Origin: Sphingobacteruim zhuxiongii
GTDB taxonomy: Bacteria; Bacteroidota; Bacteroidia; Sphingobacteriales; Sphingobacteriaceae
Direction of reading: 5' to 3'
DNA: 64,000 nt
NCBI RefSeq assembly: GCF_009557615.1
Contig: NZ_CP045652.1
Span: forward strand, 806,001 to 870,000
The number at the start of each line of letters is the position of its first letter. Within the stretch, counting starts at the first letter, position 1. Below, in pieces: positions 1 through 64,000 of the stretch. A program made the position numbers and the translations under genes. A model generated the notes under the pieces. That model was not told the DNA's origin. It ran no database searches and saw nothing but the letters and a program-made list of their open reading frames with translations.

Positions 1-551
1 TGGGGTCCAGTGCGGCTATACCCGTCGATATTAGACTTCTTTCGGCAACAAATGTTCCTTTAAAAGCGCTAGCAGATGAATCTAGATTTCGGAAAGATTT
101 AATTTATCGAATAAATACCTTAGAGATACAAGTTCCTGCCTTACGTGATCGATTGGAGGATATCCCTTTATTAGCTAATCACTTCTTGGACTTCTATAAC
201 CAGAAATACCATAAAAATATAGCTGGGATAGAAGCTGATGCATTGCAAAAACTGAAACAATATCATTTCCCAGGTAATGTACGGGAACTGCAATATAGTA
301 TTGAACGTGCGGTAATAATGTCGGATCAATCGAGCCTTCGTGCGGATGATATATTATTCTCTCCCATCGAGTCTGTCCCGGAACCTTTGAATCAGGGTAA
401 TGACTTCTCTTCTCACAACCTTGAAGAGATAGAGAGAAAGGCTATTAAGTCGGCAATTGAACGTTATAACGGGAATATTAGTAAAGCGGCCAAAGAATTA
501 GGTTTAACACGAGCAACATTATACAGACGCCTAGAGAAATACAATTTATAA
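1..551 (+). CDS. Sigma-54-dependent response regulator, C-terminal part (cut by window edge)
   Basis: The reading frame is open from base 3 and runs into the window from outside, so only the last 182 or so residues are seen. The visible part begins inside the AAA+ sigma-54 interaction domain: 'PVDIRLLSATN' (sensor I region), then 'FRKDLIYRINTLEIQVPALR' with the arginine-finger region, then 'FPGNVRELQYSIERAV' (sensor II). It ends with a Fis-type helix-turn-helix ('NGNISKAAKELGLTRATLYR'). Such proteins remodel RNA polymerase holding sigma-54 to open promoters. The stop lies 4 bp before the histidine kinase gene, so the two very likely form a two-component pair. The N-terminal receiver domain is inferred from this context and is not visible. 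Confidence 0.93.
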   Translation, partial: GSSAAIPVDIRLLSATNVPLKALADESRFRKDLIYRINTLEIQVPALRDRLEDIPLLANHFLDFYNQKYHKNIAGIEADALQKLKQYHFPGNVRELQYSIERAVIMSDQSSLRADDILFSPIESVPEPLNQGNDFSSHNLEEIERKAIKSAIERYNGNISKAAKELGLTRATLYRRLEKYNL

Positions 552-555
552 GCAA

Positions 556-1875
556 ATGTCGAGAATAGCAATTGCTGATTTTTTTAAAGTATTAACGATT
601 CTTCTTTTATCCATAGGTATTGCCTATCTCGCATTCCTTGGGTACTATAGCTATGCTTTTGTCTCCTTTTTATTGACACTTTTCTTTGCCTATCGATTCA
701 TCGCCAAGCATCGTTTTCTTATTAAACAGCTCCTTGAATTTTCAGAGGCGGTAAAATATCGAGATTTTACCCGCCGCTTTGTGGTTAAAAATGGGAATTC
801 TGCCGAAGGGAAATTATTTCAAGCATTTAATCAGATCAATGAAATTTATAAAAATATAAGTATTGATCAGGCGCTTCAGCATCAGTATCTGAATAAGGTA
901 ATTAATATGCTTGATACGGCGATCTTGTTCTTCCATGCGGATACCGGTAAGGTAATCTGGGTTAACGACGCCTTCAAATCATTGTTTCAAGTACCACACC
1001 TCGGTAATATATCAGGATTACAGCGTAGAAATGCAGATTTGTACGAGAAGACTATACAGCTGAAGGCGGGTAAGCAACAAATGGAAACAACGAGCTCAAG
1101 CTCTGGTAAGATCAAGGTACTTCTTCAATGTTCAGAATTTGAAACTCAGGACGGACAGTTTCGAATTGTAGTTTATCAAGATATCAATGAGGCGATCGAC
1201 GAGACGGAGACCAAAGCATGGCATAAACTTTTACGGGTTTTGACCCACGAGATTATGAATTCTATCGGTCCGATCAGTTCGCTTGCTGAAACCCTACACA
1301 GTCGATTGGAACAATGGGAGGGGGATCAGGATATCGATGATCTGAAGTTAGGAATATTCACAATCAAGCGTCGAAGCGAGGGTTTATTACAATTCGCGAA
1401 AAGTTACCGCCTAATCAATAAAGTTGATCAGCCGCAAGTTGCAGAAATCCTCCTTGTTCAGCTCTTTGAGAATATCTATCAGCTGCTTGAACCAACACTG
1501 CTGCAGAAAAATATCGATGTCGATATTATTATCAAAAATACCCGGATGGTACTACAAGCAGACATCAATTTGCTTGAGCAAGTGTTGATTAACTTATTGC
1601 TCAATGCAATCGAGGCCGTTAAGGACCAAGAGGAGCCTTATATCAGCTTAACCGCCCTAGAAAACGGTGGTCGTACTCAAATCAAGATTCAAGATAATGG
1701 TGTTGGAATGTCTTCTGAAATTCAAGAGCAGATTTTCACGCCTTTCTTCACGACTAAAAAAACTGGAACTGGTGTAGGGCTTACGCTTAGTAAACAAATC
1801 ATGTTAATGCACAAAGGAAATCTACTTGTCGACAGCAAAGAGGGGGAAGGAAGTGTGTTTACATTACAGTTTTAG
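556..1875 (+). CDS. Membrane sensor histidine kinase (NtrY-like), partner of the upstream sigma-54 regulator
   Basis: The protein has 439 residues. Two hydrophobic helices lie within the first 50 residues, followed by a linker and a PAS-like region (about 110-210). The phospho-acceptor helix carries 'LTHEIMNSIGPI' with the likely phosphorylated His at residue 231. The ATP-binding domain has an N box ('NLLLNAIEAV'), G1 box ('DNGVGM') and F/G2 region ('TPFFTTKKTGTGVGLTLSK'). It should autophosphorylate and pass phosphate to the adjacent sigma-54 regulator. There is almost no periplasmic loop between the two helices, which points to sensing in the membrane or cytoplasm. The signal is unknown. 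No clear terminator follows. Confidence 0.92.
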   Translation: MSRIAIADFFKVLTILLLSIGIAYLAFLGYYSYAFVSFLLTLFFAYRFIAKHRFLIKQLLEFSEAVKYRDFTRRFVVKNGNSAEGKLFQAFNQINEIYKNISIDQALQHQYLNKVINMLDTAILFFHADTGKVIWVNDAFKSLFQVPHLGNISGLQRRNADLYEKTIQLKAGKQQMETTSSSSGKIKVLLQCSEFETQDGQFRIVVYQDINEAIDETETKAWHKLLRVLTHEIMNSIGPISSLAETLHSRLEQWEGDQDIDDLKLGIFTIKRRSEGLLQFAKSYRLINKVDQPQVAEILLVQLFENIYQLLEPTLLQKNIDVDIIIKNTRMVLQADINLLEQVLINLLLNAIEAVKDQEEPYISLTALENGGRTQIKIQDNGVGMSSEIQEQIFTPFFTTKKTGTGVGLTLSKQIMLMHKGNLLVDSKEGEGSVFTLQF

Positions 1876-2315
1876 TGTCAAACATCGCCTAACAAACAAT
1901 TCCGCTCTCAAGCCAACATCAAAACGCAATTCTACCTTCTTTCTAACAGCACCGTTTATGCTATGATTTCTAATTTATCCAGTTTGGGAATGATGGGCAT
2001 ATACTTTTTTCACAATAAAAGCTTCGTTCAATTGCATTAGATGCTGCGGTATTTTTATAGCTGATTATTGCAAGTTGGAATTTCGAAGGATACATCGGAT
2101 CACTTCAGTCTAGTTCCCTTTCACATCCCTTTCAAACCCCTTTCAAAACCCAATCAGGGCCGATCGTGAAGGGACCTGATAAGGATTTTAAAAGGATATC
2201 AAAGACTTGAATTAAAATTGAAAATAATAGCATTGCCAAGCTTGAAGTTTCTCTTTTCAGAAAAAAGTAGTGAAAACGAATCGCTAAGTGCTAACCTCTC
2301 AGAACTAGACTTTGA
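1876..2315. other. 440-bp gene-free stretch with short CCCTTTCA repeats
   Basis: No convincing gene lies here, and the two flanking genes converge on it. Around 2113-2150 there are three closely spaced CCCTTTCA-like units, and GTGAAGGGACC at 2166-2176 is roughly complementary to the first one, so an imperfect fold is possible. No clean terminator with a T-run was seen. Confidence 0.4.
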
Positions 2316-3491
2316 TTAAAAAGCTTCACTAATGCTCAAATAGAAGCCAGATTGTCTCTTTTCACCTGGGCGTTGTTCACCGAAGGCATAATCGAATCGA
2401 ATACTGCTATTATGTTCGAGGCTGAAGAAGTAACGAATGCCGGCACCATAGCTAGGTAGAAGACGCATATCGTTTTCTTTTGAAAACGTACTTCCTGTGC
2501 CGAGAAAACCATTAATACCCACGCGTGGATGAAATCTATAGCGGAGTTCAGCTTGCGCTGTAGCGTAGTTATTGTCTTTATATCGTCCAAGATAATATCC
2601 GCGCATGCTCATGTCGCCACCCAAGTCACGAAGTACATAAAAAGGGATTTTATCGCCGTATGTTCCACGGTATAAACCTTGCGCTGCTACTGTTAGCGAC
2701 TTACTGATCGGATAGAAGCCTCTTAAATCAATTTCAACTTGGGATCCTATGAAATTATCCTTTCCGAAGAAATTAGGTGCATAGCTGTATTTTGCACGTC
2801 CGTAGAATCCTTCGGTTGTATAAGTGGTGTTATTTCGGGTATCGTAAAGTGCGGAAGCCCCTAATGCAAGATATTGTCCTCCTGTCTTCCCGTATACTGT
2901 TGGTTCCTCGAAAATACCCCCTGCTTCCATATCTTTGAATTTGAGATATTCATAGTTTACATTGAGCCCTGCGTAGAAATTTGGTGCAAAGCGCTTCTCG
3001 CCATCTAGTTTTATACGATATAATTTCTGATCGAGATAGTCTTCATCTGCTTTCCAAGTATCATTCCCTATCCCGTAAAAATTAAATGGCCAGTCGCGAT
3101 ACCGTAGCTCTGATAGGATATGATATTCGTTACCTTTAGTCCAGATATCTGAAATAAGTTTGATGTTTTTCTGTTTTTTTGTTGTCAATGTACCGATCAA
3201 CGTAAGATTTGAGGTGCGACTATTTAAATCGTTTTTGTCTATATAGAAATTGTATGTACTTGCGATACCATATTCGAAGCCTGTTTCTTGTGCGTACCCA
3301 ACTGCCGGAAGTACCATAAAACTTGCCGAACGGGAAGAATCTTTTTCCGATGAGACGAATTTTTTGATGATTTTTTTGATAAAATTAGTGGAATCGAGCG
3401 AGCTTTCTTGTGCCTTCGCACTTAACTGCAATCCCAATGATAGGACCGCGAGGAGTAGAATTTTGGATAATCTAGAATAAAACATGCGCAA
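2316..3491 (-). CDS. Omp85/BamA-like outer-membrane barrel (bacterial surface antigen domain)
   Basis: The protein has 391 residues and starts with a signal peptide (hydrophobic 'ILLLAVLSLGLQLSAKAQ'). After a short lysine/serine-rich linker come alternating amphipathic strands. 'MRGYYLGRYKD' at about 296-306 carries the RGY motif typical of Omp85 barrels, and the chain ends in an aromatic residue ('LSISEAF'), as expected for barrel assembly. No POTRA domains are visible, so it is a short barrel-only member, not BamA itself. Its cargo is unknown; homologues are annotated only as BamA/TamA-family proteins. It is monocistronic and convergent with the kinase gene. Confidence 0.82.
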   Translation of the reverse strand: MRMFYSRLSKILLLAVLSLGLQLSAKAQESSLDSTNFIKKIIKKFVSSEKDSSRSASFMVLPAVGYAQETGFEYGIASTYNFYIDKNDLNSRTSNLTLIGTLTTKKQKNIKLISDIWTKGNEYHILSELRYRDWPFNFYGIGNDTWKADEDYLDQKLYRIKLDGEKRFAPNFYAGLNVNYEYLKFKDMEAGGIFEEPTVYGKTGGQYLALGASALYDTRNNTTYTTEGFYGRAKYSYAPNFFGKDNFIGSQVEIDLRGFYPISKSLTVAAQGLYRGTYGDKIPFYVLRDLGGDMSMRGYYLGRYKDNNYATAQAELRYRFHPRVGINGFLGTGSTFSKENDMRLLPSYGAGIRYFFSLEHNSSIRFDYAFGEQRPGEKRQSGFYLSISEAF

Positions 3492-3583
3492 ATATAGGGC
3501 TTCTGAATAATTGAAAATAAAAATTATTTACTTGCATATCAGGTAAATGGTTTTTTGCGCAGAAAAAAAAGGATAAATATATT

Positions 3584-3612
3584 TTGTAATATGCTTCGAG
3601 TAGCTATCTTTG
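3584..3612 (+). promoter_or_regulatory. Bacteroidota-type promoter upstream of the tRNA-tuf operon
   Basis: TTG at 3584-3586 is followed after 18 nt by TATCTTTG at 3605-3612, a full match to the Bacteroidota -33/-7 consensus. It lies about 160 bp before the first tRNA. Confidence 0.65.
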
Positions 3613-3684
3613 CATCATCAAAACGGGGAAATAACAAACAAAGTTTTGATGAGTTCTTTAACTGAAAAAAAATATAAATAAAAC

Positions 3685-3715
3685 TTGCAGAAGTCAAAAT
3701 AATATTAGATTTTTG
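3685..3715 (+). promoter_or_regulatory. Second, weaker promoter for the tRNA-tuf operon
   Basis: TTG at 3685-3687 and GATTTTTG at 3708-3715 (one mismatch to TAnnTTTG) are 20 nt apart. The start would fall about 50 bp before tRNA-Thr, so the tRNA operon may have tandem promoters. Confidence 0.45.
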
Positions 3716-3770
3716 CACTCGCTATCCAAGGGTAGTCGTTCTTTAAGAAAGTTTTATTAAATTTAAATAC

Positions 3771-3843
<73 letters not shown>

Positions 3844-3868
3844 CAAACGTAACTTAGGTTACAGGTCT

Positions 3869-3949
3869 GGAGGGGTTCCAGAGCGGTCAAATGGGACGGA
3901 CTGTAAATCCGTTGCTTCGGCTTCGAAGGTTCGAATCCTTCTCCCTCCA
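3869..3949 (+). tRNA. tRNA-Tyr (GTA)
   Basis: An 81-nt class II tRNA with a long variable arm (around GCTTCGGC). The acceptor stem is GGAGGGG/TCCCTCC and the anticodon stem ACGGA/TCCGT encloses CTGTAAA, giving GTA. It starts 25 bp after tRNA-Thr. Confidence 0.97.
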
Positions 3950-3959
3950 CACTAATTTT

Positions 3960-4000
3960 GTATACGCTTTAGCTGCTTGCAGTTTTCTCAAAGCGTATAC
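3960..4000 (+). other. Perfect 11-bp inverted repeat between tRNA-Tyr and tRNA-Gly
   Basis: GTATACGCTTT (3960-3970) is matched exactly by AAAGCGTATAC (3990-4000) around a 19-nt loop. In the tRNA precursor it would form a stem-loop in the spacer. No T-run follows, so a processing or spacing role is more likely than termination; this is inference. Confidence 0.6.
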
Positions 4001-4008
4001 AATTAAAA

Positions 4009-4081
4009 GCGGAAGTAGCTCAGTTGGTAGAGCGATAGCCTTCCAAGCTATAGGTCGCGAGTTCGAACCTCGTCTTCCGCT
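4009..4081 (+). tRNA. tRNA-Gly (TCC)
   Basis: A 73-nt cloverleaf with acceptor GCGGAAG/CTTCCGC and anticodon stem ATAGC/GCTAT around CTTCCAA, giving TCC. The T-arm contains GAGTTCGAACCTC. Confidence 0.97.
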
Positions 4082-4169
4082 CAATTTATAAAACAAAATA
4101 AGTCTCTGTCTTCTTTGATATTTTTATGTAAAGACTAGAGGCTTACAGCTGTAAATAAGGTTTTTGTAA

Positions 4170-4241
<72 letters not shown>

Positions 4242-4312
4242 CGACACAAAAGTTTTTTTAACTTTGTAACATAATTAAAAGAAATATTTTATAATTACTA
4301 ATTCGCATAAAC

Positions 4313-5500
4313 ATGGCAAAAGAGAAATTTGACCGTAGTAAACCGCACTTAAATATTGGTACTATTGGTCACGTTGACCACGGTAAAACAACTACAACAG
4401 CTGCTATCACTAAAGTTTTAGCTGATAAAGGTTTGTCAGAAGCTCGTTCATTTGATTCAATTGACTCTGCTCCTGAAGAAAAAGAGCGTGGTATCACAAT
4501 CAACACTGCACACGTAGAATACCAAACAGCTAACCGTCACTATGCACACGTTGACTGTCCAGGTCACGCCGATTACGTTAAGAACATGGTAACTGGTGCT
4601 GCTCAAATGGATGGTGCTATCATCGTTGTTGCTGCTACAGATGGTCCTATGCCTCAAACTCGCGAGCACATCCTATTGGCTCGTCAGGTAGGTGTTCCTG
4701 CGTTAGTAGTATTCTTGAACAAAGTTGACTTAGTTGATGACTCTGAGTTATTAGACTTAGTTGAAATGGAAGTTCGTGAATTATTATCATTCTACGAATT
4801 CCCAGGTGATGATATTCCTGTAATCCAAGGTTCTGCATTAGGTGCATTGAACGGTGAAGAGAAATGGGTTGACGCAATCATGGAATTAATGGACGCTGTA
4901 GATAACTACATTCCAATTCCTCCACGTTTGACTGAATTACCTTTCTTAATGCCTATCGAAGACGTATTCTCGATCACTGGTCGTGGTACAGTTGCAACTG
5001 GTCGTATCGAAAGAGGTGTAATCAACTCTGGTGATCCAGTTGAGATCTTAGGTATGGGTGCTGAGAACTTGAAATCTACAGTAACAGGTGTTGAGATGTT
5101 CCGTAAAATTTTAGATTACGGTGAAGCAGGTGATAACGTAGGTTTATTGTTACGTGGTATTGAGAAAACTGATATCCGTCGTGGTATGGTTATCTGTAAA
5201 CCAGGTTCAGTAACTCCTCACACAGACTTCAAAGCTGAGGTTTACGTATTATCAAAAGCTGAAGGTGGTCGTCACACTCCATTCTTTAACAAATACCGTC
5301 CTCAGTTCTATTTCCGTACAACAGACGTAACTGGAGAAATCACTCTAGAAGCGGGTACTGAGATGGTTATGCCAGGTGATAACGTTACAATCAATGTTAA
5401 GTTGATCAACGCAATCGCTATGGAAAAAGGTCTACGTTTCGCTATCCGTGAGGGTGGTCGTACAGTAGGTGCTGGTCAGGTAACTGAAATCGTAGCGTAA
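4313..5500 (+). CDS. tuf: Translation elongation factor Tu
   Basis: EF-Tu is the GTPase that delivers aminoacyl-tRNA to the ribosome. The 395-residue length is standard. The P-loop 'GHVDHGKT' is at residues 19-26, followed by the switch region '[12 protein letters not shown]', 'DCPGHADY' and the guanine-specificity motif 'NKVD'; domains 2 and 3 are complete to 'AGQVTEIVA'. It sits at the end of the tRNA operon and is closed by its own terminator, separating it from the tRNA-Trp/secE/nusG unit. A short 7-bp hairpin (5498-5515) overlaps the stop codon. Confidence 0.99.
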
Positions 5501-5530
5501 TCTCTTTCGAGATTATCTCTAAACATAGAT

Positions 5531-5568
5531 ATAAGCTAACCGATGCAAGTCGGTTAGCTTATTTTTTC
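5531..5568 (+). terminator. Rho-independent terminator after tuf
   Basis: A 13-bp perfect stem, ATAAGCTAACCGA (5531-5543) with TCGGTTAGCTTAT (5550-5562), a 6-nt loop and a run of T. Confidence 0.85.
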
Positions 5569-5693
5569 AAAACCATCTGATTTTTAGATGTTCCAAGGAT
5601 AGTGGGTTTTTTGTGTCGCTTTTGTGATATTGGATAATACCCTTCCTAGTACATGAAAAGCCGATTTTTTTGATAATAAAGTGAAATAATATT

Positions 5694-5723
5694 TGTTGCA
5701 ATGCGCTTGAAAACCTATATTTG
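5694..5723 (+). promoter_or_regulatory. Promoter of the tRNA-Trp/secE/nusG unit
   Basis: TTG at 5694-5696, a 19-nt spacer and TATATTTG at 5716-5723 match the Bacteroidota consensus. The start would be about 15 nt before tRNA-Trp. Confidence 0.65.
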
Positions 5724-5745
5724 CAACATCAAAATACAAAGCTAC

Positions 5746-5816
5746 ACGGGCATAGTTCAAAGGTAGAATAGAGGTCTCCAAAACCTTCGATCTGGGTTCG
5801 AATCCTAGTGCCCGTG
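5746..5816 (+). tRNA. tRNA-Trp (CCA)
   Basis: A 71-nt cloverleaf with acceptor ACGGGCA/TGCCCGT and anticodon stem GAGGT/ACCTT around CTCCAAA, giving CCA. It lies 23 bp before secE, so tRNA and mRNA probably share one transcript, an arrangement common in bacteria. Confidence 0.97.
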
Positions 5817-5839
5817 CAAATAACTTAGAAAAATTATAA

Positions 5840-6034
5840 ATGGCAAAAGTACTTGATTTTATTAAAGACTCTTATACAGAGATTACTGAGAAAGTGACTT
5901 GGCCTACTTGGTCTCAATTGCAAAGTCACGCAGTAGTCGTGCTTGTTGCTTCCTTGATTATTGCAATCGTTGTTTTAATTATGGACAAAGCTTCAAGTAA
6001 CATTATGGAGTTGTTGTACGGTACGGGAGCTTAA
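5840..6034 (+). CDS. secE: Preprotein translocase subunit SecE
   Basis: SecE clamps SecY in the inner-membrane Sec channel. This is the short, single-helix form with 64 residues: an amphipathic N-terminal helix with the family motif 'EKVTWPTWSQL', then one membrane segment ('AVVVLVASLIIAIVVLIM'). Identity is supported by the order tRNA-Trp, secE, nusG, with 20 bp to nusG. Confidence 0.97.
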   Translation: MAKVLDFIKDSYTEITEKVTWPTWSQLQSHAVVVLVASLIIAIVVLIMDKASSNIMELLYGTGA

Positions 6035-6054
6035 TTTTCTAATCCAATATTAGT

Positions 6055-6600
6055 ATGGCAGATCAAAGTTTAAAATGGTACGTGGTACGTGCTGTGAGCG
6101 GTAAAGAGAAGAAAGTAAAACAATATTTAGAGGCAGAAATTAATCGCTTAGGCATTCAACACTTAGTTACGCAAGTATTAATCCCGATGGAAAAATACTA
6201 TCAAATGCGTGACGGTAAGAAAGTTGCGAAAGAACGTAACTATTACCCTGGTTATGTTTTGATCGAAGCGGCATTGGATGGTGAGATTGAACACGCGATC
6301 AAAAACGTAAATAGTGTAATTGGATTTTTAGGTGATAAAGCTGGTAATGCAATTCCTTTACGTCCAGCAGAAGTTAATCGTATTTTAGGTAAGGTTGACG
6401 AGATGGCTGAACAAGGTGAAAGCATTAACGTTCCTTACTATGTTGGTGAAACTGTAAAAGTAAGTGACGGTCCTTTCAATGGCTTTACCGGTGAAATTGA
6501 AGAGGTTCATGAAGACAAGAAGAAATTAACTGTAATGGTAAAAGTATTCGGTCGTAAAACTCCTCTTGAATTGAATTACATGCAGGTAGAAAAAGAGTAA
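6055..6600 (+). CDS. nusG: Transcription termination/antitermination factor NusG
   Basis: NusG binds RNA polymerase and couples transcription to ribosomes or Rho. The 181-residue protein has the NGN domain ('KWYVVRAVSGKEKKVKQYLE' near the start; 'YYPGYVLIEA' about residues 63-72) and a C-terminal KOW domain ('VKVSDGPFNGFTGEIEEV'). It follows secE by 20 bp and ends at a strong terminator, whereas in many bacteria transcription would continue into rplK. Confidence 0.98.
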   Translation: MADQSLKWYVVRAVSGKEKKVKQYLEAEINRLGIQHLVTQVLIPMEKYYQMRDGKKVAKERNYYPGYVLIEAALDGEIEHAIKNVNSVIGFLGDKAGNAIPLRPAEVNRILGKVDEMAEQGESINVPYYVGETVKVSDGPFNGFTGEIEEVHEDKKKLTVMVKVFGRKTPLELNYMQVEKE

Positions 6601-6603
6601 CTT

Positions 6604-6635
6604 AATACTTATTAGCGTTATTTTTAATAAGTATT
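6604..6635 (+). other. AT-rich 11-bp hairpin after nusG
   Basis: AATACTTATTA (6604-6614) is a perfect inverse of TAATAAGTATT (6625-6635). It lies just before the main terminator and may act with it. Confidence 0.5.
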
Positions 6636-6650
6636 TGATATAAAAATATT

Positions 6651-6680
6651 AGGCGTTGCAACTGCAGCGCCTTTTTTTTG
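6651..6680 (+). terminator. Rho-independent terminator of the secE-nusG unit
   Basis: AGGCGTTGCA (6651-6660) pairs with TGCAGCGCCT with one wobble, followed by eight T. The rest of the 314-bp gap up to the FG-GAP gene shows no gene. Confidence 0.85.
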
Positions 6681-6914
6681 TTTTGTATTTTTTTCGGAGC
6701 TCGCATGTTTATAAACGATTAATTTCTGCGGTTTGTTAGTTCACCTACATCGGCTTTAGGCGTATATTATCCTTCTATCGTTTTATCTTTGGTTTCAGTA
6801 GATTCACTGTTCTTGATGTGAAATCTTGTAAATTAGATTAATGGCTGGAAATGACTTTTCAAACAATATTGGTTGTTTATTGTTTTCTCTGTTCAGCCGC
6901 TTAACATTCCTACG

Positions 6915-8126
6915 ATGAATATGTCTAAAATTTCTCCTGTATTCTTGTTTATACTTTTTTTCTGTTTTAATTGTTCGGCACAACCTGCTGAAAACGAATC
7001 AACATACTTTATTGATTTGACGGAAAGTAATATGCCAATCGATTCGAATACCCATGCGTTAGATGTTGCATTGGCGGATATCGATAGAGACGGTTGGCTA
7101 GATATTGTGTTGGCTTTGGAAAAGGAACCGAATCGATATTATCGAAATTTAGGAAATGGAAAATTTCAATGGATTAAGAATGTCTTTAAAAATGCTAGTC
7201 ATGATTCTGAACATGTGCGCGTAGGGGATTTGGACGGCGATGGATTTATGGATGTATTATTCGTGGCAGAGGATGATCAAAATCATGAATATTATTTAGG
7301 GAATGGCGATGGTACTTTTCGAGATGTATCAGACCGACTACTGGCAAAGAGTGAGGGAAACGGTTTAGCTATTGGGGATGTAAATAATGACGGTTTGCTT
7401 GATGTGGTTATTGGGAATACGGGGGAGTCGCCAAAGAATTTTCTCTGGTTAAATAGTAATGAAACACCTGGTAAATTTAATAATTCTTCACCGGGAGATT
7501 TGCCCAATCATCATGATCTTACGCAATCGGTGTTGTTAGTTGATGTGGATAATGATGGTGATTTGGATATCGTTTTAGGTAACGAGCGGCCGCCAAGTCG
7601 TTTGTATTTTAATGATGGAAAAGGCAAGTTTAAGGAAGAGGAAGGGAAGTTGGCTCAAAGTGTAGATTTACACAGCAGGCAAGTTATTGCGGTGGATGCT
7701 AATGCGGACGGCTTAATAGATTTGTTTTTCGCGAATTTGACTAGCAACGGGGGGAAGCGAGAGCGGGATCCACGCGGTCGCCTGTTTATCAATAAGGGGC
7801 GAGGTCTGTTTGTTGATGAAACGGAGCAACGTATACCAGCATATGATTTTTCGACTTATGCTGCTGCAGCTATCGACTTTGATCGCGATGGGGACATGGA
7901 TATTATTTTAAGCGCCATTAAGATTCCACCGTTTGAGGCCTTTCAAATGCAGGCACTTCGTAATAATGGGAAAGGGGTTTATGAATTTGCGACGGCGGAT
8001 GTTATTCCAAAGATTACGGTAGAAAGAGCGTGGGGTATTGGAGTTGGCGATGTGAATGGTGATGGTAAGGAGGATTTGGTTGTAGGTGCTTGGGGAGGAC
8101 AGGTCCGTCTTTTATTAGCGAAATAA
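6915..8126 (+). CDS. Secreted seven-repeat FG-GAP/VCBS beta-propeller protein
   Basis: About 403 residues from the ATG at 6915; an in-frame start 42 nt upstream would add a non-signal-like extension, and ATG 6921 is also possible. The N-terminus is a signal peptide ('ISPVFLFILFFCFNCSAQ') whose final Cys could make it a lipoprotein. Seven calcium-loop motifs of the DxDxDGxxD type follow (for example 'DIDRDGWLDIV', 'DLDGDGFMDVL', 'DVNNDGLLDVV', 'DVDNDGDLDIV', 'DANADGLIDLF', 'DFDRDGDMDII', 'DVNGDGKEDLV'), enough for a complete seven-bladed propeller. Family members bind ligands or surfaces; no catalytic domain is seen. It separates nusG from rplK and lies between a terminator and a new promoter, so it looks like a later insertion. 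Confidence 0.85.
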   Translation: MNMSKISPVFLFILFFCFNCSAQPAENESTYFIDLTESNMPIDSNTHALDVALADIDRDGWLDIVLALEKEPNRYYRNLGNGKFQWIKNVFKNASHDSEHVRVGDLDGDGFMDVLFVAEDDQNHEYYLGNGDGTFRDVSDRLLAKSEGNGLAIGDVNNDGLLDVVIGNTGESPKNFLWLNSNETPGKFNNSSPGDLPNHHDLTQSVLLVDVDNDGDLDIVLGNERPPSRLYFNDGKGKFKEEEGKLAQSVDLHSRQVIAVDANADGLIDLFFANLTSNGGKRERDPRGRLFINKGRGLFVDETEQRIPAYDFSTYAAAAIDFDRDGDMDIILSAIKIPPFEAFQMQALRNNGKGVYEFATADVIPKITVERAWGIGVGDVNGDGKEDLVVGAWGGQVRLLLAK

Positions 8127-8254
8127 ACATCTTGATTATCTGGGGGTTTAATCTTAAATTGAATAATATATTTGTTTAATTGCTTAAAAATTCTTTCTTT
8201 TGAAATACTCCTAATAAAAAGTAAAAAATCTTTTAGATTCTCGGAATTAATATA

Positions 8255-8262
8255 TATCTTTG
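8255..8262 (+). promoter_or_regulatory. -7 element for the rplK-rpoC gene block
   Basis: TATCTTTG is an exact TAnnTTTG match; the -33 region (TTTAG near 8232) is weak. Transcription would start near 8268, giving a leader of about 100 nt before rplK. Confidence 0.6.
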
Positions 8263-8265
8263 CAC

Positions 8266-8302
8266 CTCGTTTGTATGCAAAACTCCGTTTTGTTCAAACG
8301 AG
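8266..8302 (+). promoter_or_regulatory. Nested hairpin at the 5' end of the rplK leader
   Basis: Outer arms CTCGTTTG (8266-8273) and CAAACGAG (8295-8302) enclose inner arms CAAAAC (8278-8283) and GTTTTG (8287-8292). It would sit at or next to the transcript's 5' end. It could stabilise the mRNA or bind a ribosomal protein; this is inference. Confidence 0.5.
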
Positions 8303-8371
8303 AAAAGTAAATGTTACGTTATTGCTTCCAACTTACTAACAAACATTTAACAAATTAAATAACAAAACAAA

Positions 8372-8815
8372 ATGGCAAAAGAAGTCAGTGCGTTAGTAAA
8401 ATTACAAGTGAAGGGCGGTGCTGCAAATCCATCTCCTCCAGTAGGACCTGCATTAGGTGCTAAAGGTGTGAACATTATGGATTTCTGTAAGCAATTTAAC
8501 GCTCGTACGCAAGATAAACCAGGTCAAGTATTGCCTGTTGTTATCACTGTATATGCCGACAAATCTTTTGATTTTATCATCAAAACTCCTCCAGTTGCAG
8601 TTCAATTAAAAGACGCTGCTAAGCTGAAAAGCGGATCTGGAGAGCCTAACCGTAAAAAAGTAGCTGCTATTACTTGGGATCAAGTAAAGACTATTGCGGA
8701 AGATAAAATGCCAGATTTAAATGCATTTACAGTAGAGTCTGCTATGAAAATGGTAGCAGGTACTGCGCGTAGTATGGGTATCACTGTATCTGGTGATGCT
8801 CCTTGGAAAAATTAA
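8372..8815 (+). CDS. rplK: 50S ribosomal protein L11
   Basis: L11 builds the GTPase-associated centre of the large subunit. The 147-residue length is normal. The N-terminal domain has '[20 protein letters not shown]' and the C-terminal rRNA-binding domain has 'RSMGITVSG'. It is the first gene of the rplKAJL-rpoBC block, with 22 bp to rplA. Confidence 0.99.
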
Positions 8816-8837
8816 TTAACGAAATCAGTTTAAGAAA

Positions 8838-9536
8838 GTGGCTAGATTAACAAAAAATCAAAAAGCGGCACTATCCAAAATTGAAGCTGGTAAAGCGTAC
8901 TCTTTGAAAGAAGCCGCGGCTTTAGTAAAAGAGATTACTACTGCCAAATTTGATGCTTCAGTGGATATCGACGTTCGTTTGGGCGTAGATCCTCGTAAAG
9001 CAAATCAAATGGTTCGTGGTATTTCAACATTACCTCACGGAACTGGTAAGACTGTTCGCGTTTTAGTATTGTGTACTCCTGATAAGGAAGAAGAAGCTAA
9101 AGCGGCAGGCGCCGATTTCGTAGGTCTTGATGACTATATCAGCAAAATCGAAGGTGGTTGGACTGACGTTGACATCATCATCACTATGCCTAGTGTTATG
9201 GCAAAAGTAGGTAAATTGGGTCGTATTTTAGGTCCAAGAAACTTAATGCCTAACCCTAAAACTGGTACAGTAACTACCGAAGTTGGTAAAGCTGTAACAG
9301 AGGTTAAAGGTGGTAAGATCGATTTCAAAGTTGATAAAACCGGTATCATCCATACTTCAGTTGGTAAAGTGTCTTTCGATGCAGACAAGATTTATGATAA
9401 CGCATTAGAGGTATTACAAACTATCTCGCGTTTGAAACCGTCTGCAGCAAAAGGAACGTACTTCAAGAGTATTCACATCTCTTCAACCATGAGTCCTGGT
9501 ATTCATGTGGAGACTAAATCAGTAGCGGGAATTTAA
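8838..9536 (+). CDS. rplA: 50S ribosomal protein L1
   Basis: L1 forms the mobile L1 stalk at the E site and often represses its own operon. The start is GTG (8838), chosen because '[15 protein letters not shown]' matches the expected N-terminus and it sits 22 bp after rplK. Family motif '[19 protein letters not shown]' is present. The length is 232 residues. The stop is 2 bp from the rplJ start, suggesting translational coupling. Confidence 0.99.
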
Positions 9537-9538
9537 TC

Positions 9539-10057
9539 ATGAGAAAAGAACTAAAACAAGAAATTGTTCAAGCTTTAGCAGAGCAGATTAAATCCTACGG
9601 TAATTTTTATATTGCTGATACCGCTGATTTATCTGTTGAAAAAGTGACTAACATTCGTCGCAAATGTTTCGAGCAAGGCATCGAGATCCAAGTGGTTAAG
9701 AACACTTTGATTAAGAAAGCTTTATTAGAAGCAGGTGTTGATTCAGAAGAACTTTTCGGCGTGTTAAAAGGTGCATCTACAATGATGTTCTCGGAAACCG
9801 GAAATGCTCCAGCGAAATTAATTAAGCAATTACGTAAAGAAGGTGACAAACCAGTATTGAAAGCAGCGTATATTCAAGAAACTGCATTCGTAGGTGACAA
9901 CCAACTTGAGGCATTAGTAACTCTTAAATCTAAAGAGGAACTTGTTGCAGACGTTATCGCTCTATTACAATCGCCTGCGAAGAATGTTATCTCTGCTCTT
10001 CAATCGGGTGGAAATACAATTTCAGGCTTAGTAAAAGCTTTAGAAGAAAGAGGCTAA
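9539..10057 (+). CDS. rplJ: 50S ribosomal protein L10
   Basis: L10 anchors the L7/L12 stalk. With 172 residues, it has the N-terminal rRNA-binding domain ('LSVEKVTNIRRKCFEQGIEI') and a C-terminal helix that carries L7/L12 dimers ('LQSGGNTISGLVKALEERG'). It follows rplA directly and precedes rplL by 79 bp. Confidence 0.98.
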   Translation: MRKELKQEIVQALAEQIKSYGNFYIADTADLSVEKVTNIRRKCFEQGIEIQVVKNTLIKKALLEAGVDSEELFGVLKGASTMMFSETGNAPAKLIKQLRKEGDKPVLKAAYIQETAFVGDNQLEALVTLKSKEELVADVIALLQSPAKNVISALQSGGNTISGLVKALEERG

Positions 10058-10136
10058 CGAACCCTCTATTAAAACAACGTTCGTTGCAAATTAATTAACA
10101 ATATTTTTTAAAGAACATTCAAAAATTCAAAATAAA

Positions 10137-10514
10137 ATGGCAGATTTAAAACAACTTGCTGAACAGTTAGTGAACTTAACAGTAAAAGAAGTTAAAGAAT
10201 TAGCTGACATCCTTAAAGATGAGTATGGCATCGAGCCTGCTGCTGCTGCTGTAGCTGTTGCTGCTGCACCTGCTGGTGAAGGCGCTGCTGCTGCTGAAGA
10301 AAAAACTTCTTTTGACGTAATCTTGAAAGAAGCTGGCGGTCAAAAATTAGCAGTAGTTAAATTAGTAAAAGACTTAGCTGGTCTAGGTTTGAAAGAAGCT
10401 AAAGATTTAGTTGACGGAGCACCTAAAGAATTGAAAACTGGTGTTTCTAAAGACGAAGCTGAAGCTTTGAAAAAACAATTAGAAGAAGCTGGAGCTGTTG
10501 TTGAGATTAAATAA
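10137..10514 (+). CDS. rplL: 50S ribosomal protein L7/L12
   Basis: L7/L12 is the multi-copy stalk protein that recruits translation GTPases. With 125 residues, it has an N-terminal dimerisation helix, an alanine-rich hinge (about residues 35-55) and the C-terminal domain with '[20 protein letters not shown]'. It is followed by two strong hairpins before rpoB. Confidence 0.99.
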
Positions 10515-10537
10515 TCTCGCATAAAGCACCAAAAATT

Positions 10538-10570
10538 TAGACTCTGATAGGTATAATCTATCAGAGTCTA
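10538..10570 (+). promoter_or_regulatory. 13-bp perfect hairpin between rplL and rpoB
   Basis: TAGACTCTGATAG (10538-10550) pairs exactly with CTATCAGAGTCTA (10558-10570) around a 7-nt loop. No strong T-run follows, so partial termination or RNA processing fits better than full termination. An attenuator between rplL and rpoB is known in E. coli; the role here is inferred. Confidence 0.65.
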
Positions 10571-10593
10571 TTCCTGTTTATAACAATACTATG

Positions 10594-10619
10594 GATCGCA
10601 CGCCTGTTGAGGTGCGATC
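10594..10619 (+). promoter_or_regulatory. Second hairpin in the rplL-rpoB gap
   Basis: GATCGCAC (10594-10601) pairs exactly with GTGCGATC (10612-10619) around a 10-nt loop, 57 bp before the rpoB start. Confidence 0.5.
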
Positions 10620-10675
10620 GGCAGAAAAATTCAACAGACGTTAGCTCAGTTTTTTTAAACTAAATTCTTATTCCC

Positions 10676-13600
10676 TTGGCAAACAATAATATGCAAAAAG
10701 AAAGAATAAATTTTGCGACAAGTAAGAAGGTAATTGATTACCCAGATTTCTTGGATGTGCAATTGGAGTCTTTCAAGGAGTTTTTTCAATTAGAAACTAC
10801 TTCCGACGACCGCCATCAGGAGGGGCTTTATCAGGTTTTCGCCGAAAACTTCCCTATTTCTGATTCAAGAAACATCTTTGTGCTTGAGTTTTTGGATTAT
10901 TTCATTGATCCACCGCGTTACGATATCCAAGAGTGTATAGAGCGTGGCTTGACTTATAGCGTACCTTTGAAGGCAAAATTGAAGTTATCTTGTAATGATG
11001 AGGAACACGAAGATTTCGAAACCATAGTACAAGATGTGTATTTAGGAACTATTCCATACATGACTCCAAAAGGTACTTTCGTGATCAATGGAGCAGAGCG
11101 TGTAATCGTTTCTCAGCTACACCGATCACCTGGTGTTTTCTTCGGTCAAAGTAGACATACAAATGGTACTAAACTTTATTCTGCAAGGGTAATTCCTTTT
11201 AAAGGATCTTGGATCGAATTTGCAACAGACGTTAATAACGTGATGTATGCATATATCGACCGTAAGAAAAAATTCCCGGTTACTACGTTATTACGTGCAA
11301 TCGGTTTTGATTCAGATAAAGATATCTTAGAATTGTTCGATCTTTCTGACGAAGTTAAAGTTAGTAAATCGGGCTTGAAGAAATATGTTGGTCGTCGTTT
11401 AGCGGCTAGGGTATTGAATAAATGGACAGAGGATTTTGTAGATGAGGATACTGGTGAAGTAGTATCTATCGATCGTAATGAGATCATCTTTGAACGTGAA
11501 ACAGTTTTAGAAGAAGACCACATTGACTTAATCATTGAAGCAGGTGTTAAATCTATTATCCTTGCTAAAGAAGATGAGTCTAATAATGCGGACTATTCAA
11601 TTATATACAACACTTTACAAAAGGATACTTCGAACTCCGAGAAGGAAGCGGTGGAGCATATCTATCGTCAATTACGTAACGCTGAACCACCTGATGAGGA
11701 AACTGCTCGTGGTATCATCGATCGTTTATTCTTCTCAGACAAGCGTTATGATTTAGGAGATGTGGGTAGATACCGTATCAACCGTAAATTGAAACTTGGT
11801 ACAGATTCAAATACTAAGGTTTTAACGCGTGAAGATATTATCGCAATTGTGAAGTATTTGATCAATTTGATCAACTCTAAAGCAGAGGTTGATGATATTG
11901 ACCACTTGTCAAACCGTCGTGTTCGTACAGTTGGTGAACAATTATACGCACAATTTGGTGTTGGTTTGGCTCGTATGGCACGTACGATTCGTGAACGCAT
12001 GAACATTCGTGATAATGAGGTGTTCACTCCTACAGATTTGATTAATGCTCGTACATTATCATCTGTTATCAATTCGTTCTTCGGAACAAATCAGCTTTCT
12101 CAGTTCATGGACCAAACCAATCCATTAGCGGAGATTACGCACAAGCGTCGTCTTTCAGCTTTAGGTCCTGGTGGTCTTTCTCGTGAGCGTGCTGGTTTCG
12201 AGGTTCGTGACGTTCACTACACACACTACGGTCGTTTGTGTACAATCGAGACTCCAGAGGGTCCAAACATCGGTTTGATTTCTTCTCTTTCTGTACATGC
12301 GAAGATTAATAATTTAGGTTTCATTGAGACACCTTATCGTCAAGTTAAGGACGGTAAAGTAGTCGTTGATCAACCTGTTGTTTATTTGTCGGCAGAAGAC
12401 GAAGACGGTAAAACTATCGCGCAAGCAAACGCGCTTTATGATGATAAAGGTAATTTCTTAGATCCTAAGGTTAAAGCAAGATATGAGGGTGACTTCCCGA
12501 TTATTGAGCCTGAGAAATTAGACTATATGGACGTTGCTCCTAACCAGATTACTTCAATCGCGGCTTCATTAATTCCTTTCTTGGAGCATGATGATGCTAA
12601 CCGTGCATTGATGGGATCAAACATGCAACGTCAAGCTGTGCCATTATTACGTCCACAAGCACCTGTTGTAGGTACTGGTTTGGAAGCACGTGTTGCCAGC
12701 GATTCGCGTACATTAATTAACGCTGAAGGTTCCGGTACTGTAGAATATGTTGATGCTCAAGAAATCCATATTCGTTATGACCGTAACGAGAATGAACGCT
12801 TAGTTTCATTCGATGATGATGTTAAAGTGTACAAATTAACGAAGTTCAAAAAGACCAACCAGAATACTTGTATCAACTTAAAGCCTATCGTAAGAAAAGG
12901 TCAGAAAGTTCAAAAAGGTGAAGTATTATGTGAGGGTTATGCAACGGAAGACGGAGAATTAGCATTAGGTCGTAACTTGAAAGTAGCGTTCATGCCTTGG
13001 CAAGGATATAACTTTGAGGATGCGATTGTAATCTCTGAGCGTGTTGTATCGCAAGATTTATTCACTTCATTGCATATTGAAGAGTTTGAATTAGAGGTTC
13101 GTGATACTAAACGTGGTGAAGAAGAATTAACAGCAGATATCCCTAATGTTTCGGAAGAAGCAACAAAAGACCTTGATGAGAACGGTATTATCCGTATCGG
13201 TGCTGAGGTTGGCGAAGGTGATATTTTGATTGGTAAGATTACACCTAAAGGTGAATCTGATCCTTCACCAGAAGAGAAGTTATTACGTGCAATCTTCGGT
13301 GATAAAGCAGGTGATGTTAAAGATGCATCTTTAAAAACTCCTCCTTCAATCAAGGGTGTTGTTATTGATACGAAATTATTCTCTCGTGCGAAGAAAATGT
13401 CCAAAGAAGTTGAGCGTAAAGCTTTAGAGAAATTGGAAACAGTACATGAGAAAAACTTAAGAGTGCTTAAAGAACGTTTGGTTGACAAATTGTTCAATAT
13501 TGTAAATGGCAAGACTAGTCAAGGTGTTTACAATGTTTACAAAGAACTATTTGTAGCTAAAGGTGCGAAATTCACTCAAAAGATCCTTACTGATATCGAT

Positions 13601-14485
13601 TACACAAACGTTAATCCAACAGGATGGACGACTGATGAAGATAAGAACGAATTGATCAAGTATGCGCTACATAACTACAGCATTAAAGTTAATGAAGAGT
13701 TAGGTGCATTCAAACGTGAGAAATTTGCGATTTCAGTGGGTGATGAGCTTCCATCAGGAATTGTTCAAATGGCTAAGGTTTATGTTGCTAAAAAACGTAA
13801 ATTGAAAGTTGGGGATAAGATGGCTGGTCGTCACGGTAACAAAGGTATCGTAGCACGTATCGTACGTGATGAAGATATGCCTTTCTTAGCAGACGGAACA
13901 CCGGTAGATATCGTATTGAATCCACTAGGGGTACCATCTCGTATGAACCTTGGACAGATCTATGAGACTGTTTTAGGATGGGCTGGACAGAAATTAGGAA
14001 TTAAGTTTGCCACTCCAATTTTCGATGGTGCAGAGATGGGCCAAGTGGAAGATTGGGTTGAAAAAGCTGAGTTACCAAAATCTGGTCGTACTTATCTATA
14101 CAACGGTTTAACTGGTGAGCGTTTTGACCAACCTACTACTGTAGGTGTGATTTACATGTTGAAATTAGGTCACATGGTTGATGATAAAATGCACGCACGT
14201 TCTATTGGTCCTTACTCGTTGATTACTCAACAACCATTAGGTGGTAAGGCACAGTTCGGTGGTCAGCGTTTTGGTGAGATGGAGGTTTGGGCATTAGAGG
14301 CATTCGGTGCTTCGAATATCCTACAAGAGATCTTAACTGTGAAATCGGATGACGTTGTCGGACGTGCTAAAACTTATGAAGCGATTGTTAAAGGTAATAA
14401 CTTACCAACTCCATCGGTACCTGAATCATTCAACGTATTGGTGCATGAGTTACGCGGCTTAGGTTTAGATATCACATTGGATTAA
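10676..14485 (+). CDS. rpoB: DNA-directed RNA polymerase subunit beta
   Basis: The beta subunit of RNA polymerase has 1269 residues. A TTG start at 10676 is preferred because the next residues, '[17 protein letters not shown]', look like the family N-terminus; ATG at 10691 is the alternative. The rifampicin pocket near residues 468-500 reads '[17 protein letters not shown]' then '[12 protein letters not shown]', with the usual Asp, His and Ser residues intact, so no resistance change is evident. Conserved C-terminal segments '[16 protein letters not shown]' and '[20 protein letters not shown]' are present. Confidence 0.99.
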
Positions 14486-14498
14486 TCAAGCAATACAG

Positions 14499-14527
14499 AG
14501 TTTAAGAGGACTCGTTCCTCTTAAACT
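14499..14527 (+). promoter_or_regulatory. 12-bp perfect hairpin between rpoB and rpoC
   Basis: AGTTTAAGAGGA (14499-14510) pairs exactly with TCCTCTTAAACT (14516-14527), loop 5 nt, followed by TTTT only. It may cause pausing, partial termination or RNase cleavage between the two subunit genes. Confidence 0.55.
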
Positions 14528-14557
14528 TTTACATACAGCTATAACTTTTTACGAAGT

Positions 14558-17500
14558 ATGTCTTACAAAAAAGATAATAAAATCAAAAGTAACTTTACAT
14601 CGATTACGATCAGCTTAGCTTCTCCAGAAACTATTCTAGAGCGCTCAAGTGGTGAGGTTACTAAACCAGAAACTATCAACTACCGTACTTATAAACCGGA
14701 ACGCGATGGTCTATTCTGCGAGCGTATTTTCGGTCCAGTAAAAGACTATGAATGTCACTGTGGTAAATACAAACGTATTCGTTATAAAGGAATCGTTTGT
14801 GACCGTTGTGGTGTTGAAGTAACGGAGAAGAAAGTACGTCGTGAGCGTATGGGACACATCAACTTGGTGGTTCCTGTTGCGCATATTTGGTATTTCCGTT
14901 CTTTACCTAACAAGATTGGTTACCTTTTAGGTCTTCCTACGAAGAAATTAGATATGATCATCTACTACGAAAGATATGTGGTTATCCAACCAGGTATCAA
15001 AGAAGATGATGGTATCTCTTATATGGATTTCTTAACGGAAGAGGAATACTTAGATATTTTAGATACACTACCGAAAGAAAACCAATATCTTGATGATAAC
15101 GATCCTCAGAAATTCGTTGCTAAAATGGGTGCTGATGCTCTTGAGGATTTATTAAGACGTCTTAACTTAGATCAGTTATCATACGACTTACGTCATCAAG
15201 CTGCCAACGAGACTTCTCAACAACGTAAAAATGAGGCGTTAAAGCGCTTACATGTTGTAGAGGCTTTCCGTGGTGCTAATGATCGTATTGAGAATCGTCC
15301 AGAATGGATGATTGTTAAGATTGTTCCGATTATTCCACCAGAATTACGTCCTTTAGTTCCTTTGGATGGTGGTCGTTTTGCGACTTCCGATTTGAACGAT
15401 TTATATCGTCGTGTTATTATTCGTAATAACCGTTTGAAACGTTTGATCGAAATCAAAGCTCCAGAAGTAATCTTACGTAACGAGAAGCGTATGCTTCAAG
15501 AAGCTGTGGATTCCTTGTTTGACAACTCACGTAAGGTAAACGCAGTGAAAACTGAAGGTAACCGTGCGTTGAAATCTCTTTCTGATATTTTGAAAGGTAA
15601 ACAAGGTCGTTTCCGTCAAAACTTATTAGGTAAGCGTGTTGACTATTCTGCTCGTTCGGTAATTGTCGTTGGTCCTCACTTGAAATTACACGAGTGTGGT
15701 CTTCCTAAAGACATGGCGGCGGAATTATACAAACCATTCATCATTCGTAAGATGATTGAAAGAGGTATTGTTAAAACGGTTAAATCTGCGAAGAAAATCG
15801 TTGACCGCAAGGATCCAGTAGTATGGGATATCCTAGAAAATGTATTGAAAGGACACCCTGTATTATTAAACCGTGCACCTACGCTTCACCGTTTGGGTAT
15901 TCAAGCTTTCCAACCTACGTTAGTAGAAGGTAAAGCAATCCAATTACACCCATTGGTTTGTACAGCGTTCAACGCCGATTTTGATGGTGACCAGATGGCG
16001 GTTCACTTACCTTTAGGTAATGCTGCAATTTTGGAAGCCCAAATCTTAATGTTGGCTGCACACAACATTCTTAACCCTGCAAACGGATCTCCAGTTACGG
16101 TACCATCACAAGATATGGTATTGGGTCTTTATTATATTACTAAAGGCCGTAAGTCTGATGATAGCCGTAGAATGCAAGGTGAAGGAAGTACATTCTATTC
16201 TGCGGAAGAGGTTATTATTGCTTTAAATGAGAAGAAAGTTGATCTTCACTCATTCATTAAGGTAAAAACTAACATCAGAACCAAAGAAGGAGAGATTGTA
16301 GAAGCAATTATTGACACAACTGTAGGTCGTGTAATCTTTAATCAGGTTGTTCCTGAAGAAGTAGGTTACATTAATGAGTTGTTGACTAAGAAATCTTTGC
16401 GTAATGTTATTGGGGAAATCGTGAAGAGCACAGGTATGGCTCGTGCTGCGAAATTCTTAGATGATATGAAAGAGTTAGGATTCCAAACAGCCTTCAAAGG
16501 TGGTTTGTCGTTCAACTTGCAAGATTTAAATATTCCTGCTGCGAAAGCTGATCTTATTGCTCAAGCTACGAATGAAGTTGAGGAAGTAATGAGTAACTAT
16601 AACATGGGTTTCATTACGAACAACGAGCGTTACAATCAGATTATCGATATCTGGACGCGTATCAACAACCGTTTGACAGCGCACGTAATGGATATTCTTT
16701 CGAACGACAACCAAGGTTTCAACTCTGTTTACATGATGTTGGACTCTGGAGCTCGTGGTTCTAAAGAGCAGATTCGTCAGTTATGTGGTATGCGTGGTTT
16801 GATGGCGAAACCTCAGAAGTCTGGTACTTCAGGTGGTGAGATTATCGAAAACCCGATCTTATCTAACTTTAAAGAAGGATTATCCGTATTAGAGTACTTT
16901 ATTTCTACCCACGGTGCGCGTAAAGGTCTTGCCGATACGGCGTTAAAAACGGCGGATGCGGGTTACTTAACTCGTCGTTTACATGACGTTGCACAGGATA
17001 TGATTGTTGTAGAACAAGATTGTAACGGTTTACGTGGTATCTACACTACAGCATTAAAAGATAACGATGATATCGTTGAACCATTATACGATCGTATTTT
17101 AGGTCGTACACCATTAAACGATGTTATTGATCCTGTTACTGATGAATTAATCGTTGCTGCAAATGAAGATATCACAGAAGAAATTGCTGAGGCTATCGAA
17201 ACTGCAGGTATTGAAGGCGTTGAAATTCGTTCAGTATTAACTTGTGAATCAAAACGTGGTGTATGTGCTTGTTGTTACGGACGTAACTTAGCATCTGGTA
17301 AACGTGTTCAATTAGGTGAAGCTGTCGGTGTAATTGCAGCGCAATCAATTGGTGAGCCAGGTACACAGTTAACACTTCGTACGTTCCACGTCGGTGGTAC
17401 GGCGTCGAACATTGCTGCTGAATCTTCAGTTATCGCTAAATATGATGGTCGTATCGAATTTGAAAACGTTCGTACCGTTGAAAAAGAAGGCGAAGATGGT

Positions 17501-18835
17501 CCTTACCAAGTAGTGTTAGGTCGTTCAGGTGAGATTAAAGTTGTGAACGAAGAAAATAAAGTTCTTTACCAACAAATCATCCCTTACGGTTCGAATTTAT
17601 TCGTAAAAGAAGGCGATACAGTAGAAAAAGGTTCTAAACTAGTTGATTGGGATCCATATAATGCTGTGATTATCTCGGAATTTGCAGGTAAGGTTGAGTT
17701 TGATGCGATTATCGAAGGTGTTACTTTCCGTGAAGAATCTGATGAACAAACAGGTCACAAGGAGAAAGTAATTATCGAAACTCGTGATAAGACGAAAAAC
17801 CCGATGATCAAGGTATTGGATAACAAAGGCGAAATTATTCGTTCTTACAATATTCCAGTAGGAGCTCACGTATCCGTTTCAGATGGACAGAAAGTTAAAG
17901 AAGGTGCAGTATTAGTTAAGATTCCTCGTTCAACAGGTAAGACCCGAGATATTACGGGTGGTCTTCCTCGTGTAACAGAGTTATTCGAGGCTCGTAACCC
18001 TTCAAACCCTGCTGTTGTTACTGAAATTGACGGTGTAGTTTCATTAGGTGGTGTTAAACGTGGTAACCGTGAGATTTCTATTGAATCTCGTGACGGTCAA
18101 GTGAAAAAATACTTGGTTCCACTTTCTAAGCACATCTTAGTACAAGATAACGACTTTATTAAAGCAGGTATGCCTTTATCTGACGGTCAGATTTCTCCTT
18201 CAGATATCTTATCAATCAAAGGTCCTGCGGCAGTACAAGAATATATCGTAAATGGTATCCAAGAGGTTTACCGCCTACAAGGGGTAAAAATCAACGATAA
18301 GCACTTTGAAACTATCGTTCACCAAATGATGCAGAAAGTGAATATTGAGGATCCAGGAGATACTCGTTTCTTAGAGAAAGAAGCTGTAAATAAATGGGAC
18401 TTCATGGAAGAAAACGATTCATTATACGACAAAAAAGTTGTTGTTGAAGCGGGAGATTCTAATTCTTTACGTCCAGGTCAGATTGTTACATTACGTAAAT
18501 TACGTGAAGAAAACTCTGTATTAAGACGCCAAGATATGAAGTTAGTGGAAGTACGCGATGCTATTCCTGCTACCTCAAGTCCATTATTACAAGGTATTAC
18601 TAGAGCGTCCCTAGGTACTAAATCATTCATCTCTGCAGCTTCCTTCCAGGAAACTACAAAAGTATTGAATGAGGCAGCAATCGCAGGTAAACGCGATAAC
18701 TTGTTAGGCTTGAAAGAAAACGTAATTGTTGGTCACTTGATTCCTTCAGGTACTGGTTTACGTAAGTACAGCAATATCATTGTAGGTTCTCGTGAAGAAT
18801 ACGATCAATTATTAGCTTCTAAAGAAGAAGACTAG
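14558..18835 (+). CDS. rpoC: DNA-directed RNA polymerase subunit beta'
   Basis: The catalytic subunit has 1425 residues. The active-site motif '[15 protein letters not shown]' lies at about 472-486. The N-terminal zinc ribbon ('[20 protein letters not shown]') and the second zinc site ('[13 protein letters not shown]') are intact. The trigger-loop region is recognisable around '[16 protein letters not shown]'. It is the last gene of the rplK-rpoC block and ends at a strong terminator. Confidence 0.99.
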
Positions 18836-18870
18836 TCATTAAGATCAACGTGCCTTTTAGGCATGGATAT

Positions 18871-18910
18871 AAAATGGTCTGGATTCCTTTGGAGTCCAGA
18901 CCATTTTTTT
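18871..18910 (+). terminator. Rho-independent terminator after rpoC
   Basis: AATGGTCTGGATTCC pairs with GGAGTCCAGACCATT (one wobble) around a TTT loop, followed by T-run. Confidence 0.92.
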
Positions 18911-19015
18911 GCTTGTTAAAATACAGGATTTATCGATATTATCGAACGATATGTGTTTTATATGAATTTAATGTTAAGTAGATTTGATTTAAAACAGAAG
19001 GAGTTTATAGATACT

Positions 19016-19684
19016 ATGAATATGGAGATGATCACGGATCAATTTATTTTTGACTGGAATGATTTGTTCAAAGCATTTTTATCGCTGGGAGCAGGATTTT
19101 TATTAGGATTTGAAAGGGAGTGGAAAGATAAATCGGCGGGTTTTAAAACCATATCGATTATTTGTTTAGGGAGTACCTTATTTTCTATCCTTTCCATGAA
19201 ACTAGGAGCGGGGGAGTCGGAAGATGCCACGCGGATTGCCTCTTATGTTGTCTCAGGGATTGGTTTTCTGGGCGCAGGAGTGATTTTTAAAGATGGTGTT
19301 AATGTCAATGGCTTGACGACCGCTAGTATTATTTGGATGTCCGCAGCGGTAGGTATGGCTATCGGTTTTGGGATGTTTATCACCGCAATTATATTCTTAG
19401 GAGCGTGTTTTTCGATTATTATTTCTGGACCGATTCTAAATCGGTATGTGTTAAGGAATTTAGTAAAGGTGGTGACCGTAAAATTCGATAGCCATCAATT
19501 ATCAGGAAAGGAAGATTTTATAGAAGATATTCGTCCGTTGACAAAGCAATTGAAGATAAAGAATCAAACGTTGAATAAGGAAGGTTTAGTACTCGTTCTG
19601 GAGGTCTTAATCGATAAGGGTAACATACGAAGTTTCGAAAATAGAATCATGGCTCATCATTCTATTTCCGAAGTCTCCTTGTAA
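19016..19684 (+). CDS. MgtC/SapB-family inner-membrane protein
   Basis: From ATG 19016 the protein has 222 residues; the frame is open upstream to 18953, but the extra residues are hydrophilic and not family-like. The N-terminal domain has several membrane helices and the signatures 'GFEREWKDKSAGFKT' and 'SGIGFLGAGVIFKDG', then 'GLTTASIIWMSAAVGMAIG', which define the MgtC family. A soluble ACT-like C-terminal part follows. Family members affect magnesium homeostasis or ATP synthase in some pathogens, but the role in free-living Bacteroidota is unclear. It is a single gene, convergent with eda. Confidence 0.88.
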   Translation: MNMEMITDQFIFDWNDLFKAFLSLGAGFLLGFEREWKDKSAGFKTISIICLGSTLFSILSMKLGAGESEDATRIASYVVSGIGFLGAGVIFKDGVNVNGLTTASIIWMSAAVGMAIGFGMFITAIIFLGACFSIIISGPILNRYVLRNLVKVVTVKFDSHQLSGKEDFIEDIRPLTKQLKIKNQTLNKEGLVLVLEVLIDKGNIRSFENRIMAHHSISEVSL

Positions 19685-19689
19685 GGTTT

Positions 19690-20355
19690 TTAGGCTTTAG
19701 CCCAGCCTAAAACTTTGCGACAATTTTCGCTAATGTCTTGCAGGTTATAGTGTCCGTCTTGTAGTTTAAACAATTTGGAACCCATACCGACAGAAGTAAC
19801 TCCTGCGGCGAACCAATTTTTGATATTATTCTCCTCGACATCCACACCACCAGTCGGCATAAACTTCATAGTCGGGAACAAAGGTTTAATTCCATTTAAA
19901 AATGATGGACCAAGTGTCTCGCCAGGGAATAGCTTGACAAAGCCACAACCAGCAAACATGGCATTGGCAATTTCCGTAGGAGTCATACATCCTGGAATCC
20001 AAAGACAGTTACTTTTCTTGGCTGTTTCCGCAAGTTCAGCAACAAAGATTGGGCTCACTAAGAATTCGGTACCTAAAGCAAGAAAGCTTTCGGCAGCGTC
20101 ACTGCTGAGGATTGTTCCAATACCCAAAGTCAATTCTGGCATAGCAAGCTTTTTATATTCTACCAATGCCTGGAAATTTACTTGTGCATTCTTTCCTCGA
20201 TTAACAAATTCAAAAACACGAATACCCCCGTCGTAGCAAGCCTTTACAACTTGTTTACAGACTTCAACATCATCATGATAGAATACCGGTATAACCGGGT
20301 AAGCTTTAATTTTCTCTATTATTTGATCGATTTGCATCTTCTTAATATTTTCCAT
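19690..20355 (-). CDS. eda: KDPG/KHG aldolase (2-dehydro-3-deoxy-6-phosphogluconate aldolase)
   Basis: Splits KDPG into pyruvate and glyceraldehyde 3-phosphate, the last step of hexuronate breakdown. The fold is a class I TIM barrel with the Schiff-base lysine in 'GCGFVKLFPGE', a glutamate in 'RVFEFVNRG' and the phosphate-binding 'PTGGV'. The start used gives 'MENIKKMQIDQ' and overlaps the kdgK stop by 14 bp; starts at 20388 or 20337 are also possible. It is downstream of kdgK in the same operon. Confidence 0.9.
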   Translation of the reverse strand: MENIKKMQIDQIIEKIKAYPVIPVFYHDDVEVCKQVVKACYDGGIRVFEFVNRGKNAQVNFQALVEYKKLAMPELTLGIGTILSSDAAESFLALGTEFLVSPIFVAELAETAKKSNCLWIPGCMTPTEIANAMFAGCGFVKLFPGETLGPSFLNGIKPLFPTMKFMPTGGVDVEENNIKNWFAAGVTSVGMGSKLFKLQDGHYNLQDISENCRKVLGWAKA

Positions 20356-21331
20356 TTCCAAAATCGCCTTCAACGAATAGTTTTTCATAACCAGCCCCTG
20401 TTGCGATATTAATTATTTCTTGAGCATCCTTGGTCATGCATAGCGCATGAATGAGTCCCGCCATAAATGCATCACCCGAACCAATACGATCAATAATCTC
20501 ATTTGTTTCGTAGGTTGTCGATACGGTATTTTCTGTTTTTGAATGGTAGGTGCCAAAGAATAGATTATGCGTTGGGTTATCCATAAAGCGGAACGTATTT
20601 GCAATATGTTCCACTTGCGGGAATTTTGCGAATAATGCTGCAGCAGAGCTATTCGCAGCTTCTACTAGATCAGATTTCGCTGTGTGCCGATCTAGAGATT
20701 CTGGTACAGGAATTCCTGCCATAGTGTTTGCTGCCCAGATATTACCCATTATAACTTGGCAATACGCCAGTAATTCAGGCATGATCTCCAATGGAGACTT
20801 CCCATATTGCCAAAGGCGGTTTCTATAATTTAAGTCCACAGAAATATAAATCCCACGGTTTTTTGCTTCTTGCAGAACCAAGAGCATAACATCTGCCATT
20901 TCTTGATTTAAAGCAGGCGTGAGCGCTGTCCAATGTAACCAATCAACATCCTCGAACAGCTTGTCGAAATCCAAATCCGCTGCTTGTAATTGAGAAAAGC
21001 TAGAATACTTACGGTCGTATATGACTTCTCCTTTTGTCAATCCATTAGCTGACAAAAGAAAATAAGATCCAATTCGATCGCCAATTTGGAGGCATTTTGA
21101 TGTATCTACTTGGTGTTGATTTAATACGGATAAAACTTCCTCGCTAAGCTTATTTGTAGGGAAGGCACTTGCATATTGGACTGCTGTACCCATCTGTCCT
21201 AAAGAACAAGCAACATTTGCTTCAGATCCGCCGGGGTAAATTCTTAATAAGTTCTCTTGACTTCCAAAGAAACTATCTCCAACACTTTGTTGTCTGATTA
21301 GTATTTCTCCAAATGATAAAACGTGTGGCAT
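20342..21331 (-). CDS. kdgK: 2-dehydro-3-deoxygluconate kinase (PfkB family)
   Basis: Phosphorylates KDG with ATP to KDPG. The 329-residue protein has the PfkB N-terminal signature region ('GGSEANVACSLGQMG') and the C-terminal ATP/catalytic motif 'RIGSGDAFMAGLIHAL' with the catalytic Asp. Specificity for KDG is inferred from context: eda follows directly and the divergent operon makes KDG. Confidence 0.9.
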   Translation of the reverse strand: MPHVLSFGEILIRQQSVGDSFFGSQENLLRIYPGGSEANVACSLGQMGTAVQYASAFPTNKLSEEVLSVLNQHQVDTSKCLQIGDRIGSYFLLSANGLTKGEVIYDRKYSSFSQLQAADLDFDKLFEDVDWLHWTALTPALNQEMADVMLLVLQEAKNRGIYISVDLNYRNRLWQYGKSPLEIMPELLAYCQVIMGNIWAANTMAGIPVPESLDRHTAKSDLVEAANSSAAALFAKFPQVEHIANTFRFMDNPTHNLFFGTYHSKTENTVSTTYETNEIIDRIGSGDAFMAGLIHALCMTKDAQEIINIATGAGYEKLFVEGDFGNGKY

Positions 21332-21387
21332 AGGTTATTAAATAATGCAAGATAGTGGTTTTAAATCGCTTCCCAAGGAATATCTTC

Positions 21388-21399
21388 GCAAACGATTAC
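21388..21399. promoter_or_regulatory. Possible LacI-type operator in the uxu/kdg divergent promoter region
   Basis: GCAAACGATTAC is a partly symmetric site centred on CG, like LacI-family operators, in the 145-bp gap between kdgK and the uxuB-type gene. Only part of the symmetry is kept, so this is tentative. Confidence 0.3.
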
Positions 21400-21476
21400 G
21401 TAATAAATGTCTTAAAAATGCATAATATTTATCGATAAATTGTTTATCATTGAAAGAATTAATCAGACCATAAACT

Positions 21477-22298
21477 ATGAGTATTCTAGATAAATTTTCT
21501 CTGAAAGATAAGGTAATTGTTATAACCGGTGGTACCGGTATCTTGGGTAAATCCTTTGTCCGGGCGGTTGCTGAAGCCGGCGCCAAAGTTTGTATCATTG
21601 GGCGTAGTCAGGAGAAAATCGACGAACGAGTTGAACAAGCAAAATCTTTAGGAGCAGAGGCCATTGGTGTGATTGCTGATGTAATGAATGAGCAATCTGT
21701 ACACGAAGCGAAAGAATCAATCCTAAAGGCATTTGGAACAATAGACGGTTTGATTAATGCTGTAGGTGGAAATATACCTGGCGCAACGATCGGAGACGAT
21801 CAAAACATATTCGATAATAAGATTCAAGATACGATCAAAGCAATTGAACTTAACTTGTATGGTACTATCATTCCAACGATGATTTTGGGACAAGTGATTG
21901 CAGAGAAAGGAATAGGAGCCATTATCAATATTTCTTCCCTTGCTGCTAGCCGACCATTAACTCGCGTATTGGGATACACCGTTGCAAAACACGGAATCGA
22001 TGGATTTACGAAATGGATGTCAACGGAATTAGCACTTCGGTATGGCGATAAAGTACGGGTAAATGCAATTGCACCTGGGGTATTTTTGACTGAACAAAAT
22101 AGAGCATTATTAACTAATCCTGATGGAACTTATAGCCCAAGAGCGCAGAAGTTCATCAATGGTACACCTTACCAACGTTTAGGAGACCCAAGCGAATTAG
22201 AAGGAACATTGGTATATCTACTTAGTGAGGCTTCAGCATTCGTCTCTGGTGAGACTGTATTTGTTGACGGTGGATTTAATTCTTGGTGTGGCGTATAA
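21477..22298 (+). CDS. SDR-family oxidoreductase, probable D-mannonate oxidoreductase (fructuronate reductase)
   Basis: A classical short-chain dehydrogenase of 273 residues: nucleotide-binding 'TGGTGILGKSF' near residue 18, catalytic Ser in 'NISSLAASRP', the Tyr-Lys pair in 'YTVAKHG', and C-terminal 'GETVFVDGGFNSW'. It is unrelated in fold to the long-chain UxuB of E. coli. The substrate is inferred from its place directly before mannonate dehydratase and opposite kdgK-eda: it should interconvert fructuronate and mannonate. The stop is 13 bp from uxuA. Confidence 0.8.
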   Translation: MSILDKFSLKDKVIVITGGTGILGKSFVRAVAEAGAKVCIIGRSQEKIDERVEQAKSLGAEAIGVIADVMNEQSVHEAKESILKAFGTIDGLINAVGGNIPGATIGDDQNIFDNKIQDTIKAIELNLYGTIIPTMILGQVIAEKGIGAIINISSLAASRPLTRVLGYTVAKHGIDGFTKWMSTELALRYGDKVRVNAIAPGVFLTEQNRALLTNPDGTYSPRAQKFINGTPYQRLGDPSELEGTLVYLLSEASAFVSGETVFVDGGFNSWCGV

Positions 22299-22311
22299 TA
22301 TAAAGACCTGT

Positions 22312-23481
22312 ATGCAATTTTTAGAACAAACATGGAGATGGTATGGTCCGAATGATTCGGTGTCCTTACAAGACGTTAAACAAGCCGGAGCAACCGGTAT
22401 TGTTTCAGCGCTACATCATATAGCGCATGGCGAAGTTTGGCCATTAGAAGATATAAAAGAAAGAAAACGAATTATAGAAGAAGCAGGTTTAACTTGGTCT
22501 GTTGTCGAAAGTGTACCTGTTCATGAGGCAATCAAAACCGGCGCTCCCAACAGAGATGAGTATCTTGAGCGTTATAAGCAATCCCTGAAAAATCTAGCCT
22601 CTTGTGGTATCAAGACCGTATGCTATAACTTTATGCCGGTATTAGATTGGACGCGCACGCAGCTAGACTTAACAATGAAAGACGGTTCTAAGGCATTGTA
22701 CTTCGATTGGATTGATCTGGCTATCTTCGATATTTATATATTGAAGCGTCAGGATGCTAAAAATGATTATCCAACCAATGTTCAAGAAGACGCGGAAAAT
22801 AAATTTCAAAGCTTGGATCAAAATGCGTTAAGTGAATTGGAAAGAGTCGTTCTGATGGGAATTCCTGGAGAGAGCGATATTACGTTAGATTCATTGCAAA
22901 ATAGTATTTCGGTTTATTCTGAAATTGGTTTTGATGGCTTACGAAAAAATTTACTCTACTTCCTAAACAGCATTGCTGAGGTTTGTGAAGAGAACGGTGT
23001 CTTAATGACTATCCATCCGGACGATCCTCCTTATCCAATATTGGGTTTACCTCGTATTGTGAGTAATGCCGAAGACTTAAATTATATTATAACAGAGCAA
23101 TCGAAGGAATTTAACGGTATCTGTTTTTGTACGGGTTCCTTAGGAGCCGGACCAAAGAACGATCTTCCTGCAATATTTGATTTAGTGAAACACCGAGTGA
23201 ATTTTGTTCACCTTAGAAACGTAAAACGTGACGCGATTGGCAGTTTTTATGAAGCTGATCATTTAGACGGTGATGTAGATATGTTTAAAGTGATGGAAGC
23301 GCTAGTTGCAGAGAATCAAAAGAGAAAGCAGCCAATTCCATTCCGTCCAGATCATGGCCATCAAATGTTAGATGATTTAAATAAAGTTACCAATCCCGGG
23401 TATTCGGCGATAGGACGTTTGAGAGGCTTAGCAGAGCTCCGTGGTCTAGAGCTTGGTATTATTCGTTCGAATAGCAAATAA
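22312..23481 (+). CDS. uxuA: Mannonate dehydratase
   Basis: Converts D-mannonate to 2-keto-3-deoxygluconate (KDG). From ATG 22312 the protein has 389 residues and begins 'MQFLEQTWRWYGPNDSVSL', the expected UxuA start. An open frame reaches upstream into the previous gene but is not coding. Typical segments include 'GIVSALHHIAHGEVW', 'TIHPDDPPYPILGLPRIV', 'CFCTGSLGAGP' and 'FRPDHGHQML', which supply metal-binding His/Cys/Asp residues. Glucuronate isomerase is not in this window. Confidence 0.96.
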   Translation: MQFLEQTWRWYGPNDSVSLQDVKQAGATGIVSALHHIAHGEVWPLEDIKERKRIIEEAGLTWSVVESVPVHEAIKTGAPNRDEYLERYKQSLKNLASCGIKTVCYNFMPVLDWTRTQLDLTMKDGSKALYFDWIDLAIFDIYILKRQDAKNDYPTNVQEDAENKFQSLDQNALSELERVVLMGIPGESDITLDSLQNSISVYSEIGFDGLRKNLLYFLNSIAEVCEENGVLMTIHPDDPPYPILGLPRIVSNAEDLNYIITEQSKEFNGICFCTGSLGAGPKNDLPAIFDLVKHRVNFVHLRNVKRDAIGSFYEADHLDGDVDMFKVMEALVAENQKRKQPIPFRPDHGHQMLDDLNKVTNPGYSAIGRLRGLAELRGLELGIIRSNSK

Positions 23482-23513
23482 TTAATCTTTAGCACATAGT
23501 AGACGAAAGTCTG

Positions 23514-23548
23514 AAAGGGTATTGAACAAGCGTCAATACCCTTTTTTT
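23514..23548 (+). terminator. Terminator after uxuA
   Basis: AAAGGGTATTGA (23514-23525) pairs with TCAATACCCTTT (23533-23544), loop 7 nt, T-run. Confidence 0.9.
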
Positions 23549-23664
23549 ATGTCTTCAAACGTACCTTTACTATTCGTCTTGCTACAGTCTTATGTTGTTC
23601 TCTCGCAAAGGGCTAAGGTATGAAGCAGTTTCGAAGAATTGAAGCAGAAGTATATTGTCTACTC

Positions 23665-23696
23665 CAAAAAAAATGAGCCCCTTTGCAGGAGCTCAT
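23665..23696 (-). terminator. Terminator after the lolA-like gene (minus strand)
   Basis: On the minus strand TGAGC...GCTCA flanks a CC/GG-rich loop and is followed by a run of eight T. Confidence 0.75.
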
Positions 23697-23724
23697 GTGA
23701 TATCTTATTTCTAGAATAGAATAG

Positions 23725-24366
23725 CTATCTCAAGTCAACGACTTCAAATCCTGGATAATTTCCCTTTTGGAATTGAAACGTTTGAGGAGTAACTGAGTTA
23801 TTGACAAACAAGGTGTTAATCGTATAGGTATAACGTGATCCAGATTTATCAAAAACGGTGACATCGTGGATGTGATTATTCTTGTTTACCCGCAGTTTAA
23901 TCTTAAAGTAATTTCGTTTAGTGTCGATTGGCGACAACTCGACTACCTTTAATTTTCCAGCGCTCGATACCGTTTCATCATCCATACTGATGTATTTGAA
24001 GCCAGTTTTATAGAACGTGAAAATGTTGTTTGGACCGATAGATTCATTACTATGATCAGCCTCTGAAACTTGAACTTCTTTATCTTCTTTCAAAACAGAC
24101 CATACAGATTTACCATCAGAAATCAATTCTTGCGCTGGCAATACGATTTTATATTGCTGTGCTGGCTTGTTTAAAAACATCTCGCCCTTGTCTGTATAGC
24201 TTTCGCCTTTAGTTTGTACAGCCTTGAACGTGAAGTTTGACTGAATGGTTTTGTAGCTATCATATTTTTTGGATACTTCGTCCAAAAGGGATTTCGCATA
24301 GCGATCCTGTGCAACGGCACTACTCACCGAGAACAATGCCAACAATAAATAAACAACTCTAATCAT
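23725..24366 (-). CDS. LolA-like outer-membrane lipoprotein carrier protein
   Basis: A periplasmic protein of 213 residues. The signal peptide ends around 'SVSSAVAQ'. The rest matches the LolA fold: 'YKTIQSNFTFKAVQTKGE', 'GEMFLNKPAQQYKI', 'LISDGKSVWSVLKED'. LolA ferries lipoproteins from the inner to the outer membrane. It lies 2 bp downstream of ftsK, an order often seen in Bacteroidota. Whether it is the main LolA of the cell cannot be told from sequence. Confidence 0.87.
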   Translation of the reverse strand: MIRVVYLLLALFSVSSAVAQDRYAKSLLDEVSKKYDSYKTIQSNFTFKAVQTKGESYTDKGEMFLNKPAQQYKIVLPAQELISDGKSVWSVLKEDKEVQVSEADHSNESIGPNNIFTFYKTGFKYISMDDETVSSAGKLKVVELSPIDTKRNYFKIKLRVNKNNHIHDVTVFDKSGSRYTYTINTLFVNNSVTPQTFQFQKGNYPGFEVVDLR

Positions 24367-24368
24367 CT

Positions 24369-26984
24369 TTAATTATCTTTTCTTAATGTTTCCAAAAATT
24401 GTTCTAACGAATAATCATCTGGATAGAGCACCTCGCGTGCTTTACTTCCTTCAAATGGACCTACAATCCCTGCAGCTTCCAATTGATCGATAATTCGTCC
24501 AGCGCGGTTGTAACCTAATTTTAATTTCCGCTGTATTAAAGATGTTGAACCTTGTTGATGCATAACGATTAATCGCGCAGCTTCTTCGAATAGCTGATCG
24601 CGGTCAGAAGGGTCGAAGTCTGGAATACCATCACTATCACCATTCGGATCAATATATTCCGGTAGGTAATGTGCTGAAGGATATCCGCGTTGCGATCCGA
24701 TAAATTCAGAAACATCATCGACTTCCGGCGTATCCACGAATGCACATTGGATACGGATTAAGTCAGAACCTGTTGCTAGTAGCATATCTCCACGTCCAAT
24801 CAATTGATCCGCACCGCCACTATCTAAGATGGTGCGTGAATCGATTTTCGACAAAACGCGGAAGGCTAGACGTGCTGGGAAGTTCGCTTTAATCGTACCA
24901 GTAATAATGTTCACAGACGGTCTTTGCGTAGCAATGACCAAGTGAATTCCTACCGCACGTGCTAACTGTGCTAATCGAGCAATCGGTGTTTCTACCTCTT
25001 TACCTGCCGTCATCATCAAATCGGCAAACTCATCAATAACAAGAACTATAAATGGTAAGAATCGATGACCCTCCTCAGGGTTTAATCGACGATTGATAAA
25101 TTTTACATTATATTCCTTTAAATTCCTTACTTGTGCATTTTTTAACAAATCATAACGTTGATCCATTTCAATACACAATGAATTTAAAGTGTTAATCACT
25201 TTCTTCGTGTCGGTAATAATTGCATCATCCTCGTTTGGAAGCTTCGCTAAGAAATGCCTTTCGATTTTCTTGAATAGCGAAAGCTCAACTTTCTTGGGAT
25301 CGACTAATACAAATTTTAATTCTGCGGGGTGCTTTTTATATAGCAAGGAAGTCAAAATTGCATTGATACCAACTGATTTACCTTGTCCTGTTGCCCCAGC
25401 AACAAGTAAGTGAGGCATTTTTGCTAAATCGGCAATATAAACCTCATTGGAGATTGTTTTACCTAAAGCAATAGGTAAATCCATATCTGTCTTTTGAAAC
25501 TTCTCTGTAGCGAGGATAGAACGCATAGACACCATTTCTGGGCTGCTATTTGGAACCTCAATACCAATAGTTCCTTTCCCTGGCATCGGCGCGATAATAC
25601 GAATTCCTAAAGCGGCTAAGCTTAGGGCGATATCATCTTCCAAGTTTTTGATTTTTGAAATACGAACACCTGGTTTCGGGATAATCTCATAAAGCGTTAC
25701 AGTAGGACCGATAGTCGCTTTGATATGTTCGATTTCAATGCTATAATTTCTTAAGGTTTCTACAATTTTATTTTTGTTCGCCTCTAGTTCTTGTTGATTT
25801 ATAGTGATTTTTCCAGTGCCATAATCTTTTAATAAATCCAATGTAGGATATTTATAGCCTGATAAATCAAGTTTAGGGTCGTATTCGCCGAATTTTTCTA
25901 CTAAATCATTTGCTGAGATCGGTTTCTCTTCCACAACCTTGGCAACTGTTAAGTTTGGACTCGCAACAAGTTCTTCATCCGCCTCTTCAAATTCAGGCTC
26001 TTCGATACTGAATGCAATTTCATCCGTTTTTTCTGGCGTAGTTACTGGTGCAGATTTAACCGTATTAACCGATAAAGGAAGCGAAACTGTTAAGTCTTCG
26101 GGTTCTTCTATTTCCTCTTTTTCCACAGGACGAGGTCGTGTCACCGCCTCTTCTACAGGGTGCGCGTAAGTATGAGTCGCTACCTCGTTTGCTTTCGGTT
26201 TGTTAATGGTATTGCTGTGACTGATGAGTTGCTCATCCGTCAATTCTTCATCCTCTTCTTCTTCATCGTCTTCCAGGGCATTGTTTCCTTGGAACGATAG
26301 TTTCAAGTCTAGATTATAAACTAAAACAAGGGCGGTTAGTAGAATAAAGATTAGTAGTCCTGCGGTTCCAACAACACCGATTTGAGACTTGAGGATTTGA
26401 TTTGTCCAGAAGCCAAATTTACCTTCAAGAATATGTGGTGTATCGTAGATAAAGTCTTGAATAAAACCGAAAGTTACCGATAGAAAAAGTATAGACACTG
26501 CACAATACAGTAAGGTTTTCCATACCGGAAGGATAGATTTTTTATAAAGGAATTTATACCCAATAACAAAAAGTACAACGATAAATAGGAAAGATGCGGC
26601 ACCAAACCATTCATAAATAAATTGGTTGGCGAGTAACGCACCAAACTTCCCTAGCTTGTTTTCGACGAGGGGAATCTCCGTGTTATCATCATGTAGTTCA
26701 TCTGCTGTGTTCAAGAGCGTACTCCAGCCACCATTGGTCGCTGCTATGTAGCTTTGATCCGCTTTCCAAGTGAATAAATATGAAATAAAGGCAACTGCGA
26801 AAAGTCCGGCTAATAATAGCAGAAATAACCCTAGGATTTTCAACGCTTTCCGTTGTCCTTCAGAGAAGTTAATTTGGTCGAATGATTTGCGTGTGCTTCG
26901 TTTTTGATAGGATAAAGTAGTATTCTTAGCCTTCTTTGTCCCTGTCGATCCACTACCGTTTTTAAATGTATTTAATTTAGCCAT
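24369..26984 (-). CDS. ftsK: FtsK/SpoIIIE DNA translocase
   Basis: A division-site DNA pump of 871 residues. The N-terminus has about four membrane helices (residues about 45-220), then an acidic, proline-rich linker ('DDEEEEDEELTDEQLI'), then the RecA-like motor with Walker A 'GATGQGKSVGINAI' near residue 530 and Walker B 'FIVLVIDEFADLMM', and a C-terminal winged-helix gamma domain ('LIQRKLKLGYNRAGRIIDQL') that reads orientation sequences. It moves chromosome ends apart and activates dimer resolution. A possible minus-strand -7 box (CAAACTTA, 27009-27016) precedes it. Confidence 0.97.
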   Translation of the reverse strand: MAKLNTFKNGSGSTGTKKAKNTTLSYQKRSTRKSFDQINFSEGQRKALKILGLFLLLLAGLFAVAFISYLFTWKADQSYIAATNGGWSTLLNTADELHDDNTEIPLVENKLGKFGALLANQFIYEWFGAASFLFIVVLFVIGYKFLYKKSILPVWKTLLYCAVSILFLSVTFGFIQDFIYDTPHILEGKFGFWTNQILKSQIGVVGTAGLLIFILLTALVLVYNLDLKLSFQGNNALEDDEEEEDEELTDEQLISHSNTINKPKANEVATHTYAHPVEEAVTRPRPVEKEEIEEPEDLTVSLPLSVNTVKSAPVTTPEKTDEIAFSIEEPEFEEADEELVASPNLTVAKVVEEKPISANDLVEKFGEYDPKLDLSGYKYPTLDLLKDYGTGKITINQQELEANKNKIVETLRNYSIEIEHIKATIGPTVTLYEIIPKPGVRISKIKNLEDDIALSLAALGIRIIAPMPGKGTIGIEVPNSSPEMVSMRSILATEKFQKTDMDLPIALGKTISNEVYIADLAKMPHLLVAGATGQGKSVGINAILTSLLYKKHPAELKFVLVDPKKVELSLFKKIERHFLAKLPNEDDAIITDTKKVINTLNSLCIEMDQRYDLLKNAQVRNLKEYNVKFINRRLNPEEGHRFLPFIVLVIDEFADLMMTAGKEVETPIARLAQLARAVGIHLVIATQRPSVNIITGTIKANFPARLAFRVLSKIDSRTILDSGGADQLIGRGDMLLATGSDLIRIQCAFVDTPEVDDVSEFIGSQRGYPSAHYLPEYIDPNGDSDGIPDFDPSDRDQLFEEAARLIVMHQQGSTSLIQRKLKLGYNRAGRIIDQLEAAGIVGPFEGSKAREVLYPDDYSLEQFLETLRKDN

Positions 26985-27126
26985 GTAAATGACGCTATTT
27001 TTCTTCTACAAACTTAAAAAAAAATGAGAGAATTGTTCGCTTTGATTGATTTGATTTATCTATCCTTGTAGCAATAAGCTTTCCAAACTCGTTAGTAAGG
27101 GTAAATAATAATTGTTTTTTGTTGAT

Positions 27127-27840
27127 ATGAATATTCTGAGAAGCCTCAAACATATATCTGTTGTTTTTTTCAGCGCTCTACTTTTCATGAGTTGCCAAAA
27201 AGATGATCTATCTTCTGATCTCCCACATAACCAAACGACGTTTTCTGGTGCTGCTGCCTATAATGCTATTTACGGGAGCCTTGGGCTAGATTTTAAAATA
27301 GATGATAAGGTTCTGAATACAAATGAATATTTTGATTTGGGAAGTTTTGTTAGGCATAAAAGTGTGTTTCCTGGTGAGCGTAGTATATCCCTTTATAATC
27401 GGGAGAAAAATAGTGAGGTATTTCGTGCAGGGCAGCAATTTTCTGCGAGTAAAGTGTATTCTTTATTCTTCTATGGACGAGATAAGATAGAGATGAAGGT
27501 TGTTGAAGATAATTTGATTACACCTCCAGCTGGAAAAGTTAAGGTTCGCTTTGCGAATTTTGGAAACAACGTTAGTAAAGATTTGAAGATCCTTAAAGGG
27601 CAATCGACTTCCATAGGAGATAGAACCTTAGCAGTGCACGAGGTAAGCTATTTCCATGAATTTAATTCTAGTGAGCTTCGTTTTCAATTCTCAAACAAGT
27701 CTGATATTTCATTTGTTGGGATTTCCTTTGTACCTGAAGATCGAAGTGTCTATACGGTATTTTTAGTGCCTAGAATGGTTAGTAACCAGCGCGAACTGCA
27801 AGAGGTTGACTATGAAATCAAGATAATTAAGCACAATTAA
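27127..27840 (+). CDS. DUF4397-like lipoprotein of unknown function
   Basis: From ATG 27127 the protein has 237 residues (a TTG 15 nt upstream is less likely). A lipobox in 'ALLFMSCQKDD' predicts a lipid-anchored envelope protein. The body resembles DUF4397 proteins: a repeated beta-rich pattern with 'KVKVRFANFGNN' and a family-like 'YTVFLVP'. No catalytic motif is seen. It stands alone and converges with tyrS across a shared palindromic terminator. Confidence 0.7.
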   Translation: MNILRSLKHISVVFFSALLFMSCQKDDLSSDLPHNQTTFSGAAAYNAIYGSLGLDFKIDDKVLNTNEYFDLGSFVRHKSVFPGERSISLYNREKNSEVFRAGQQFSASKVYSLFFYGRDKIEMKVVEDNLITPPAGKVKVRFANFGNNVSKDLKILKGQSTSIGDRTLAVHEVSYFHEFNSSELRFQFSNKSDISFVGISFVPEDRSVYTVFLVPRMVSNQRELQEVDYEIKIIKHN

Positions 27841-27894
27841 CCATAAAAAGAAGAAGGGCCAATCGTCGATTGGCCCTTCTTCTTTTTATGGTTG
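27839..27894. terminator. Long perfect bidirectional terminator between the lipoprotein gene and tyrS
   Basis: A perfect inverted repeat of about 25 bp per arm: the arm starting AACCATAAAAAGAAGAAGGG at 27839 returns as its exact complement ending GGTT near 27893. It overlaps the lipoprotein stop codon. Both strands end in T-rich arms, serving both converging genes. Confidence 0.93.
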
Positions 27895-27897
27895 TGT

Positions 27898-29181
27898 TTA
27901 TCCAACAGTGACTAAATAATAGTTTTTCTTTCCGCGTTGGATAATCAAGTATTTATTGTCAATCAAGTTGGACTCATTGATCATTTGTTCAATATCCGTA
28001 AGCTTTTCTCTGTTTAGAGAAACACCTCCCCCTTGTAGCATTTTACGCGCTTCGCCTTTGGATGGGAAAACTGCGGTATCAACTGCTAATAAGTCCAGAA
28101 CGTTGATGCCAGCTTCCAACTTTTCTTTCAATAAGTTGAATTGAGGTACTCCATCAAAAACTTCTAATACTCCATCATGTTCTAAATCCGCAAGGAAATC
28201 TAATGATCCGTTTCCGAATAAGAACTCGGAAGTCTTCACTGCGGTTTCATAATCCTTCTCAGAGTGCGTTCTGATAGTGATATCTTTTGCTAATGCCTTT
28301 TGGACTACACGTAGATGTGGGGCAGTCTCATGTTCGGCGATAATAGCATCGATTTCTTCTTTCGGAAGTAGCGTGAAAATTTTAATCCAGTTTTTAGCGT
28401 CATCGTCTGAAGTATTCAACCAGAATTGGAAGAACTTATATGGTGATGTCTTTTTCGCATCTAACCATACAGCACCAGATTCTGTTTTTCCGAATTTCTG
28501 ACCGTCTGCTTTCTTGATTAGTTGTGTGGTCAATGCAAAGGCTGTTCCTTGATCCTGACGACGGATCATTTCACTTCCAGTTACAATGTTTCCCCATTGA
28601 TCGGAGCCACCCATTTGAATTTTACAATTGTGATGTTTCCATAGATAATAGAAATCATAACCTTGAATTAATTGATAGGTAAATTCGGTAAAAGATAGAC
28701 CATTGTCACCCTCCAAACGTTTCTTTACAGAATCTTTGGACATCATGTAATTCACGGTAATCAGCTTACCAACATCACGAATAAAATCTAAGAATTTAAA
28801 ATCCTTAAACCAGTCGTAGTTGTTGACCATCTTTGCATCGGTTTCACCATCACCGAAGTTTAAAAACTTCGCTAATTGCTTTTTCAAACAATCTACATTG
28901 TGGTTTAGTGTAGCCTCATCCAAAAGATTTCTTTCAGCTGATTTAAATGAAGGGTCGCCAATCATACCTGTTGCTCCACCCACTAACGCTACTGGCTTAT
29001 GGCCAGCATGTTGGAAATGGATTAAGGTCATGATTTGAGTTAAATGGCCTACGTGTAGTGAATCTCCTGTAGGATCGAATCCTATATAGCCAGATACTTG
29101 TTCTTTATTTAACAAATCCTCTGTGCCTGGCATGATGTCTTGAAGCATGCCTCTCCAACGTAATTCTTCTACAAAGCTCAT
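27898..29181 (-). CDS. tyrS: Tyrosyl-tRNA synthetase
   Basis: Charges tRNA-Tyr with tyrosine. A class I synthetase of 427 residues: the HIGH motif appears as 'HVGH' in '[13 protein letters not shown]', the KMSKS-like motif as 'KFGKT', and the tyrosine pocket as '[13 protein letters not shown]'. A C-terminal S4 RNA-binding domain follows ('[15 protein letters not shown]'). A minus-strand -7 box (TATCTTTG, 29214-29221) lies 33 bp upstream. Confidence 0.98.
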
Positions 29182-29273
29182 AGTTTAACCCTTAAGATTT
29201 TTTAATTAAGTTGCAAAGATAAGAGATATTACTGTATCTTACAGATAATTTATAGGATTATAGCCAGGATAGG

Positions 29274-29957
29274 ATGAACTTTCTTTCTCATTTCTATTTC
29301 GAACGATATGCTACACAATCGGAACGTGTGCTGGGATCTTTGCTCCCTGATTTGCTGAAGAATGTGGATAAAACTTATGTATTTCATCCGCAGCGTTTCG
29401 AAGAAGAACTTTTTGTACAACCACTTAGTCTAGCGATATCCGAGGGATGGTATCGACATGTCGAAGTGGATAAACTATTCCATAGTAGCGAATTCTTTTT
29501 GGAGCATTGTCATGTGCTTCGAAAAAAGTTGGAACCTGTATTAAAAGGCCTGCCAATCCGAGCCTCTTTTCTCGCGCATATTGCAATTGAACTTTTACTG
29601 GACCATTTATTAATCAAACATGAGTTGGTTAACGTCGCGCGCTTATATGAGCATCTGGAGCACGTGAATCGAAGCGCATTGACAAATTATTTGTCGATAA
29701 TCGGTGTGACAGATATGGATGGTTTCTTTAAGTTCTACGATCGTTTTATTGAATCCCGTTATATCTTCGAGTATAAAGACCTAAGTCAGATTTCCAAACC
29801 GTTATTCAACATCTCAAAGCGGGTTTGGGACTTCCAAACAACACCTGACTATCATCAGAACCTAACCGAAGTTTTAGTAGAATACGAAGCAGAACATCTG
29901 CGAAATTTTAAAGATATCTATGTATATATTCAGGATAATATGACATATTTATCATAA
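29274..29957 (+). CDS. AcpH-like (DUF479-type) protein of uncertain function
   Basis: The 227-residue protein starts 'MNFLSHFYFERY', has 'LGSLLPDLLKNVDK' and His/Asp-rich helices ('GWYRHVEVDKLFH', 'FLAHIAIELLLDHLL'). The spacing resembles acyl-carrier-protein phosphodiesterases (MNFLAH..., GD, HR.ID, DH), which hydrolyse the phosphopantetheine arm of ACP. Several residues differ, and related Bacteroidota proteins are mostly called hypothetical. No membrane helix or signal peptide is seen. A gap of 43 bp leads to the permease gene. Confidence 0.5.
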   Translation: MNFLSHFYFERYATQSERVLGSLLPDLLKNVDKTYVFHPQRFEEELFVQPLSLAISEGWYRHVEVDKLFHSSEFFLEHCHVLRKKLEPVLKGLPIRASFLAHIAIELLLDHLLIKHELVNVARLYEHLEHVNRSALTNYLSIIGVTDMDGFFKFYDRFIESRYIFEYKDLSQISKPLFNISKRVWDFQTTPDYHQNLTEVLVEYEAEHLRNFKDIYVYIQDNMTYLS

Positions 29958-30000
29958 ATTTTTAGACTTTTGTATTCTTAATCCAATAATTTAACTAAAT

Positions 30001-31692
30001 ATGGCAAATAGACTGTTCCGCAAAAAAAGCGTAGATCAGATTCTTTCCGATGCTGAACATGGCGGTTCAGGCTTAGCGAAAATACTAGGCGTCAAGGATT
30101 TAATTTCTCTAGGAATTGCTGCGATCGTGGGAGCAGGGATCTTCTCTACGATTGGTTTAGCAAGTTATAATGGCGGCCCAGCTGTATCACTCCTTTTTGT
30201 ATTCGTAGCATTTGCATGTGTGTTTACGGCATTGTCCTATGCACAGTTTGCGAGTACGGTTCCTGTTTCTGGGAGCGCGTATACCTATGCTTATGTTGCC
30301 TTTGGGGAGTTATTTGCTTGGATCATTGGGTGGGCACTCGTCTTAGAATATGCCGTTTCCAATATGGTGGTTGCAATATCTTGGTCTCAATATTTTGTTT
30401 CTATGCTCGAGGGCTTTGGAATAAATCTACCCAAATGGATGACGATGGCTCCTGGATACGCTTTAGATGCGCATACGAAGGCATTGTCAGTTGGCGCAGA
30501 TCAATTAGAGAACATAGAGAAAGTTGCGTTACAAGCCTATGAAACCGCTCCTCGTTTTCTAGATATGCCGATTATCTTTGATATGCCAGCGGGCTTAATT
30601 ACGGTATTGGTTACCGCCTTAGTTTACATAGGGATAAAAGAATCGCAACGAGCGAGTAATATCATGGTTATTATTAAAGTGGGGATTATTCTCGCTGTAA
30701 TTTTCGGTGGTATATTCTTTGTTAAGCCTGAAAATTGGACTCCATTTGCTCCAAATGGTCTTGCGGGGGTGATGAGTGGTGTTGCAGCTGTGTTCTTCGC
30801 CTTTATTGGGTTTGATTCGATATCTACTACTGCAGAAGAATGTAAGAATCCGCAGCGTGATTTGCCGCGAGCAATGATTTACTGTTTGGTTATCTGTGCT
30901 GTACTCTACGTTGCCATAACGATCGTGTTAACTGGTATGGTAAACTATAAGGAACTTAATGTCAAGGATCCATTAGCCTATGTGTTCTCTTACGTCGGTT
31001 TTGATCATATGGCGGGTATTATCTCGGTCACTTCGGTTATCGCTATCACATCGGCACTTTTGGTGTTTCAATTAGCGCAACCAAGAATTTGGATGACAAT
31101 GAGTAGAGATGGTCTACTTTGGAAGAAATTTTCTACGATTCACCCTAAGTATAAGACACCTTCATTTGCGACGATCGTTACGGGCTTTGTTGTTGCTATT
31201 CCTGCTTTGTTTTTTAAGATGGATTTCTTCGTCGATTTAACGAGTGTAGGAACATTCTTTGCCTTTATCCTCGTATGTGCTGGGGTGTTATACATGGATC
31301 ATTCTGGTTTATCGGCACGCTCTAAATTTAAAGTTCCCTATATCAACGGGAAATACATTGTAGGTGTAGGGATGATTATTGCATTGATTCTAACCTATAA
31401 ATACAGTGATGAGAATTTATCACATTGGTTGGAAATGGGTTCTGCGAATATTCTAATCCATAAGTCATTAGTGATCATCTTTTGGCTTACTTGGGCTGTT
31501 TTAAGCGTCATGAGCTTTAAGTATAAGTTCTCGCTATTGCCAGTAATTGGCGTGTTAATCAATCTTTATTTGATGTCTGAGCTTGGGGCAAGTAATTGGA
31601 TCATATTTGTAATTTGGTTGCTCATAGGATTAGTCATATATTTCTCATACGGCTACAAGAATTCCAAGTTAAATAAAACGAAAGAAGCATAA
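30001..31692 (+). CDS. Amino acid permease, APC superfamily (cationic amino acid transporter type)
   Basis: An inner-membrane transporter of 563 residues with about 12-14 helices. TM1 has the unwound-helix motif 'GIAAIVGAGIFSTIG', and 'FFAFIGFDSISTTAEECKNP' is a strong CAT-family signature. The substrate is not readable from sequence, though CAT members usually carry basic amino acids. A perfect terminator follows. Confidence 0.92.
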   Translation: MANRLFRKKSVDQILSDAEHGGSGLAKILGVKDLISLGIAAIVGAGIFSTIGLASYNGGPAVSLLFVFVAFACVFTALSYAQFASTVPVSGSAYTYAYVAFGELFAWIIGWALVLEYAVSNMVVAISWSQYFVSMLEGFGINLPKWMTMAPGYALDAHTKALSVGADQLENIEKVALQAYETAPRFLDMPIIFDMPAGLITVLVTALVYIGIKESQRASNIMVIIKVGIILAVIFGGIFFVKPENWTPFAPNGLAGVMSGVAAVFFAFIGFDSISTTAEECKNPQRDLPRAMIYCLVICAVLYVAITIVLTGMVNYKELNVKDPLAYVFSYVGFDHMAGIISVTSVIAITSALLVFQLAQPRIWMTMSRDGLLWKKFSTIHPKYKTPSFATIVTGFVVAIPALFFKMDFFVDLTSVGTFFAFILVCAGVLYMDHSGLSARSKFKVPYINGKYIVGVGMIIALILTYKYSDENLSHWLEMGSANILIHKSLVIIFWLTWAVLSVMSFKYKFSLLPVIGVLINLYLMSELGASNWIIFVIWLLIGLVIYFSYGYKNSKLNKTKEA

Positions 31693-31724
31693 AAAAAAGG
31701 GCTGTATTAACAGCCCTTTTTTTT
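31691..31724 (+). terminator. Terminator after the permease gene
   Basis: A8 + GGGCTGT / ACAGCCC + T8 with a 4-nt loop. Confidence 0.93.
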
Positions 31725-31977
31725 CTGAAAGTTATTATTGTTTTTTTTAGTAATCCAATACAATGTTAGACCAGTGATTATTCAAGGGTCTATTCTTTTT
31801 GTCCGGATAATTTTGTTTCTGTTTCTTGTGTATGATTATTTATGATGAAATGACTTGATTAATAAAAACAAGAGTATAATTTTTTCTACGAGCTCTAAAG
31901 GCATCAACTGTTGGTTCTTAACGTCTGATATCAGTTTTATTTCCGGGGAGTCTAACCACCAAAAAAAGGTCGATCTT

Positions 31978-33204
31978 TTATTTGTAAGACGTGTTTTTAA
32001 GGGTACTCAATTGTTTCTGTAATCTGTCAATTCTTTTAAGTCGTCTATTTTCAAGTATTTTCTTATCCTGTGGATGCAATTGATAGGCTTCATTGTCCCT
32101 CAGGACATGGTATGCTGCAATCAAGATCTTATGTGCGATGGCTATTGTAGCCTTCTTCTGACCTCTTCGTGCAGCGATTTGATGATGCTTGACCGCAAGT
32201 AATGGATTTGCCTTGGATCTAGAGGCCACCCATGCTGCCTCCACGAGCGTCGTCTTGAGATACTTGTTTCCACGTGTTATTTTCGAGGAGTACTTCTTTC
32301 CTGCACTCTCATTGTTGCCTGGGCAAACCCCAGCCCATGAAGAAAGGTTCTGATGTGTTGCAAATTGAGCCATGTCCGTACCGATTTCTGAAACGATTCC
32401 CAGTGCCACCCTGGAAGATACTCCAGGGATAGATTCCAGTAGTTCCAGCTCCTTGTGCATGATCCTTGCGTACTGTTCCATCTGAGCCTCTGATTGTGCT
32501 ATTTGTAGATTGATATGATCGATGGATTGCAGTATTAGGTTCAACATGAAGCGGTGATGATCCGTGATCTTGCCAGTAAGTGCCTTAAGTAGCTCTGCGT
32601 GTTTCTTGACCAGCGAACCCTTGGCCATGCTTGCCAATAGCAAAGGATCGAGTTGACCTTTGGCCATGGCCCGGACCATTTCCATGGCGCTTACCCCAAA
32701 TACGTCGCTGACTACGCTCCTCAGTTTGATGTTGGCGGATTCAAGGATGTTCTGTAACCGGTTCTTTTCTGCGGTCCGCATAGCGATAAGCTTACGTCTA
32801 TGTCGGAAAAGTTCCCTGAGCTCCCGGATATGTTGTGGTGGGATGAAGCTCCCCTTCAGTAAACCGGAAAGAAGCAGTTTAGTGATCCATTCGCTATCCT
32901 TCTTGTCGGTCTTCTGTCCCGGAACATTTTTGATATGCCGGGCATTGACCAGTAGGATGTGAAAATAGTCTTCCAGAACCGCGTAAACCGGTCGCCAGTA
33001 AACCCCAGTGCTCTCCATGGCAACCTGTGTAATGGAATGGGCCTGGAGCCATTCCACTAAATTGTACAAGTCATCCGTAAAAGTTAAGAAGGTTTTTGTC
33101 TCTGTATCAAAATCACTACCTTTAATGGTAGCAACTACTGTGTCTTTGTGGACATCCAGTCCACAACCACGGTCAAGAATAAAGGGTAATCCGCTGACAG
33201 CCAT
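31978..33204 (-). CDS. IS110-family transposase (DEDD recombinase)
   Basis: The protein has 408 residues. The N-terminal RuvC-like DEDD domain is visible: 'GLDVHKDTVVATIKG', 'QVAMESTGVYWRP', 'NARHIKNVPGQKTDKKDSEW'. The C-terminal transposase_20 domain has 'LLESIPGVSSRVALGIVSEI' and the serine-containing 'SSWAGVCPGNNESAGKKYSS'. All parts look intact, so it is probably active. Its DNA is noticeably richer in G+C than the AT-rich neighbours. IS110 enzymes use a bridge RNA from the element's non-coding ends to choose the target. Confidence 0.95.
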   Translation of the reverse strand: MAVSGLPFILDRGCGLDVHKDTVVATIKGSDFDTETKTFLTFTDDLYNLVEWLQAHSITQVAMESTGVYWRPVYAVLEDYFHILLVNARHIKNVPGQKTDKKDSEWITKLLLSGLLKGSFIPPQHIRELRELFRHRRKLIAMRTAEKNRLQNILESANIKLRSVVSDVFGVSAMEMVRAMAKGQLDPLLLASMAKGSLVKKHAELLKALTGKITDHHRFMLNLILQSIDHINLQIAQSEAQMEQYARIMHKELELLESIPGVSSRVALGIVSEIGTDMAQFATHQNLSSWAGVCPGNNESAGKKYSSKITRGNKYLKTTLVEAAWVASRSKANPLLAVKHHQIAARRGQKKATIAIAHKILIAAYHVLRDNEAYQLHPQDKKILENRRLKRIDRLQKQLSTLKNTSYK

Positions 33205-33317
33205 AGGTCTTATATTTATTGGTACTAAGATACCGTTTTGGCTAAATGCCTATTGGGACTATGAGCCCGTGACTTTCATGGCTGTTGGTGATACCCGATG
33301 TATCATGAACGTTTTAT
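33205..33317 (-). ncRNA. Candidate bridge RNA region of the IS110 element
   Basis: The 113-bp non-coding region upstream of the transposase has several stems, the clearest being TGATAC (33289-33294) with GTATCA (33300-33305) around a 5-nt loop. In some IS110 groups the bridge RNA comes from this side. The assignment rests on position and foldability only. Confidence 0.3.
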
Positions 33318-35258
33318 TTATAGTCTCGTTAGCTTAACGTCTTCGGTGTTCGGGATCGTCAGCGGAACGCGTTCGAGCGTAACAAAGCTGCTGTCCAGAC
33401 CAAAACCTTTCTCTTCGGATAAGCTGAATTTCTTTAAGATCTTGTAGATTTCTAAGATTACTTTCTCGTTCCATTTTAAGAAATGAGTTTTTGAGATTAC
33501 TTTCTCTAAGACTACGAAATTAAAGTCTCCTGGGATATTGTGTTTTCTTAGGGTATCATAGTGACTTGTAATGTCGATTTCACCATTCTTCACCATCTCT
33601 TCTACGACTTTACGGAAAAGCAAACTAATCTTCTGTTCCACGCGGAACCCTAAGTGGAAATCTATACGAATAAATTTGCCTGGAATCAGCTGTGTTACTT
33701 TATATTCTCTAGTATGCGGATTATCCATCACATCAACGTGCGCGAGCCAATACACATCTGCACGCTTAGGTTTTTTATTAATGATGGAATAAGTAATCTT
33801 TGATTCCACTTCATGGATGTTATTTGCTGATGTTAAGTAGACTAGATGCGAAGAGAATTGAGGAACAGATTTGTCTTCACTCAATTCTGCTAGAATGTCA
33901 TAGTAGTCTTTCACATTGACAAATTTCACAAAGCGATTTTTGATTTTTCGAGCTCCAAACCAAGCATACATGACGATGTATAGTGATGCAGCGAGTAATA
34001 AAGTGAGCCAACCTCCGTGGGTAATTTTACTAATATTACCTATTAGGAATGCAAGTTCGATAAGTAGATATACTCCCGTAAACAGGACAATAAGAGCAAT
34101 GTTTATTTTCTTGCGTGACATGAAGACTGCCATTAAGATGGTCGTCATGATGAACGTCATGTTAATCGCCAACCCATATGCAGCTTCCATATTACTGGAT
34201 TCTCGGAAGATTAAGATAATCAACATACATCCTAAATATAATATCAAGTTGACCGATGGTACATAGATTTGCCCTTTATGATCACTAGGATAACGGATAG
34301 TTACTTTAGGCCAAATGTTTAGACGTACAGCCTCTGCAATCAAGGTGAAAGATCCAGATATCATCGCCTGGCTTGCAATGATAGCCGCAATCGTCGCAAT
34401 AGTTACTCCCCAAACGACAAACCAGTCTGGCATGATTGAATAGAAGGGATTCAATTCTCCTAACATCATTCCTTTGTGTTCTAACAACCATGCACCTTGT
34501 CCGAAATAATTGAAAATCAACATGAGTTTAACGAATATCCAACTTATACGAATGTTGTTTTTCCCACAGTGCCCCATATCAGAATACAATGCTTCGGCAC
34601 CTGTTGTACAAAGAAATATTGCTCCTACGATAAACCACGCATGTGGATTGTCAGCAAGTAGTTGATAGGCATAATAAGGATTAATTGACTTCCAAATCTC
34701 TGGAGAATGCCCCAAATAGGAGAGTCCCAAAATACCAATAGTACTAAACCAGATAAACATTAATGGGCCGAATACCCGACCGACAATATTAGTTCCAAAA
34801 CGCTGAATGATGAACAGGAGTGAAATGATGACTACAACAATTGGAATAGTGGGTAATCCTGGGTTTTTGATAGCCAATCCCTCTACAGCAGAAGATATCG
34901 TAATAGCGGGGGTTATCATACCGTCGGCAAGTAGCGTACTTGCTCCAATAATCGCCGGGATGATTAGCCATTTCGCACGCTTTCGGACAAGAGAAAATAA
35001 CGATAAAATACCGCCTTCACCCTTGTTATCTGCGTTTAGCACAATCAATACATATTTGATTGTCGTTTGTAACGTCAGCGTCCAAAAGATACAGGAAAGG
35101 CCGCCATAAACCATTATTTCTTGGACTTCGCCTTTATTGAAAATTGCTTTGAAAACGTAGAGAGGAGAGGTTCCGATGTCACCAAATATGATCCCTAAAC
35201 TTATTAATAAACCGCCCATACTAACCCTATGAAGGGCCTGTTTGTGATCTGTGGACAT
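33318..35258 (-). CDS. kup: Potassium uptake permease Kup
   Basis: A K+/H+ symporter of 646 residues. The N-terminus has 'LGIIFGDIGTSPLYVFKAIF', the hallmark of the KUP/HAK family, followed by about 12 membrane helices and a C-terminal cytoplasmic domain ('RIDFHLGFRVEQKISLLFRK'). It is full length, and the last residues ('RVPLTIPNTEDVKL') look native, so the neighbouring IS110 did not disrupt it, although the element sits right behind the stop codon. Confidence 0.95.
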   Translation of the reverse strand: MSTDHKQALHRVSMGGLLISLGIIFGDIGTSPLYVFKAIFNKGEVQEIMVYGGLSCIFWTLTLQTTIKYVLIVLNADNKGEGGILSLFSLVRKRAKWLIIPAIIGASTLLADGMITPAITISSAVEGLAIKNPGLPTIPIVVVIISLLFIIQRFGTNIVGRVFGPLMFIWFSTIGILGLSYLGHSPEIWKSINPYYAYQLLADNPHAWFIVGAIFLCTTGAEALYSDMGHCGKNNIRISWIFVKLMLIFNYFGQGAWLLEHKGMMLGELNPFYSIMPDWFVVWGVTIATIAAIIASQAMISGSFTLIAEAVRLNIWPKVTIRYPSDHKGQIYVPSVNLILYLGCMLIILIFRESSNMEAAYGLAINMTFIMTTILMAVFMSRKKINIALIVLFTGVYLLIELAFLIGNISKITHGGWLTLLLAASLYIVMYAWFGARKIKNRFVKFVNVKDYYDILAELSEDKSVPQFSSHLVYLTSANNIHEVESKITYSIINKKPKRADVYWLAHVDVMDNPHTREYKVTQLIPGKFIRIDFHLGFRVEQKISLLFRKVVEEMVKNGEIDITSHYDTLRKHNIPGDFNFVVLEKVISKTHFLKWNEKVILEIYKILKKFSLSEEKGFGLDSSFVTLERVPLTIPNTEDVKLTRL

Positions 35259-35386
35259 AGCTTTTCTTTATGTGATCTAATGATTAAAAAACGTTCGAAA
35301 TTACAACTTTTTATGCGACAACGTAATTTCCTGTTAAAAATTGTTAAAGACTGTAGATTTCATGGCTAAAAAAATCAAAAAAGATG

Positions 35387-35394
35387 TACTTTTG
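35387..35394 (+). promoter_or_regulatory. -7 element upstream of the type IX tail protein
   Basis: TACTTTTG matches TAnnTTTG. No good TTG is found at -33. The start would leave a leader of about 65 nt. Confidence 0.4.
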
Positions 35395-35466
35395 TATGAG
35401 GAAGTATGGAATTAATTATTACATTTGATTAAACCATAACCACACGATCATAATCCAACGGACATA

Positions 35467-35922
35467 ATGAAGTTTGAATTGAGTAAAATAGCACGTCTTA
35501 GCATCTTAAATACCCTGGTATTATGGATGTTTATTGGCTTTGCTCAAGCAAATACAACCCAGTCCGATAGCACGAAATCGTTATTAAGTAAACAAAGTCT
35601 AATCTCTGCTAAGAATAGAAACGCAAATCGTGTTGCTGTTATTGCAGAAGAGACCGATAAATTAATCAACAACGTAAAGGTTTATTATAATCCTATTGCA
35701 GATCAGGTTACTGTTAACTTCAAGCTAAGTAAGAATAGTCATGTGTCTATCAAGGTGATGGATGCATTAGGAAATGAAGTTCTTTCACTGCATAATGGTG
35801 ATGTAGATGCTGGAACGCAAAACTTAAACTTCGATTCTAGCGGAAAACTTAAAGAAGGAATCTACTTCGTGAGAGTGATGGCTGGATCTGAAACAGTAGT
35901 TAAGAGAATATCTGTACGATAA
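35467..35922 (+). CDS. Small secreted protein with a type IX secretion-like C-terminal domain
   Basis: The protein has 151 residues. A signal peptide ends near 'GFAQANT', followed by a Ser/Lys/Asn-rich linker, and the last 85 or so residues resemble the Por-secretion tail: 'VYYNPIADQVTVNFKL', 'VMDALGNEVLSL', 'GIYFVRVMAGSETVVKRI'. Such tails direct cargo through the type IX system, but here no cargo domain is present. It may be a surface or adhesion peptide, or the domain may simply be a small periplasmic Ig-like fold. Confidence 0.75.
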   Translation: MKFELSKIARLSILNTLVLWMFIGFAQANTTQSDSTKSLLSKQSLISAKNRNANRVAVIAEETDKLINNVKVYYNPIADQVTVNFKLSKNSHVSIKVMDALGNEVLSLHNGDVDAGTQNLNFDSSGKLKEGIYFVRVMAGSETVVKRISVR

Positions 35923-35951
35923 ATAACATATCGTATTTTAAATAGATACTT

Positions 35952-35977
35952 AGGCGACCATTATGGACGCCTTTTTT
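35952..35977 (+). terminator. Terminator after the type IX tail gene
   Basis: AGGCG-A-CCA / TGG-A-CGCCT with a TTA loop, then six T. Confidence 0.8.
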
Positions 35978-36284
35978 ATGCTCTATGATGGACAATATCT
36001 TTGTCGATTAAAGAATTGCCCTTTATATGCAGTGATTTGATTGCTAATAATCTTCCCAATACCTTATTTTTTCGTGATTGTATTTCCTTGAATAATTTCT
36101 CAAGCCAAATAAAGACGTAGGGACCTTCCATCTACGATGGCGCTTTTTAGGGTGTTCAATTTAAGCGCTACGAGGAAAAGGCAACCTTGAAGTTCAACAA
36201 TAAATAACCATCCATTTCATGCGTTGTCTAATCTCTATGGTATTTTATTATCTTGTTGCTTTCAATTTGATTATGAAACTATGG

Positions 36285-36329
36285 AATTAAAAAAGGGATA
36301 GTCATGTTTAAGTGACTATCCCTTTCCTT
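36285..36329 (-). terminator. Terminator after gltA (minus strand)
   Basis: AAAGGGATAGTCA (36292-36304) pairs with TGACTATCCCTTT (36313-36325); on the minus strand a T-run follows. Confidence 0.85.
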
Positions 36330-36351
36330 ATAAAATTGAAAAGTGTTTTTA

Positions 36352-37644
36352 TTATCTGTCTTTGATGCTTACGTATGGACGAAGTGTTTCACCAATGTAA
36401 ACTTGTCTTGGACGACCAATTGGCTCTTTATTATCGCGCATCTCTTTCCATTGAGCAATCCATCCTGGAAGACGACCTAATGCAAATAATACGGTAAACA
36501 TATCAGAGTTAAATCCTAATGCACGGTAGATGATACCTGAGTAGAAGTCAACGTTTGGATATAGTTTACGATCGATGAAATATTGATCATTTAATGCTGC
36601 TTCTTCTAATTTCTTAGCGATTTCCAAAACAGGATCATTAACACCTAATTTTTCTAATACGTCATCACAAGCTTTCTTGATGATTTTCGCACGTGGATCG
36701 AAGTTTTTATAAACGCGGTGACCAAAGCCCATTAAACGGAATGGATCGTTCTTATCTTTCGCTTTCGCTAAGTATTTCTCTGCGTCTCCACCGTCATCTT
36801 TAATTGCTTCTAACATTTCGATTACTGCTTGATTTGCGCCGCCATGAAGAGGACCCCATAGTGCGTTAATACCTGCTGAAATTGAAGCGTACATATTAGC
36901 ATTCGAAGACCCAACGATACGTACAGTTGATGTCGAACAGTTTTGTTCGTGATCAGCGTGTAGAATCAATAGTTTGTGCATTGCATCAATTACTAATGGA
37001 TCGAATGTTTTATCTTGATTCACTTCACCAAAAATCATGTTTAGGAAGTTCTCGATATAACCGAAGTTGTTTTTAGGATAAACAACAGGATGACCTAGAG
37101 ATTTCTTTTGAATCCAAGAAACAATTGTTGGCATTTTCGCCAATAAGTTGATGATCATCTTGTCCTCGTCTTCATCCGATTGATTAGGGTTTAATGATTC
37201 AGGATAGAAAGATGATAAAACACCAACTAAACATGATAATTGACCCATTGGGTGAGACTTTGATGGAAATCCAGTGAAGAAGTTTTTCATGTCTTCATGG
37301 ATCATCATTTGCGCACGGATATCCGAACGGAATTTCTCTAATACTTCTTTCGATGGAAGATTGCCATAAATTAATAAGTAGGCAACTTCTAAGAAAGTTG
37401 ACTTTTCTGCTAATTCTTCAATAGCATATCCTCTGTAATGAAGAATACCTTTTTCACCATCTAAGAAGGTAATCGCGCTCTTTGTCGCTCCGGTATTTTT
37501 ATAACCAGGGTCTAATGTGATATAACCCGACTGATCTCTTAATTTTGAAATATCAATTGCTTTCTCATTTTCCGTTCCAGTGATTACTGGGAACTCATAA
37601 GAAGAGCCATTTAAGTTAATAGATGCTGTTTCTGACATAGTCAA
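36352..37644 (-). CDS. gltA: Citrate synthase
   Basis: Condenses oxaloacetate with acetyl-CoA at the entry to the TCA cycle. The 430-residue protein is of the hexameric Gram-negative type. Catalytic regions are intact: 'LHADHEQNCSTSTVRI', 'GPLHGGANQAVIEML' and 'MGFGHRVYKNFDPRAK' (His/Asp). A minus-strand -7 box TACATTTG (37685-37692) lies about 40 bp upstream. It is a single gene with its own terminator. Confidence 0.98.
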   Translation of the reverse strand: MTMSETASINLNGSSYEFPVITGTENEKAIDISKLRDQSGYITLDPGYKNTGATKSAITFLDGEKGILHYRGYAIEELAEKSTFLEVAYLLIYGNLPSKEVLEKFRSDIRAQMMIHEDMKNFFTGFPSKSHPMGQLSCLVGVLSSFYPESLNPNQSDEDEDKMIINLLAKMPTIVSWIQKKSLGHPVVYPKNNFGYIENFLNMIFGEVNQDKTFDPLVIDAMHKLLILHADHEQNCSTSTVRIVGSSNANMYASISAGINALWGPLHGGANQAVIEMLEAIKDDGGDAEKYLAKAKDKNDPFRLMGFGHRVYKNFDPRAKIIKKACDDVLEKLGVNDPVLEIAKKLEEAALNDQYFIDRKLYPNVDFYSGIIYRALGFNSDMFTVLFALGRLPGWIAQWKEMRDNKEPIGRPRQVYIGETLRPYVSIKDR

Positions 37645-37815
37645 TTTCTTGAATTTATTGTAGTATTACTAAAAGTCGTATATACAAATGTATGAAATTG
37701 ATTTATAAAATCTAAAGCATTGTCCCGCCAAAATGACACAATCTCGTCATTTTAGAACCGATTTATTAGCTTATCCCTATAAAAAGTCTTTACAATTTAA
37801 ATGTTTTCTTTCTTA

Positions 37816-37940
37816 GAAAATTCAGTGGAGAAATAATAGAGAATTTAAGCTCTGACAACAGGAAAAATTTCAAAAAAAATGTTAAAATATTTTGGAGTCT
37901 ACGAAAAGTTCGTACTTTAGTGAAAATTCAGTAGATAAAT
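37816..37940. repeat. 19-bp direct repeat flanking the blaI-like promoter
   Basis: GAAAATTCAGTGGAGAAAT (37816-37834) recurs as GAAAATTCAGTAGATAAAT (37922-37940), 17 of 19 identical. The second copy runs into the start codon of the regulator gene. Confidence 0.5.
37892..37920 (+). promoter_or_regulatory. Promoter with embedded palindromic operator for the BlaI-like regulator
   Basis: TTG at 37892-37894 and TACTTTAG at 37913-37920 (one mismatch to TAnnTTTG) are 18 nt apart. Between them lies a perfect palindrome, TACGAA-AAG-TTCGTA (37900-37914), overlapping the -7 box. A repressor bound here would block polymerase, as BlaI does at its own operators; the binding protein is inferred. Confidence 0.6.
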
Positions 37941-38301
37941 GGAAAAGTTAACAATACAAGAAGAGGAAGCGATGCTATCTATTTGGCAACTAGAGGGTGG
38001 CTTCATCCGCGATATATTAGATAATTTGAAATCTGACGAAATGCCCTATACAACTTTGGCTTCTACCATCCGTAATTTGGAGAAAAAAGGGTATGTAAAA
38101 GCAGTGAAGTTTGCTAATGCAAAACGCTATGAACCTCTTATCTCATCCGTTGAATACAAAGCTAAATTCATGAATTCTTTTGTAGGGGATTACTTCAAAA
38201 ATTCGTACAAAGAAATGGTCTCTTTTTTTGTGAAAGAAGACAAGCTCAGTACGAATGAACTGGAAGAAATAATGGATATGATTCGAAACAATAAATCTTA
38301 G
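37939..38301 (+). CDS. BlaI/MecI-family transcriptional repressor
   Basis: The 120-residue protein has the winged-helix domain of the BlaI family: 'LTIQEEEAMLSIWQLEGGF', then 'YTTLASTIRNLEKKGYVKAV' (recognition helix and wing) and a C-terminal dimerisation part. Family members repress their own operon and are cleaved or released when the partner M56 protease senses a signal. The partner gene starts 4 bp after the stop. There is no beta-lactamase gene nearby. Confidence 0.93.
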   Translation: MEKLTIQEEEAMLSIWQLEGGFIRDILDNLKSDEMPYTTLASTIRNLEKKGYVKAVKFANAKRYEPLISSVEYKAKFMNSFVGDYFKNSYKEMVSFFVKEDKLSTNELEEIMDMIRNNKS

Positions 38302-38305
38302 CTTT

Positions 38306-40417
38306 ATGGAAAGCATCCTAACCTACCTATTACAAGTAAACCTGTTAATCGTCTTGATTTATCTAGGTTATTATTTCTTATTAAAAGGGCTAACTTTTTA
38401 TAATCTCAATCGCATTTATTTCATTGTCGGAACACTATATGCCTTTATATACCCCTTCTTGGATATCAAATCGTGGTTTAGCAGACAAGTTGAACTTCCA
38501 ATTGGTGAAGTATTGCAGTATTTTCCAATCGTTTTTCAAGAAAAAGCGAGCTTCTTTTCTTTGAGTGACCTATTAATCATGCTAGCATCAGCAGGCGCGA
38601 TTGCCTTATTTGCTAAGTTGCTCATTCAATTATTTAGTCTTTTTAGGATACACTTACATTCCGAGCCATCGGCTTGGCGTCAGTATATTTATCGCAATGT
38701 AATTTTCCCTATTGCACCATTTTCATTCTTCAACAAGATCTATGTGCATAAAGATCAGCATATGGAGAATGAACTCTACGATATTTTTAAACACGAACAT
38801 GTTCACGTTGAGGGCCATCATACTTGGGATGTTTTGCTGTTTGAAATAGTATTGGTAAGCTGTTGGTATAATCCTTTCGTGTGGCTAATGCGCAAAGCTG
38901 TACGTCAAAATCTAGAATACTTGACCGATCAACAAGTGCTAGATAAAGGTGTCGATCGTCAGACTTATCAGTACTCATTGCTTAACGTCTCCAAGCAGGG
39001 TGCTTCGGTAGCGATAAGTAATCAATTTAACTTTAAAACCTTAAAAAAGCGCATTATGATGATGAACAAAAAACGCTCATCCAAATTGGAGTTAAGCAAA
39101 TATGCTTTTCTATTACCAGTATTTATATTGGCGGGAGCAACATTCACCCTGCAAAAAGCAGAGGCTAAGATCGAAACCGTGGTGATTAAAGCCGCTGAGA
39201 CGAATGTTTCGGCGATTGGAACTAAACTCTCGGGAAATATAATTCAGCAAGATACAACGAAGATAAAGTACGTTGAGCAGGATGTAAACACGTCGAATGA
39301 GGACGTCGTCGTCCAAGGGTTTCCGACCGATAGTTTAAAAGGAAAAGTCACTGGTGTCAGAGTCGTTACAGGCTATAAATCGAATATCCCCGATCAGTTG
39401 AGTAACGAAGAGGCTGCCAAACACAACATTATTGTGGTTGACGGAAAGGTGATGCCTAAGGATTTCGATATCTCATTAATTGATAACAGCCGGATTGACG
39501 ACGTTCGCGTGTTGACGGGAAATGATGCGAAAGCATATGGTGCTAAAGCGAAAGAGACCGTGCTTTCTGTAAAAACTAGAAAAAAGGGCGATGCAGCAAC
39601 TCGTACTTGGTATGTACAAGATAATAAGGGAATAACATTCACTGGAAATTCTGTTGCAGTACGCGGATATGCTGCGGATAATCAGCATGTTGAATATGAG
39701 ATTGACGGTAAGATTGTAAGTAAGGCTGTATTTGAGCAACTTAAACCTGAAGATATTCACAGTGTAAATGTACTGAAGGGCGAAGGGAAATCTGACGACG
39801 GTAAACAGCATGTTGGATCAGGAACTGTAAAGGTTTATACCAAAGCATATGCTAAAGAGCATAACATAGAAAATCCAAACTCGGTTCCAAATTTATTTGA
39901 AGGAACAGCAACCGATGGAAAAGGTAAAACAAGTACTTTTAAAGCAGAGCAGTCAGGTAATAAAAAAACTTCGGAACAACTCATATTAAATAATGGCCAA
40001 ACCAAAAACATTGCTTATGTTAAAAACGGTGAGCTCGTGAATTCGAATGTGTTAAAAGAGCTAAGTCCAGATAAAATTGCAAGTGTTGAAGTGCTGAAAG
40101 GGGAAAATGCTAAATCAAAATATGGGGATAAGTACGATGGAGTAATAATAATTACAACCAAGGACTCACCATTAGCCGATAATATACAGCACAAAGAACA
40201 CGACGTCATTATATCGGCGAAGAAAGAAGGTACGCTACCAAAAGATGTACTTTATTTTATTGATGAAAAAGAAGTGACTTGGGAGCAAGTAAGTAAGCTT
40301 AAGCCTGAAGAAATCAAGTCCATGAACGTTTTTAAAGCGGGTAAGGCTACAGAAAAATTTGGTGAGCGAGGTAAGAATGGAGTAATTAAAATTGAAACAA
40401 AAAGTGCCGAAAAATAA
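38306..40417 (+). CDS. BlaR1-like M56 membrane metalloprotease with TonB-plug-like C-terminal repeats
   Basis: The protein has 703 residues. The N-terminal half has several membrane helices and a zinc-protease motif 'HEHVH' in 'FKHEHVHVEGHHTWD', typical of peptidase M56. After a further helix near 'YAFLLPVFILAGATF' comes a long extracytoplasmic region. Instead of a penicillin-binding domain it has about four to five units resembling the TonB receptor plug edge ('DDVRVLTGNDAKAYG', 'HSVNVLKGEG', 'ASVEVLKGENAKSKYGD', 'KSMNVFKAGKATEKFG'), near residues 347, 393-428, 482-513, 589-620 and 668-703. Probably a signal-transducing protease for the BlaI-like repressor. The signal is unknown. Confidence 0.87.
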   Translation: MESILTYLLQVNLLIVLIYLGYYFLLKGLTFYNLNRIYFIVGTLYAFIYPFLDIKSWFSRQVELPIGEVLQYFPIVFQEKASFFSLSDLLIMLASAGAIALFAKLLIQLFSLFRIHLHSEPSAWRQYIYRNVIFPIAPFSFFNKIYVHKDQHMENELYDIFKHEHVHVEGHHTWDVLLFEIVLVSCWYNPFVWLMRKAVRQNLEYLTDQQVLDKGVDRQTYQYSLLNVSKQGASVAISNQFNFKTLKKRIMMMNKKRSSKLELSKYAFLLPVFILAGATFTLQKAEAKIETVVIKAAETNVSAIGTKLSGNIIQQDTTKIKYVEQDVNTSNEDVVVQGFPTDSLKGKVTGVRVVTGYKSNIPDQLSNEEAAKHNIIVVDGKVMPKDFDISLIDNSRIDDVRVLTGNDAKAYGAKAKETVLSVKTRKKGDAATRTWYVQDNKGITFTGNSVAVRGYAADNQHVEYEIDGKIVSKAVFEQLKPEDIHSVNVLKGEGKSDDGKQHVGSGTVKVYTKAYAKEHNIENPNSVPNLFEGTATDGKGKTSTFKAEQSGNKKTSEQLILNNGQTKNIAYVKNGELVNSNVLKELSPDKIASVEVLKGENAKSKYGDKYDGVIIITTKDSPLADNIQHKEHDVIISAKKEGTLPKDVLYFIDEKEVTWEQVSKLKPEEIKSMNVFKAGKATEKFGERGKNGVIKIETKSAEK

Positions 40418-40448
40418 AATTGAAACTTTAAAGTTTGTTGTTTAGATA

Positions 40449-40481
40449 ATAGAAAAGCACCGGAAAGGTGCTTTTTCTATT
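40449..40481. terminator. Bidirectional terminator between the M56 gene and pth
   Basis: AAAAGCACC pairs with GGTGCTTTT around a GGAAA loop, with further A/T pairing outside and T-rich ends on both strands. Confidence 0.85.
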
Positions 40482-40497
40482 TTAGCATATCAATATG

Positions 40498-41061
40498 TTA
40501 TTTTGTATTCAAATTAGTCATGGTCAGTCCAATACCGATATTAATAAAACTGCTGACCATTTTAACAGCATGTTCTATTAAGGCTGGTAATTCTCTTTGC
40601 TCTTCCTTATCAAATGGACCTAACACATAATCTACTTGGCGTCCTTTTGAGAAGTTATCGCCAATTCCAAATCGAAGTCTAGGGTAATGTTGTCCGCCAA
40701 TGGAAGCTTCAATGGAGCGAAGACCATTATGACCTGCGGCAGATCCTTTAGGCTTTATACGAATAGAGCTGAAAGGAATCGCTAAATCATCAACAATAAC
40801 CAATACATTCTCCACAGGAACTTTAAGCTCCTGCATCCAATAGTTAACCGCTTTTCCGCTTAAGTTCATAAAAGTTGTAGGTTTGATCACATAGATATTG
40901 TGTCCGCGTTGCTTGTATTCGGTGTAATAAGCATGCTTCAGTGTCGACCAGGTCGTGCCAGCTTGATTAGCAAGCTCGTCTGCAACCATAAATCCTATGT
41001 TATGTCTTGTATCAGCATACTCTTTGCCGATATTCCCCAATCCTACAATTAAATAGTTCAT
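40498..41061 (-). CDS. pth: Peptidyl-tRNA hydrolase
   Basis: Releases tRNA from stalled peptidyl-tRNA. The 187-residue length is typical. The catalytic His lies in 'DTRHNIGFM', with 'YLIVGLGNIGKEY' at the N-terminus and 'GSAAGHNGLRSIEASIG' in the middle. A minus-strand TATTTTTG (41066-41073) sits so close to the start codon that the mRNA might be nearly leaderless. In relatives this gene often follows rplY; here a nitric-oxide module separates them. Confidence 0.97.
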   Translation of the reverse strand: MNYLIVGLGNIGKEYADTRHNIGFMVADELANQAGTTWSTLKHAYYTEYKQRGHNIYVIKPTTFMNLSGKAVNYWMQELKVPVENVLVIVDDLAIPFSSIRIKPKGSAAGHNGLRSIEASIGGQHYPRLRFGIGDNFSKGRQVDYVLGPFDKEEQRELPALIEHAVKMVSSFINIGIGLTMTNLNTK

Positions 41062-41251
41062 GCCGCAAAAATAGTATTTACATTTTAGATAATATATATC
41101 AGAACTGTAGATTACAAGGATATATGGTCAAAATACCTCCAAGAAGCGGGCAATTTAGCGGTATTTAAAATTGTTGATCGGTAAAGATGATTGCCAAATC
41201 TGTTGCTTATATCTCACTTAAAAAAATGTTCGCTATCATTTTTTATACAAT

Positions 41252-41279
41252 CTATTTAGGACACTTTTGTCTTAAATAG
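41252..41279. promoter_or_regulatory. Palindromic operator candidate at the nitric-oxide module promoter
   Basis: CTATTTAGGACA (41252-41263) pairs with TGTCTTAAATAG (41268-41279) with one mismatch around CTTT. It overlaps a weak -7 box (CACTTTTG, 41262-41269) 13 bp before the cupredoxin gene. It could be the site of a nitric-oxide-responsive repressor; the protein is not identified. Confidence 0.5.
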
Positions 41280-41291
41280 AAAAGTGAAATC

Positions 41292-41843
41292 ATGAATAAA
41301 ATAAACACACTCGCAATCAAAGCATTAGCTATCGCGCTCTTTGCAAGCTCATGCGGTAATTCTAACTCAAATGGCAATGATACAGTCGAAAATAGCAATC
41401 AGCAAACAGAGACGCCAACTGTTGTTGAAACGCCTACTCCGATAAAGGAGGAGTTACCTATTGCGACAGAAACTAGTAATGAGGTAACGATTGAAAGCAA
41501 CGATCAGATGAAGTACAACCTCAGTGAGATCAAAGTTAAAGTAAGTGATCCGGTAAAATTAACGTTGAAACATGTTGGCCAAATGAAGAAAGACGTGATG
41601 GGACACAATTTCGTTTTGCTGAAGTTAGGGACCGACGTCGCGGCCTTTACTTCCGAAGCGATGAATGCGAAAGACAAGGATTATATCCCTAATCAGAAAG
41701 ATGTCATTGCGCATACGAAAGTAATTGGAGGAGGGGAACAAGATGTTATCGAGTTCACACTACCGAGTGTAGGAGTCTATGATTTTATCTGCTCATTCCC
41801 AGGACATGCAGGGATAATGAAGGGAAAGATCATTGCTGAATAA
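41292..41843 (+). CDS. Azurin-like cupredoxin lipoprotein
   Basis: The protein has 183 residues. A lipobox ('ALFASSCGN') predicts membrane anchoring, then a Ser/Thr/Pro/Glu-rich linker of about 50 residues, then a single cupredoxin domain with type 1 copper ligands: His in 'MGHNFVLL' and Cys, His, Met in 'CSFPGHAGIMKG'. It probably shuttles electrons in the envelope. It lies 75 bp before the nitric oxide reductase and likely belongs to the same transcript; whether it donates electrons to that enzyme is inference, since qNOR can take them from quinol. Confidence 0.92.
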   Translation: MNKINTLAIKALAIALFASSCGNSNSNGNDTVENSNQQTETPTVVETPTPIKEELPIATETSNEVTIESNDQMKYNLSEIKVKVSDPVKLTLKHVGQMKKDVMGHNFVLLKLGTDVAAFTSEAMNAKDKDYIPNQKDVIAHTKVIGGGEQDVIEFTLPSVGVYDFICSFPGHAGIMKGKIIAE

Positions 41844-41918
41844 GCTTCACTAGTCTCCAAGGAAAAAATCCAATAGAATATTAACAAAACTATCTGACAC
41901 GTTTGATATCTACCTCCA

Positions 41919-44159
41919 ATGCGTAAAGAAAGAAAACTATGGTGGTCATTTATATTAGTAGTCGCGATTTCGTTTAGCGTTCTGCTTTATTATGGCTACG
42001 AAATATATCAAGTATCGCCACCCGTCCCAGAACAAGTTGTCGATACCCAAGGAAATGTGTTATTCACCGGCCAAGAGATCAAAGATGGTCAAAATGTATG
42101 GCAAAGTATCGGTGGTCAAGAAGTTGGAACAATATGGGGTCACGGCGCGTACGTGGCTCCAGATTGGACAGCAGATTGGTTACATCGAGAAGCGGAACAT
42201 ATGCTGAATAGCTATAGTCAAAGTGAGTTTCAAAAAAACTATTCATCGCTCAATGATGAAGATCAAGCGAAACTACAAATCCGTTTAAAAAAGAGCATTC
42301 GAAAGAATACGTTTAATGAACAGACGAAAATACTAACGATAGATACAGATCGAGTAAATGCGATCACTGCGTTGTCAAGCTACTATACAGGTTTGTTTAC
42401 GGATGATCCGCAATTCGACCAATTGAGGAAGGATTATGCTATTCCAAAGAACGCTATTAAAGATGCCGATCGATTGCAAAAAATGAATGCCTTTTTCTTT
42501 TGGGCAACATGGGCAACGGTGACTGAAAGACCGGGCGAGAGTGTATCTTACACCCATAACTGGCCGAATGAAAAATTGGTCGGGAATGAAATGACGATGG
42601 ATCTTCTCGCATGGTCGGGAGTAAGTATTATTCTGTTAATCTTCTGTGTGGGCGCATTGGTGTTGTGGCAAGTAAAATCTGGCGAAGAGGAGGAGTTGCT
42701 CTATCCAGCTCAGGATCCGCTACTACGTCAGGGAATTACCCCATCAATGCGTCTAACGAAGAAATACTTCTGGATCGTTAGTTTACTGATGCTCGTGCAG
42801 GTGGGATTAGGGATTGTCACTGCGCATTATGGGGTCGAAGGAGACGGGCTTTACGGTATTCCTTTAGATCAATTTCTTCCCTATGCTGTTACGCGGACTT
42901 GGCATACGCAATTAGCAATATTTTGGATTGCTACAGCCTGGTTAGCAACTGGTTTATATATCGCTCCTGCAGTTGGCGGGAAAGACCCGAAGTTTCAATG
43001 CTTTGGTGTAAACTTCCTATTCATTGCACTGTTAATTATCGTCGCTGGGTCAATGATCGGACAATGGTTCGGCGTTATGCAGAAATTAGATTTAGTGCAA
43101 AACTTCTGGTTTGGACATCAAGGATATGAATATGTTGACTTAGGCCGATTTTGGCAACTCTTTCTGTTTGTTGGTCTGTTTGTTTGGTTAGCATTAATGG
43201 TACGACCTCTTATACCGGTGCTGAAGCAGGGTGGCGCTGAAAAAAATCTGATCATCATGTTTCTAATATCCTGTTCGGCAATTGCCTTATTTTATGGGGC
43301 AGGGCTGATGTGGGGGAGACAAACTAATTTAGCAATCGCTGAATATTGGAGATGGTGGGTTGTTCATCTTTGGGTAGAAGGCTTTTTTGAAGTATTTGCT
43401 ACTGTCGTTATGGCTTTCCTGTTTGTAAGGTTGGGTTTGTTGAAACCCAAAGCGGCGACCGCAAGTGTGCTATTTTCAACGATTATTTTTCTCTCAGGTG
43501 GAATCCTTGGTACATTTCATCATTTATACTTCTCAGGGACCCCGACAGCGGTAATGGCGCTTGGAGCCACTTTTAGTGCGTTGGAAGTCGTGCCCCTTAC
43601 GATAATAGGGTTCGAGGCCTACCATAACTATAAATTATCTAAGTCGACAAAATGGCTACAAGATTATAAATGGCCAATCTACTATCTGATTTCTGTCGCA
43701 TTTTGGAATTTCCTAGGAGCAGGTGTGTTTGGTTTTATAATAAACCCACCAATTGCTCTATACTATGTACAAGGGCTTAACACGACCCCATTACATGGAC
43801 ATACCGCATTATTTGGTGTTTATGGGATGCTTGGTATAGGACTTATGCTATTCGTTCTACGAAGTCTATATCGCGAGGTGCAATGGAACGAAAGGATATT
43901 AAAAATTGGCTTCTGGAGCTTAAATATTGGCTTACTTGGAATGGCATTATTAAGCTTACTACCGGTAGGTATTTGGCAAGCAATTGCTAGTATCGAACAT
44001 GGAATGTGGTACGCACGGTCGGCAGAATTGATGCAACAACCTTTCATGGTGTTTCTGAAGTGGATGAGAACTCCAGGCGATGTGGTTTTCGCGATTGGTG
44101 TATTGGCCTGCGCATGGTTTGTATTTGATCTTACATTAAAAAATAAAATAAAAAACTGA
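41919..44159 (+). CDS. norB: Quinol-dependent nitric oxide reductase (qNOR)
   Basis: Reduces two NO to N2O at a haem/non-haem iron centre in the membrane, using quinol. The 746-residue single-chain form has an N-terminal NorC-like extension without a haem-binding CxxCH ('GQNVWQSIGGQEVG'), followed by a NorB core with about 12 helices. Haem and FeB ligand regions are visible: 'TRTWHTQLAIFWIATAW', 'WWVVHLWVEGFFEVFAT' (His plus Glu) and 'GGILGTFHHLYFSGTP'. Without nir genes nearby it more likely detoxifies NO than serves full denitrification. The stop is 1 bp before the RIC gene. Confidence 0.96.
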   Translation: MRKERKLWWSFILVVAISFSVLLYYGYEIYQVSPPVPEQVVDTQGNVLFTGQEIKDGQNVWQSIGGQEVGTIWGHGAYVAPDWTADWLHREAEHMLNSYSQSEFQKNYSSLNDEDQAKLQIRLKKSIRKNTFNEQTKILTIDTDRVNAITALSSYYTGLFTDDPQFDQLRKDYAIPKNAIKDADRLQKMNAFFFWATWATVTERPGESVSYTHNWPNEKLVGNEMTMDLLAWSGVSIILLIFCVGALVLWQVKSGEEEELLYPAQDPLLRQGITPSMRLTKKYFWIVSLLMLVQVGLGIVTAHYGVEGDGLYGIPLDQFLPYAVTRTWHTQLAIFWIATAWLATGLYIAPAVGGKDPKFQCFGVNFLFIALLIIVAGSMIGQWFGVMQKLDLVQNFWFGHQGYEYVDLGRFWQLFLFVGLFVWLALMVRPLIPVLKQGGAEKNLIIMFLISCSAIALFYGAGLMWGRQTNLAIAEYWRWWVVHLWVEGFFEVFATVVMAFLFVRLGLLKPKAATASVLFSTIIFLSGGILGTFHHLYFSGTPTAVMALGATFSALEVVPLTIIGFEAYHNYKLSKSTKWLQDYKWPIYYLISVAFWNFLGAGVFGFIINPPIALYYVQGLNTTPLHGHTALFGVYGMLGIGLMLFVLRSLYREVQWNERILKIGFWSLNIGLLGMALLSLLPVGIWQAIASIEHGMWYARSAELMQQPFMVFLKWMRTPGDVVFAIGVLACAWFVFDLTLKNKIKN

Positions 44160-44160
44160 T

Positions 44161-44883
44161 ATGGAAAATTTGATAAATGAAAAAATAGGAGACATTGTAG
44201 CAAAGAATTTTCATGCTGCAGCGGTATTTAGTAAATATGGAATGGACTTTTGTTGTGGAGGTCAGAAATCGATTAAAGAAGCCGCAGAAAAAAAATCTGT
44301 CGATCTTGTAAAGTTACAAGAAGAGCTTGTCGCCGTGCTCAATGAACCAAATCAAAGTAATATTGACTATACAGCTTGGCCGGCAGATCTACTAGCATCT
44401 TACATCGAAAAAACTCATCACCGCTATGTTCGTGAAAAGGCACCAGTTATACTAGCTTATTTAAATAAATTATGTCAGGTACACGGAGCTCGACATCCTG
44501 AATTATTGGAGGTGAATAAGCTTTTTCAAGAAAGTGCAAAAGAGCTCAATCAACATTTACTAAAAGAAGAGCGTATTTTATTTCCCTACATTGTGCAATT
44601 AATAAATGCCGAAATAGATCATACGGAACCTTCTGAGACAGCTTTTGGTACCATTGCTAATCCAATACATATGATGGAGCATGAGCACGATACAGAAGGA
44701 GAGCGATTTGAGAAGATTGCAAAATTGACCGATAATTATTCAGTTCCCGCAGATGGCTGTAGTACCTACAGCGTGACATATGATATGTTGAAAGAGTTTG
44801 AAGAGGATTTACACAAGCATATCCATTTGGAGAATAATATCTTATTTCCTCAATCAATTGCTTTAGAGCAAGCTTTAAATTAA
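44161..44883 (+). CDS. ric: RIC family iron-sulfur cluster repair di-iron protein
   Basis: Repairs iron-sulfur clusters after nitrosative or oxidative damage. The 240-residue protein has an N-terminal DUF542/ScdA domain with the Cys pair in 'YGMDFCCGGQKSIKEAAE' and a C-terminal hemerythrin-like di-iron domain with His/Glu residues ('THHRYVREKAP', 'HLLKEERILFPYI', 'MMEHEHDTEGERF', 'HKHIHLENNILFPQ'). It abuts the NO reductase gene, so the two are surely co-expressed. Confidence 0.95.
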   Translation: MENLINEKIGDIVAKNFHAAAVFSKYGMDFCCGGQKSIKEAAEKKSVDLVKLQEELVAVLNEPNQSNIDYTAWPADLLASYIEKTHHRYVREKAPVILAYLNKLCQVHGARHPELLEVNKLFQESAKELNQHLLKEERILFPYIVQLINAEIDHTEPSETAFGTIANPIHMMEHEHDTEGERFEKIAKLTDNYSVPADGCSTYSVTYDMLKEFEEDLHKHIHLENNILFPQSIALEQALN

Positions 44884-44971
44884 AATTTTGCGGTTTAGCG
44901 ATGGTTAGAAGACCTGACTATACTGAAGATGAAAGGTCTAAGAACGGGATGCTAGTGCTTAGTGTATAAAC

Positions 44972-45010
44972 AAAAAAAAAAGAGCTAATCAGTTGATTAG
45001 CTCTTTTGAT
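44972..45010. terminator. Bidirectional terminator between ric and rplY
   Basis: AAAAGAGCTAATCA (44978-44991) pairs exactly with TGATTAGCTCTTTT (44994-45007), loop GT; A- and T-runs outside serve both strands. Confidence 0.85.
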
Positions 45011-45059
45011 ATCTCCAATCAGATCGTCATAAAATCGACTATCTAAAATTAAAGATTGA

Positions 45060-45656
45060 TTATTTTTTACCGCCTTTAGCTGCTTTAGCTGCTTCTTGCT
45101 CTGCTTGACGTAAAGCACGAGACATAACAACAGAAACGATAGTATCGTCAGAATTGTTTAAAACAACTGCGTTTTCTAATTTAACTTGACCTACGCGGAA
45201 AGATTTACCAACTTCTAAGCTCTCTAAAGGAACTTCAACCTCTTGAGGCAAGTTGTTAGGTAAAGCTTTGATACGTAAGTTACGTAATTTCTGAACTAAT
45301 TTACCCCCCATTTTAACACCTGGAGAAGTACCTGTTAATTTTACAGGGATATTGATTGAAACTTCTTTGTTGTCAAATAACTCTAAGAAGTCTACGTGAG
45401 TTACTTGGTCAGTAAGTGGGTGGAATTGAGCATCTTGAACGATAGCTTTTGTTTTCTTGCCGTTGATTTCCAATTCTACGAAGATTACTTCTGGTGTGTA
45501 TAGAATAGATTTCAAATCAGCTGCGGATACCGAAAAGTGTGTTTGCTCTTTACCTCCGTAAAGTACCGATGGGATTTGTCCCTCGTAACGCAATTCTTTC
45601 GAATCTCTTTTCCCTACGTTCTGTCTTGCAGAACCGCTAATAGCAATTGATTTCAT
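45060..45656 (-). CDS. rplY: 50S ribosomal protein L25 (general stress protein Ctc form)
   Basis: L25 binds 5S rRNA. The 198-residue long form has an N-terminal L25 domain ('SAIAISGSARQ'-like start: 'KSIAISGSARQNVGKRDSK', then 'IPSVLYGG') and a C-terminal TL5 beta domain ('HVDFLELFDNKEVSINIPV'). The tail is Lys/Ala-rich. It is preceded by a well-matched minus-strand promoter. Confidence 0.96.
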   Translation of the reverse strand: MKSIAISGSARQNVGKRDSKELRYEGQIPSVLYGGKEQTHFSVSAADLKSILYTPEVIFVELEINGKKTKAIVQDAQFHPLTDQVTHVDFLELFDNKEVSINIPVKLTGTSPGVKMGGKLVQKLRNLRIKALPNNLPQEVEVPLESLEVGKSFRVGQVKLENAVVLNNSDDTIVSVVMSRALRQAEQEAAKAAKGGKK

Positions 45657-45682
45657 GTTTTAATTTATTATAAATTGAGGTG

Positions 45683-45712
45683 CAAAGATAGTGATTTAGA
45701 AAATAGGAACAA
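45683..45712 (-). promoter_or_regulatory. Promoter of rplY
   Basis: On the minus strand TTG (45710-45712), a 19-nt spacer and TATCTTTG (45683-45690) match the Bacteroidota consensus exactly. Confidence 0.7.
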
Positions 45713-45737
45713 ATAAATTTGTTCCTATTTTCTAAAT
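45694..45737. repeat. 21-bp perfect palindrome overlapping the rplY -33 box
   Basis: Arm ATTTAGAAAATAGGAACAAA... (45694-45714) is exactly complementary to 45717-45737, with only 2 nt between. It is AT-rich without a typical terminator layout, and covers the spacer and -33 element of the rplY promoter, so an operator or cruciform is possible. Confidence 0.6.
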
Positions 45738-45901
45738 ACTTTGTCTGCCTAAGTAATTAAACGATAGGCCTTTGTCAAAAAAATAAGAATAGCTTTGATA
45801 GGTTGCAGTCAGAGCGCACAATCTCTATCTTGGCCTGTTCTCCTTTTTATTGATTGTAAGGTGTTAGGTAATAGGGGTTTGAGCGATTCGGTGATGGAGA
45901 G

Positions 45902-45948
45902 AATTAAATAAAATAGGCGCCCAATTTGGTCGCCTATTTTATTTAATT
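45902..45948. terminator. Bidirectional terminator-like hairpin after prs
   Basis: AATTAAATAAAATAGGCG (45902-45919) pairs exactly with CGCCTATTTTATTTAATT (45931-45948): 18 bp, 11-nt loop, T-rich arm on either strand. Confidence 0.75.
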
Positions 45949-46025
45949 TATGACTTAGAACATCTAAAAGCTAGTGTCAAACAATCATGCTAGGATTAGA
46001 AGTCTAATAGCAAATGTTTAAACGA

Positions 46026-46982
46026 TTAATCAACATTAAAAAGATCAGAAATCGATCCATGTTCATTGACGTTCTTGATTGCATTTGCAAATAATCTATC
46101 AGTAGATAAAACCTTGATTTTGCTGCAAGAAGCTGCTTTTTCAGGGTTTAATTGAATCGTATCTGTAACGATCATCTCTGTAAGTACAGAGTTTTCAATC
46201 GTTTCATACGCTTTACCTGACAATACTGCGTGTGTACATACAGCGCGAACAGATCTTGCACCGTTCTCCATAATTAAAGCAGCTGCTTTTGATAGGGTAC
46301 CAGCAGTATCACAAATATCATCGATTAATACAACGTCTTGACCAGTAACATCACCAATAATCGACATCGATTCGATTTCATTTGCGCGTTTACGACGTTT
46401 ATCACAAATAATTACTTCAGCATTGAAGAATTTTGCAAATGTACGAGCACGATATGAACCACCCATGTCTGGGGAAGCAATCACTAAGTTTTCTAAATTT
46501 AATGATTTGATGTAAGGAACGAAGATGATAGCACCATCTAAGTGGTCAACAGGGATATCGAAGAATCCTTGGATTTGAGCAGCATGTAGATCCATGGTCA
46601 TGATGCGGTGAGCACCCGCAGCGGTAATCAAATTGGCGATCATTTTCGCGCCGATTGCTACGCGTGGCTTATCCTTACGATCTTGACGAGCATAACCGAA
46701 ATAAGGAACTACAACAGTAATATAGTGTGCAGAAGCACGCTTTGCTGCATCGATCATCAATAACAATTCCAACAGGTTGTCTGTCGGTTGGTTAGTAGAT
46801 TGAATAAGGAAAACATCACTACCACGAACAGATTCGTTGTAGAAGGGTTGGATTTCTCCATCTGAAAATTTTGAAAGAGTCTTGTCTCCAAGTGGTTTTC
46901 CGTATGCTTTCGAAATTTTGTCTGCTAATTCTAGGGTTCCAGAACCAGCAAATAGTTTTACCGTGTTGAATTGCAAAGGCAT
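46026..46982 (-). CDS. prs: Ribose-phosphate pyrophosphokinase
   Basis: Makes PRPP from ribose 5-phosphate and ATP for nucleotide, His and Trp synthesis. The length of 318 residues is standard. Key motifs: 'FSDGEIQPFYNESVRG', 'YFGYARQDRKDKPR', metal-binding 'MDLHAAQIQGFF' and the PRPP loop 'VVLIDDICDTAGTL'. A minus-strand -7 box TAACTTTG lies at 47075-47082. The order prs, rplY and (further on) pth is broken by the nitric-oxide module. Confidence 0.98.
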   Translation of the reverse strand: MPLQFNTVKLFAGSGTLELADKISKAYGKPLGDKTLSKFSDGEIQPFYNESVRGSDVFLIQSTNQPTDNLLELLLMIDAAKRASAHYITVVVPYFGYARQDRKDKPRVAIGAKMIANLITAAGAHRIMTMDLHAAQIQGFFDIPVDHLDGAIIFVPYIKSLNLENLVIASPDMGGSYRARTFAKFFNAEVIICDKRRKRANEIESMSIIGDVTGQDVVLIDDICDTAGTLSKAAALIMENGARSVRAVCTHAVLSGKAYETIENSVLTEMIVTDTIQLNPEKAASCSKIKVLSTDRLFANAIKNVNEHGSISDLFNVD

Positions 46983-47483
46983 GGTGAGGTATATTTGGGG
47001 TTTTTATTTAAAGAATTTTGATTTTTCGCTTTTCCTTACTTCAACATTAGCGTGTTTTTAACCTAATGTTGCCGCAAAGTTAGGTAAATGTTTGAGAATT
47101 TAAAACAATATATAAACAGCTGTTTTATAAGCTGCTCTTTTAACACGATATCGCAGAAAAAAACAACGGAAATATTGATAAATTCATCCCTTTTCAGTAG
47201 GATTTCCTCGGAATAATTTATGATCAAATGTTGGATACTGTTTGCCTATCCTTCAGACTTGCTTCGGACTTGAGCCCTTTGGTCTTGAATCGCTATCATG
47301 CGAGCTGTGCTTTTTTTTAATAGTGCTATAGCCGAGCGTTGCTATTGCCTAGATTGATGTTAGGTTTCAATGAATAGATTATTGTCTATGTTTTGGTTTA
47401 TAGTTAGTTAACAAAAGGATAACAATAAGCAAACGACCGCGATAATTATATTTGCATTGAAAGATTGTATTGGTTTGGTAGAT
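46983..47483. other. 501-bp gene-free stretch upstream of prs and the sigma gene
   Basis: It holds the divergent promoters of prs and the sigma gene. Near prs an inverted repeat AACATTAG (47043-47050)/CTAATGTT (47063-47070) lies just downstream of the prs -7 box and could be an operator. The middle (about 47120-47430) shows nothing recognisable. Confidence 0.45.
47447..47454 (+). promoter_or_regulatory. -7 element of the truncated sigma gene
   Basis: TATATTTG matches TAnnTTTG. It ends 29 bp before ATG 47484, which argues against the TTG at 47457 as the start. Confidence 0.5.
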
Positions 47484-47937
47484 ATGCTAAATAATAAGCT
47501 AAAGCACACAGAACTTGATGATCAAGCTTTATGGGCTTCCTTTAAAGAGGGAGATCGAATGGCTTTTGAAGCAATTTACAATCGATATATTGGTCAATTG
47601 TATCGTGAAATAGCGAAGCGTATTGCTCATCAAGACGCTGTCGAGGATTTGTTACAGGAGATCTTTCTTACACTTTGGGAACGAAGGACAGTTTACCAAC
47701 CAAAAGGTGACATATATCCCTATCTATTTGGCATGGCAATCAATCGCGTTTTGAATTATTATCGAACGAATAAAAGATTACCGATAATGCTGGAGATTTG
47801 GGAAAATATGCCTGAAGATTTAATGGGATTGGAAGAGCTTTCTTCCGCATTTAAACAGGCGCATACCTTAGAATTAGAACTCCTCTTGGATAAGGCGATC
47901 GCTAATCTTCCTGCGCGAATGAAGGAAGTGTATCATA
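47484..47937 (+). pseudogene. ECF-type RNA polymerase sigma factor, truncated by an IS3 element
   Basis: From ATG 47484 about 151 native residues remain. Sigma region 2 is complete ('FEAIYNRYIGQLYREIAKRI', 'VEDLLQEIFLTLWERR', 'PYLFGMAINRVLNYYR'), binding core polymerase and the -10 element. The reading frame enters the IS at 47938 ('VYHM' then IS-encoded residues) and stops at 47981, so region 4, which reads the -35 element, is missing. No matching 3' part is found beyond the IS. The gene is probably non-functional. In Bacteroidota such sigma genes often pair with FecR and SusC/SusD-type genes; none is here. Confidence 0.88.
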
Positions 47938-47963
47938 TGGAGTTGCTACCTTTAAGTGGAGAC
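47938..47963 (+). repeat. IS3 left terminal inverted repeat
   Basis: Begins TGGAGTTGCTACC and ends AAGTGGAGAC; 21 of 26 positions match the right end. Confidence 0.8.
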
Positions 47964-47999
47964 AGATTTAAAATAAAATAGAATTAAATTTGTTAAGAC

Positions 48000-48281
48000 A
48001 TGGCAAGAATATTTGATGAGTCATTTAAAAAAATGGCAGTAGAGTTGTCCTATCTAAAGGGCTCGGTTTTGGAAGCAGCAAAAGAGTTGAATCTAGATGC
48101 AAGTAGATTAAGTAAATGGCGTGTAGATCCTAGATATAATGGAGGTACACTATTACCAAAGAATGATAAATTAACTCCAGAGGAGCAAGAGATTAGGGAG
48201 TTAAAAAAGCGTTTAAATGAAGCAGAACTAGAAAACGTAATCTTAAAAAAGGCGGTAGCCATCTTTTCCAAGGGCGACTGA
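48000..48281 (+). CDS. IS3-family transposase OrfA (HTH protein)
   Basis: The 93-residue protein has a helix-turn-helix of the transposase_8 family ('EAAKELNLDASRLSKWRVD') that binds the element's ends, and a C-terminal leucine-rich coiled coil ('EQEIRELKKRLNEAELENVI'). Near its 3' end A-AAA-AAG (48245-48251) lies in phase, the usual -1 slippery signal of IS3 elements, allowing fusion to OrfB, which is in the -1 frame. Confidence 0.94.
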   Translation: MARIFDESFKKMAVELSYLKGSVLEAAKELNLDASRLSKWRVDPRYNGGTLLPKNDKLTPEEQEIRELKKRLNEAELENVILKKAVAIFSKGD

Positions 48282-48307
48282 GAAAATATGAGTTCATAAA
48301 ATCGCAT

Positions 48308-49162
48308 ATGAACCTATTCGCAGTTGAAAAGATGTGCAAGATTATAAATACAAGCAGAAGTTCGTTTTACAAATGGATTTCTAGACCAAAAAGCAACAGA
48401 GATAAGAGAACAGAGGAATTATCTATACTGGTAAAACAAGCACATCAGGACAGTGACCAAATATACGGCAGTCCTCGAATTACTTTAGAACTGAATAAGA
48501 AAAATCATAAAATATCACGTTCTTATGTCGCCAGATTGATGAGAAAATTGAATCTAAGAAGCAAGATTCGGAAGAAATTTAAGATAACGACAGATTCCAA
48601 CCACAGTTTTCAACTTGCTGAGAATCTCCTTGGAAGAAATTTCTTTACAGATGGCCTATCGCAAAAATGGGTTGGTGATATTACCTACATCAAGACTGGA
48701 TCAGGATGGCTGTATCTTACTACTGTTATCGACCTTGCCGATAGAAAAATCATAGGTTGGTCGTTCAGTAATGACATGACGGCAGAGCATACAACTTTAA
48801 AAGCACTTAAAATGGCTATTGCACAAAGGAATGTAAAACAGGGTCTGATTTTCCACTCAGATAGAGGTGCTCAATATGCATGCAACGAGTTTAAGTCTTT
48901 CTTAGGAAAAAATGAAATTATCCAAAGTATGAGCAGGAAAGGTAATTGTTGGGATAACGCAGTCGCGGAAAGCTTCTTCAAAACACTAAAATGTGAATTA
49001 GTTTATCACAGAAAATTTGCAAACAGGGAAGCTGCGAGATTAGAAATCTTTAGATACATCGAAGGATTTTACCATCAAAAAAGAATCCATTCTGGATTAG
49101 GTAATAAAACACCAAATGAAATGGAAAAATTTTATAAATCAACTAGTTTATTAGTGGCATAA
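48308..49162 (+). CDS. IS3-family transposase OrfB (DDE integrase domain)
   Basis: The 284-residue protein has the rve integrase core with the full DDE triad: Asp in 'KWVGDITYIKTG', Asp in 'IFHSDRGAQYAC' and Glu in 'WDNAVAESFFKTLKCE'. An N-terminal HTH_21 region ('YGSPRITLELNKKN') precedes it. The -1 frame stays open upstream of the ATG back to the slippery site, so an OrfAB fusion is likely the active transposase. The gene appears intact. Confidence 0.95.
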   Translation: MNLFAVEKMCKIINTSRSSFYKWISRPKSNRDKRTEELSILVKQAHQDSDQIYGSPRITLELNKKNHKISRSYVARLMRKLNLRSKIRKKFKITTDSNHSFQLAENLLGRNFFTDGLSQKWVGDITYIKTGSGWLYLTTVIDLADRKIIGWSFSNDMTAEHTTLKALKMAIAQRNVKQGLIFHSDRGAQYACNEFKSFLGKNEIIQSMSRKGNCWDNAVAESFFKTLKCELVYHRKFANREAARLEIFRYIEGFYHQKRIHSGLGNKTPNEMEKFYKSTSLLVA

Positions 49163-49165
49163 AAA

Positions 49166-49191
49166 GTCTCCACTTTTAAGTTGCAATTCCA
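49166..49191 (-). repeat. IS3 right terminal inverted repeat
   Basis: Read on the minus strand it begins TGGAATTGCAAC and ends AAGTGGAGAC, matching the left repeat at 21 of 26 positions. Confidence 0.8.
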
Positions 49192-49635
49192 CCGGAATTG
49201 TTGCCAAATGGTGATACGCTCAAACAGCTGTTGGCTAGATCCAGACACCTATTGTTCAAGCATCCAAGCCGATGGTCGGAAAGCCAGAAACATCGTGCTG
49301 AATTATTATTCCTGCGGTTCTCCAAGCTAAAACAGGCTTATGATCTTGGAATTGCCTTAGGGGACATCTTCAACAAATGCAAGGACAAAAAGGTAGCATT
49401 TACCAAACTAGGCCTATGGCACAATCAGGTTGAGAATGCGGGTATTGCTTCCTTTGAGAGCGTGGCAAAATCCATTGCAGCGCATCATCAATACATCCTA
49501 CACTACTTCGACAATAGAAGTACCAATGCTTCCGCAGAATCCTTCAATGCAAAACTCAAAGCTTTCAGAAGCGTCTTCCGTGGCGTAAGGGACACAACAT
49601 TCTTCCTGTACAGAGTGATGAAATTGTATGCTTAA
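49192..49635 (+). pseudogene. C-terminal remnant of an ISL3-type DDE transposase
   Basis: About 147 residues from the IS3 boundary to the stop. The last part resembles the DDE_Tnp_ISL3 family: 'KLKQAYDLGIALGDIFNKC', 'NQVENAGIASFESVAKSI', 'NRSTNASAESFNAKLKAFR', 'RGVRDTTFFLYRVMKLYA', including the final Glu of the catalytic set ('SAESFN'). The N-terminal two thirds are missing. The TTG at 49198 is only a chance start. An older ISL3-type element was therefore cut by or next to the IS3 insertion. Confidence 0.85.
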
Positions 49636-49706
49636 AAATCTTTACCCCCCAAACTTTCGGTATGATCCCTGGTTCATATGATTAATATTTTAGCATAAAT
49701 AAGAAT

Positions 49707-49744
49707 AAAGAAAAAGGACTGAATTTCTTCAGTCCTTTTTCTTT
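49707..49744. terminator. Bidirectional terminator before tRNA-Gln
   Basis: AAAGAAAAAGGACTGAA (49707-49723) pairs exactly with TTCAGTCCTTTTTCTTT (49728-49744), loop TTTC. It would end the tRNA-Gln transcript on the minus strand. Confidence 0.88.
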
Positions 49745-49752
49745 TTGGAGAG

Positions 49753-49823
49753 TTGCCCAACCTGGATTCGAACCAAGACAAACGGCACCAAAAACCGTCG
49801 TACTACCTTTATACTATTGGGCA
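49753..49823 (-). tRNA. tRNA-Gln (TTG)
   Basis: A 71-nt cloverleaf on the minus strand: acceptor TGCCCAA/TTGGGCA, anticodon stem ACGGT/GCCGT around TTTTGGT giving TTG, and T-arm with GGTTCGAATCC. It stands alone, with a terminator just downstream. Confidence 0.96.
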
Positions 49824-50081
49824 ATCTTTCAGTTTGTCTTCAGGTTTGTTCCCTTTTGACGATGCAAATATACGTCGAGTTTTCGATTCTGCAAATAAAA
49901 AATACGCTTTATCATTAAATATACTGATTTTCAGTCAAATATTTTTTCAATGAATCTTGCTCTAGGTCTTCCGTTAAGGCTTCACGCGAAAATTGCCATG
50001 TTAAAAACGAAACTATTTGTTTGAATGTACTCAGGAATCCTTATTTTCGAAGCAGATTTTTAGACAACCTTATCATTTAGT

Positions 50082-53000
50082 ATGAACTATACGAAACTCA
50101 ATAATCTGTTGGGATGGGCCTGTGGTATTTTAGCAACCCTGGTTTATGTGTTAACGGCGGAGAAAACCACGAGTTGGTGGGATACTGGTGAATTTATTGC
50201 ATCAGCTTATAAGATGCAAATCGTTCACCAACCTGGAGCTCCATTATTCTTAATGATTCAAAACGTGTTCTCTAACCTAGCAATGGGGGATAAGACACAA
50301 ATTGCTTATTGGATGAATATTGGATCTGCTGTATGTAGCGGTATGACCATTTTGTTTTTATTTTGGACAATCACGGCATTGGCGCGTAAGGCCTATGTGA
50401 AATATTCGCGAACAGAAGAAGTGTCACAAGCAGCTTTGATTAATATCATGGGCGCTGGTTTAGTTGGGGCATTAGCTTATACGTTTTCAGATACGTTTTG
50501 GTTCTCAGCTGTCGAGTCTGAAGTATATGCCATGTCGTCTTTATGTACGGCTGTCGTTTTTTGGGCGATTCTGAAGTGGGAAGTTCGTGCTGATGAAGCG
50601 GGGGCGGATAAATGGTTATTATTAATTGCTTATGTAATGGGTTTATCGATTGGCGTTCACTTATTGAACCTTTTGGTAATTCCAGCAATTGCTCTGGTGA
50701 TTTATTTCCGTCGTGCTGAAAAAGTAACCTCTAGTGGAGTGGTCAAAGCATTAGCGATTGGCGTAGTGATTCTTGGACTTGTTCTTTGGGGCATCATTCA
50801 GTTTCTAATTAAGTTTGCCGCTTATACCGATTTATTCTTTGTGAATACGCTAGGATTAGGATTCGGAACAGGCGTTACCTTCTTTGCTCTCTTAATTGTA
50901 GGCGGATTAGTGTTTGGACTTTGGTACTCCATTAAGAAGATTAAACCTCTTTTAAATATTACATTATTAAGTGTTGCTTTTATCATTTTCGGATATAGCT
51001 CATTTTCGATGATTCTAATTCGTGCGAAAGCCAATCCTACACTGAATAACTCAGATCCTGACAACGCTTTTGCATTCTTAAGTTATCTAAACCGTGAGCA
51101 GTATGGCGATGAGCCGCTGATTAGTGGTCGTTATTTTGATGCAAAGCCAACTGATATCTTTGAAACAGGAAATGTTTACCGCAAGGATGGAAATAAGTAT
51201 GTCGTAGCGAAGAAGAAATACGATTATACATTTGATCATACGACTTTATTTCCACGTGTTTATTCCGATAAGCATGAGAGTTTTTACCGAGATTGGTTAA
51301 ATATGGGTGCAGGTGATAAACCAGCAATGGGGAACAACTTGAATTTCTTCTTTACCTATCAAATAGGCCATATGTACAGTCGTTATTTCATGTGGAACTT
51401 TGTTGGGCGTCAGAATGATCAACAAGGACATGGATCTTTTACCGAAGGGAACTGGATTTCAGGGATTAAACCGATTGATAATATTCGTTTAGGCGGACAA
51501 AATGTGTTGCCGACCAGCGAAAAAGAAAATGCAGGTCGCAATACTTATTTCTTCCTACCATTGATTTTAGGCGTATTAGGCGCATTATGGCAGTTTAAGA
51601 AACAGAATAGAGATGCTGCGGTTGTGGCGCTACTATTCTTCTTTACGGGTTTAGCTATTGTACTCTACTTGAATCAGACACCGATGCAACCACGCGAGCG
51701 TGATTACGCTTATGTTGGTTCGTTTTACGCGTTTTGTATCTGGGTCGGATTGGGCGTCATATGGATTGCTGAAAAACTAAGTGGCAAAATCAATGCAAAG
51801 AATGCGGCAATTGGCGCAACAGCCGTTTCATTCTTAGCAGGACCTGTGTTACTCGCTAGCCAAAACTGGGATGATCATGATCGCTCAGAGAAATCTTTAG
51901 CGCGTGATATGGCGAAGAATTACTTAGAATCTTGTGCACCAAACGCTATCCTGTTTAGTTATGGTGATAACGATACTTACCCACTTTGGTATGTGCAAGA
52001 GGTGGAAGGATTCCGTCCGGATGTACGTGTCGTAAACCTAAGTTTATTAAGTGCCGATTGGTACATGAAGCAAATGATGCATAAGGTGAATGAAGCAGAT
52101 GCATTGCCGATTAATATCGATCCTGAGAAAATAAAAGATGGTGTTCGTGATGTGATTTACTATAATGATTTCAACGTTCCTGAACATATCGAGATTAAGA
52201 CTTTGTTGGATATTATGCTATCAGATAATCAACAAAACATGGTGCAGCTACAAAGCGGTGAATATGCAAACGTTCTGCCGACTAAAAAGATGCAATATAC
52301 CGTAGATAAGGCTTCTGTAATTGCAAATAAAGTTGTTCCTAAGGAATGGGAAGATGCAATTGTTGATACGATGAAATGGAACTATAGCATGGGTATTGTA
52401 AGCCGTGCGGAATTATCCATATTATCGATCTTAGCAAATAACAACTGGAAGCGACCAATTTACTTTACGACGACAACGCCAGATGAAAATATGATTGGCT
52501 TGAATAAGTATATGGTTTCTGAAGGCTTTGCGATGCGTCTAATGCCTGTTGCTTTAGCAGCGGATTCAGCAAGCAATAATGAGCCTATCTCTGATGTAGA
52601 GGGTACTTACAACAATATTGTTAATAAATTCCAATGGGGTAACATTTCGAAATCTAATTACTTAGATCCAGACTCTTACCGCTATATCTCTATGTACGTT
52701 GGTTCGTTATTTGGTGAAACCGCACAGAATTTAATCGCAATGGGTAAGACAACCGAAGCGAAGAAATTAGTGCTAAACGCTTATGATAATATGCCGAAAC
52801 GTATTTACCAAATGGCAGAAGTATTCAGTTACGCGAGTTTAATTGATGCCATGTATAAGGTTGGTGAGAAAGACAAGGCAAATGAGATTGCGAAACGTAA
52901 TTTGCAGTTCTTACGCGAGAATATGGCATACTATTCAGCGATAGCCGAAACTAAACCAAATTTAGAATATAGAAATATGCGATTTGGGCTTGCTTCGATT

Positions 53001-53102
53001 CAAAACTACCAACGTGTTTTAACGGATGCCAATCAGAAAGAGTTGTTGGATGAGGTGAACAAGATTTTCGAAGTTTACCGACCACTATTCGAAGGGAATT
53101 AA
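50082..53102 (+). CDS. DUF2723 multi-pass membrane protein, probable GT-C-type glycosyltransferase
   Basis: The 1006-residue protein has an N-terminal membrane half of about 10-12 helices and a soluble C-terminal half. Near residue 32 'SWWDTGEFIASAYKMQIVHQ' carries the acidic DTGE motif of DUF2723 proteins, which resembles the catalytic loop of protein O-mannosyltransferases. The C-terminal part ends with helical-repeat-like segments ('TEAKKLVLNAYDNMPKRIY'). DUF2723 is widespread in Bacteroidota and thought to act in glycosylation in the envelope; the acceptor is unknown. It is a single gene with its own terminator. Confidence 0.85.
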   Translation: MNYTKLNNLLGWACGILATLVYVLTAEKTTSWWDTGEFIASAYKMQIVHQPGAPLFLMIQNVFSNLAMGDKTQIAYWMNIGSAVCSGMTILFLFWTITALARKAYVKYSRTEEVSQAALINIMGAGLVGALAYTFSDTFWFSAVESEVYAMSSLCTAVVFWAILKWEVRADEAGADKWLLLIAYVMGLSIGVHLLNLLVIPAIALVIYFRRAEKVTSSGVVKALAIGVVILGLVLWGIIQFLIKFAAYTDLFFVNTLGLGFGTGVTFFALLIVGGLVFGLWYSIKKIKPLLNITLLSVAFIIFGYSSFSMILIRAKANPTLNNSDPDNAFAFLSYLNREQYGDEPLISGRYFDAKPTDIFETGNVYRKDGNKYVVAKKKYDYTFDHTTLFPRVYSDKHESFYRDWLNMGAGDKPAMGNNLNFFFTYQIGHMYSRYFMWNFVGRQNDQQGHGSFTEGNWISGIKPIDNIRLGGQNVLPTSEKENAGRNTYFFLPLILGVLGALWQFKKQNRDAAVVALLFFFTGLAIVLYLNQTPMQPRERDYAYVGSFYAFCIWVGLGVIWIAEKLSGKINAKNAAIGATAVSFLAGPVLLASQNWDDHDRSEKSLARDMAKNYLESCAPNAILFSYGDNDTYPLWYVQEVEGFRPDVRVVNLSLLSADWYMKQMMHKVNEADALPINIDPEKIKDGVRDVIYYNDFNVPEHIEIKTLLDIMLSDNQQNMVQLQSGEYANVLPTKKMQYTVDKASVIANKVVPKEWEDAIVDTMKWNYSMGIVSRAELSILSILANNNWKRPIYFTTTTPDENMIGLNKYMVSEGFAMRLMPVALAADSASNNEPISDVEGTYNNIVNKFQWGNISKSNYLDPDSYRYISMYVGSLFGETAQNLIAMGKTTEAKKLVLNAYDNMPKRIYQMAEVFSYASLIDAMYKVGEKDKANEIAKRNLQFLRENMAYYSAIAETKPNLEYRNMRFGLASIQNYQRVLTDANQKELLDEVNKIFEVYRPLFEGN

Positions 53103-53112
53103 ATATTTGATA

Positions 53113-53145
53113 AAAAGCAGCTTAAATTATAAGCTGCTTTTTTTA
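53113..53145 (+). terminator. Terminator after the DUF2723 gene
   Basis: AAAAAGCAGCTTA (53113-53125) pairs exactly with TAAGCTGCTTTTT (53131-53143), loop AATTA, T-run. Confidence 0.92.
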
Positions 53146-53192
53146 TGCATTAACTTCAGGCATGTTGATTACGATTTTTGGAAAAAATGCCT

Positions 53193-53200
53193 TAAGTTTG
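53193..53200 (+). promoter_or_regulatory. -7 element for pyrR-pyrB
   Basis: TAAGTTTG matches TAnnTTTG and ends only 17 bp before the pyrR start, so the leader is very short and leaves no room for a PyrR-type attenuator. Confidence 0.45.
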
Positions 53201-53217
53201 CCTAAATAAATCCATAA

Positions 53218-53763
53218 ATGAAACAATCGATATTATTAGATGGACCCAAGTTTCAGATTACGCTCAAGCGATTGTCTCAACAATTAATTGAAAATCATGG
53301 GGATTTCAGTAATGCCGTAATCATTGGTATTCAACCGCGCGGAACCTATTTGGCAAAACGCTTGATTCAGGAGATTAAGGAAATGACTGGAATTGAAGTG
53401 CCGCTAGGTATCTTGGACATTACCTTTTACCGCGATGATTTCCGTATGAAAGGTCAGTCGCCGTTATTGGCAAATAGTACACTAATTGATTTTATCGTAG
53501 ACGACAAAGATATCATCTTCGTCGATGATGTACTTTGGACTGGACGAACTATTCGATCGGCAATGGATGCCATTCAGGCATTCGGGAGGGCCAAGTGTAT
53601 AGAATTAATGGTGTTAGTTGATCGTCGATTCTCTCGACAAATCCCTATTCAACCAGATTATATCGGGATTCAAGTCGATTCTATCGATTCTCAGAAGGTT
53701 ATTGTAAGCTGGAAAGAAGTCGATGAGAACGATAGCATTGTGCTGATCACCGAAAAGAAATAA
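53218..53763 (+). CDS. pyrR: PyrR: uracil phosphoribosyltransferase / pyrimidine operon regulator
   Basis: The 181-residue protein has the type I phosphoribosyltransferase fold with the PRPP loop 'DIIFVDDVLWTGRTIRSAMD', plus family segments 'VIIGIQPRGTYLAKRL' and 'PLGILDITFYRDDF'. In Gram-positives PyrR also binds pyr mRNA; the short leader here gives no sign of that. It lies 28 bp before pyrB in the same operon. Confidence 0.95.
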   Translation: MKQSILLDGPKFQITLKRLSQQLIENHGDFSNAVIIGIQPRGTYLAKRLIQEIKEMTGIEVPLGILDITFYRDDFRMKGQSPLLANSTLIDFIVDDKDIIFVDDVLWTGRTIRSAMDAIQAFGRAKCIELMVLVDRRFSRQIPIQPDYIGIQVDSIDSQKVIVSWKEVDENDSIVLITEKK

Positions 53764-53791
53764 TGATTTTTTATTGTTTAACATTTAACAA

Positions 53792-54730
53792 ATGTCAACT
53801 TCCGAACAACTTAGTACCCGCCATCTATTAGGTATAAAGGATTTAAATAGTAACGATATTCAATTGATTTTGGATACCGCTGCAAACTTCAAAGATGTCT
53901 TAAATCGCCCGATTAAAAAGGTGCCTTCCTTAAGAGACATCACAATCGCGAATGTGTTTTTCGAAAATTCAACACGTACAAGATTATCATTTGAACTAGC
54001 CGAGAAGCGTCTTTCCGCTGATATCGTCAATTTTGCTGCCTCTTCTTCCTCTGTGAGTAAAGGGGAGACCTTGATTGATACAGTGAATAATATCCTAGCA
54101 ATGAAAGTGGATATGATTGTTATGCGACATCCATATGCAGGTGCTGGGGTGTTTCTAAGCAAACATGTGAATGCTCAGATTGTCAATGCTGGTGATGGTG
54201 CTCATGAACATCCAACTCAAGCGTTATTGGATTCATTCTCTATTCACGAGCGTTTAGGCGATGTTGCAGGTAAGAAAGTAGCAATCATCGGGGATGTGCT
54301 TCACTCCAGAGTTGCTCTGTCAAATATTCTTTGTCTGCAAAAACAAGGTGCAGAAGTCATGGTTTGTGGCCCTACGACGCTTATTCCGAAATATATAGGC
54401 TCATTGGGTGTCAAAGTTGAGCATGATTTGATGAAGGCCTTAAACTGGTGTGATGTTGCAAATATGCTCCGTATACAGTTAGAACGTCAGGATATCGCTT
54501 ACTTCCCGTCTTTGAGGGAATATTCGATGTTGTATGGTTTGAATAAAGAGATCTTAGATTCGCTAAATAAAGAAATTGTAATTATGCACCCAGGTCCTAT
54601 CAACCGAGGTGTCGAGATTACTTCCGATGTTGCTGATAGCAGTCATTCCATCATACTTGATCAAGTTGAAAATGGGGTTGCTGTTCGTATGGCTGTCTTG
54701 TATTTATTGGCCGGTCAACGCGGTAGTTAA
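53792..54730 (+). CDS. pyrB: Aspartate carbamoyltransferase catalytic subunit
   Basis: Joins carbamoyl phosphate and aspartate in pyrimidine synthesis. The 312-residue length fits. Carbamoyl phosphate is bound by 'FENSTRTRLSFELAEKRL' and the 'HEHPTQALLD' segment; aspartate by residues around 'LRIQLERQ' and 'HPGPINRGVEI'. No regulatory pyrI gene follows, so control through PyrR or a class without PyrI is likely. Confidence 0.97.
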   Translation: MSTSEQLSTRHLLGIKDLNSNDIQLILDTAANFKDVLNRPIKKVPSLRDITIANVFFENSTRTRLSFELAEKRLSADIVNFAASSSSVSKGETLIDTVNNILAMKVDMIVMRHPYAGAGVFLSKHVNAQIVNAGDGAHEHPTQALLDSFSIHERLGDVAGKKVAIIGDVLHSRVALSNILCLQKQGAEVMVCGPTTLIPKYIGSLGVKVEHDLMKALNWCDVANMLRIQLERQDIAYFPSLREYSMLYGLNKEILDSLNKEIVIMHPGPINRGVEITSDVADSSHSIILDQVENGVAVRMAVLYLLAGQRGS

Positions 54731-54757
54731 AACCGATATTGTCTAATTCCAATACAA

Positions 54758-54787
54758 CGAAGGGCTGTCGATTAAGACGGCCCTTCG
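54758..54787 (+). terminator. Terminator after pyrB
   Basis: CGAAGGGC (54758-54765) pairs with GCCCTTCG (54780-54787), with partial pairing inside (GTC/GAC). The T-run is short. The rest of the 300-bp gap has several GTTAAC-like words but no clear promoter. Confidence 0.75.
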
Positions 54788-55030
54788 CTGTTTAATATAT
54801 TACATAGAATCTTCATATGTGGGTAACATTCCTTGTTGTATTTTTAGGATATCATTAATGTTAAACATTGTTAAAATACTGTGGTTATTAACAGGTGTTA
54901 ACAACTTTTGAGGAAAACATTCAAGTTATCTTTTAATTTCGTAGGTTGAAGATATTGTATCACAAAGCCAAGGTTTTTGAGACAATGTTTTGTTATTGGA
55001 AAGCATTCATTAAATAGGAGTAATCATCGT

Positions 55031-58000
55031 ATGTATAAAAAAATTTACCAGGTAGGTGTCGCGTTGAGCTTGATGAGTACACCTGTATTCGCACAGCATT
55101 CCGCTTGGCAAGAGGTGAACAAAGCTTATAAGGAGGGTTTGGAGCTATATGAGCGTGGCAAATACAGTTCAGCAGCAAAGCAGTTTGATATTGTAGAGGA
55201 TATCCGAACGAAATCTACACTGCAACTGGACGAAACTGAAGAGTTAAGCTTATTAAAAGAGAATGTTCGATTCTTCCAAGCAGTTTGTGCTTTAGAACTT
55301 GGTGAATCAGATGCTGAAAATAGATTCTTAAAATATATTCGTGATTTCCCGGCTTCCGCAAATTCAAAGGCTGCATATTTCCAGATTGGTAAATCATACT
55401 ATGCTAAGCAAGATTATGCAAAGGCAATTGAATGGTTTGAGAAAATCGATAGTAAGAATTTGGCAGGTGCTGAGAATACTGAATATAGATTTAAACTTGC
55501 ATATGCTAAGTTTATGACCGGCGATTACGAAGCTTCGAAGCCTGTTTTCACTGAACTAAAAGATAAATCGGGCCAGTATCAAGAGGCTTCAATTTACTAT
55601 TACGCTTATTTGAGCTATTTAGATCAGGAATATAAAACAGCTTTAAACGAATTTGAACGTTTAGAGGGGTCAAAAACATATGAGAACTCGTATCCGTATT
55701 ATATTACGGCATTATACTTCTTAGACAAGCGTTATGATGAGGTATTAGCTTATGCACTTCCAAAACTTCAAAGTACAAAGCAAGAGAGCGAGACAGAAAT
55801 GTTTCGTATCGTAGCGGCGACTTACTTTATCAAAGGAGATTTGGCAAAGTCTAAAGAATATTACGACAAGTTCCAAGCTCAAGATCAAGGAAAGACTCAA
55901 AATAATCAGGATAGTTACCAAATCGGTTATATCAACTATAAATTGGGGAACTATGAGAAGGCAATCCAAGAGTTAGAGAAATTGGGCGAGCCAGATGCGT
56001 ATTTCCAAAGTGCAATGATTACCCTAGGGGATTCATTCTTAAAAACTGGGAATAAACAGAGTGCTAGAAATGCTTTCTTCCGAGCTTCGAAGTTAGACTT
56101 TGATCCACAATTGAAAGAAGAGGGTTTATTTAACTACGCTAAATTGTCATATGACTTGGAATTCCACCAAGTTGCGCTAGATGCCGTTCAGGAGTATATT
56201 AAAACTTATCCTAAATCGAAGCGTAATGAAGAAGCAAAAACATTATTAGCGGAGGTTTTATTAAGTACTAAAAATTACCGTGCTGCTGTAGACGTTTTAG
56301 AAGATTTAGATAGAAGAAGTAAGGAAGCAAATGCTGCCTACCAAAAGGTGACTTTCTACCGTGGTTTAGAGTATTACAATGAGCGTGCTTTTGAAAACGG
56401 TATCTCTATGTTTATGCGCTCTGAAGCGAATCGTTACGATGAGGAGATTTATGCTTTATCAACGTATTGGAAAGCAGAAGCAATGTATGAGGTTCGTAAG
56501 TATAAAGAAGCAGTTGCAAACTTTAATAAGTTCTTACAATTGCCTGCGGCTCGTAAGACCGATGTATACAATTACGCGAATTACGCTTTAGCTTACGCTG
56601 CATTCCGTGCAGACAACTATAGCACTGCTGCCAACTATTTTGAACGCTTTTTATCTGGCGGAGGAAAAGATGGCATTGACTTAAATACTAGAAATGACGC
56701 AATGGCGCGTGCTGCTGACTCTTACTTAGCAATTAAGAACTATAGTAAGGCAGCAAATTATTACGATCGTTTAATTGCTTCTGGAGCTCAATCTCAGGAT
56801 TATGCTTTATTCCAGAAAGGTATTTTATTAGGACTTCAAGGAAATAACCAAGCGAAGGTTGAAACGTTGAATTCTGTAATGGCAAAGTATCCGAAATCGA
56901 ACTATGCGGATGATGTTGCCTTCGAGGTTCCTTATACTTACTTCTTAATGGGGCAACATGACTTAGCAATCACTGGATTGCAGAAGATGGTCGAGCAATA
57001 CCCAAGAAGTTCTTATGTTCCTAGAGCTTTAACGACAATCGGATTAGTACAGTACAACAAAGACGATAATGATGCTGCGTTGGCTACTTTCCAACGTGTA
57101 GTTAATCAATATCCAACAACCGACGAAGCAAAACAAGCATTATCGTCGATTGAAAATATCTACTTGGATAAGGGAGATGCATCTGGATACATTCGCTATG
57201 CGACAAGTACAAATATTGGAGATTTAAGTACCGCAGAGCAAGATGCGCATGCATTCTCTGTTGCACGTACTTTATTTGATCGAGGTAATCACCAAGCAAC
57301 TGTGGAAGCTGTAAATGCATACTTCGATAAATTCCCTAAACCTATTCAAGAGAAGCACGCACGTTTCTTGCGTGCAGAGTCTAATGCTGCATTAGGTAAA
57401 GACAAAGAAGCAATGCACGACTTCAATATCATTATGAATGATTGGACGTCTGCTTATACAGAGCGTACGTTAATTTCTGTAGCGAAGCTACATTTACGTA
57501 ATAAAGCTTATAACGAAGCTGTTCAGGTATTAAAGAAACTAGAATTAACGTCTGAATATAAAGAGAACTATGGCTGGGCAGTGAATAACTTACTGGTTAG
57601 TTACTTTAACATTGGCGACTATGCAGAGACGCTAACCTATGCGAATATCATCAAGAAGTATGAAAAGGCTTCAGAGGAAGATGTCGCGAAGGCGCATTTA
57701 TATGCAGCAAAAGCTTATTTAGCAACAAGCAAAGGTTCTGAAGGAATGAAAGAATTAAACCTTGCGGCGTTAAAATCAAAAACAGAAACTGGCGCAGAAG
57801 CACGTTATCTTGTAGCAGAACAACAAGTGAAGAACAAGAACTACGATGGTGCGATTAAGTCAGCGATGGATATTTCAGATTCGTTCTCATCATACGATCT
57901 TTGGGTAGCTAAAGGATTTATCTTAATGGCCAAAGCCTATATCGGTAAGGGCGATAAATTCCAAGCGAAATCTACTTTGGAAAGTATTATTGACAACTAC

Positions 58001-58060
58001 GAAAACACTACAGATGGTGTGTTGGATGAGGCAAAGAATCTATTAGCAACAATTAAATAA
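55031..58060 (+). CDS. Large secreted tetratricopeptide-repeat protein
   Basis: From ATG 55031 the protein has 1009 residues; the frame opens 54 nt earlier but only this start gives a signal peptide ('MYKKIYQVGVALSLMSTPVF', cleaved near 'AQ'). The whole mature chain is made of TPR-like helical pairs (for example 'AAYFQIGKSYYAKQDYAKAI', 'GNYEKAIQELEKLGE', 'YADDVAFEVPYTYFLMGQHD'), a superhelix for protein binding in the periplasm. Segments resemble the BamD/YbgF type. It is 12 bp upstream of the barrel gene and heads the cluster that ends with tonB. Confidence 0.9.
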   Translation: MYKKIYQVGVALSLMSTPVFAQHSAWQEVNKAYKEGLELYERGKYSSAAKQFDIVEDIRTKSTLQLDETEELSLLKENVRFFQAVCALELGESDAENRFLKYIRDFPASANSKAAYFQIGKSYYAKQDYAKAIEWFEKIDSKNLAGAENTEYRFKLAYAKFMTGDYEASKPVFTELKDKSGQYQEASIYYYAYLSYLDQEYKTALNEFERLEGSKTYENSYPYYITALYFLDKRYDEVLAYALPKLQSTKQESETEMFRIVAATYFIKGDLAKSKEYYDKFQAQDQGKTQNNQDSYQIGYINYKLGNYEKAIQELEKLGEPDAYFQSAMITLGDSFLKTGNKQSARNAFFRASKLDFDPQLKEEGLFNYAKLSYDLEFHQVALDAVQEYIKTYPKSKRNEEAKTLLAEVLLSTKNYRAAVDVLEDLDRRSKEANAAYQKVTFYRGLEYYNERAFENGISMFMRSEANRYDEEIYALSTYWKAEAMYEVRKYKEAVANFNKFLQLPAARKTDVYNYANYALAYAAFRADNYSTAANYFERFLSGGGKDGIDLNTRNDAMARAADSYLAIKNYSKAANYYDRLIASGAQSQDYALFQKGILLGLQGNNQAKVETLNSVMAKYPKSNYADDVAFEVPYTYFLMGQHDLAITGLQKMVEQYPRSSYVPRALTTIGLVQYNKDDNDAALATFQRVVNQYPTTDEAKQALSSIENIYLDKGDASGYIRYATSTNIGDLSTAEQDAHAFSVARTLFDRGNHQATVEAVNAYFDKFPKPIQEKHARFLRAESNAALGKDKEAMHDFNIIMNDWTSAYTERTLISVAKLHLRNKAYNEAVQVLKKLELTSEYKENYGWAVNNLLVSYFNIGDYAETLTYANIIKKYEKASEEDVAKAHLYAAKAYLATSKGSEGMKELNLAALKSKTETGAEARYLVAEQQVKNKNYDGAIKSAMDISDSFSSYDLWVAKGFILMAKAYIGKGDKFQAKSTLESIIDNYENTTDGVLDEAKNLLATIK

Positions 58061-58072
58061 GAATAGGAAAAG

Positions 58073-59800
58073 ATGAAGTTGAATACTATAGTAAAACAAT
58101 CTGCGCTTTTAACCGTGTTATTGGCAATGGGATCACAAGCCTATGCGCAACGTGATACTACGAGTCGACCAGTGACACTAGATTCATTTGATATTGTTCG
58201 TGACTACCGACCTATTCTTGCGGATGCTGTAAAAATCCGTCGTAGCCCTGATATGTCAAACAAAAGGGAATACATGCCTAAGCTAAACTATGGCAATGTA
58301 CCTGATAAAAAATTAGATATTAATACAGGTCTTAAGGAGTTGAAAGTAATGGAAACTCCATTCTCTAAGATCATTGACCATAACAGCAATTACGTGAAGT
58401 TAGGCGTTGGTAACTTAGGAACTATTCTAGGTGAAGCCTATTTTGCTGTCGAAGATTATGAAGATATCCGCTTCGGAGGTTTTGTGAAACACCTAAATCA
58501 AAAAGGGAATCTTGATGATCAGAAATTCTCAAGACAAGAAGTTGGTGTGTTTGGGCGTCGTATATTTCCAATGTTTACTTTAAATGGTTTGGTTGGATAC
58601 AATGGGTTTGGTACTCGTTTTTACGGAATCCCTTACGATGTAGATAAGAATAATTTGAATCCTACTCGTGAAGCGCAACGCTTTAATGATATTTATTTTT
58701 CTGGTGAACTAACTAGTAATTATGATCCAGCAAATGAGGATGCGGTAAGCTATTCTGTAAAGGCAGATGCCTATACCTATAAAGATAAGTTTGACGGTAA
58801 AGAGAATTCGGTTGCTTTATCTGGATATTTAAATAAGCGTCTTCGTACCTTTAATGTTGGAGCAAATGTTGCTTTGGATTTCAATAGTATCGGCGGCGTA
58901 AATACACCGGATGGTAATTTGAACAATTCGATTGTCAATGCAAATCCTTACATAAAATTCAAAGGTGATAATTACAATATTACACTAGGAGCGAACATTG
59001 TTTCTGAATTTGGTGATAGCACAAGGTTTAACATCTTCCCTGTAGCAGAGATTGATTTCTCACTAGTACCGGGATACTTCTATATTTTTGGAGGGGTTAA
59101 AGGTGGTGTAGAGAAAGGTTCATTCCGCAGCTTTACGAAAACAAATCCTTATTTAGGGCTGACGCCAAATATCATGAATACAGTGGAACGCATGAATATT
59201 TATGGTGGTATTAAAGGAAATGCTGGTGCAACATTCGGATATAAAGTAAAAGCATTCTATAGACAAGTTGAAGGTCTTCCAATGTTTGTGAATAATATGG
59301 ACCGCCCATTCCAATTTGACTTAGTTTATGATGGAGACGGCGATAAGGCATTAAAGCATGTAGGTATTGAAGGAGAAATCAATGTTCGTTTATCTGCATT
59401 AGTAAACTTGGGTGGACGCTTGAATATTGATAACTACACAACAGTATCACAAGAAGAAGCATGGCACTTGCCTAAGATGCGTCTAGCAGCGAATGCAAGA
59501 TTCAATATCTCTGAGAAATTATATATAGATGCAGAAGCGCTATTCCACGGAAATGCAATTGCTCGCGAATACACTTATACAGTAGATCCTGTCACCAATA
59601 TGGCGACACCTTCTGCTAGCTATGAAAAAACGACAATTCCATCATTCTTTGATTTGAGTGCAGGAGCAGAGTATAAAGCAACGAAGCAATTGGGAATTTT
59701 TGTAAAGGCAAATAATATGTTCAATACGGAATATTCGCGCTACCTATACTACCCGAAACTAGGATTTAATATTTTAGGTGGTATTAATTTTTCGTTTTAA
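58073..59800 (+). CDS. Outer-membrane beta-barrel protein (TonB-receptor-like, without plug)
   Basis: The 575-residue protein has a signal peptide ending at 'GSQAYAQ'. Near the mature N-terminus is 'VRDYRPILADAVKIRRSPD', a motif shared by Bacteroidota proteins found beside such TPR genes. The rest has amphipathic strands and ends with aromatic 'GGINFSF'. It is shorter than true TonB receptors and has no recognisable plug. It probably partners with the TPR protein before it and is powered by, or structurally linked to, the exbB-exbD-tonB genes after it. Confidence 0.83.
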   Translation: MKLNTIVKQSALLTVLLAMGSQAYAQRDTTSRPVTLDSFDIVRDYRPILADAVKIRRSPDMSNKREYMPKLNYGNVPDKKLDINTGLKELKVMETPFSKIIDHNSNYVKLGVGNLGTILGEAYFAVEDYEDIRFGGFVKHLNQKGNLDDQKFSRQEVGVFGRRIFPMFTLNGLVGYNGFGTRFYGIPYDVDKNNLNPTREAQRFNDIYFSGELTSNYDPANEDAVSYSVKADAYTYKDKFDGKENSVALSGYLNKRLRTFNVGANVALDFNSIGGVNTPDGNLNNSIVNANPYIKFKGDNYNITLGANIVSEFGDSTRFNIFPVAEIDFSLVPGYFYIFGGVKGGVEKGSFRSFTKTNPYLGLTPNIMNTVERMNIYGGIKGNAGATFGYKVKAFYRQVEGLPMFVNNMDRPFQFDLVYDGDGDKALKHVGIEGEINVRLSALVNLGGRLNIDNYTTVSQEEAWHLPKMRLAANARFNISEKLYIDAEALFHGNAIAREYTYTVDPVTNMATPSASYEKTTIPSFFDLSAGAEYKATKQLGIFVKANNMFNTEYSRYLYYPKLGFNILGGINFSF

Positions 59801-59836
59801 GTCGACAAACTTTAACTTTGCAGCTTTAACGCAACA

Positions 59837-60910
59837 ATGGATTTAGGTAAATACATTCATCAACTTTTAAAACGCAGGAACGAAGTCTATGTGAAAGGCT
59901 TAGGTACGTTCAAACGTATCCACACATCTTCGGTCTATGACGAGAAAAAGGCAATGTATCTGCCTCCTGTTACTTACTTGGAGTTCGACGCCAAATCGAA
60001 AGACGGTTTTGATTTTGTAGATTACGTTCAACAATCTCAACAACTATCTCGTAGTGATGCCGAACAACAAGTAGAAGAACATGTAATTCAATTGTTGGAA
60101 AACATTAAAGACCATGGAGTTGGTGTTTTACATCGCTTAGGACAGTTTATTAAACATGGGAACTCTTTAGTGTTTAAAGCGGAGGATCTCTCTGGATTCC
60201 ATTTACAGCCAGTCGAAGGTACCCAGGAAGAAGTTCCAGTACAGCCAATCGCTGCTGAAGTAGATTCAGTAGAAACTATAGATGAAGAGCCAATAGAGGA
60301 GGCTGCAATCGCTGAAGTAGAAAATGTAGAGGAGCCTGAAGTTGAAGAGCCAGCAAATTTAATAGAAGAGCCAACCTTGCCTGAAGAAGAACCTTATTTG
60401 GAACAAGAAGTAAAATCTTCGAATAAAGCGACCTGGTATATGATCGCTGCAATTGTTGCCTTGGGGATTATCGGAACATTGTTCTATTTAAATCGTACAG
60501 CACATACGCAGGAGCCTCAAATTACAGATAGTGTTGCTCAATCACCTGTTTCTACAGTAGATACGGTACTTACAGAGCCACAAGATACATTGGCAAACTC
60601 AGTAGACAGCATTGCTATAGACACCGCGAAACAAGTAGTAAACTCGGATGCAAAGCCTTTAATACCAGCAAATCACCATTATCAAGTCGTTATTGGTTCG
60701 CATAGAACTTTAGCGCAGGCCTATGAACAAGCAGAGTCGTTTAATAAAGCAGGAGTTACATCCGTTCGAGTAATACCAAGTAAGCTCGCGAAGAACCTTA
60801 AAAAGGTTATTTGGGATTCTTATGAGACGAAAGAACAAGCAGATTCTGCTTTACGTTATGTACAAAAACGATACGTTGCTGACGCATGGTCAGGACCTAT
60901 TAATAAATAA
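59837..60910 (+). CDS. HU-CCDC81 domain protein with one membrane helix and a C-terminal SPOR domain
   Basis: The 357-residue protein has no N-terminal signal. Residues 1 to about 125 hold two HU-like units ('YIHQLLKRRNEVYVKGLGTF' and 'IKDHGVGVLHRLGQF'), then a Glu/Val/Pro-rich acidic linker (about 130-195), one membrane helix ('WYMIAAIVALGIIGTLFYL', about 199-219), a Thr/Asp-rich stretch and a SPOR domain (about 280-355; 'HYQVVIGSHRTLAQAYEQAE'). SPOR domains bind denuded peptidoglycan at the septum. The topology places HU-like domains in the cytoplasm and SPOR in the periplasm. It lies 36 bp after the barrel gene and 39 bp before exbB. Confidence 0.85.
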   Translation: MDLGKYIHQLLKRRNEVYVKGLGTFKRIHTSSVYDEKKAMYLPPVTYLEFDAKSKDGFDFVDYVQQSQQLSRSDAEQQVEEHVIQLLENIKDHGVGVLHRLGQFIKHGNSLVFKAEDLSGFHLQPVEGTQEEVPVQPIAAEVDSVETIDEEPIEEAAIAEVENVEEPEVEEPANLIEEPTLPEEEPYLEQEVKSSNKATWYMIAAIVALGIIGTLFYLNRTAHTQEPQITDSVAQSPVSTVDTVLTEPQDTLANSVDSIAIDTAKQVVNSDAKPLIPANHHYQVVIGSHRTLAQAYEQAESFNKAGVTSVRVIPSKLAKNLKKVIWDSYETKEQADSALRYVQKRYVADAWSGPINK

Positions 60911-60949
60911 GTAAATCAATCAATCAAAACAGCATACAATCATTTAACT

Positions 60950-61648
60950 ATGTCATTAGTACAGACCCCACTCACCGTTGATACCTTAAATCAAGTTCAA
61001 CAACAAACGGTAGCTCTAGCTACTCAAGAGGATTTAAACTTAATCCAACTTTTGATGAAAGGTGGATGGATTATGATTCCTATTATTCTATTATTCTTTT
61101 TAGGATTAGTAATCTTTTTCGAACGTTATATAACAATCAGTAAGGCTGGAAAGTCTGAAGGTGGTTTATTAGCGCAAGTAAAGAGCAATGTGCTTTCAGG
61201 GAAACTTGATGCAGCAATGGCGGTTTGTCGTTCTTCAAACTCAGCTTTAGCGCGTATGTTGCAAAAAGGCTTGACTCGTGTTGGTCGTCCAATTAAGGAT
61301 ATTGAAGGTGCAATTGAAAACCAAGGTAAACTAGAAGTGTCTCGTCTAGAGAAAAACATTAATATCTTAGGTATTATCGCCGGTATTGCGCCCATGTTAG
61401 GTTTCGTAGGAACAATCTTTGGTGTAATTCAAATCTTCCGCGACGTTGAGGTTGCTGGAGGTATTGATATTGGCTCTGTTTCTGGAGGTTTATATGTAAA
61501 AATGATTGCATCAGCGTCAGGTTTAACGATCGGTATCTTAGCTTATATTGGTTACCATATCTTAAACATGATGGTTGAGCGCTTAATCCTTCGCATCGAG
61601 ACCGATGCTATCGAGTTTATCGATCTATTGGATGAGCCTAGCCTGTAA
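60950..61648 (+). CDS. exbB: ExbB/TolQ/MotA family proton channel subunit
   Basis: The 232-residue protein has three helices: one near 37-56 ('WIMIPIILLFFLGLVIFFER') and a pair near 145-170 and 185-210 ('ILGIIAGIAPMLGFVGTIFG', 'MIASASGLTIGILAYIGYHI'). Residues typical of the ExbB pore are present. With ExbD it converts the proton gradient into motion of TonB. Its genetic partners are exbD and tonB downstream. Confidence 0.93.
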   Translation: MSLVQTPLTVDTLNQVQQQTVALATQEDLNLIQLLMKGGWIMIPIILLFFLGLVIFFERYITISKAGKSEGGLLAQVKSNVLSGKLDAAMAVCRSSNSALARMLQKGLTRVGRPIKDIEGAIENQGKLEVSRLEKNINILGIIAGIAPMLGFVGTIFGVIQIFRDVEVAGGIDIGSVSGGLYVKMIASASGLTIGILAYIGYHILNMMVERLILRIETDAIEFIDLLDEPSL

Positions 61649-61681
61649 TCTTTTTTTTGAAAACCCCTTGAGCGAGAAAAA

Positions 61682-62089
61682 ATGAATTTACGCAATAGAA
61701 GAAATAAACCTACTGCAGAGGTGCATACAGCAGCACTGAATGATATCATGTTCTTTTTGATGTTATTCTTCCTGTTGGCATCTGCAGTATCTAATCCGCA
61801 GGTGGTAAAATTGCTCTTGCCTAAATCAAGTGCAGGAGAGCAATCTGTGGCGAAGAAAACAATGACCATTTCCATTACTAGCGATTTGTTATATCACGTC
61901 GATAAACAAGCAGTTCCTTTGGAAACCTTGGAATCATTGATCCAATCCAATATGGCTACTGGTGAAGAATTGACTATTATGCTTTACGCGGATAGCACAG
62001 TTCCAATTCAGAATGTGATTTCTGTAATGGATATCGCTAACAAGTTAAAGGTGAAGATGGTTTTGGCAACAGAACCTAAGAAAGACTAA
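61682..62089 (+). CDS. exbD: ExbD/TolR family protein
   Basis: The 135-residue protein has one membrane helix carrying the essential proton-binding Asp ('ALNDIMFFLMLFFLLASAV', about 20-38), followed by a periplasmic ExbD fold. It is the stator partner of ExbB. The spacing of 33 bp from exbB indicates one operon. Confidence 0.94.
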   Translation: MNLRNRRNKPTAEVHTAALNDIMFFLMLFFLLASAVSNPQVVKLLLPKSSAGEQSVAKKTMTISITSDLLYHVDKQAVPLETLESLIQSNMATGEELTIMLYADSTVPIQNVISVMDIANKLKVKMVLATEPKKD

Positions 62090-62152
62090 AATAATACGGT
62101 CGGATTAAACGTTTTAAATTTAAGAAGGTCGAAATTGGACAGCATTTAGGAT

Positions 62153-62974
62153 ATGTATTACAATCAGTATCAAGAAGAAAATAATCTACCAAAGGCACTA
62201 GGGATATCATCTTTAGTTATGGCGGGGTTGCTCGCTATCGGATTCTTCATTGTATTTTCAGAAGATCTTCCAGAGTATGGAATGGGAGGTATTATTGTAA
62301 ACTACGGTACGTCTCCAGAAGGTATGGGCGATGATTATATGAGCGTCGACGAGCCTTCGATGGACGAGAATGCCAACAATGTCCGTCCAGATAAAATTGA
62401 TCCTACCAGCACACCTATTCCGACTCCAACCCAGCAAACGGCAGACAAAGCAGTAGCAACGCAGGACGTAGAAGATGCGCCGGTCGTGAATAAGGCTGAG
62501 AAGCCAGTAAAGGCGGTCGCTGAGCAATCTACTACAGTGAAGAAAGACGCAACTGCGGCAGTCAACCCGAATGCGCTGTATAAGGGTAAGAAGAATAATG
62601 CGAAGGGTACAGGAGATGGTACAGGTTCAACACCAGGAAATCAAGGTTCTAATCTTGGCGATCCATTAGCCAGTAACTACGGTGATGGGGGATCAGGTTT
62701 TGGGAACATGATGCTTTCTTTAGAGAATCGTCGCTTCACAGTGCCTCCTAAAATTGATGACAACGGACAACAAACCGGTGTTGTTAAAATTGAATTTACT
62801 GTAGATAATCGTGGAAATGTTACTCGAGCTAGACAGGCGAAAGGAACAACCATTGCTGACTACAGCTTAATCCAGAAATGTATAAACGCTGTTCAAAAAT
62901 CGCGTTTAAATGAGCTTCCAAACGCTCCAAATTCTCAAACTGGATTACTTACCTTCAGATTCAGAGTTAGATAA
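62153..62974 (+). CDS. tonB: TonB-like energy transducer
   Basis: The 273-residue protein has one N-terminal membrane helix ('LGISSLVMAGLLAIGFFIVF', about 16-35), a long flexible region rich in Pro, Thr, Lys, Ala and then Gly/Asn, and a C-terminal TonB-like domain ('GVVKIEFTVDNRGNVTRARQ', 'SRLNELPNAPNSQTGLLTFR'). It ends 11 bp before folC. The dedicated exbB-exbD-tonB set suggests it serves the envelope module upstream, though it could energise other receptors. Confidence 0.9.
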   Translation: MYYNQYQEENNLPKALGISSLVMAGLLAIGFFIVFSEDLPEYGMGGIIVNYGTSPEGMGDDYMSVDEPSMDENANNVRPDKIDPTSTPIPTPTQQTADKAVATQDVEDAPVVNKAEKPVKAVAEQSTTVKKDATAAVNPNALYKGKKNNAKGTGDGTGSTPGNQGSNLGDPLASNYGDGGSGFGNMMLSLENRRFTVPPKIDDNGQQTGVVKIEFTVDNRGNVTRARQAKGTTIADYSLIQKCINAVQKSRLNELPNAPNSQTGLLTFRFRVR

Positions 62975-62985
62975 TAATTCATCAT

Positions 62986-64000
62986 ATGAAAACATTTGCA
63001 GAGGTAATCGAGTATTTATATGCTCGATTACCTATGTTTACTCGTGATGGCGCTTCTGCCATCAATCCCGATGTAGATAACACATTGCTATTATGCGAAG
63101 CATTGGGTAATCCACAGCAACAGTTTAAATCGGTTCATATCGCAGGTACCAATGGTAAGGGCTCAACGTCTCATATGATGGCCTCGGTATTTCAAGCATC
63201 TGGACTTAAAACTGGTCTCTATACATCTCCACATTTAGTCGATTTTAGAGAACGCATTCGTATTGATGGTCAAATGATCCCTCAGAAAAATGTTATTGAT
63301 TTCATCAATGCTAATCAAACATTGATCGAAACTATAAAGCCTTCCTTTTTTGAAGTGACTGTCGCTTTAGCTTTTGATTTCTTTGCGAAGAACAAAGTGG
63401 ATATTGCGGTTATTGAAGTAGGATTAGGGGGACGATTAGACAGTACGAATATTATTCAACCTGAACTAAGTATGATTACCAATATAGGTATGGATCATAT
63501 GAATGTGTTGGGGAATACATTGGAAGAAATCGCTGGTGAGAAAGCCGGAATCATTAAAGAAGGTACGCCTGTTGTGATTTCCGAACGACAAGCTGCTATT
63601 CAACATGTTTTCCAAGATAAAGCCGCAGCGTTGAACGCTTCACTATATTTTGCAAATGACTATTATCAGGTAGAAGCGGTAAATCGAAAGACTGATGGAC
63701 TGTATATTGATATTTTAAATAATGTAAAGCAGGTGTCGACCGTTTGGCATTTAGATCTTGCCGGTGGATATCAACAAAAGAATATTTTAGGAGTATTATA
63801 TGCCATAGATAAACTTCGTGAATTAGGTTTTAATCTTCCTCATGAGAAAGTTGTCTACGGATTAAGCCATGTACAAGAATCAACAGGTTTACGTGGAAGA
63901 TGGCAGACACTTAGCGATCATCCATGGATAATCTGCGATACAGGTCATAATGAAGATGGAATTCGTGAAGTATTAGCAAATCTAGCTAGTTTATCGTACG
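62986..64000 (+). CDS. folC: Folylpolyglutamate/dihydrofolate synthase, 5' part (cut by window edge)
   Basis: Adds glutamate to folates. The frame runs open from ATG 62986 to the window end, 338 residues. Mur-ligase-type motifs are clear: ATP loop 'IAGTNGKGSTSHMMASVFQ', 'GLYTSPHLVDFRERI', 'VIEVGLGGRLDSTNI' and 'GMDHMNVLGNTLEEIAGEKA'. The C-terminal domain is partly visible ('STGLRGRWQTL', 'ICDTGHNEDGIREVL'). It starts 11 bp after tonB. Confidence 0.97.
   Translation, partial: MKTFAEVIEYLYARLPMFTRDGASAINPDVDNTLLLCEALGNPQQQFKSVHIAGTNGKGSTSHMMASVFQASGLKTGLYTSPHLVDFRERIRIDGQMIPQKNVIDFINANQTLIETIKPSFFEVTVALAFDFFAKNKVDIAVIEVGLGGRLDSTNIIQPELSMITNIGMDHMNVLGNTLEEIAGEKAGIIKEGTPVVISERQAAIQHVFQDKAAALNASLYFANDYYQVEAVNRKTDGLYIDILNNVKQVSTVWHLDLAGGYQQKNILGVLYAIDKLRELGFNLPHEKVVYGLSHVQESTGLRGRWQTLSDHPWIICDTGHNEDGIREVLANLASLSY

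Follow-up and report, generated by a model that had tools for sequence, protein, structure and literature searches.

A conserved TPR, plug-less barrel, and ExbB-ExbD-TonB gene cluster as a candidate Tol-Pal-like trans-envelope system of Bacteroidota

The six-gene locus and its predicted products

An ORF check of the window, by which we mean the whole 64,000-nucleotide stretch of DNA analyzed here, places six open reading frames on the plus strand between positions 55031 and 62974, separated in order by gaps of 12, 36, 39, 33, and 63 bp. A preliminary description of this DNA had named them as genes for a TPR protein, a plug-less barrel, an HU-SPOR protein, ExbB, ExbD, and TonB. Domain and profile searches bear out this make-up, and the one-strand arrangement with tight gaps also stands (12–63 bp, against 12–64 as first given). 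The run does not end at tonB, however, because folC, omitted earlier, is co-directional and starts 11 bp past tonB; folC is the usual neighbor downstream of the motor genes in other genomes too. A strong terminator-like hairpin, matched to the consensus, lies between pyrB and the cluster.

54758..54787, plus strand: terminator-like hairpin, 12 pairs, 8 GC (consensus match only)
55031..58060, plus strand: TPR protein gene, 1009 aa
58073..59800, plus strand: barrel gene, 575 aa
58151..58270, plus strand: conserved barrel N-terminal tail, residues ~27–66, SFDIVRDYRPILADAVKIRRSPDM
59837..60910, plus strand: HU-SPOR gene, with HU-CCDC81_1 and HU-CCDC81_2, a transmembrane segment, and SPOR
60950..61648, plus strand: ExbB/TolQ gene, proton-channel subunit, 232 aa
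61682..62089, plus strand: ExbD/TolR gene, 135 aa
62153..62974, plus strand: TonB/TolA-type gene, 273 aa
62986..63999, plus strand: folC, extending past the window end

The first product carries a signal peptide but no lipobox in sequence analysis, its TPR domain scores above or near the Pfam cut-off, and the AlphaFold model of a close paralogue is a regular TPR superhelix; we predict that the protein is a periplasmic TPR superhelix. Among NCBIfam models, TIGR02795 (ybgF) is above its cut-off and the CpoB model below. We do not assign the protein a specific identity with CpoB, since consensus TPR designs score higher and generic TPR proteins score as well or better. BamD and LapB are among the TPR proteins that score in profile searches.

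The second product is predicted to be an outer-membrane barrel of the TonB-dependent-receptor type that lacks a plug domain, and computation shows that it derives from the receptor family. The window barrel has no Pfam match of its own, and the receptor barrel family PF00593 is matched by 4 of its 46 relatives. A profile search returned PfeA at E = 1.1e-6 and a FadL-type entry at E = 0.85. The absence of a plug, as first described, holds up because the mature protein has only ~80 aa before its first strand, none of the 46 relatives matches a plug family, and hhalign against receptors of the same genome aligns the C-terminal half only (probability 98.4, E = 5e-15). An AlphaFold run of the barrel without relatives gave a pLDDT of 29. 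In relatives, the barrel tail contains EEIVVERPYKP, which looks TonB-box-like by eye. We do not claim a TonB box there: a box model built from receptors of the same genome gave p < 0.05 for 11 of 86 barrels, and the window barrel is not among the clear matches.

The third product has HU-CCDC81 1 and 2 domains at residues 3–117 (above or near Pfam cut-offs), a transmembrane segment at ~198–220, and a SPOR domain at ~281–351, an arrangement that would put the HU part in the cytosol and the SPOR part in the periplasm. Alone, the window protein falls below detection with PF05036, which is found in 20 of 24 relatives; a profile built without the window protein nevertheless matches residues 281–351 at 33.4 bits, whereas the top score among 500 shuffles is 8.9. 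The SPOR domain also matches CwlC, DedD, and FtsN. SPOR is missing in some families and HU in others.

ExbB, ExbD, and TonB are encoded together, the first two being adjacent TolQ and TolR homologues with MotA/ExbB and ExbD domains above or near Pfam cut-offs. TolQ gives the best score for ExbB among NCBIfam and PDB entries; neither protein reaches the NCBIfam equivalog cut-offs for TolQ and TolR. The transmembrane Asp of ExbD is present (LNDIMFF). In the transducer, the TonB_C domain is weak (20.2 bits against a Pfam cut-off of 24.6), the C terminus resembles TonB (E = 1.6e-4), the N-terminal part weakly resembles TolA (E = 8e-4), and in this TonB family another residue stands in place of the transmembrane-helix His that contacts the motor. 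Against 62 receptor barrels, the genome encodes just two ExbB proteins; a canonical exbB-exbD-exbD-tonB motor is also present. In a tree that included E. coli TolQ and ExbB, the branches are too long to choose between TolQ and ExbB descent.

Conservation of gene order and a tail-TPR fusion

In a class-wide sample, the TPR and barrel genes are adjacent at 78 of 80 loci. Within the order, a count by hand puts barrel and ExbB genes no more than ~4 kb apart in 104 of 121 genomes. Outside the class, the full six-gene order occurs in four families and the barrel-SPOR-ExbB-ExbD-TonB order in two more, with TPR and ExbB genes within ~7.5 kb on the same strand in further families. A gene order confined to close relatives is thus clearly at odds with its presence in many families inside and outside the class, and because the order recurs across the phylum, the cluster is not a chance grouping. 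We read this distribution as that of a system probably ancestral to the phylum, and we found no open-access literature on this six-gene cluster.

In several families, ExbB-ExbD-TonB is detached from TPR-barrel, and the split operons persist as two parts, TPR-barrel and ExbB-ExbD-TonB-folC. The detached ExbB proteins fall in the cluster clade of the ExbB tree, separate from the canonical motor (97*), and a full-length TPR orthologue is present in all 16 barrel-bearing genomes tested, detached cases included. The recurrence of the order in many families and the co-occurrence of the parts when split support the earlier proposal that they belong together as an envelope-spanning, proton-driven assembly.

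Away from the cluster, the same genome encodes a TPR paralogue that begins with the conserved N-terminal tail of the barrel, and this fusion to a standalone TPR paralogue is found in ~16 genomes. All nine tail residues that are invariant among the barrels of the order are kept in the fusions, a Rosetta-stone pattern hinting that the barrel tail and the TPR protein may meet. AlphaFold modeled the TPR part of a natural fusion well and the tail with pLDDT < 50; a fold search returned generic TPR scaffolds only.

Relation to Tol-Pal and candidate function

Tol-Pal loci have been reported absent from Bacteroidetes, and a 2025 survey suggested that other systems are still to be found (PMC12204202). 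In our sample of 296 phylum genomes, TolB occurs in 63, all of one family with real tol-pal operons, and the TolB profile found none in the genome studied here or in the sample outside that family. Of the 296 genomes, 202 carry the full-length TPR orthologue, none of them in that family; it never overlaps with TolB, an exclusion that rests on one family and represents one evolutionary contrast. Like the Tol-Pal operon (TolQ-TolR-TolA-TolB-Pal-CpoB), the cluster combines a proton motor pair, a predicted TonB/TolA-type rod, a TPR protein, and a partner in the outer membrane, and SPOR would supply a similar link to septal peptidoglycan. In contrast to Tol-Pal, its outer-membrane partner is a receptor-type barrel, its TPR protein has ~1000 aa rather than ~260, and it includes the extra HU-TM-SPOR protein. 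Judged by its gene content, the cluster is not Tol-Pal, because TolB is missing and no Pal/OmpA-type domain was found among its proteins with Pfam. PorE, proposed as a Bacteroidota outer membrane–peptidoglycan tether that fills the Tol-Pal gap (PMC12204202), is a lipoprotein whose domains resemble CpoB, TolB, and Pal, and the cluster encodes no such protein.

Our leading reading, held tentatively and with somewhat less than even confidence, is a phylum-ancestral, Tol-Pal-like trans-envelope system driven by the proton motive force, whose likeliest job, in bacteria without Tol-Pal, would be to hold and draw in the outer membrane, especially at division sites. The TolQR-type ExbB-ExbD motor would drive movement of the TonB-like rod, which would act directly, or via the TPR superhelix, on the plug-less barrel, used as a handle on the outer membrane. 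Septal peptidoglycan, and perhaps the nucleoid, would be coupled to the assembly by the HU-TM-SPOR protein. We infer from sequence the formation of a complex, the partner that TonB pulls, the septal location, and the biological role. A bolder version seems to us somewhat unlikely: a so far undescribed, near-universal Bacteroidota machine that replaces Tol-Pal in constricting the outer membrane, in which a TonB-dependent receptor that lost its plug serves as force handle and the HU-TM-SPOR protein joins nucleoid, peptidoglycan, and outer membrane. The cluster would be an ancient and nearly universal candidate for how Bacteroidota lacking Tol-Pal constrict and hold the outer membrane, and, if so, a nutrient receptor would have turned into a mechanical anchor. 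In favor of the Tol-Pal-like reading we count the conserved order and joint occurrence of the parts, the Tol-like character of ExbB and SPOR, the mutually exclusive occurrence with TolB, and the fusion of tail and TPR paralogue. Counted against it were the single-family TolB/TPR contrast, the detached motor, the dispensability of Riemerella TonB1 and its energizing of a haem receptor (see below), the SPOR and HU gaps, a TPR protein no closer to CpoB than generic TPR proteins are, and the PorE proposal.

Alternative readings

The motor might instead be a second general Ton motor serving many nutrient receptors, with the TPR, barrel, and HU-SPOR genes merely co-transcribed. We consider this unlikely, although two ExbB genes for 62 receptor barrels and the detachment of the motor in several families both speak for it. 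The Riemerella TonB1 system, of the same architecture, energizes the haem receptor HemR in E. coli and is dispensable, hemin uptake being lost only in a tonB1 tonB2 double mutant (PMC4446302, PMC5109031). It is probably the counterpart of the cluster motor, an orthology drawn from matching architecture and sizes only, and comes close to the case, adverse to the earlier proposal, of a TonB that serves unrelated receptors. This case and the detached motors make the description of the cluster as "dedicated" doubtful. Against a general motor, the six-gene grouping holds in families both inside and outside the class, and a canonical motor is present as well. The cluster shares ExbB, ExbD, TonB, and a homologous barrel with Ton systems and their TonB-dependent transporters; unlike those transporters, its barrel is plug-less, shares its locus with TPR and SPOR genes in a genome that has a separate canonical motor, and in most members has no TonB box above chance.

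A role of the TPR protein and barrel in outer-membrane biogenesis or lipid transport, with the motor powering insertion or the retrograde movement of lipids, would fit the near-universal conservation, the BamD and LapB scores, and the lipid roles of Tol-Pal itself (PMC12204202), but we give it little credence. The purified F. johnsoniae BAM complex consists of BamA, D, G, H, M, and P, and its BamG is FadL-like, unlike our barrel (PMC12611786). Given this subunit list and the barrel's E of 1e-6 for the receptor family against 0.85 for the FadL type, we rejected BAM membership and a barrel that is BamG.

An energized export channel, with the barrel as pore, the TPR superhelix as gate or loader, and the motor driving secretion of protein, polysaccharide, or lipid, appears improbable to us. 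The missing plug would suit a pore, and pairs of TPR protein and barrel occur in known export systems (AlgK/AlgE, BcsC). The Myxococcus Agl-Glt and Nfs machines, which such an exporter would resemble, likewise bring outer-membrane barrels together with TPR and TonB-motif proteins and a motor of the TolQR type. The likeness is one of composition, and the cluster locus has no gliding-type adaptors. Another model would be the receptor Oar, a receptor-type barrel reported to be required for PopC secretion (PMC6434023). An exporter, however, would leave the SPOR and HU domains unexplained, the loci read show no conserved neighboring gene for a substrate, enzyme, or transporter, and the cluster is near-universal in the class irrespective of lifestyle. 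Among division, tethering, and export, which sequence by itself does not separate, we lean toward tethering or constriction, since the cluster has SPOR and HU domains and its distribution complements that of Tol-Pal.

The six-gene cluster and its spread across Bacteroidota

The preliminary description read the cluster as six consecutive genes, which our reannotation confirmed; the features are as follows.

55031–62974, + strand: six-ORF cluster, intergenic gaps 12–63 bp
First gene: TPR protein, 1009 aa, with signal peptide
Second gene: barrel, 575 aa, outer-membrane protein with C-terminal Phe
Third gene: two HU-CCDC81 domains, a transmembrane segment (TM), and a SPOR domain
Fourth, fifth, and sixth genes: ExbB/TolQ; ExbD/TolR; TonB-like transducer
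Between pyrB and the first cluster gene: strong terminator-like hairpin
11 bp past the last cluster gene (tonB): start of folC
63002–63033, right where folC begins: hairpin of 14 pairs plus a short run of T

The hairpin at 63002–63033 could be a terminator or attenuator separating tonB from folC. The nearest relatives of a sister gene in named genomes are those of S. paludis (78%) and S. griseoflavum (73%), which makes a Sphingobacterium host very probable. A few genes upstream, at 50082–53102, lies a TMEM260-like protein O-mannosyltransferase (PF11028).

All 121 genomes of the order Sphingobacteriales have the barrel, as does every genome but one of the class Bacteroidia in our phylum sample. 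The TPR gene adjoins the barrel in 78 of 80 fetched neighborhoods, and by a hand tally from the tables, ExbB lies within ≈4 kb of it in 104 of the order's 121 genomes. The exceptions fall mostly in one genus, with same-strand insertions of up to 30 kb; in two, the barrel and ExbB are on different contigs. A gene order limited to close relatives would have counted against the preliminary description by its own terms, but the order TPR-barrel-SPOR-ExbB-ExbD-TonB also occurs outside the class, in families f16, f20, f30, and f34. Families f21 and f23, likewise outside the class, carry barrel-SPOR-ExbB-ExbD-TonB without an adjoining TPR gene (loci L128, L143, and L144); there, as in the class genome G172, the full-length TPR ortholog is located elsewhere in the genome. 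TPR and ExbB lie within ≈7.5 kb on one strand in f13, f14, f18, f25, f29, f39, f44, f45, and others. At L128, the gene after tonB is PDZ-type peptidase-like, and the barrel has LolA- and FtsK-like genes upstream, all of these being named by eye.

The barrel and its tail

The barrel has no Pfam match of its own. Searched against the PDB, a profile of 46 barrel sequences hits siderophore receptors in their C-terminal barrel (PfeA, E 1.1e-6), with the best non-receptor porin at E 0.5. Against ten aligned receptors of the same genome, hhalign gives a probability of 98.4 (E 5e-15) over 270 columns; every column falls within the barrel, and the plug contributes none. No plug family matches any barrel member examined. 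Because the receptor-barrel matches come with no plug match, the cluster barrel is a receptor-family barrel without a plug, and this element of the preliminary description is borne out.

A short stretch before the first strand holds a block that is among the best conserved of the protein within the order: YRPILADAVKIRRSPD. The signal for a TonB box in the barrel tail is not above chance for most members. The tail also heads a TPR paralog at other loci, among them the following.

L033:8050-10581 (own genome, G000:C1 near 1726 kb): TPR paralog, 843 aa, without the first ≈290 residues of TPR
L149:5001-7526 and L150:5001-7529: TPR paralogs with the barrel tail at the head, likewise replacing the first ≈290 residues

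In the 843-aa paralog, the barrel N terminus and tail replace the missing residues, and all nine tail residues invariant among the order's barrels are retained. The fusion is found in ≈16 genomes, almost all belonging to the same genus; AlphaFold models its TPR part well and its tail not. As a Rosetta-stone hint, fusion of the tail to a paralog of the neighboring TPR suggests that tail and TPR may work together; a sceptical reading would be that it is a relic of tandem duplication.

Split operons and turnover of modules

In several families of the class, the barrel locus consists of TPR-barrel alone, and ExbB-ExbD-TonB-folC lies elsewhere (L132, L133, L134, L136, and L141). In the tree, the detached ExbB falls among the clustered ExbB and away from that of the canonical exbB-exbD-exbD-tonB motor (97*); therefore, the system is a single ancient set of components, for which an ancestral operon is the simplest account. 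The third gene product is HU-TM without SPOR in f2 relatives, TM-SPOR without HU in f8 relatives, and has both domains in distant families.

Across loci L049–L148, HU and SPOR are modules gained and lost in this gene, less constant than the other parts. In distant families (L144–L148), the TonB/TolA transmembrane helix has its motor-contacting His; this residue is replaced in TonB of Sphingobacteriaceae (62153–62974 and relatives) and of several other class families.

Relation to Tol-Pal and candidate roles

Searching the 296 phylum genomes with a TolB profile turns up TolB in 63, every one in family f17. Four f17 loci were read directly: each holds TolB, Pal, and CpoB, with TolQ and TolR as well in the two whose sequence runs far enough. 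Of the same 296 genomes, 202 have the full-length TPR ortholog; it is absent from every f17 genome, and the only barrel matches in f17 are receptor C termini. The remaining genomes have neither TolB nor the ortholog. This mutual exclusion is clean but only suggestive, because it is a single evolutionary contrast. Cluster ExbB is a better match to TolQ than to ExbB, and the SPOR domain has matches in CwlC, DedD, and FtsN. In Bacteroidetes, tol-pal loci have been reported absent and PorE proposed as a tether (PMC12204202). The cluster resembles Tol-Pal in its putative mode of working but is not a member, because it lacks TolB and Pal.

Computation establishes the components, their order and co-occurrence, the barrel's ancestry, the complementary distribution, and the tail-TPR fusion. 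For their working, we infer that the motor would drive the TonB rod, which may pull the barrel directly or via the TPR superhelix; SPOR would position the machine at division sites, HU may contact the nucleoid, and the result would be outer-membrane tethering or constriction.

Export and biogenesis are live alternatives for the cluster's role, as is a general Ton motor to which the other genes are bystanders. The parts co-occur in conserved order, but the "dedicated" character that the preliminary description gave the machine is doubtful: the genome encodes two ExbB genes, seven TonB_C proteins, and 62 receptor-type barrels. In Riemerella anatipestifer, the TonB1 system is built like the detached motor, with matching sizes, and we infer that TonB1 is the ortholog of cluster TonB. 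Deleting tonB1 alone leaves hemin uptake unaffected, a tonB1 tonB2 double mutant abolishes it, and in E. coli ExbB1-ExbD1-TonB1 energizes HemR and the uptake of iron (PMC4446302, PMC5109031), which argues against dedication.

Searches of an open-access library (subscription papers and preprints being outside this scope) gave no description of the cluster, and we rate it as a variant of the Ton/Tol kind. The HU-CCDC81 domain is already described, in Pfam entries and reportedly by the Aravind group.
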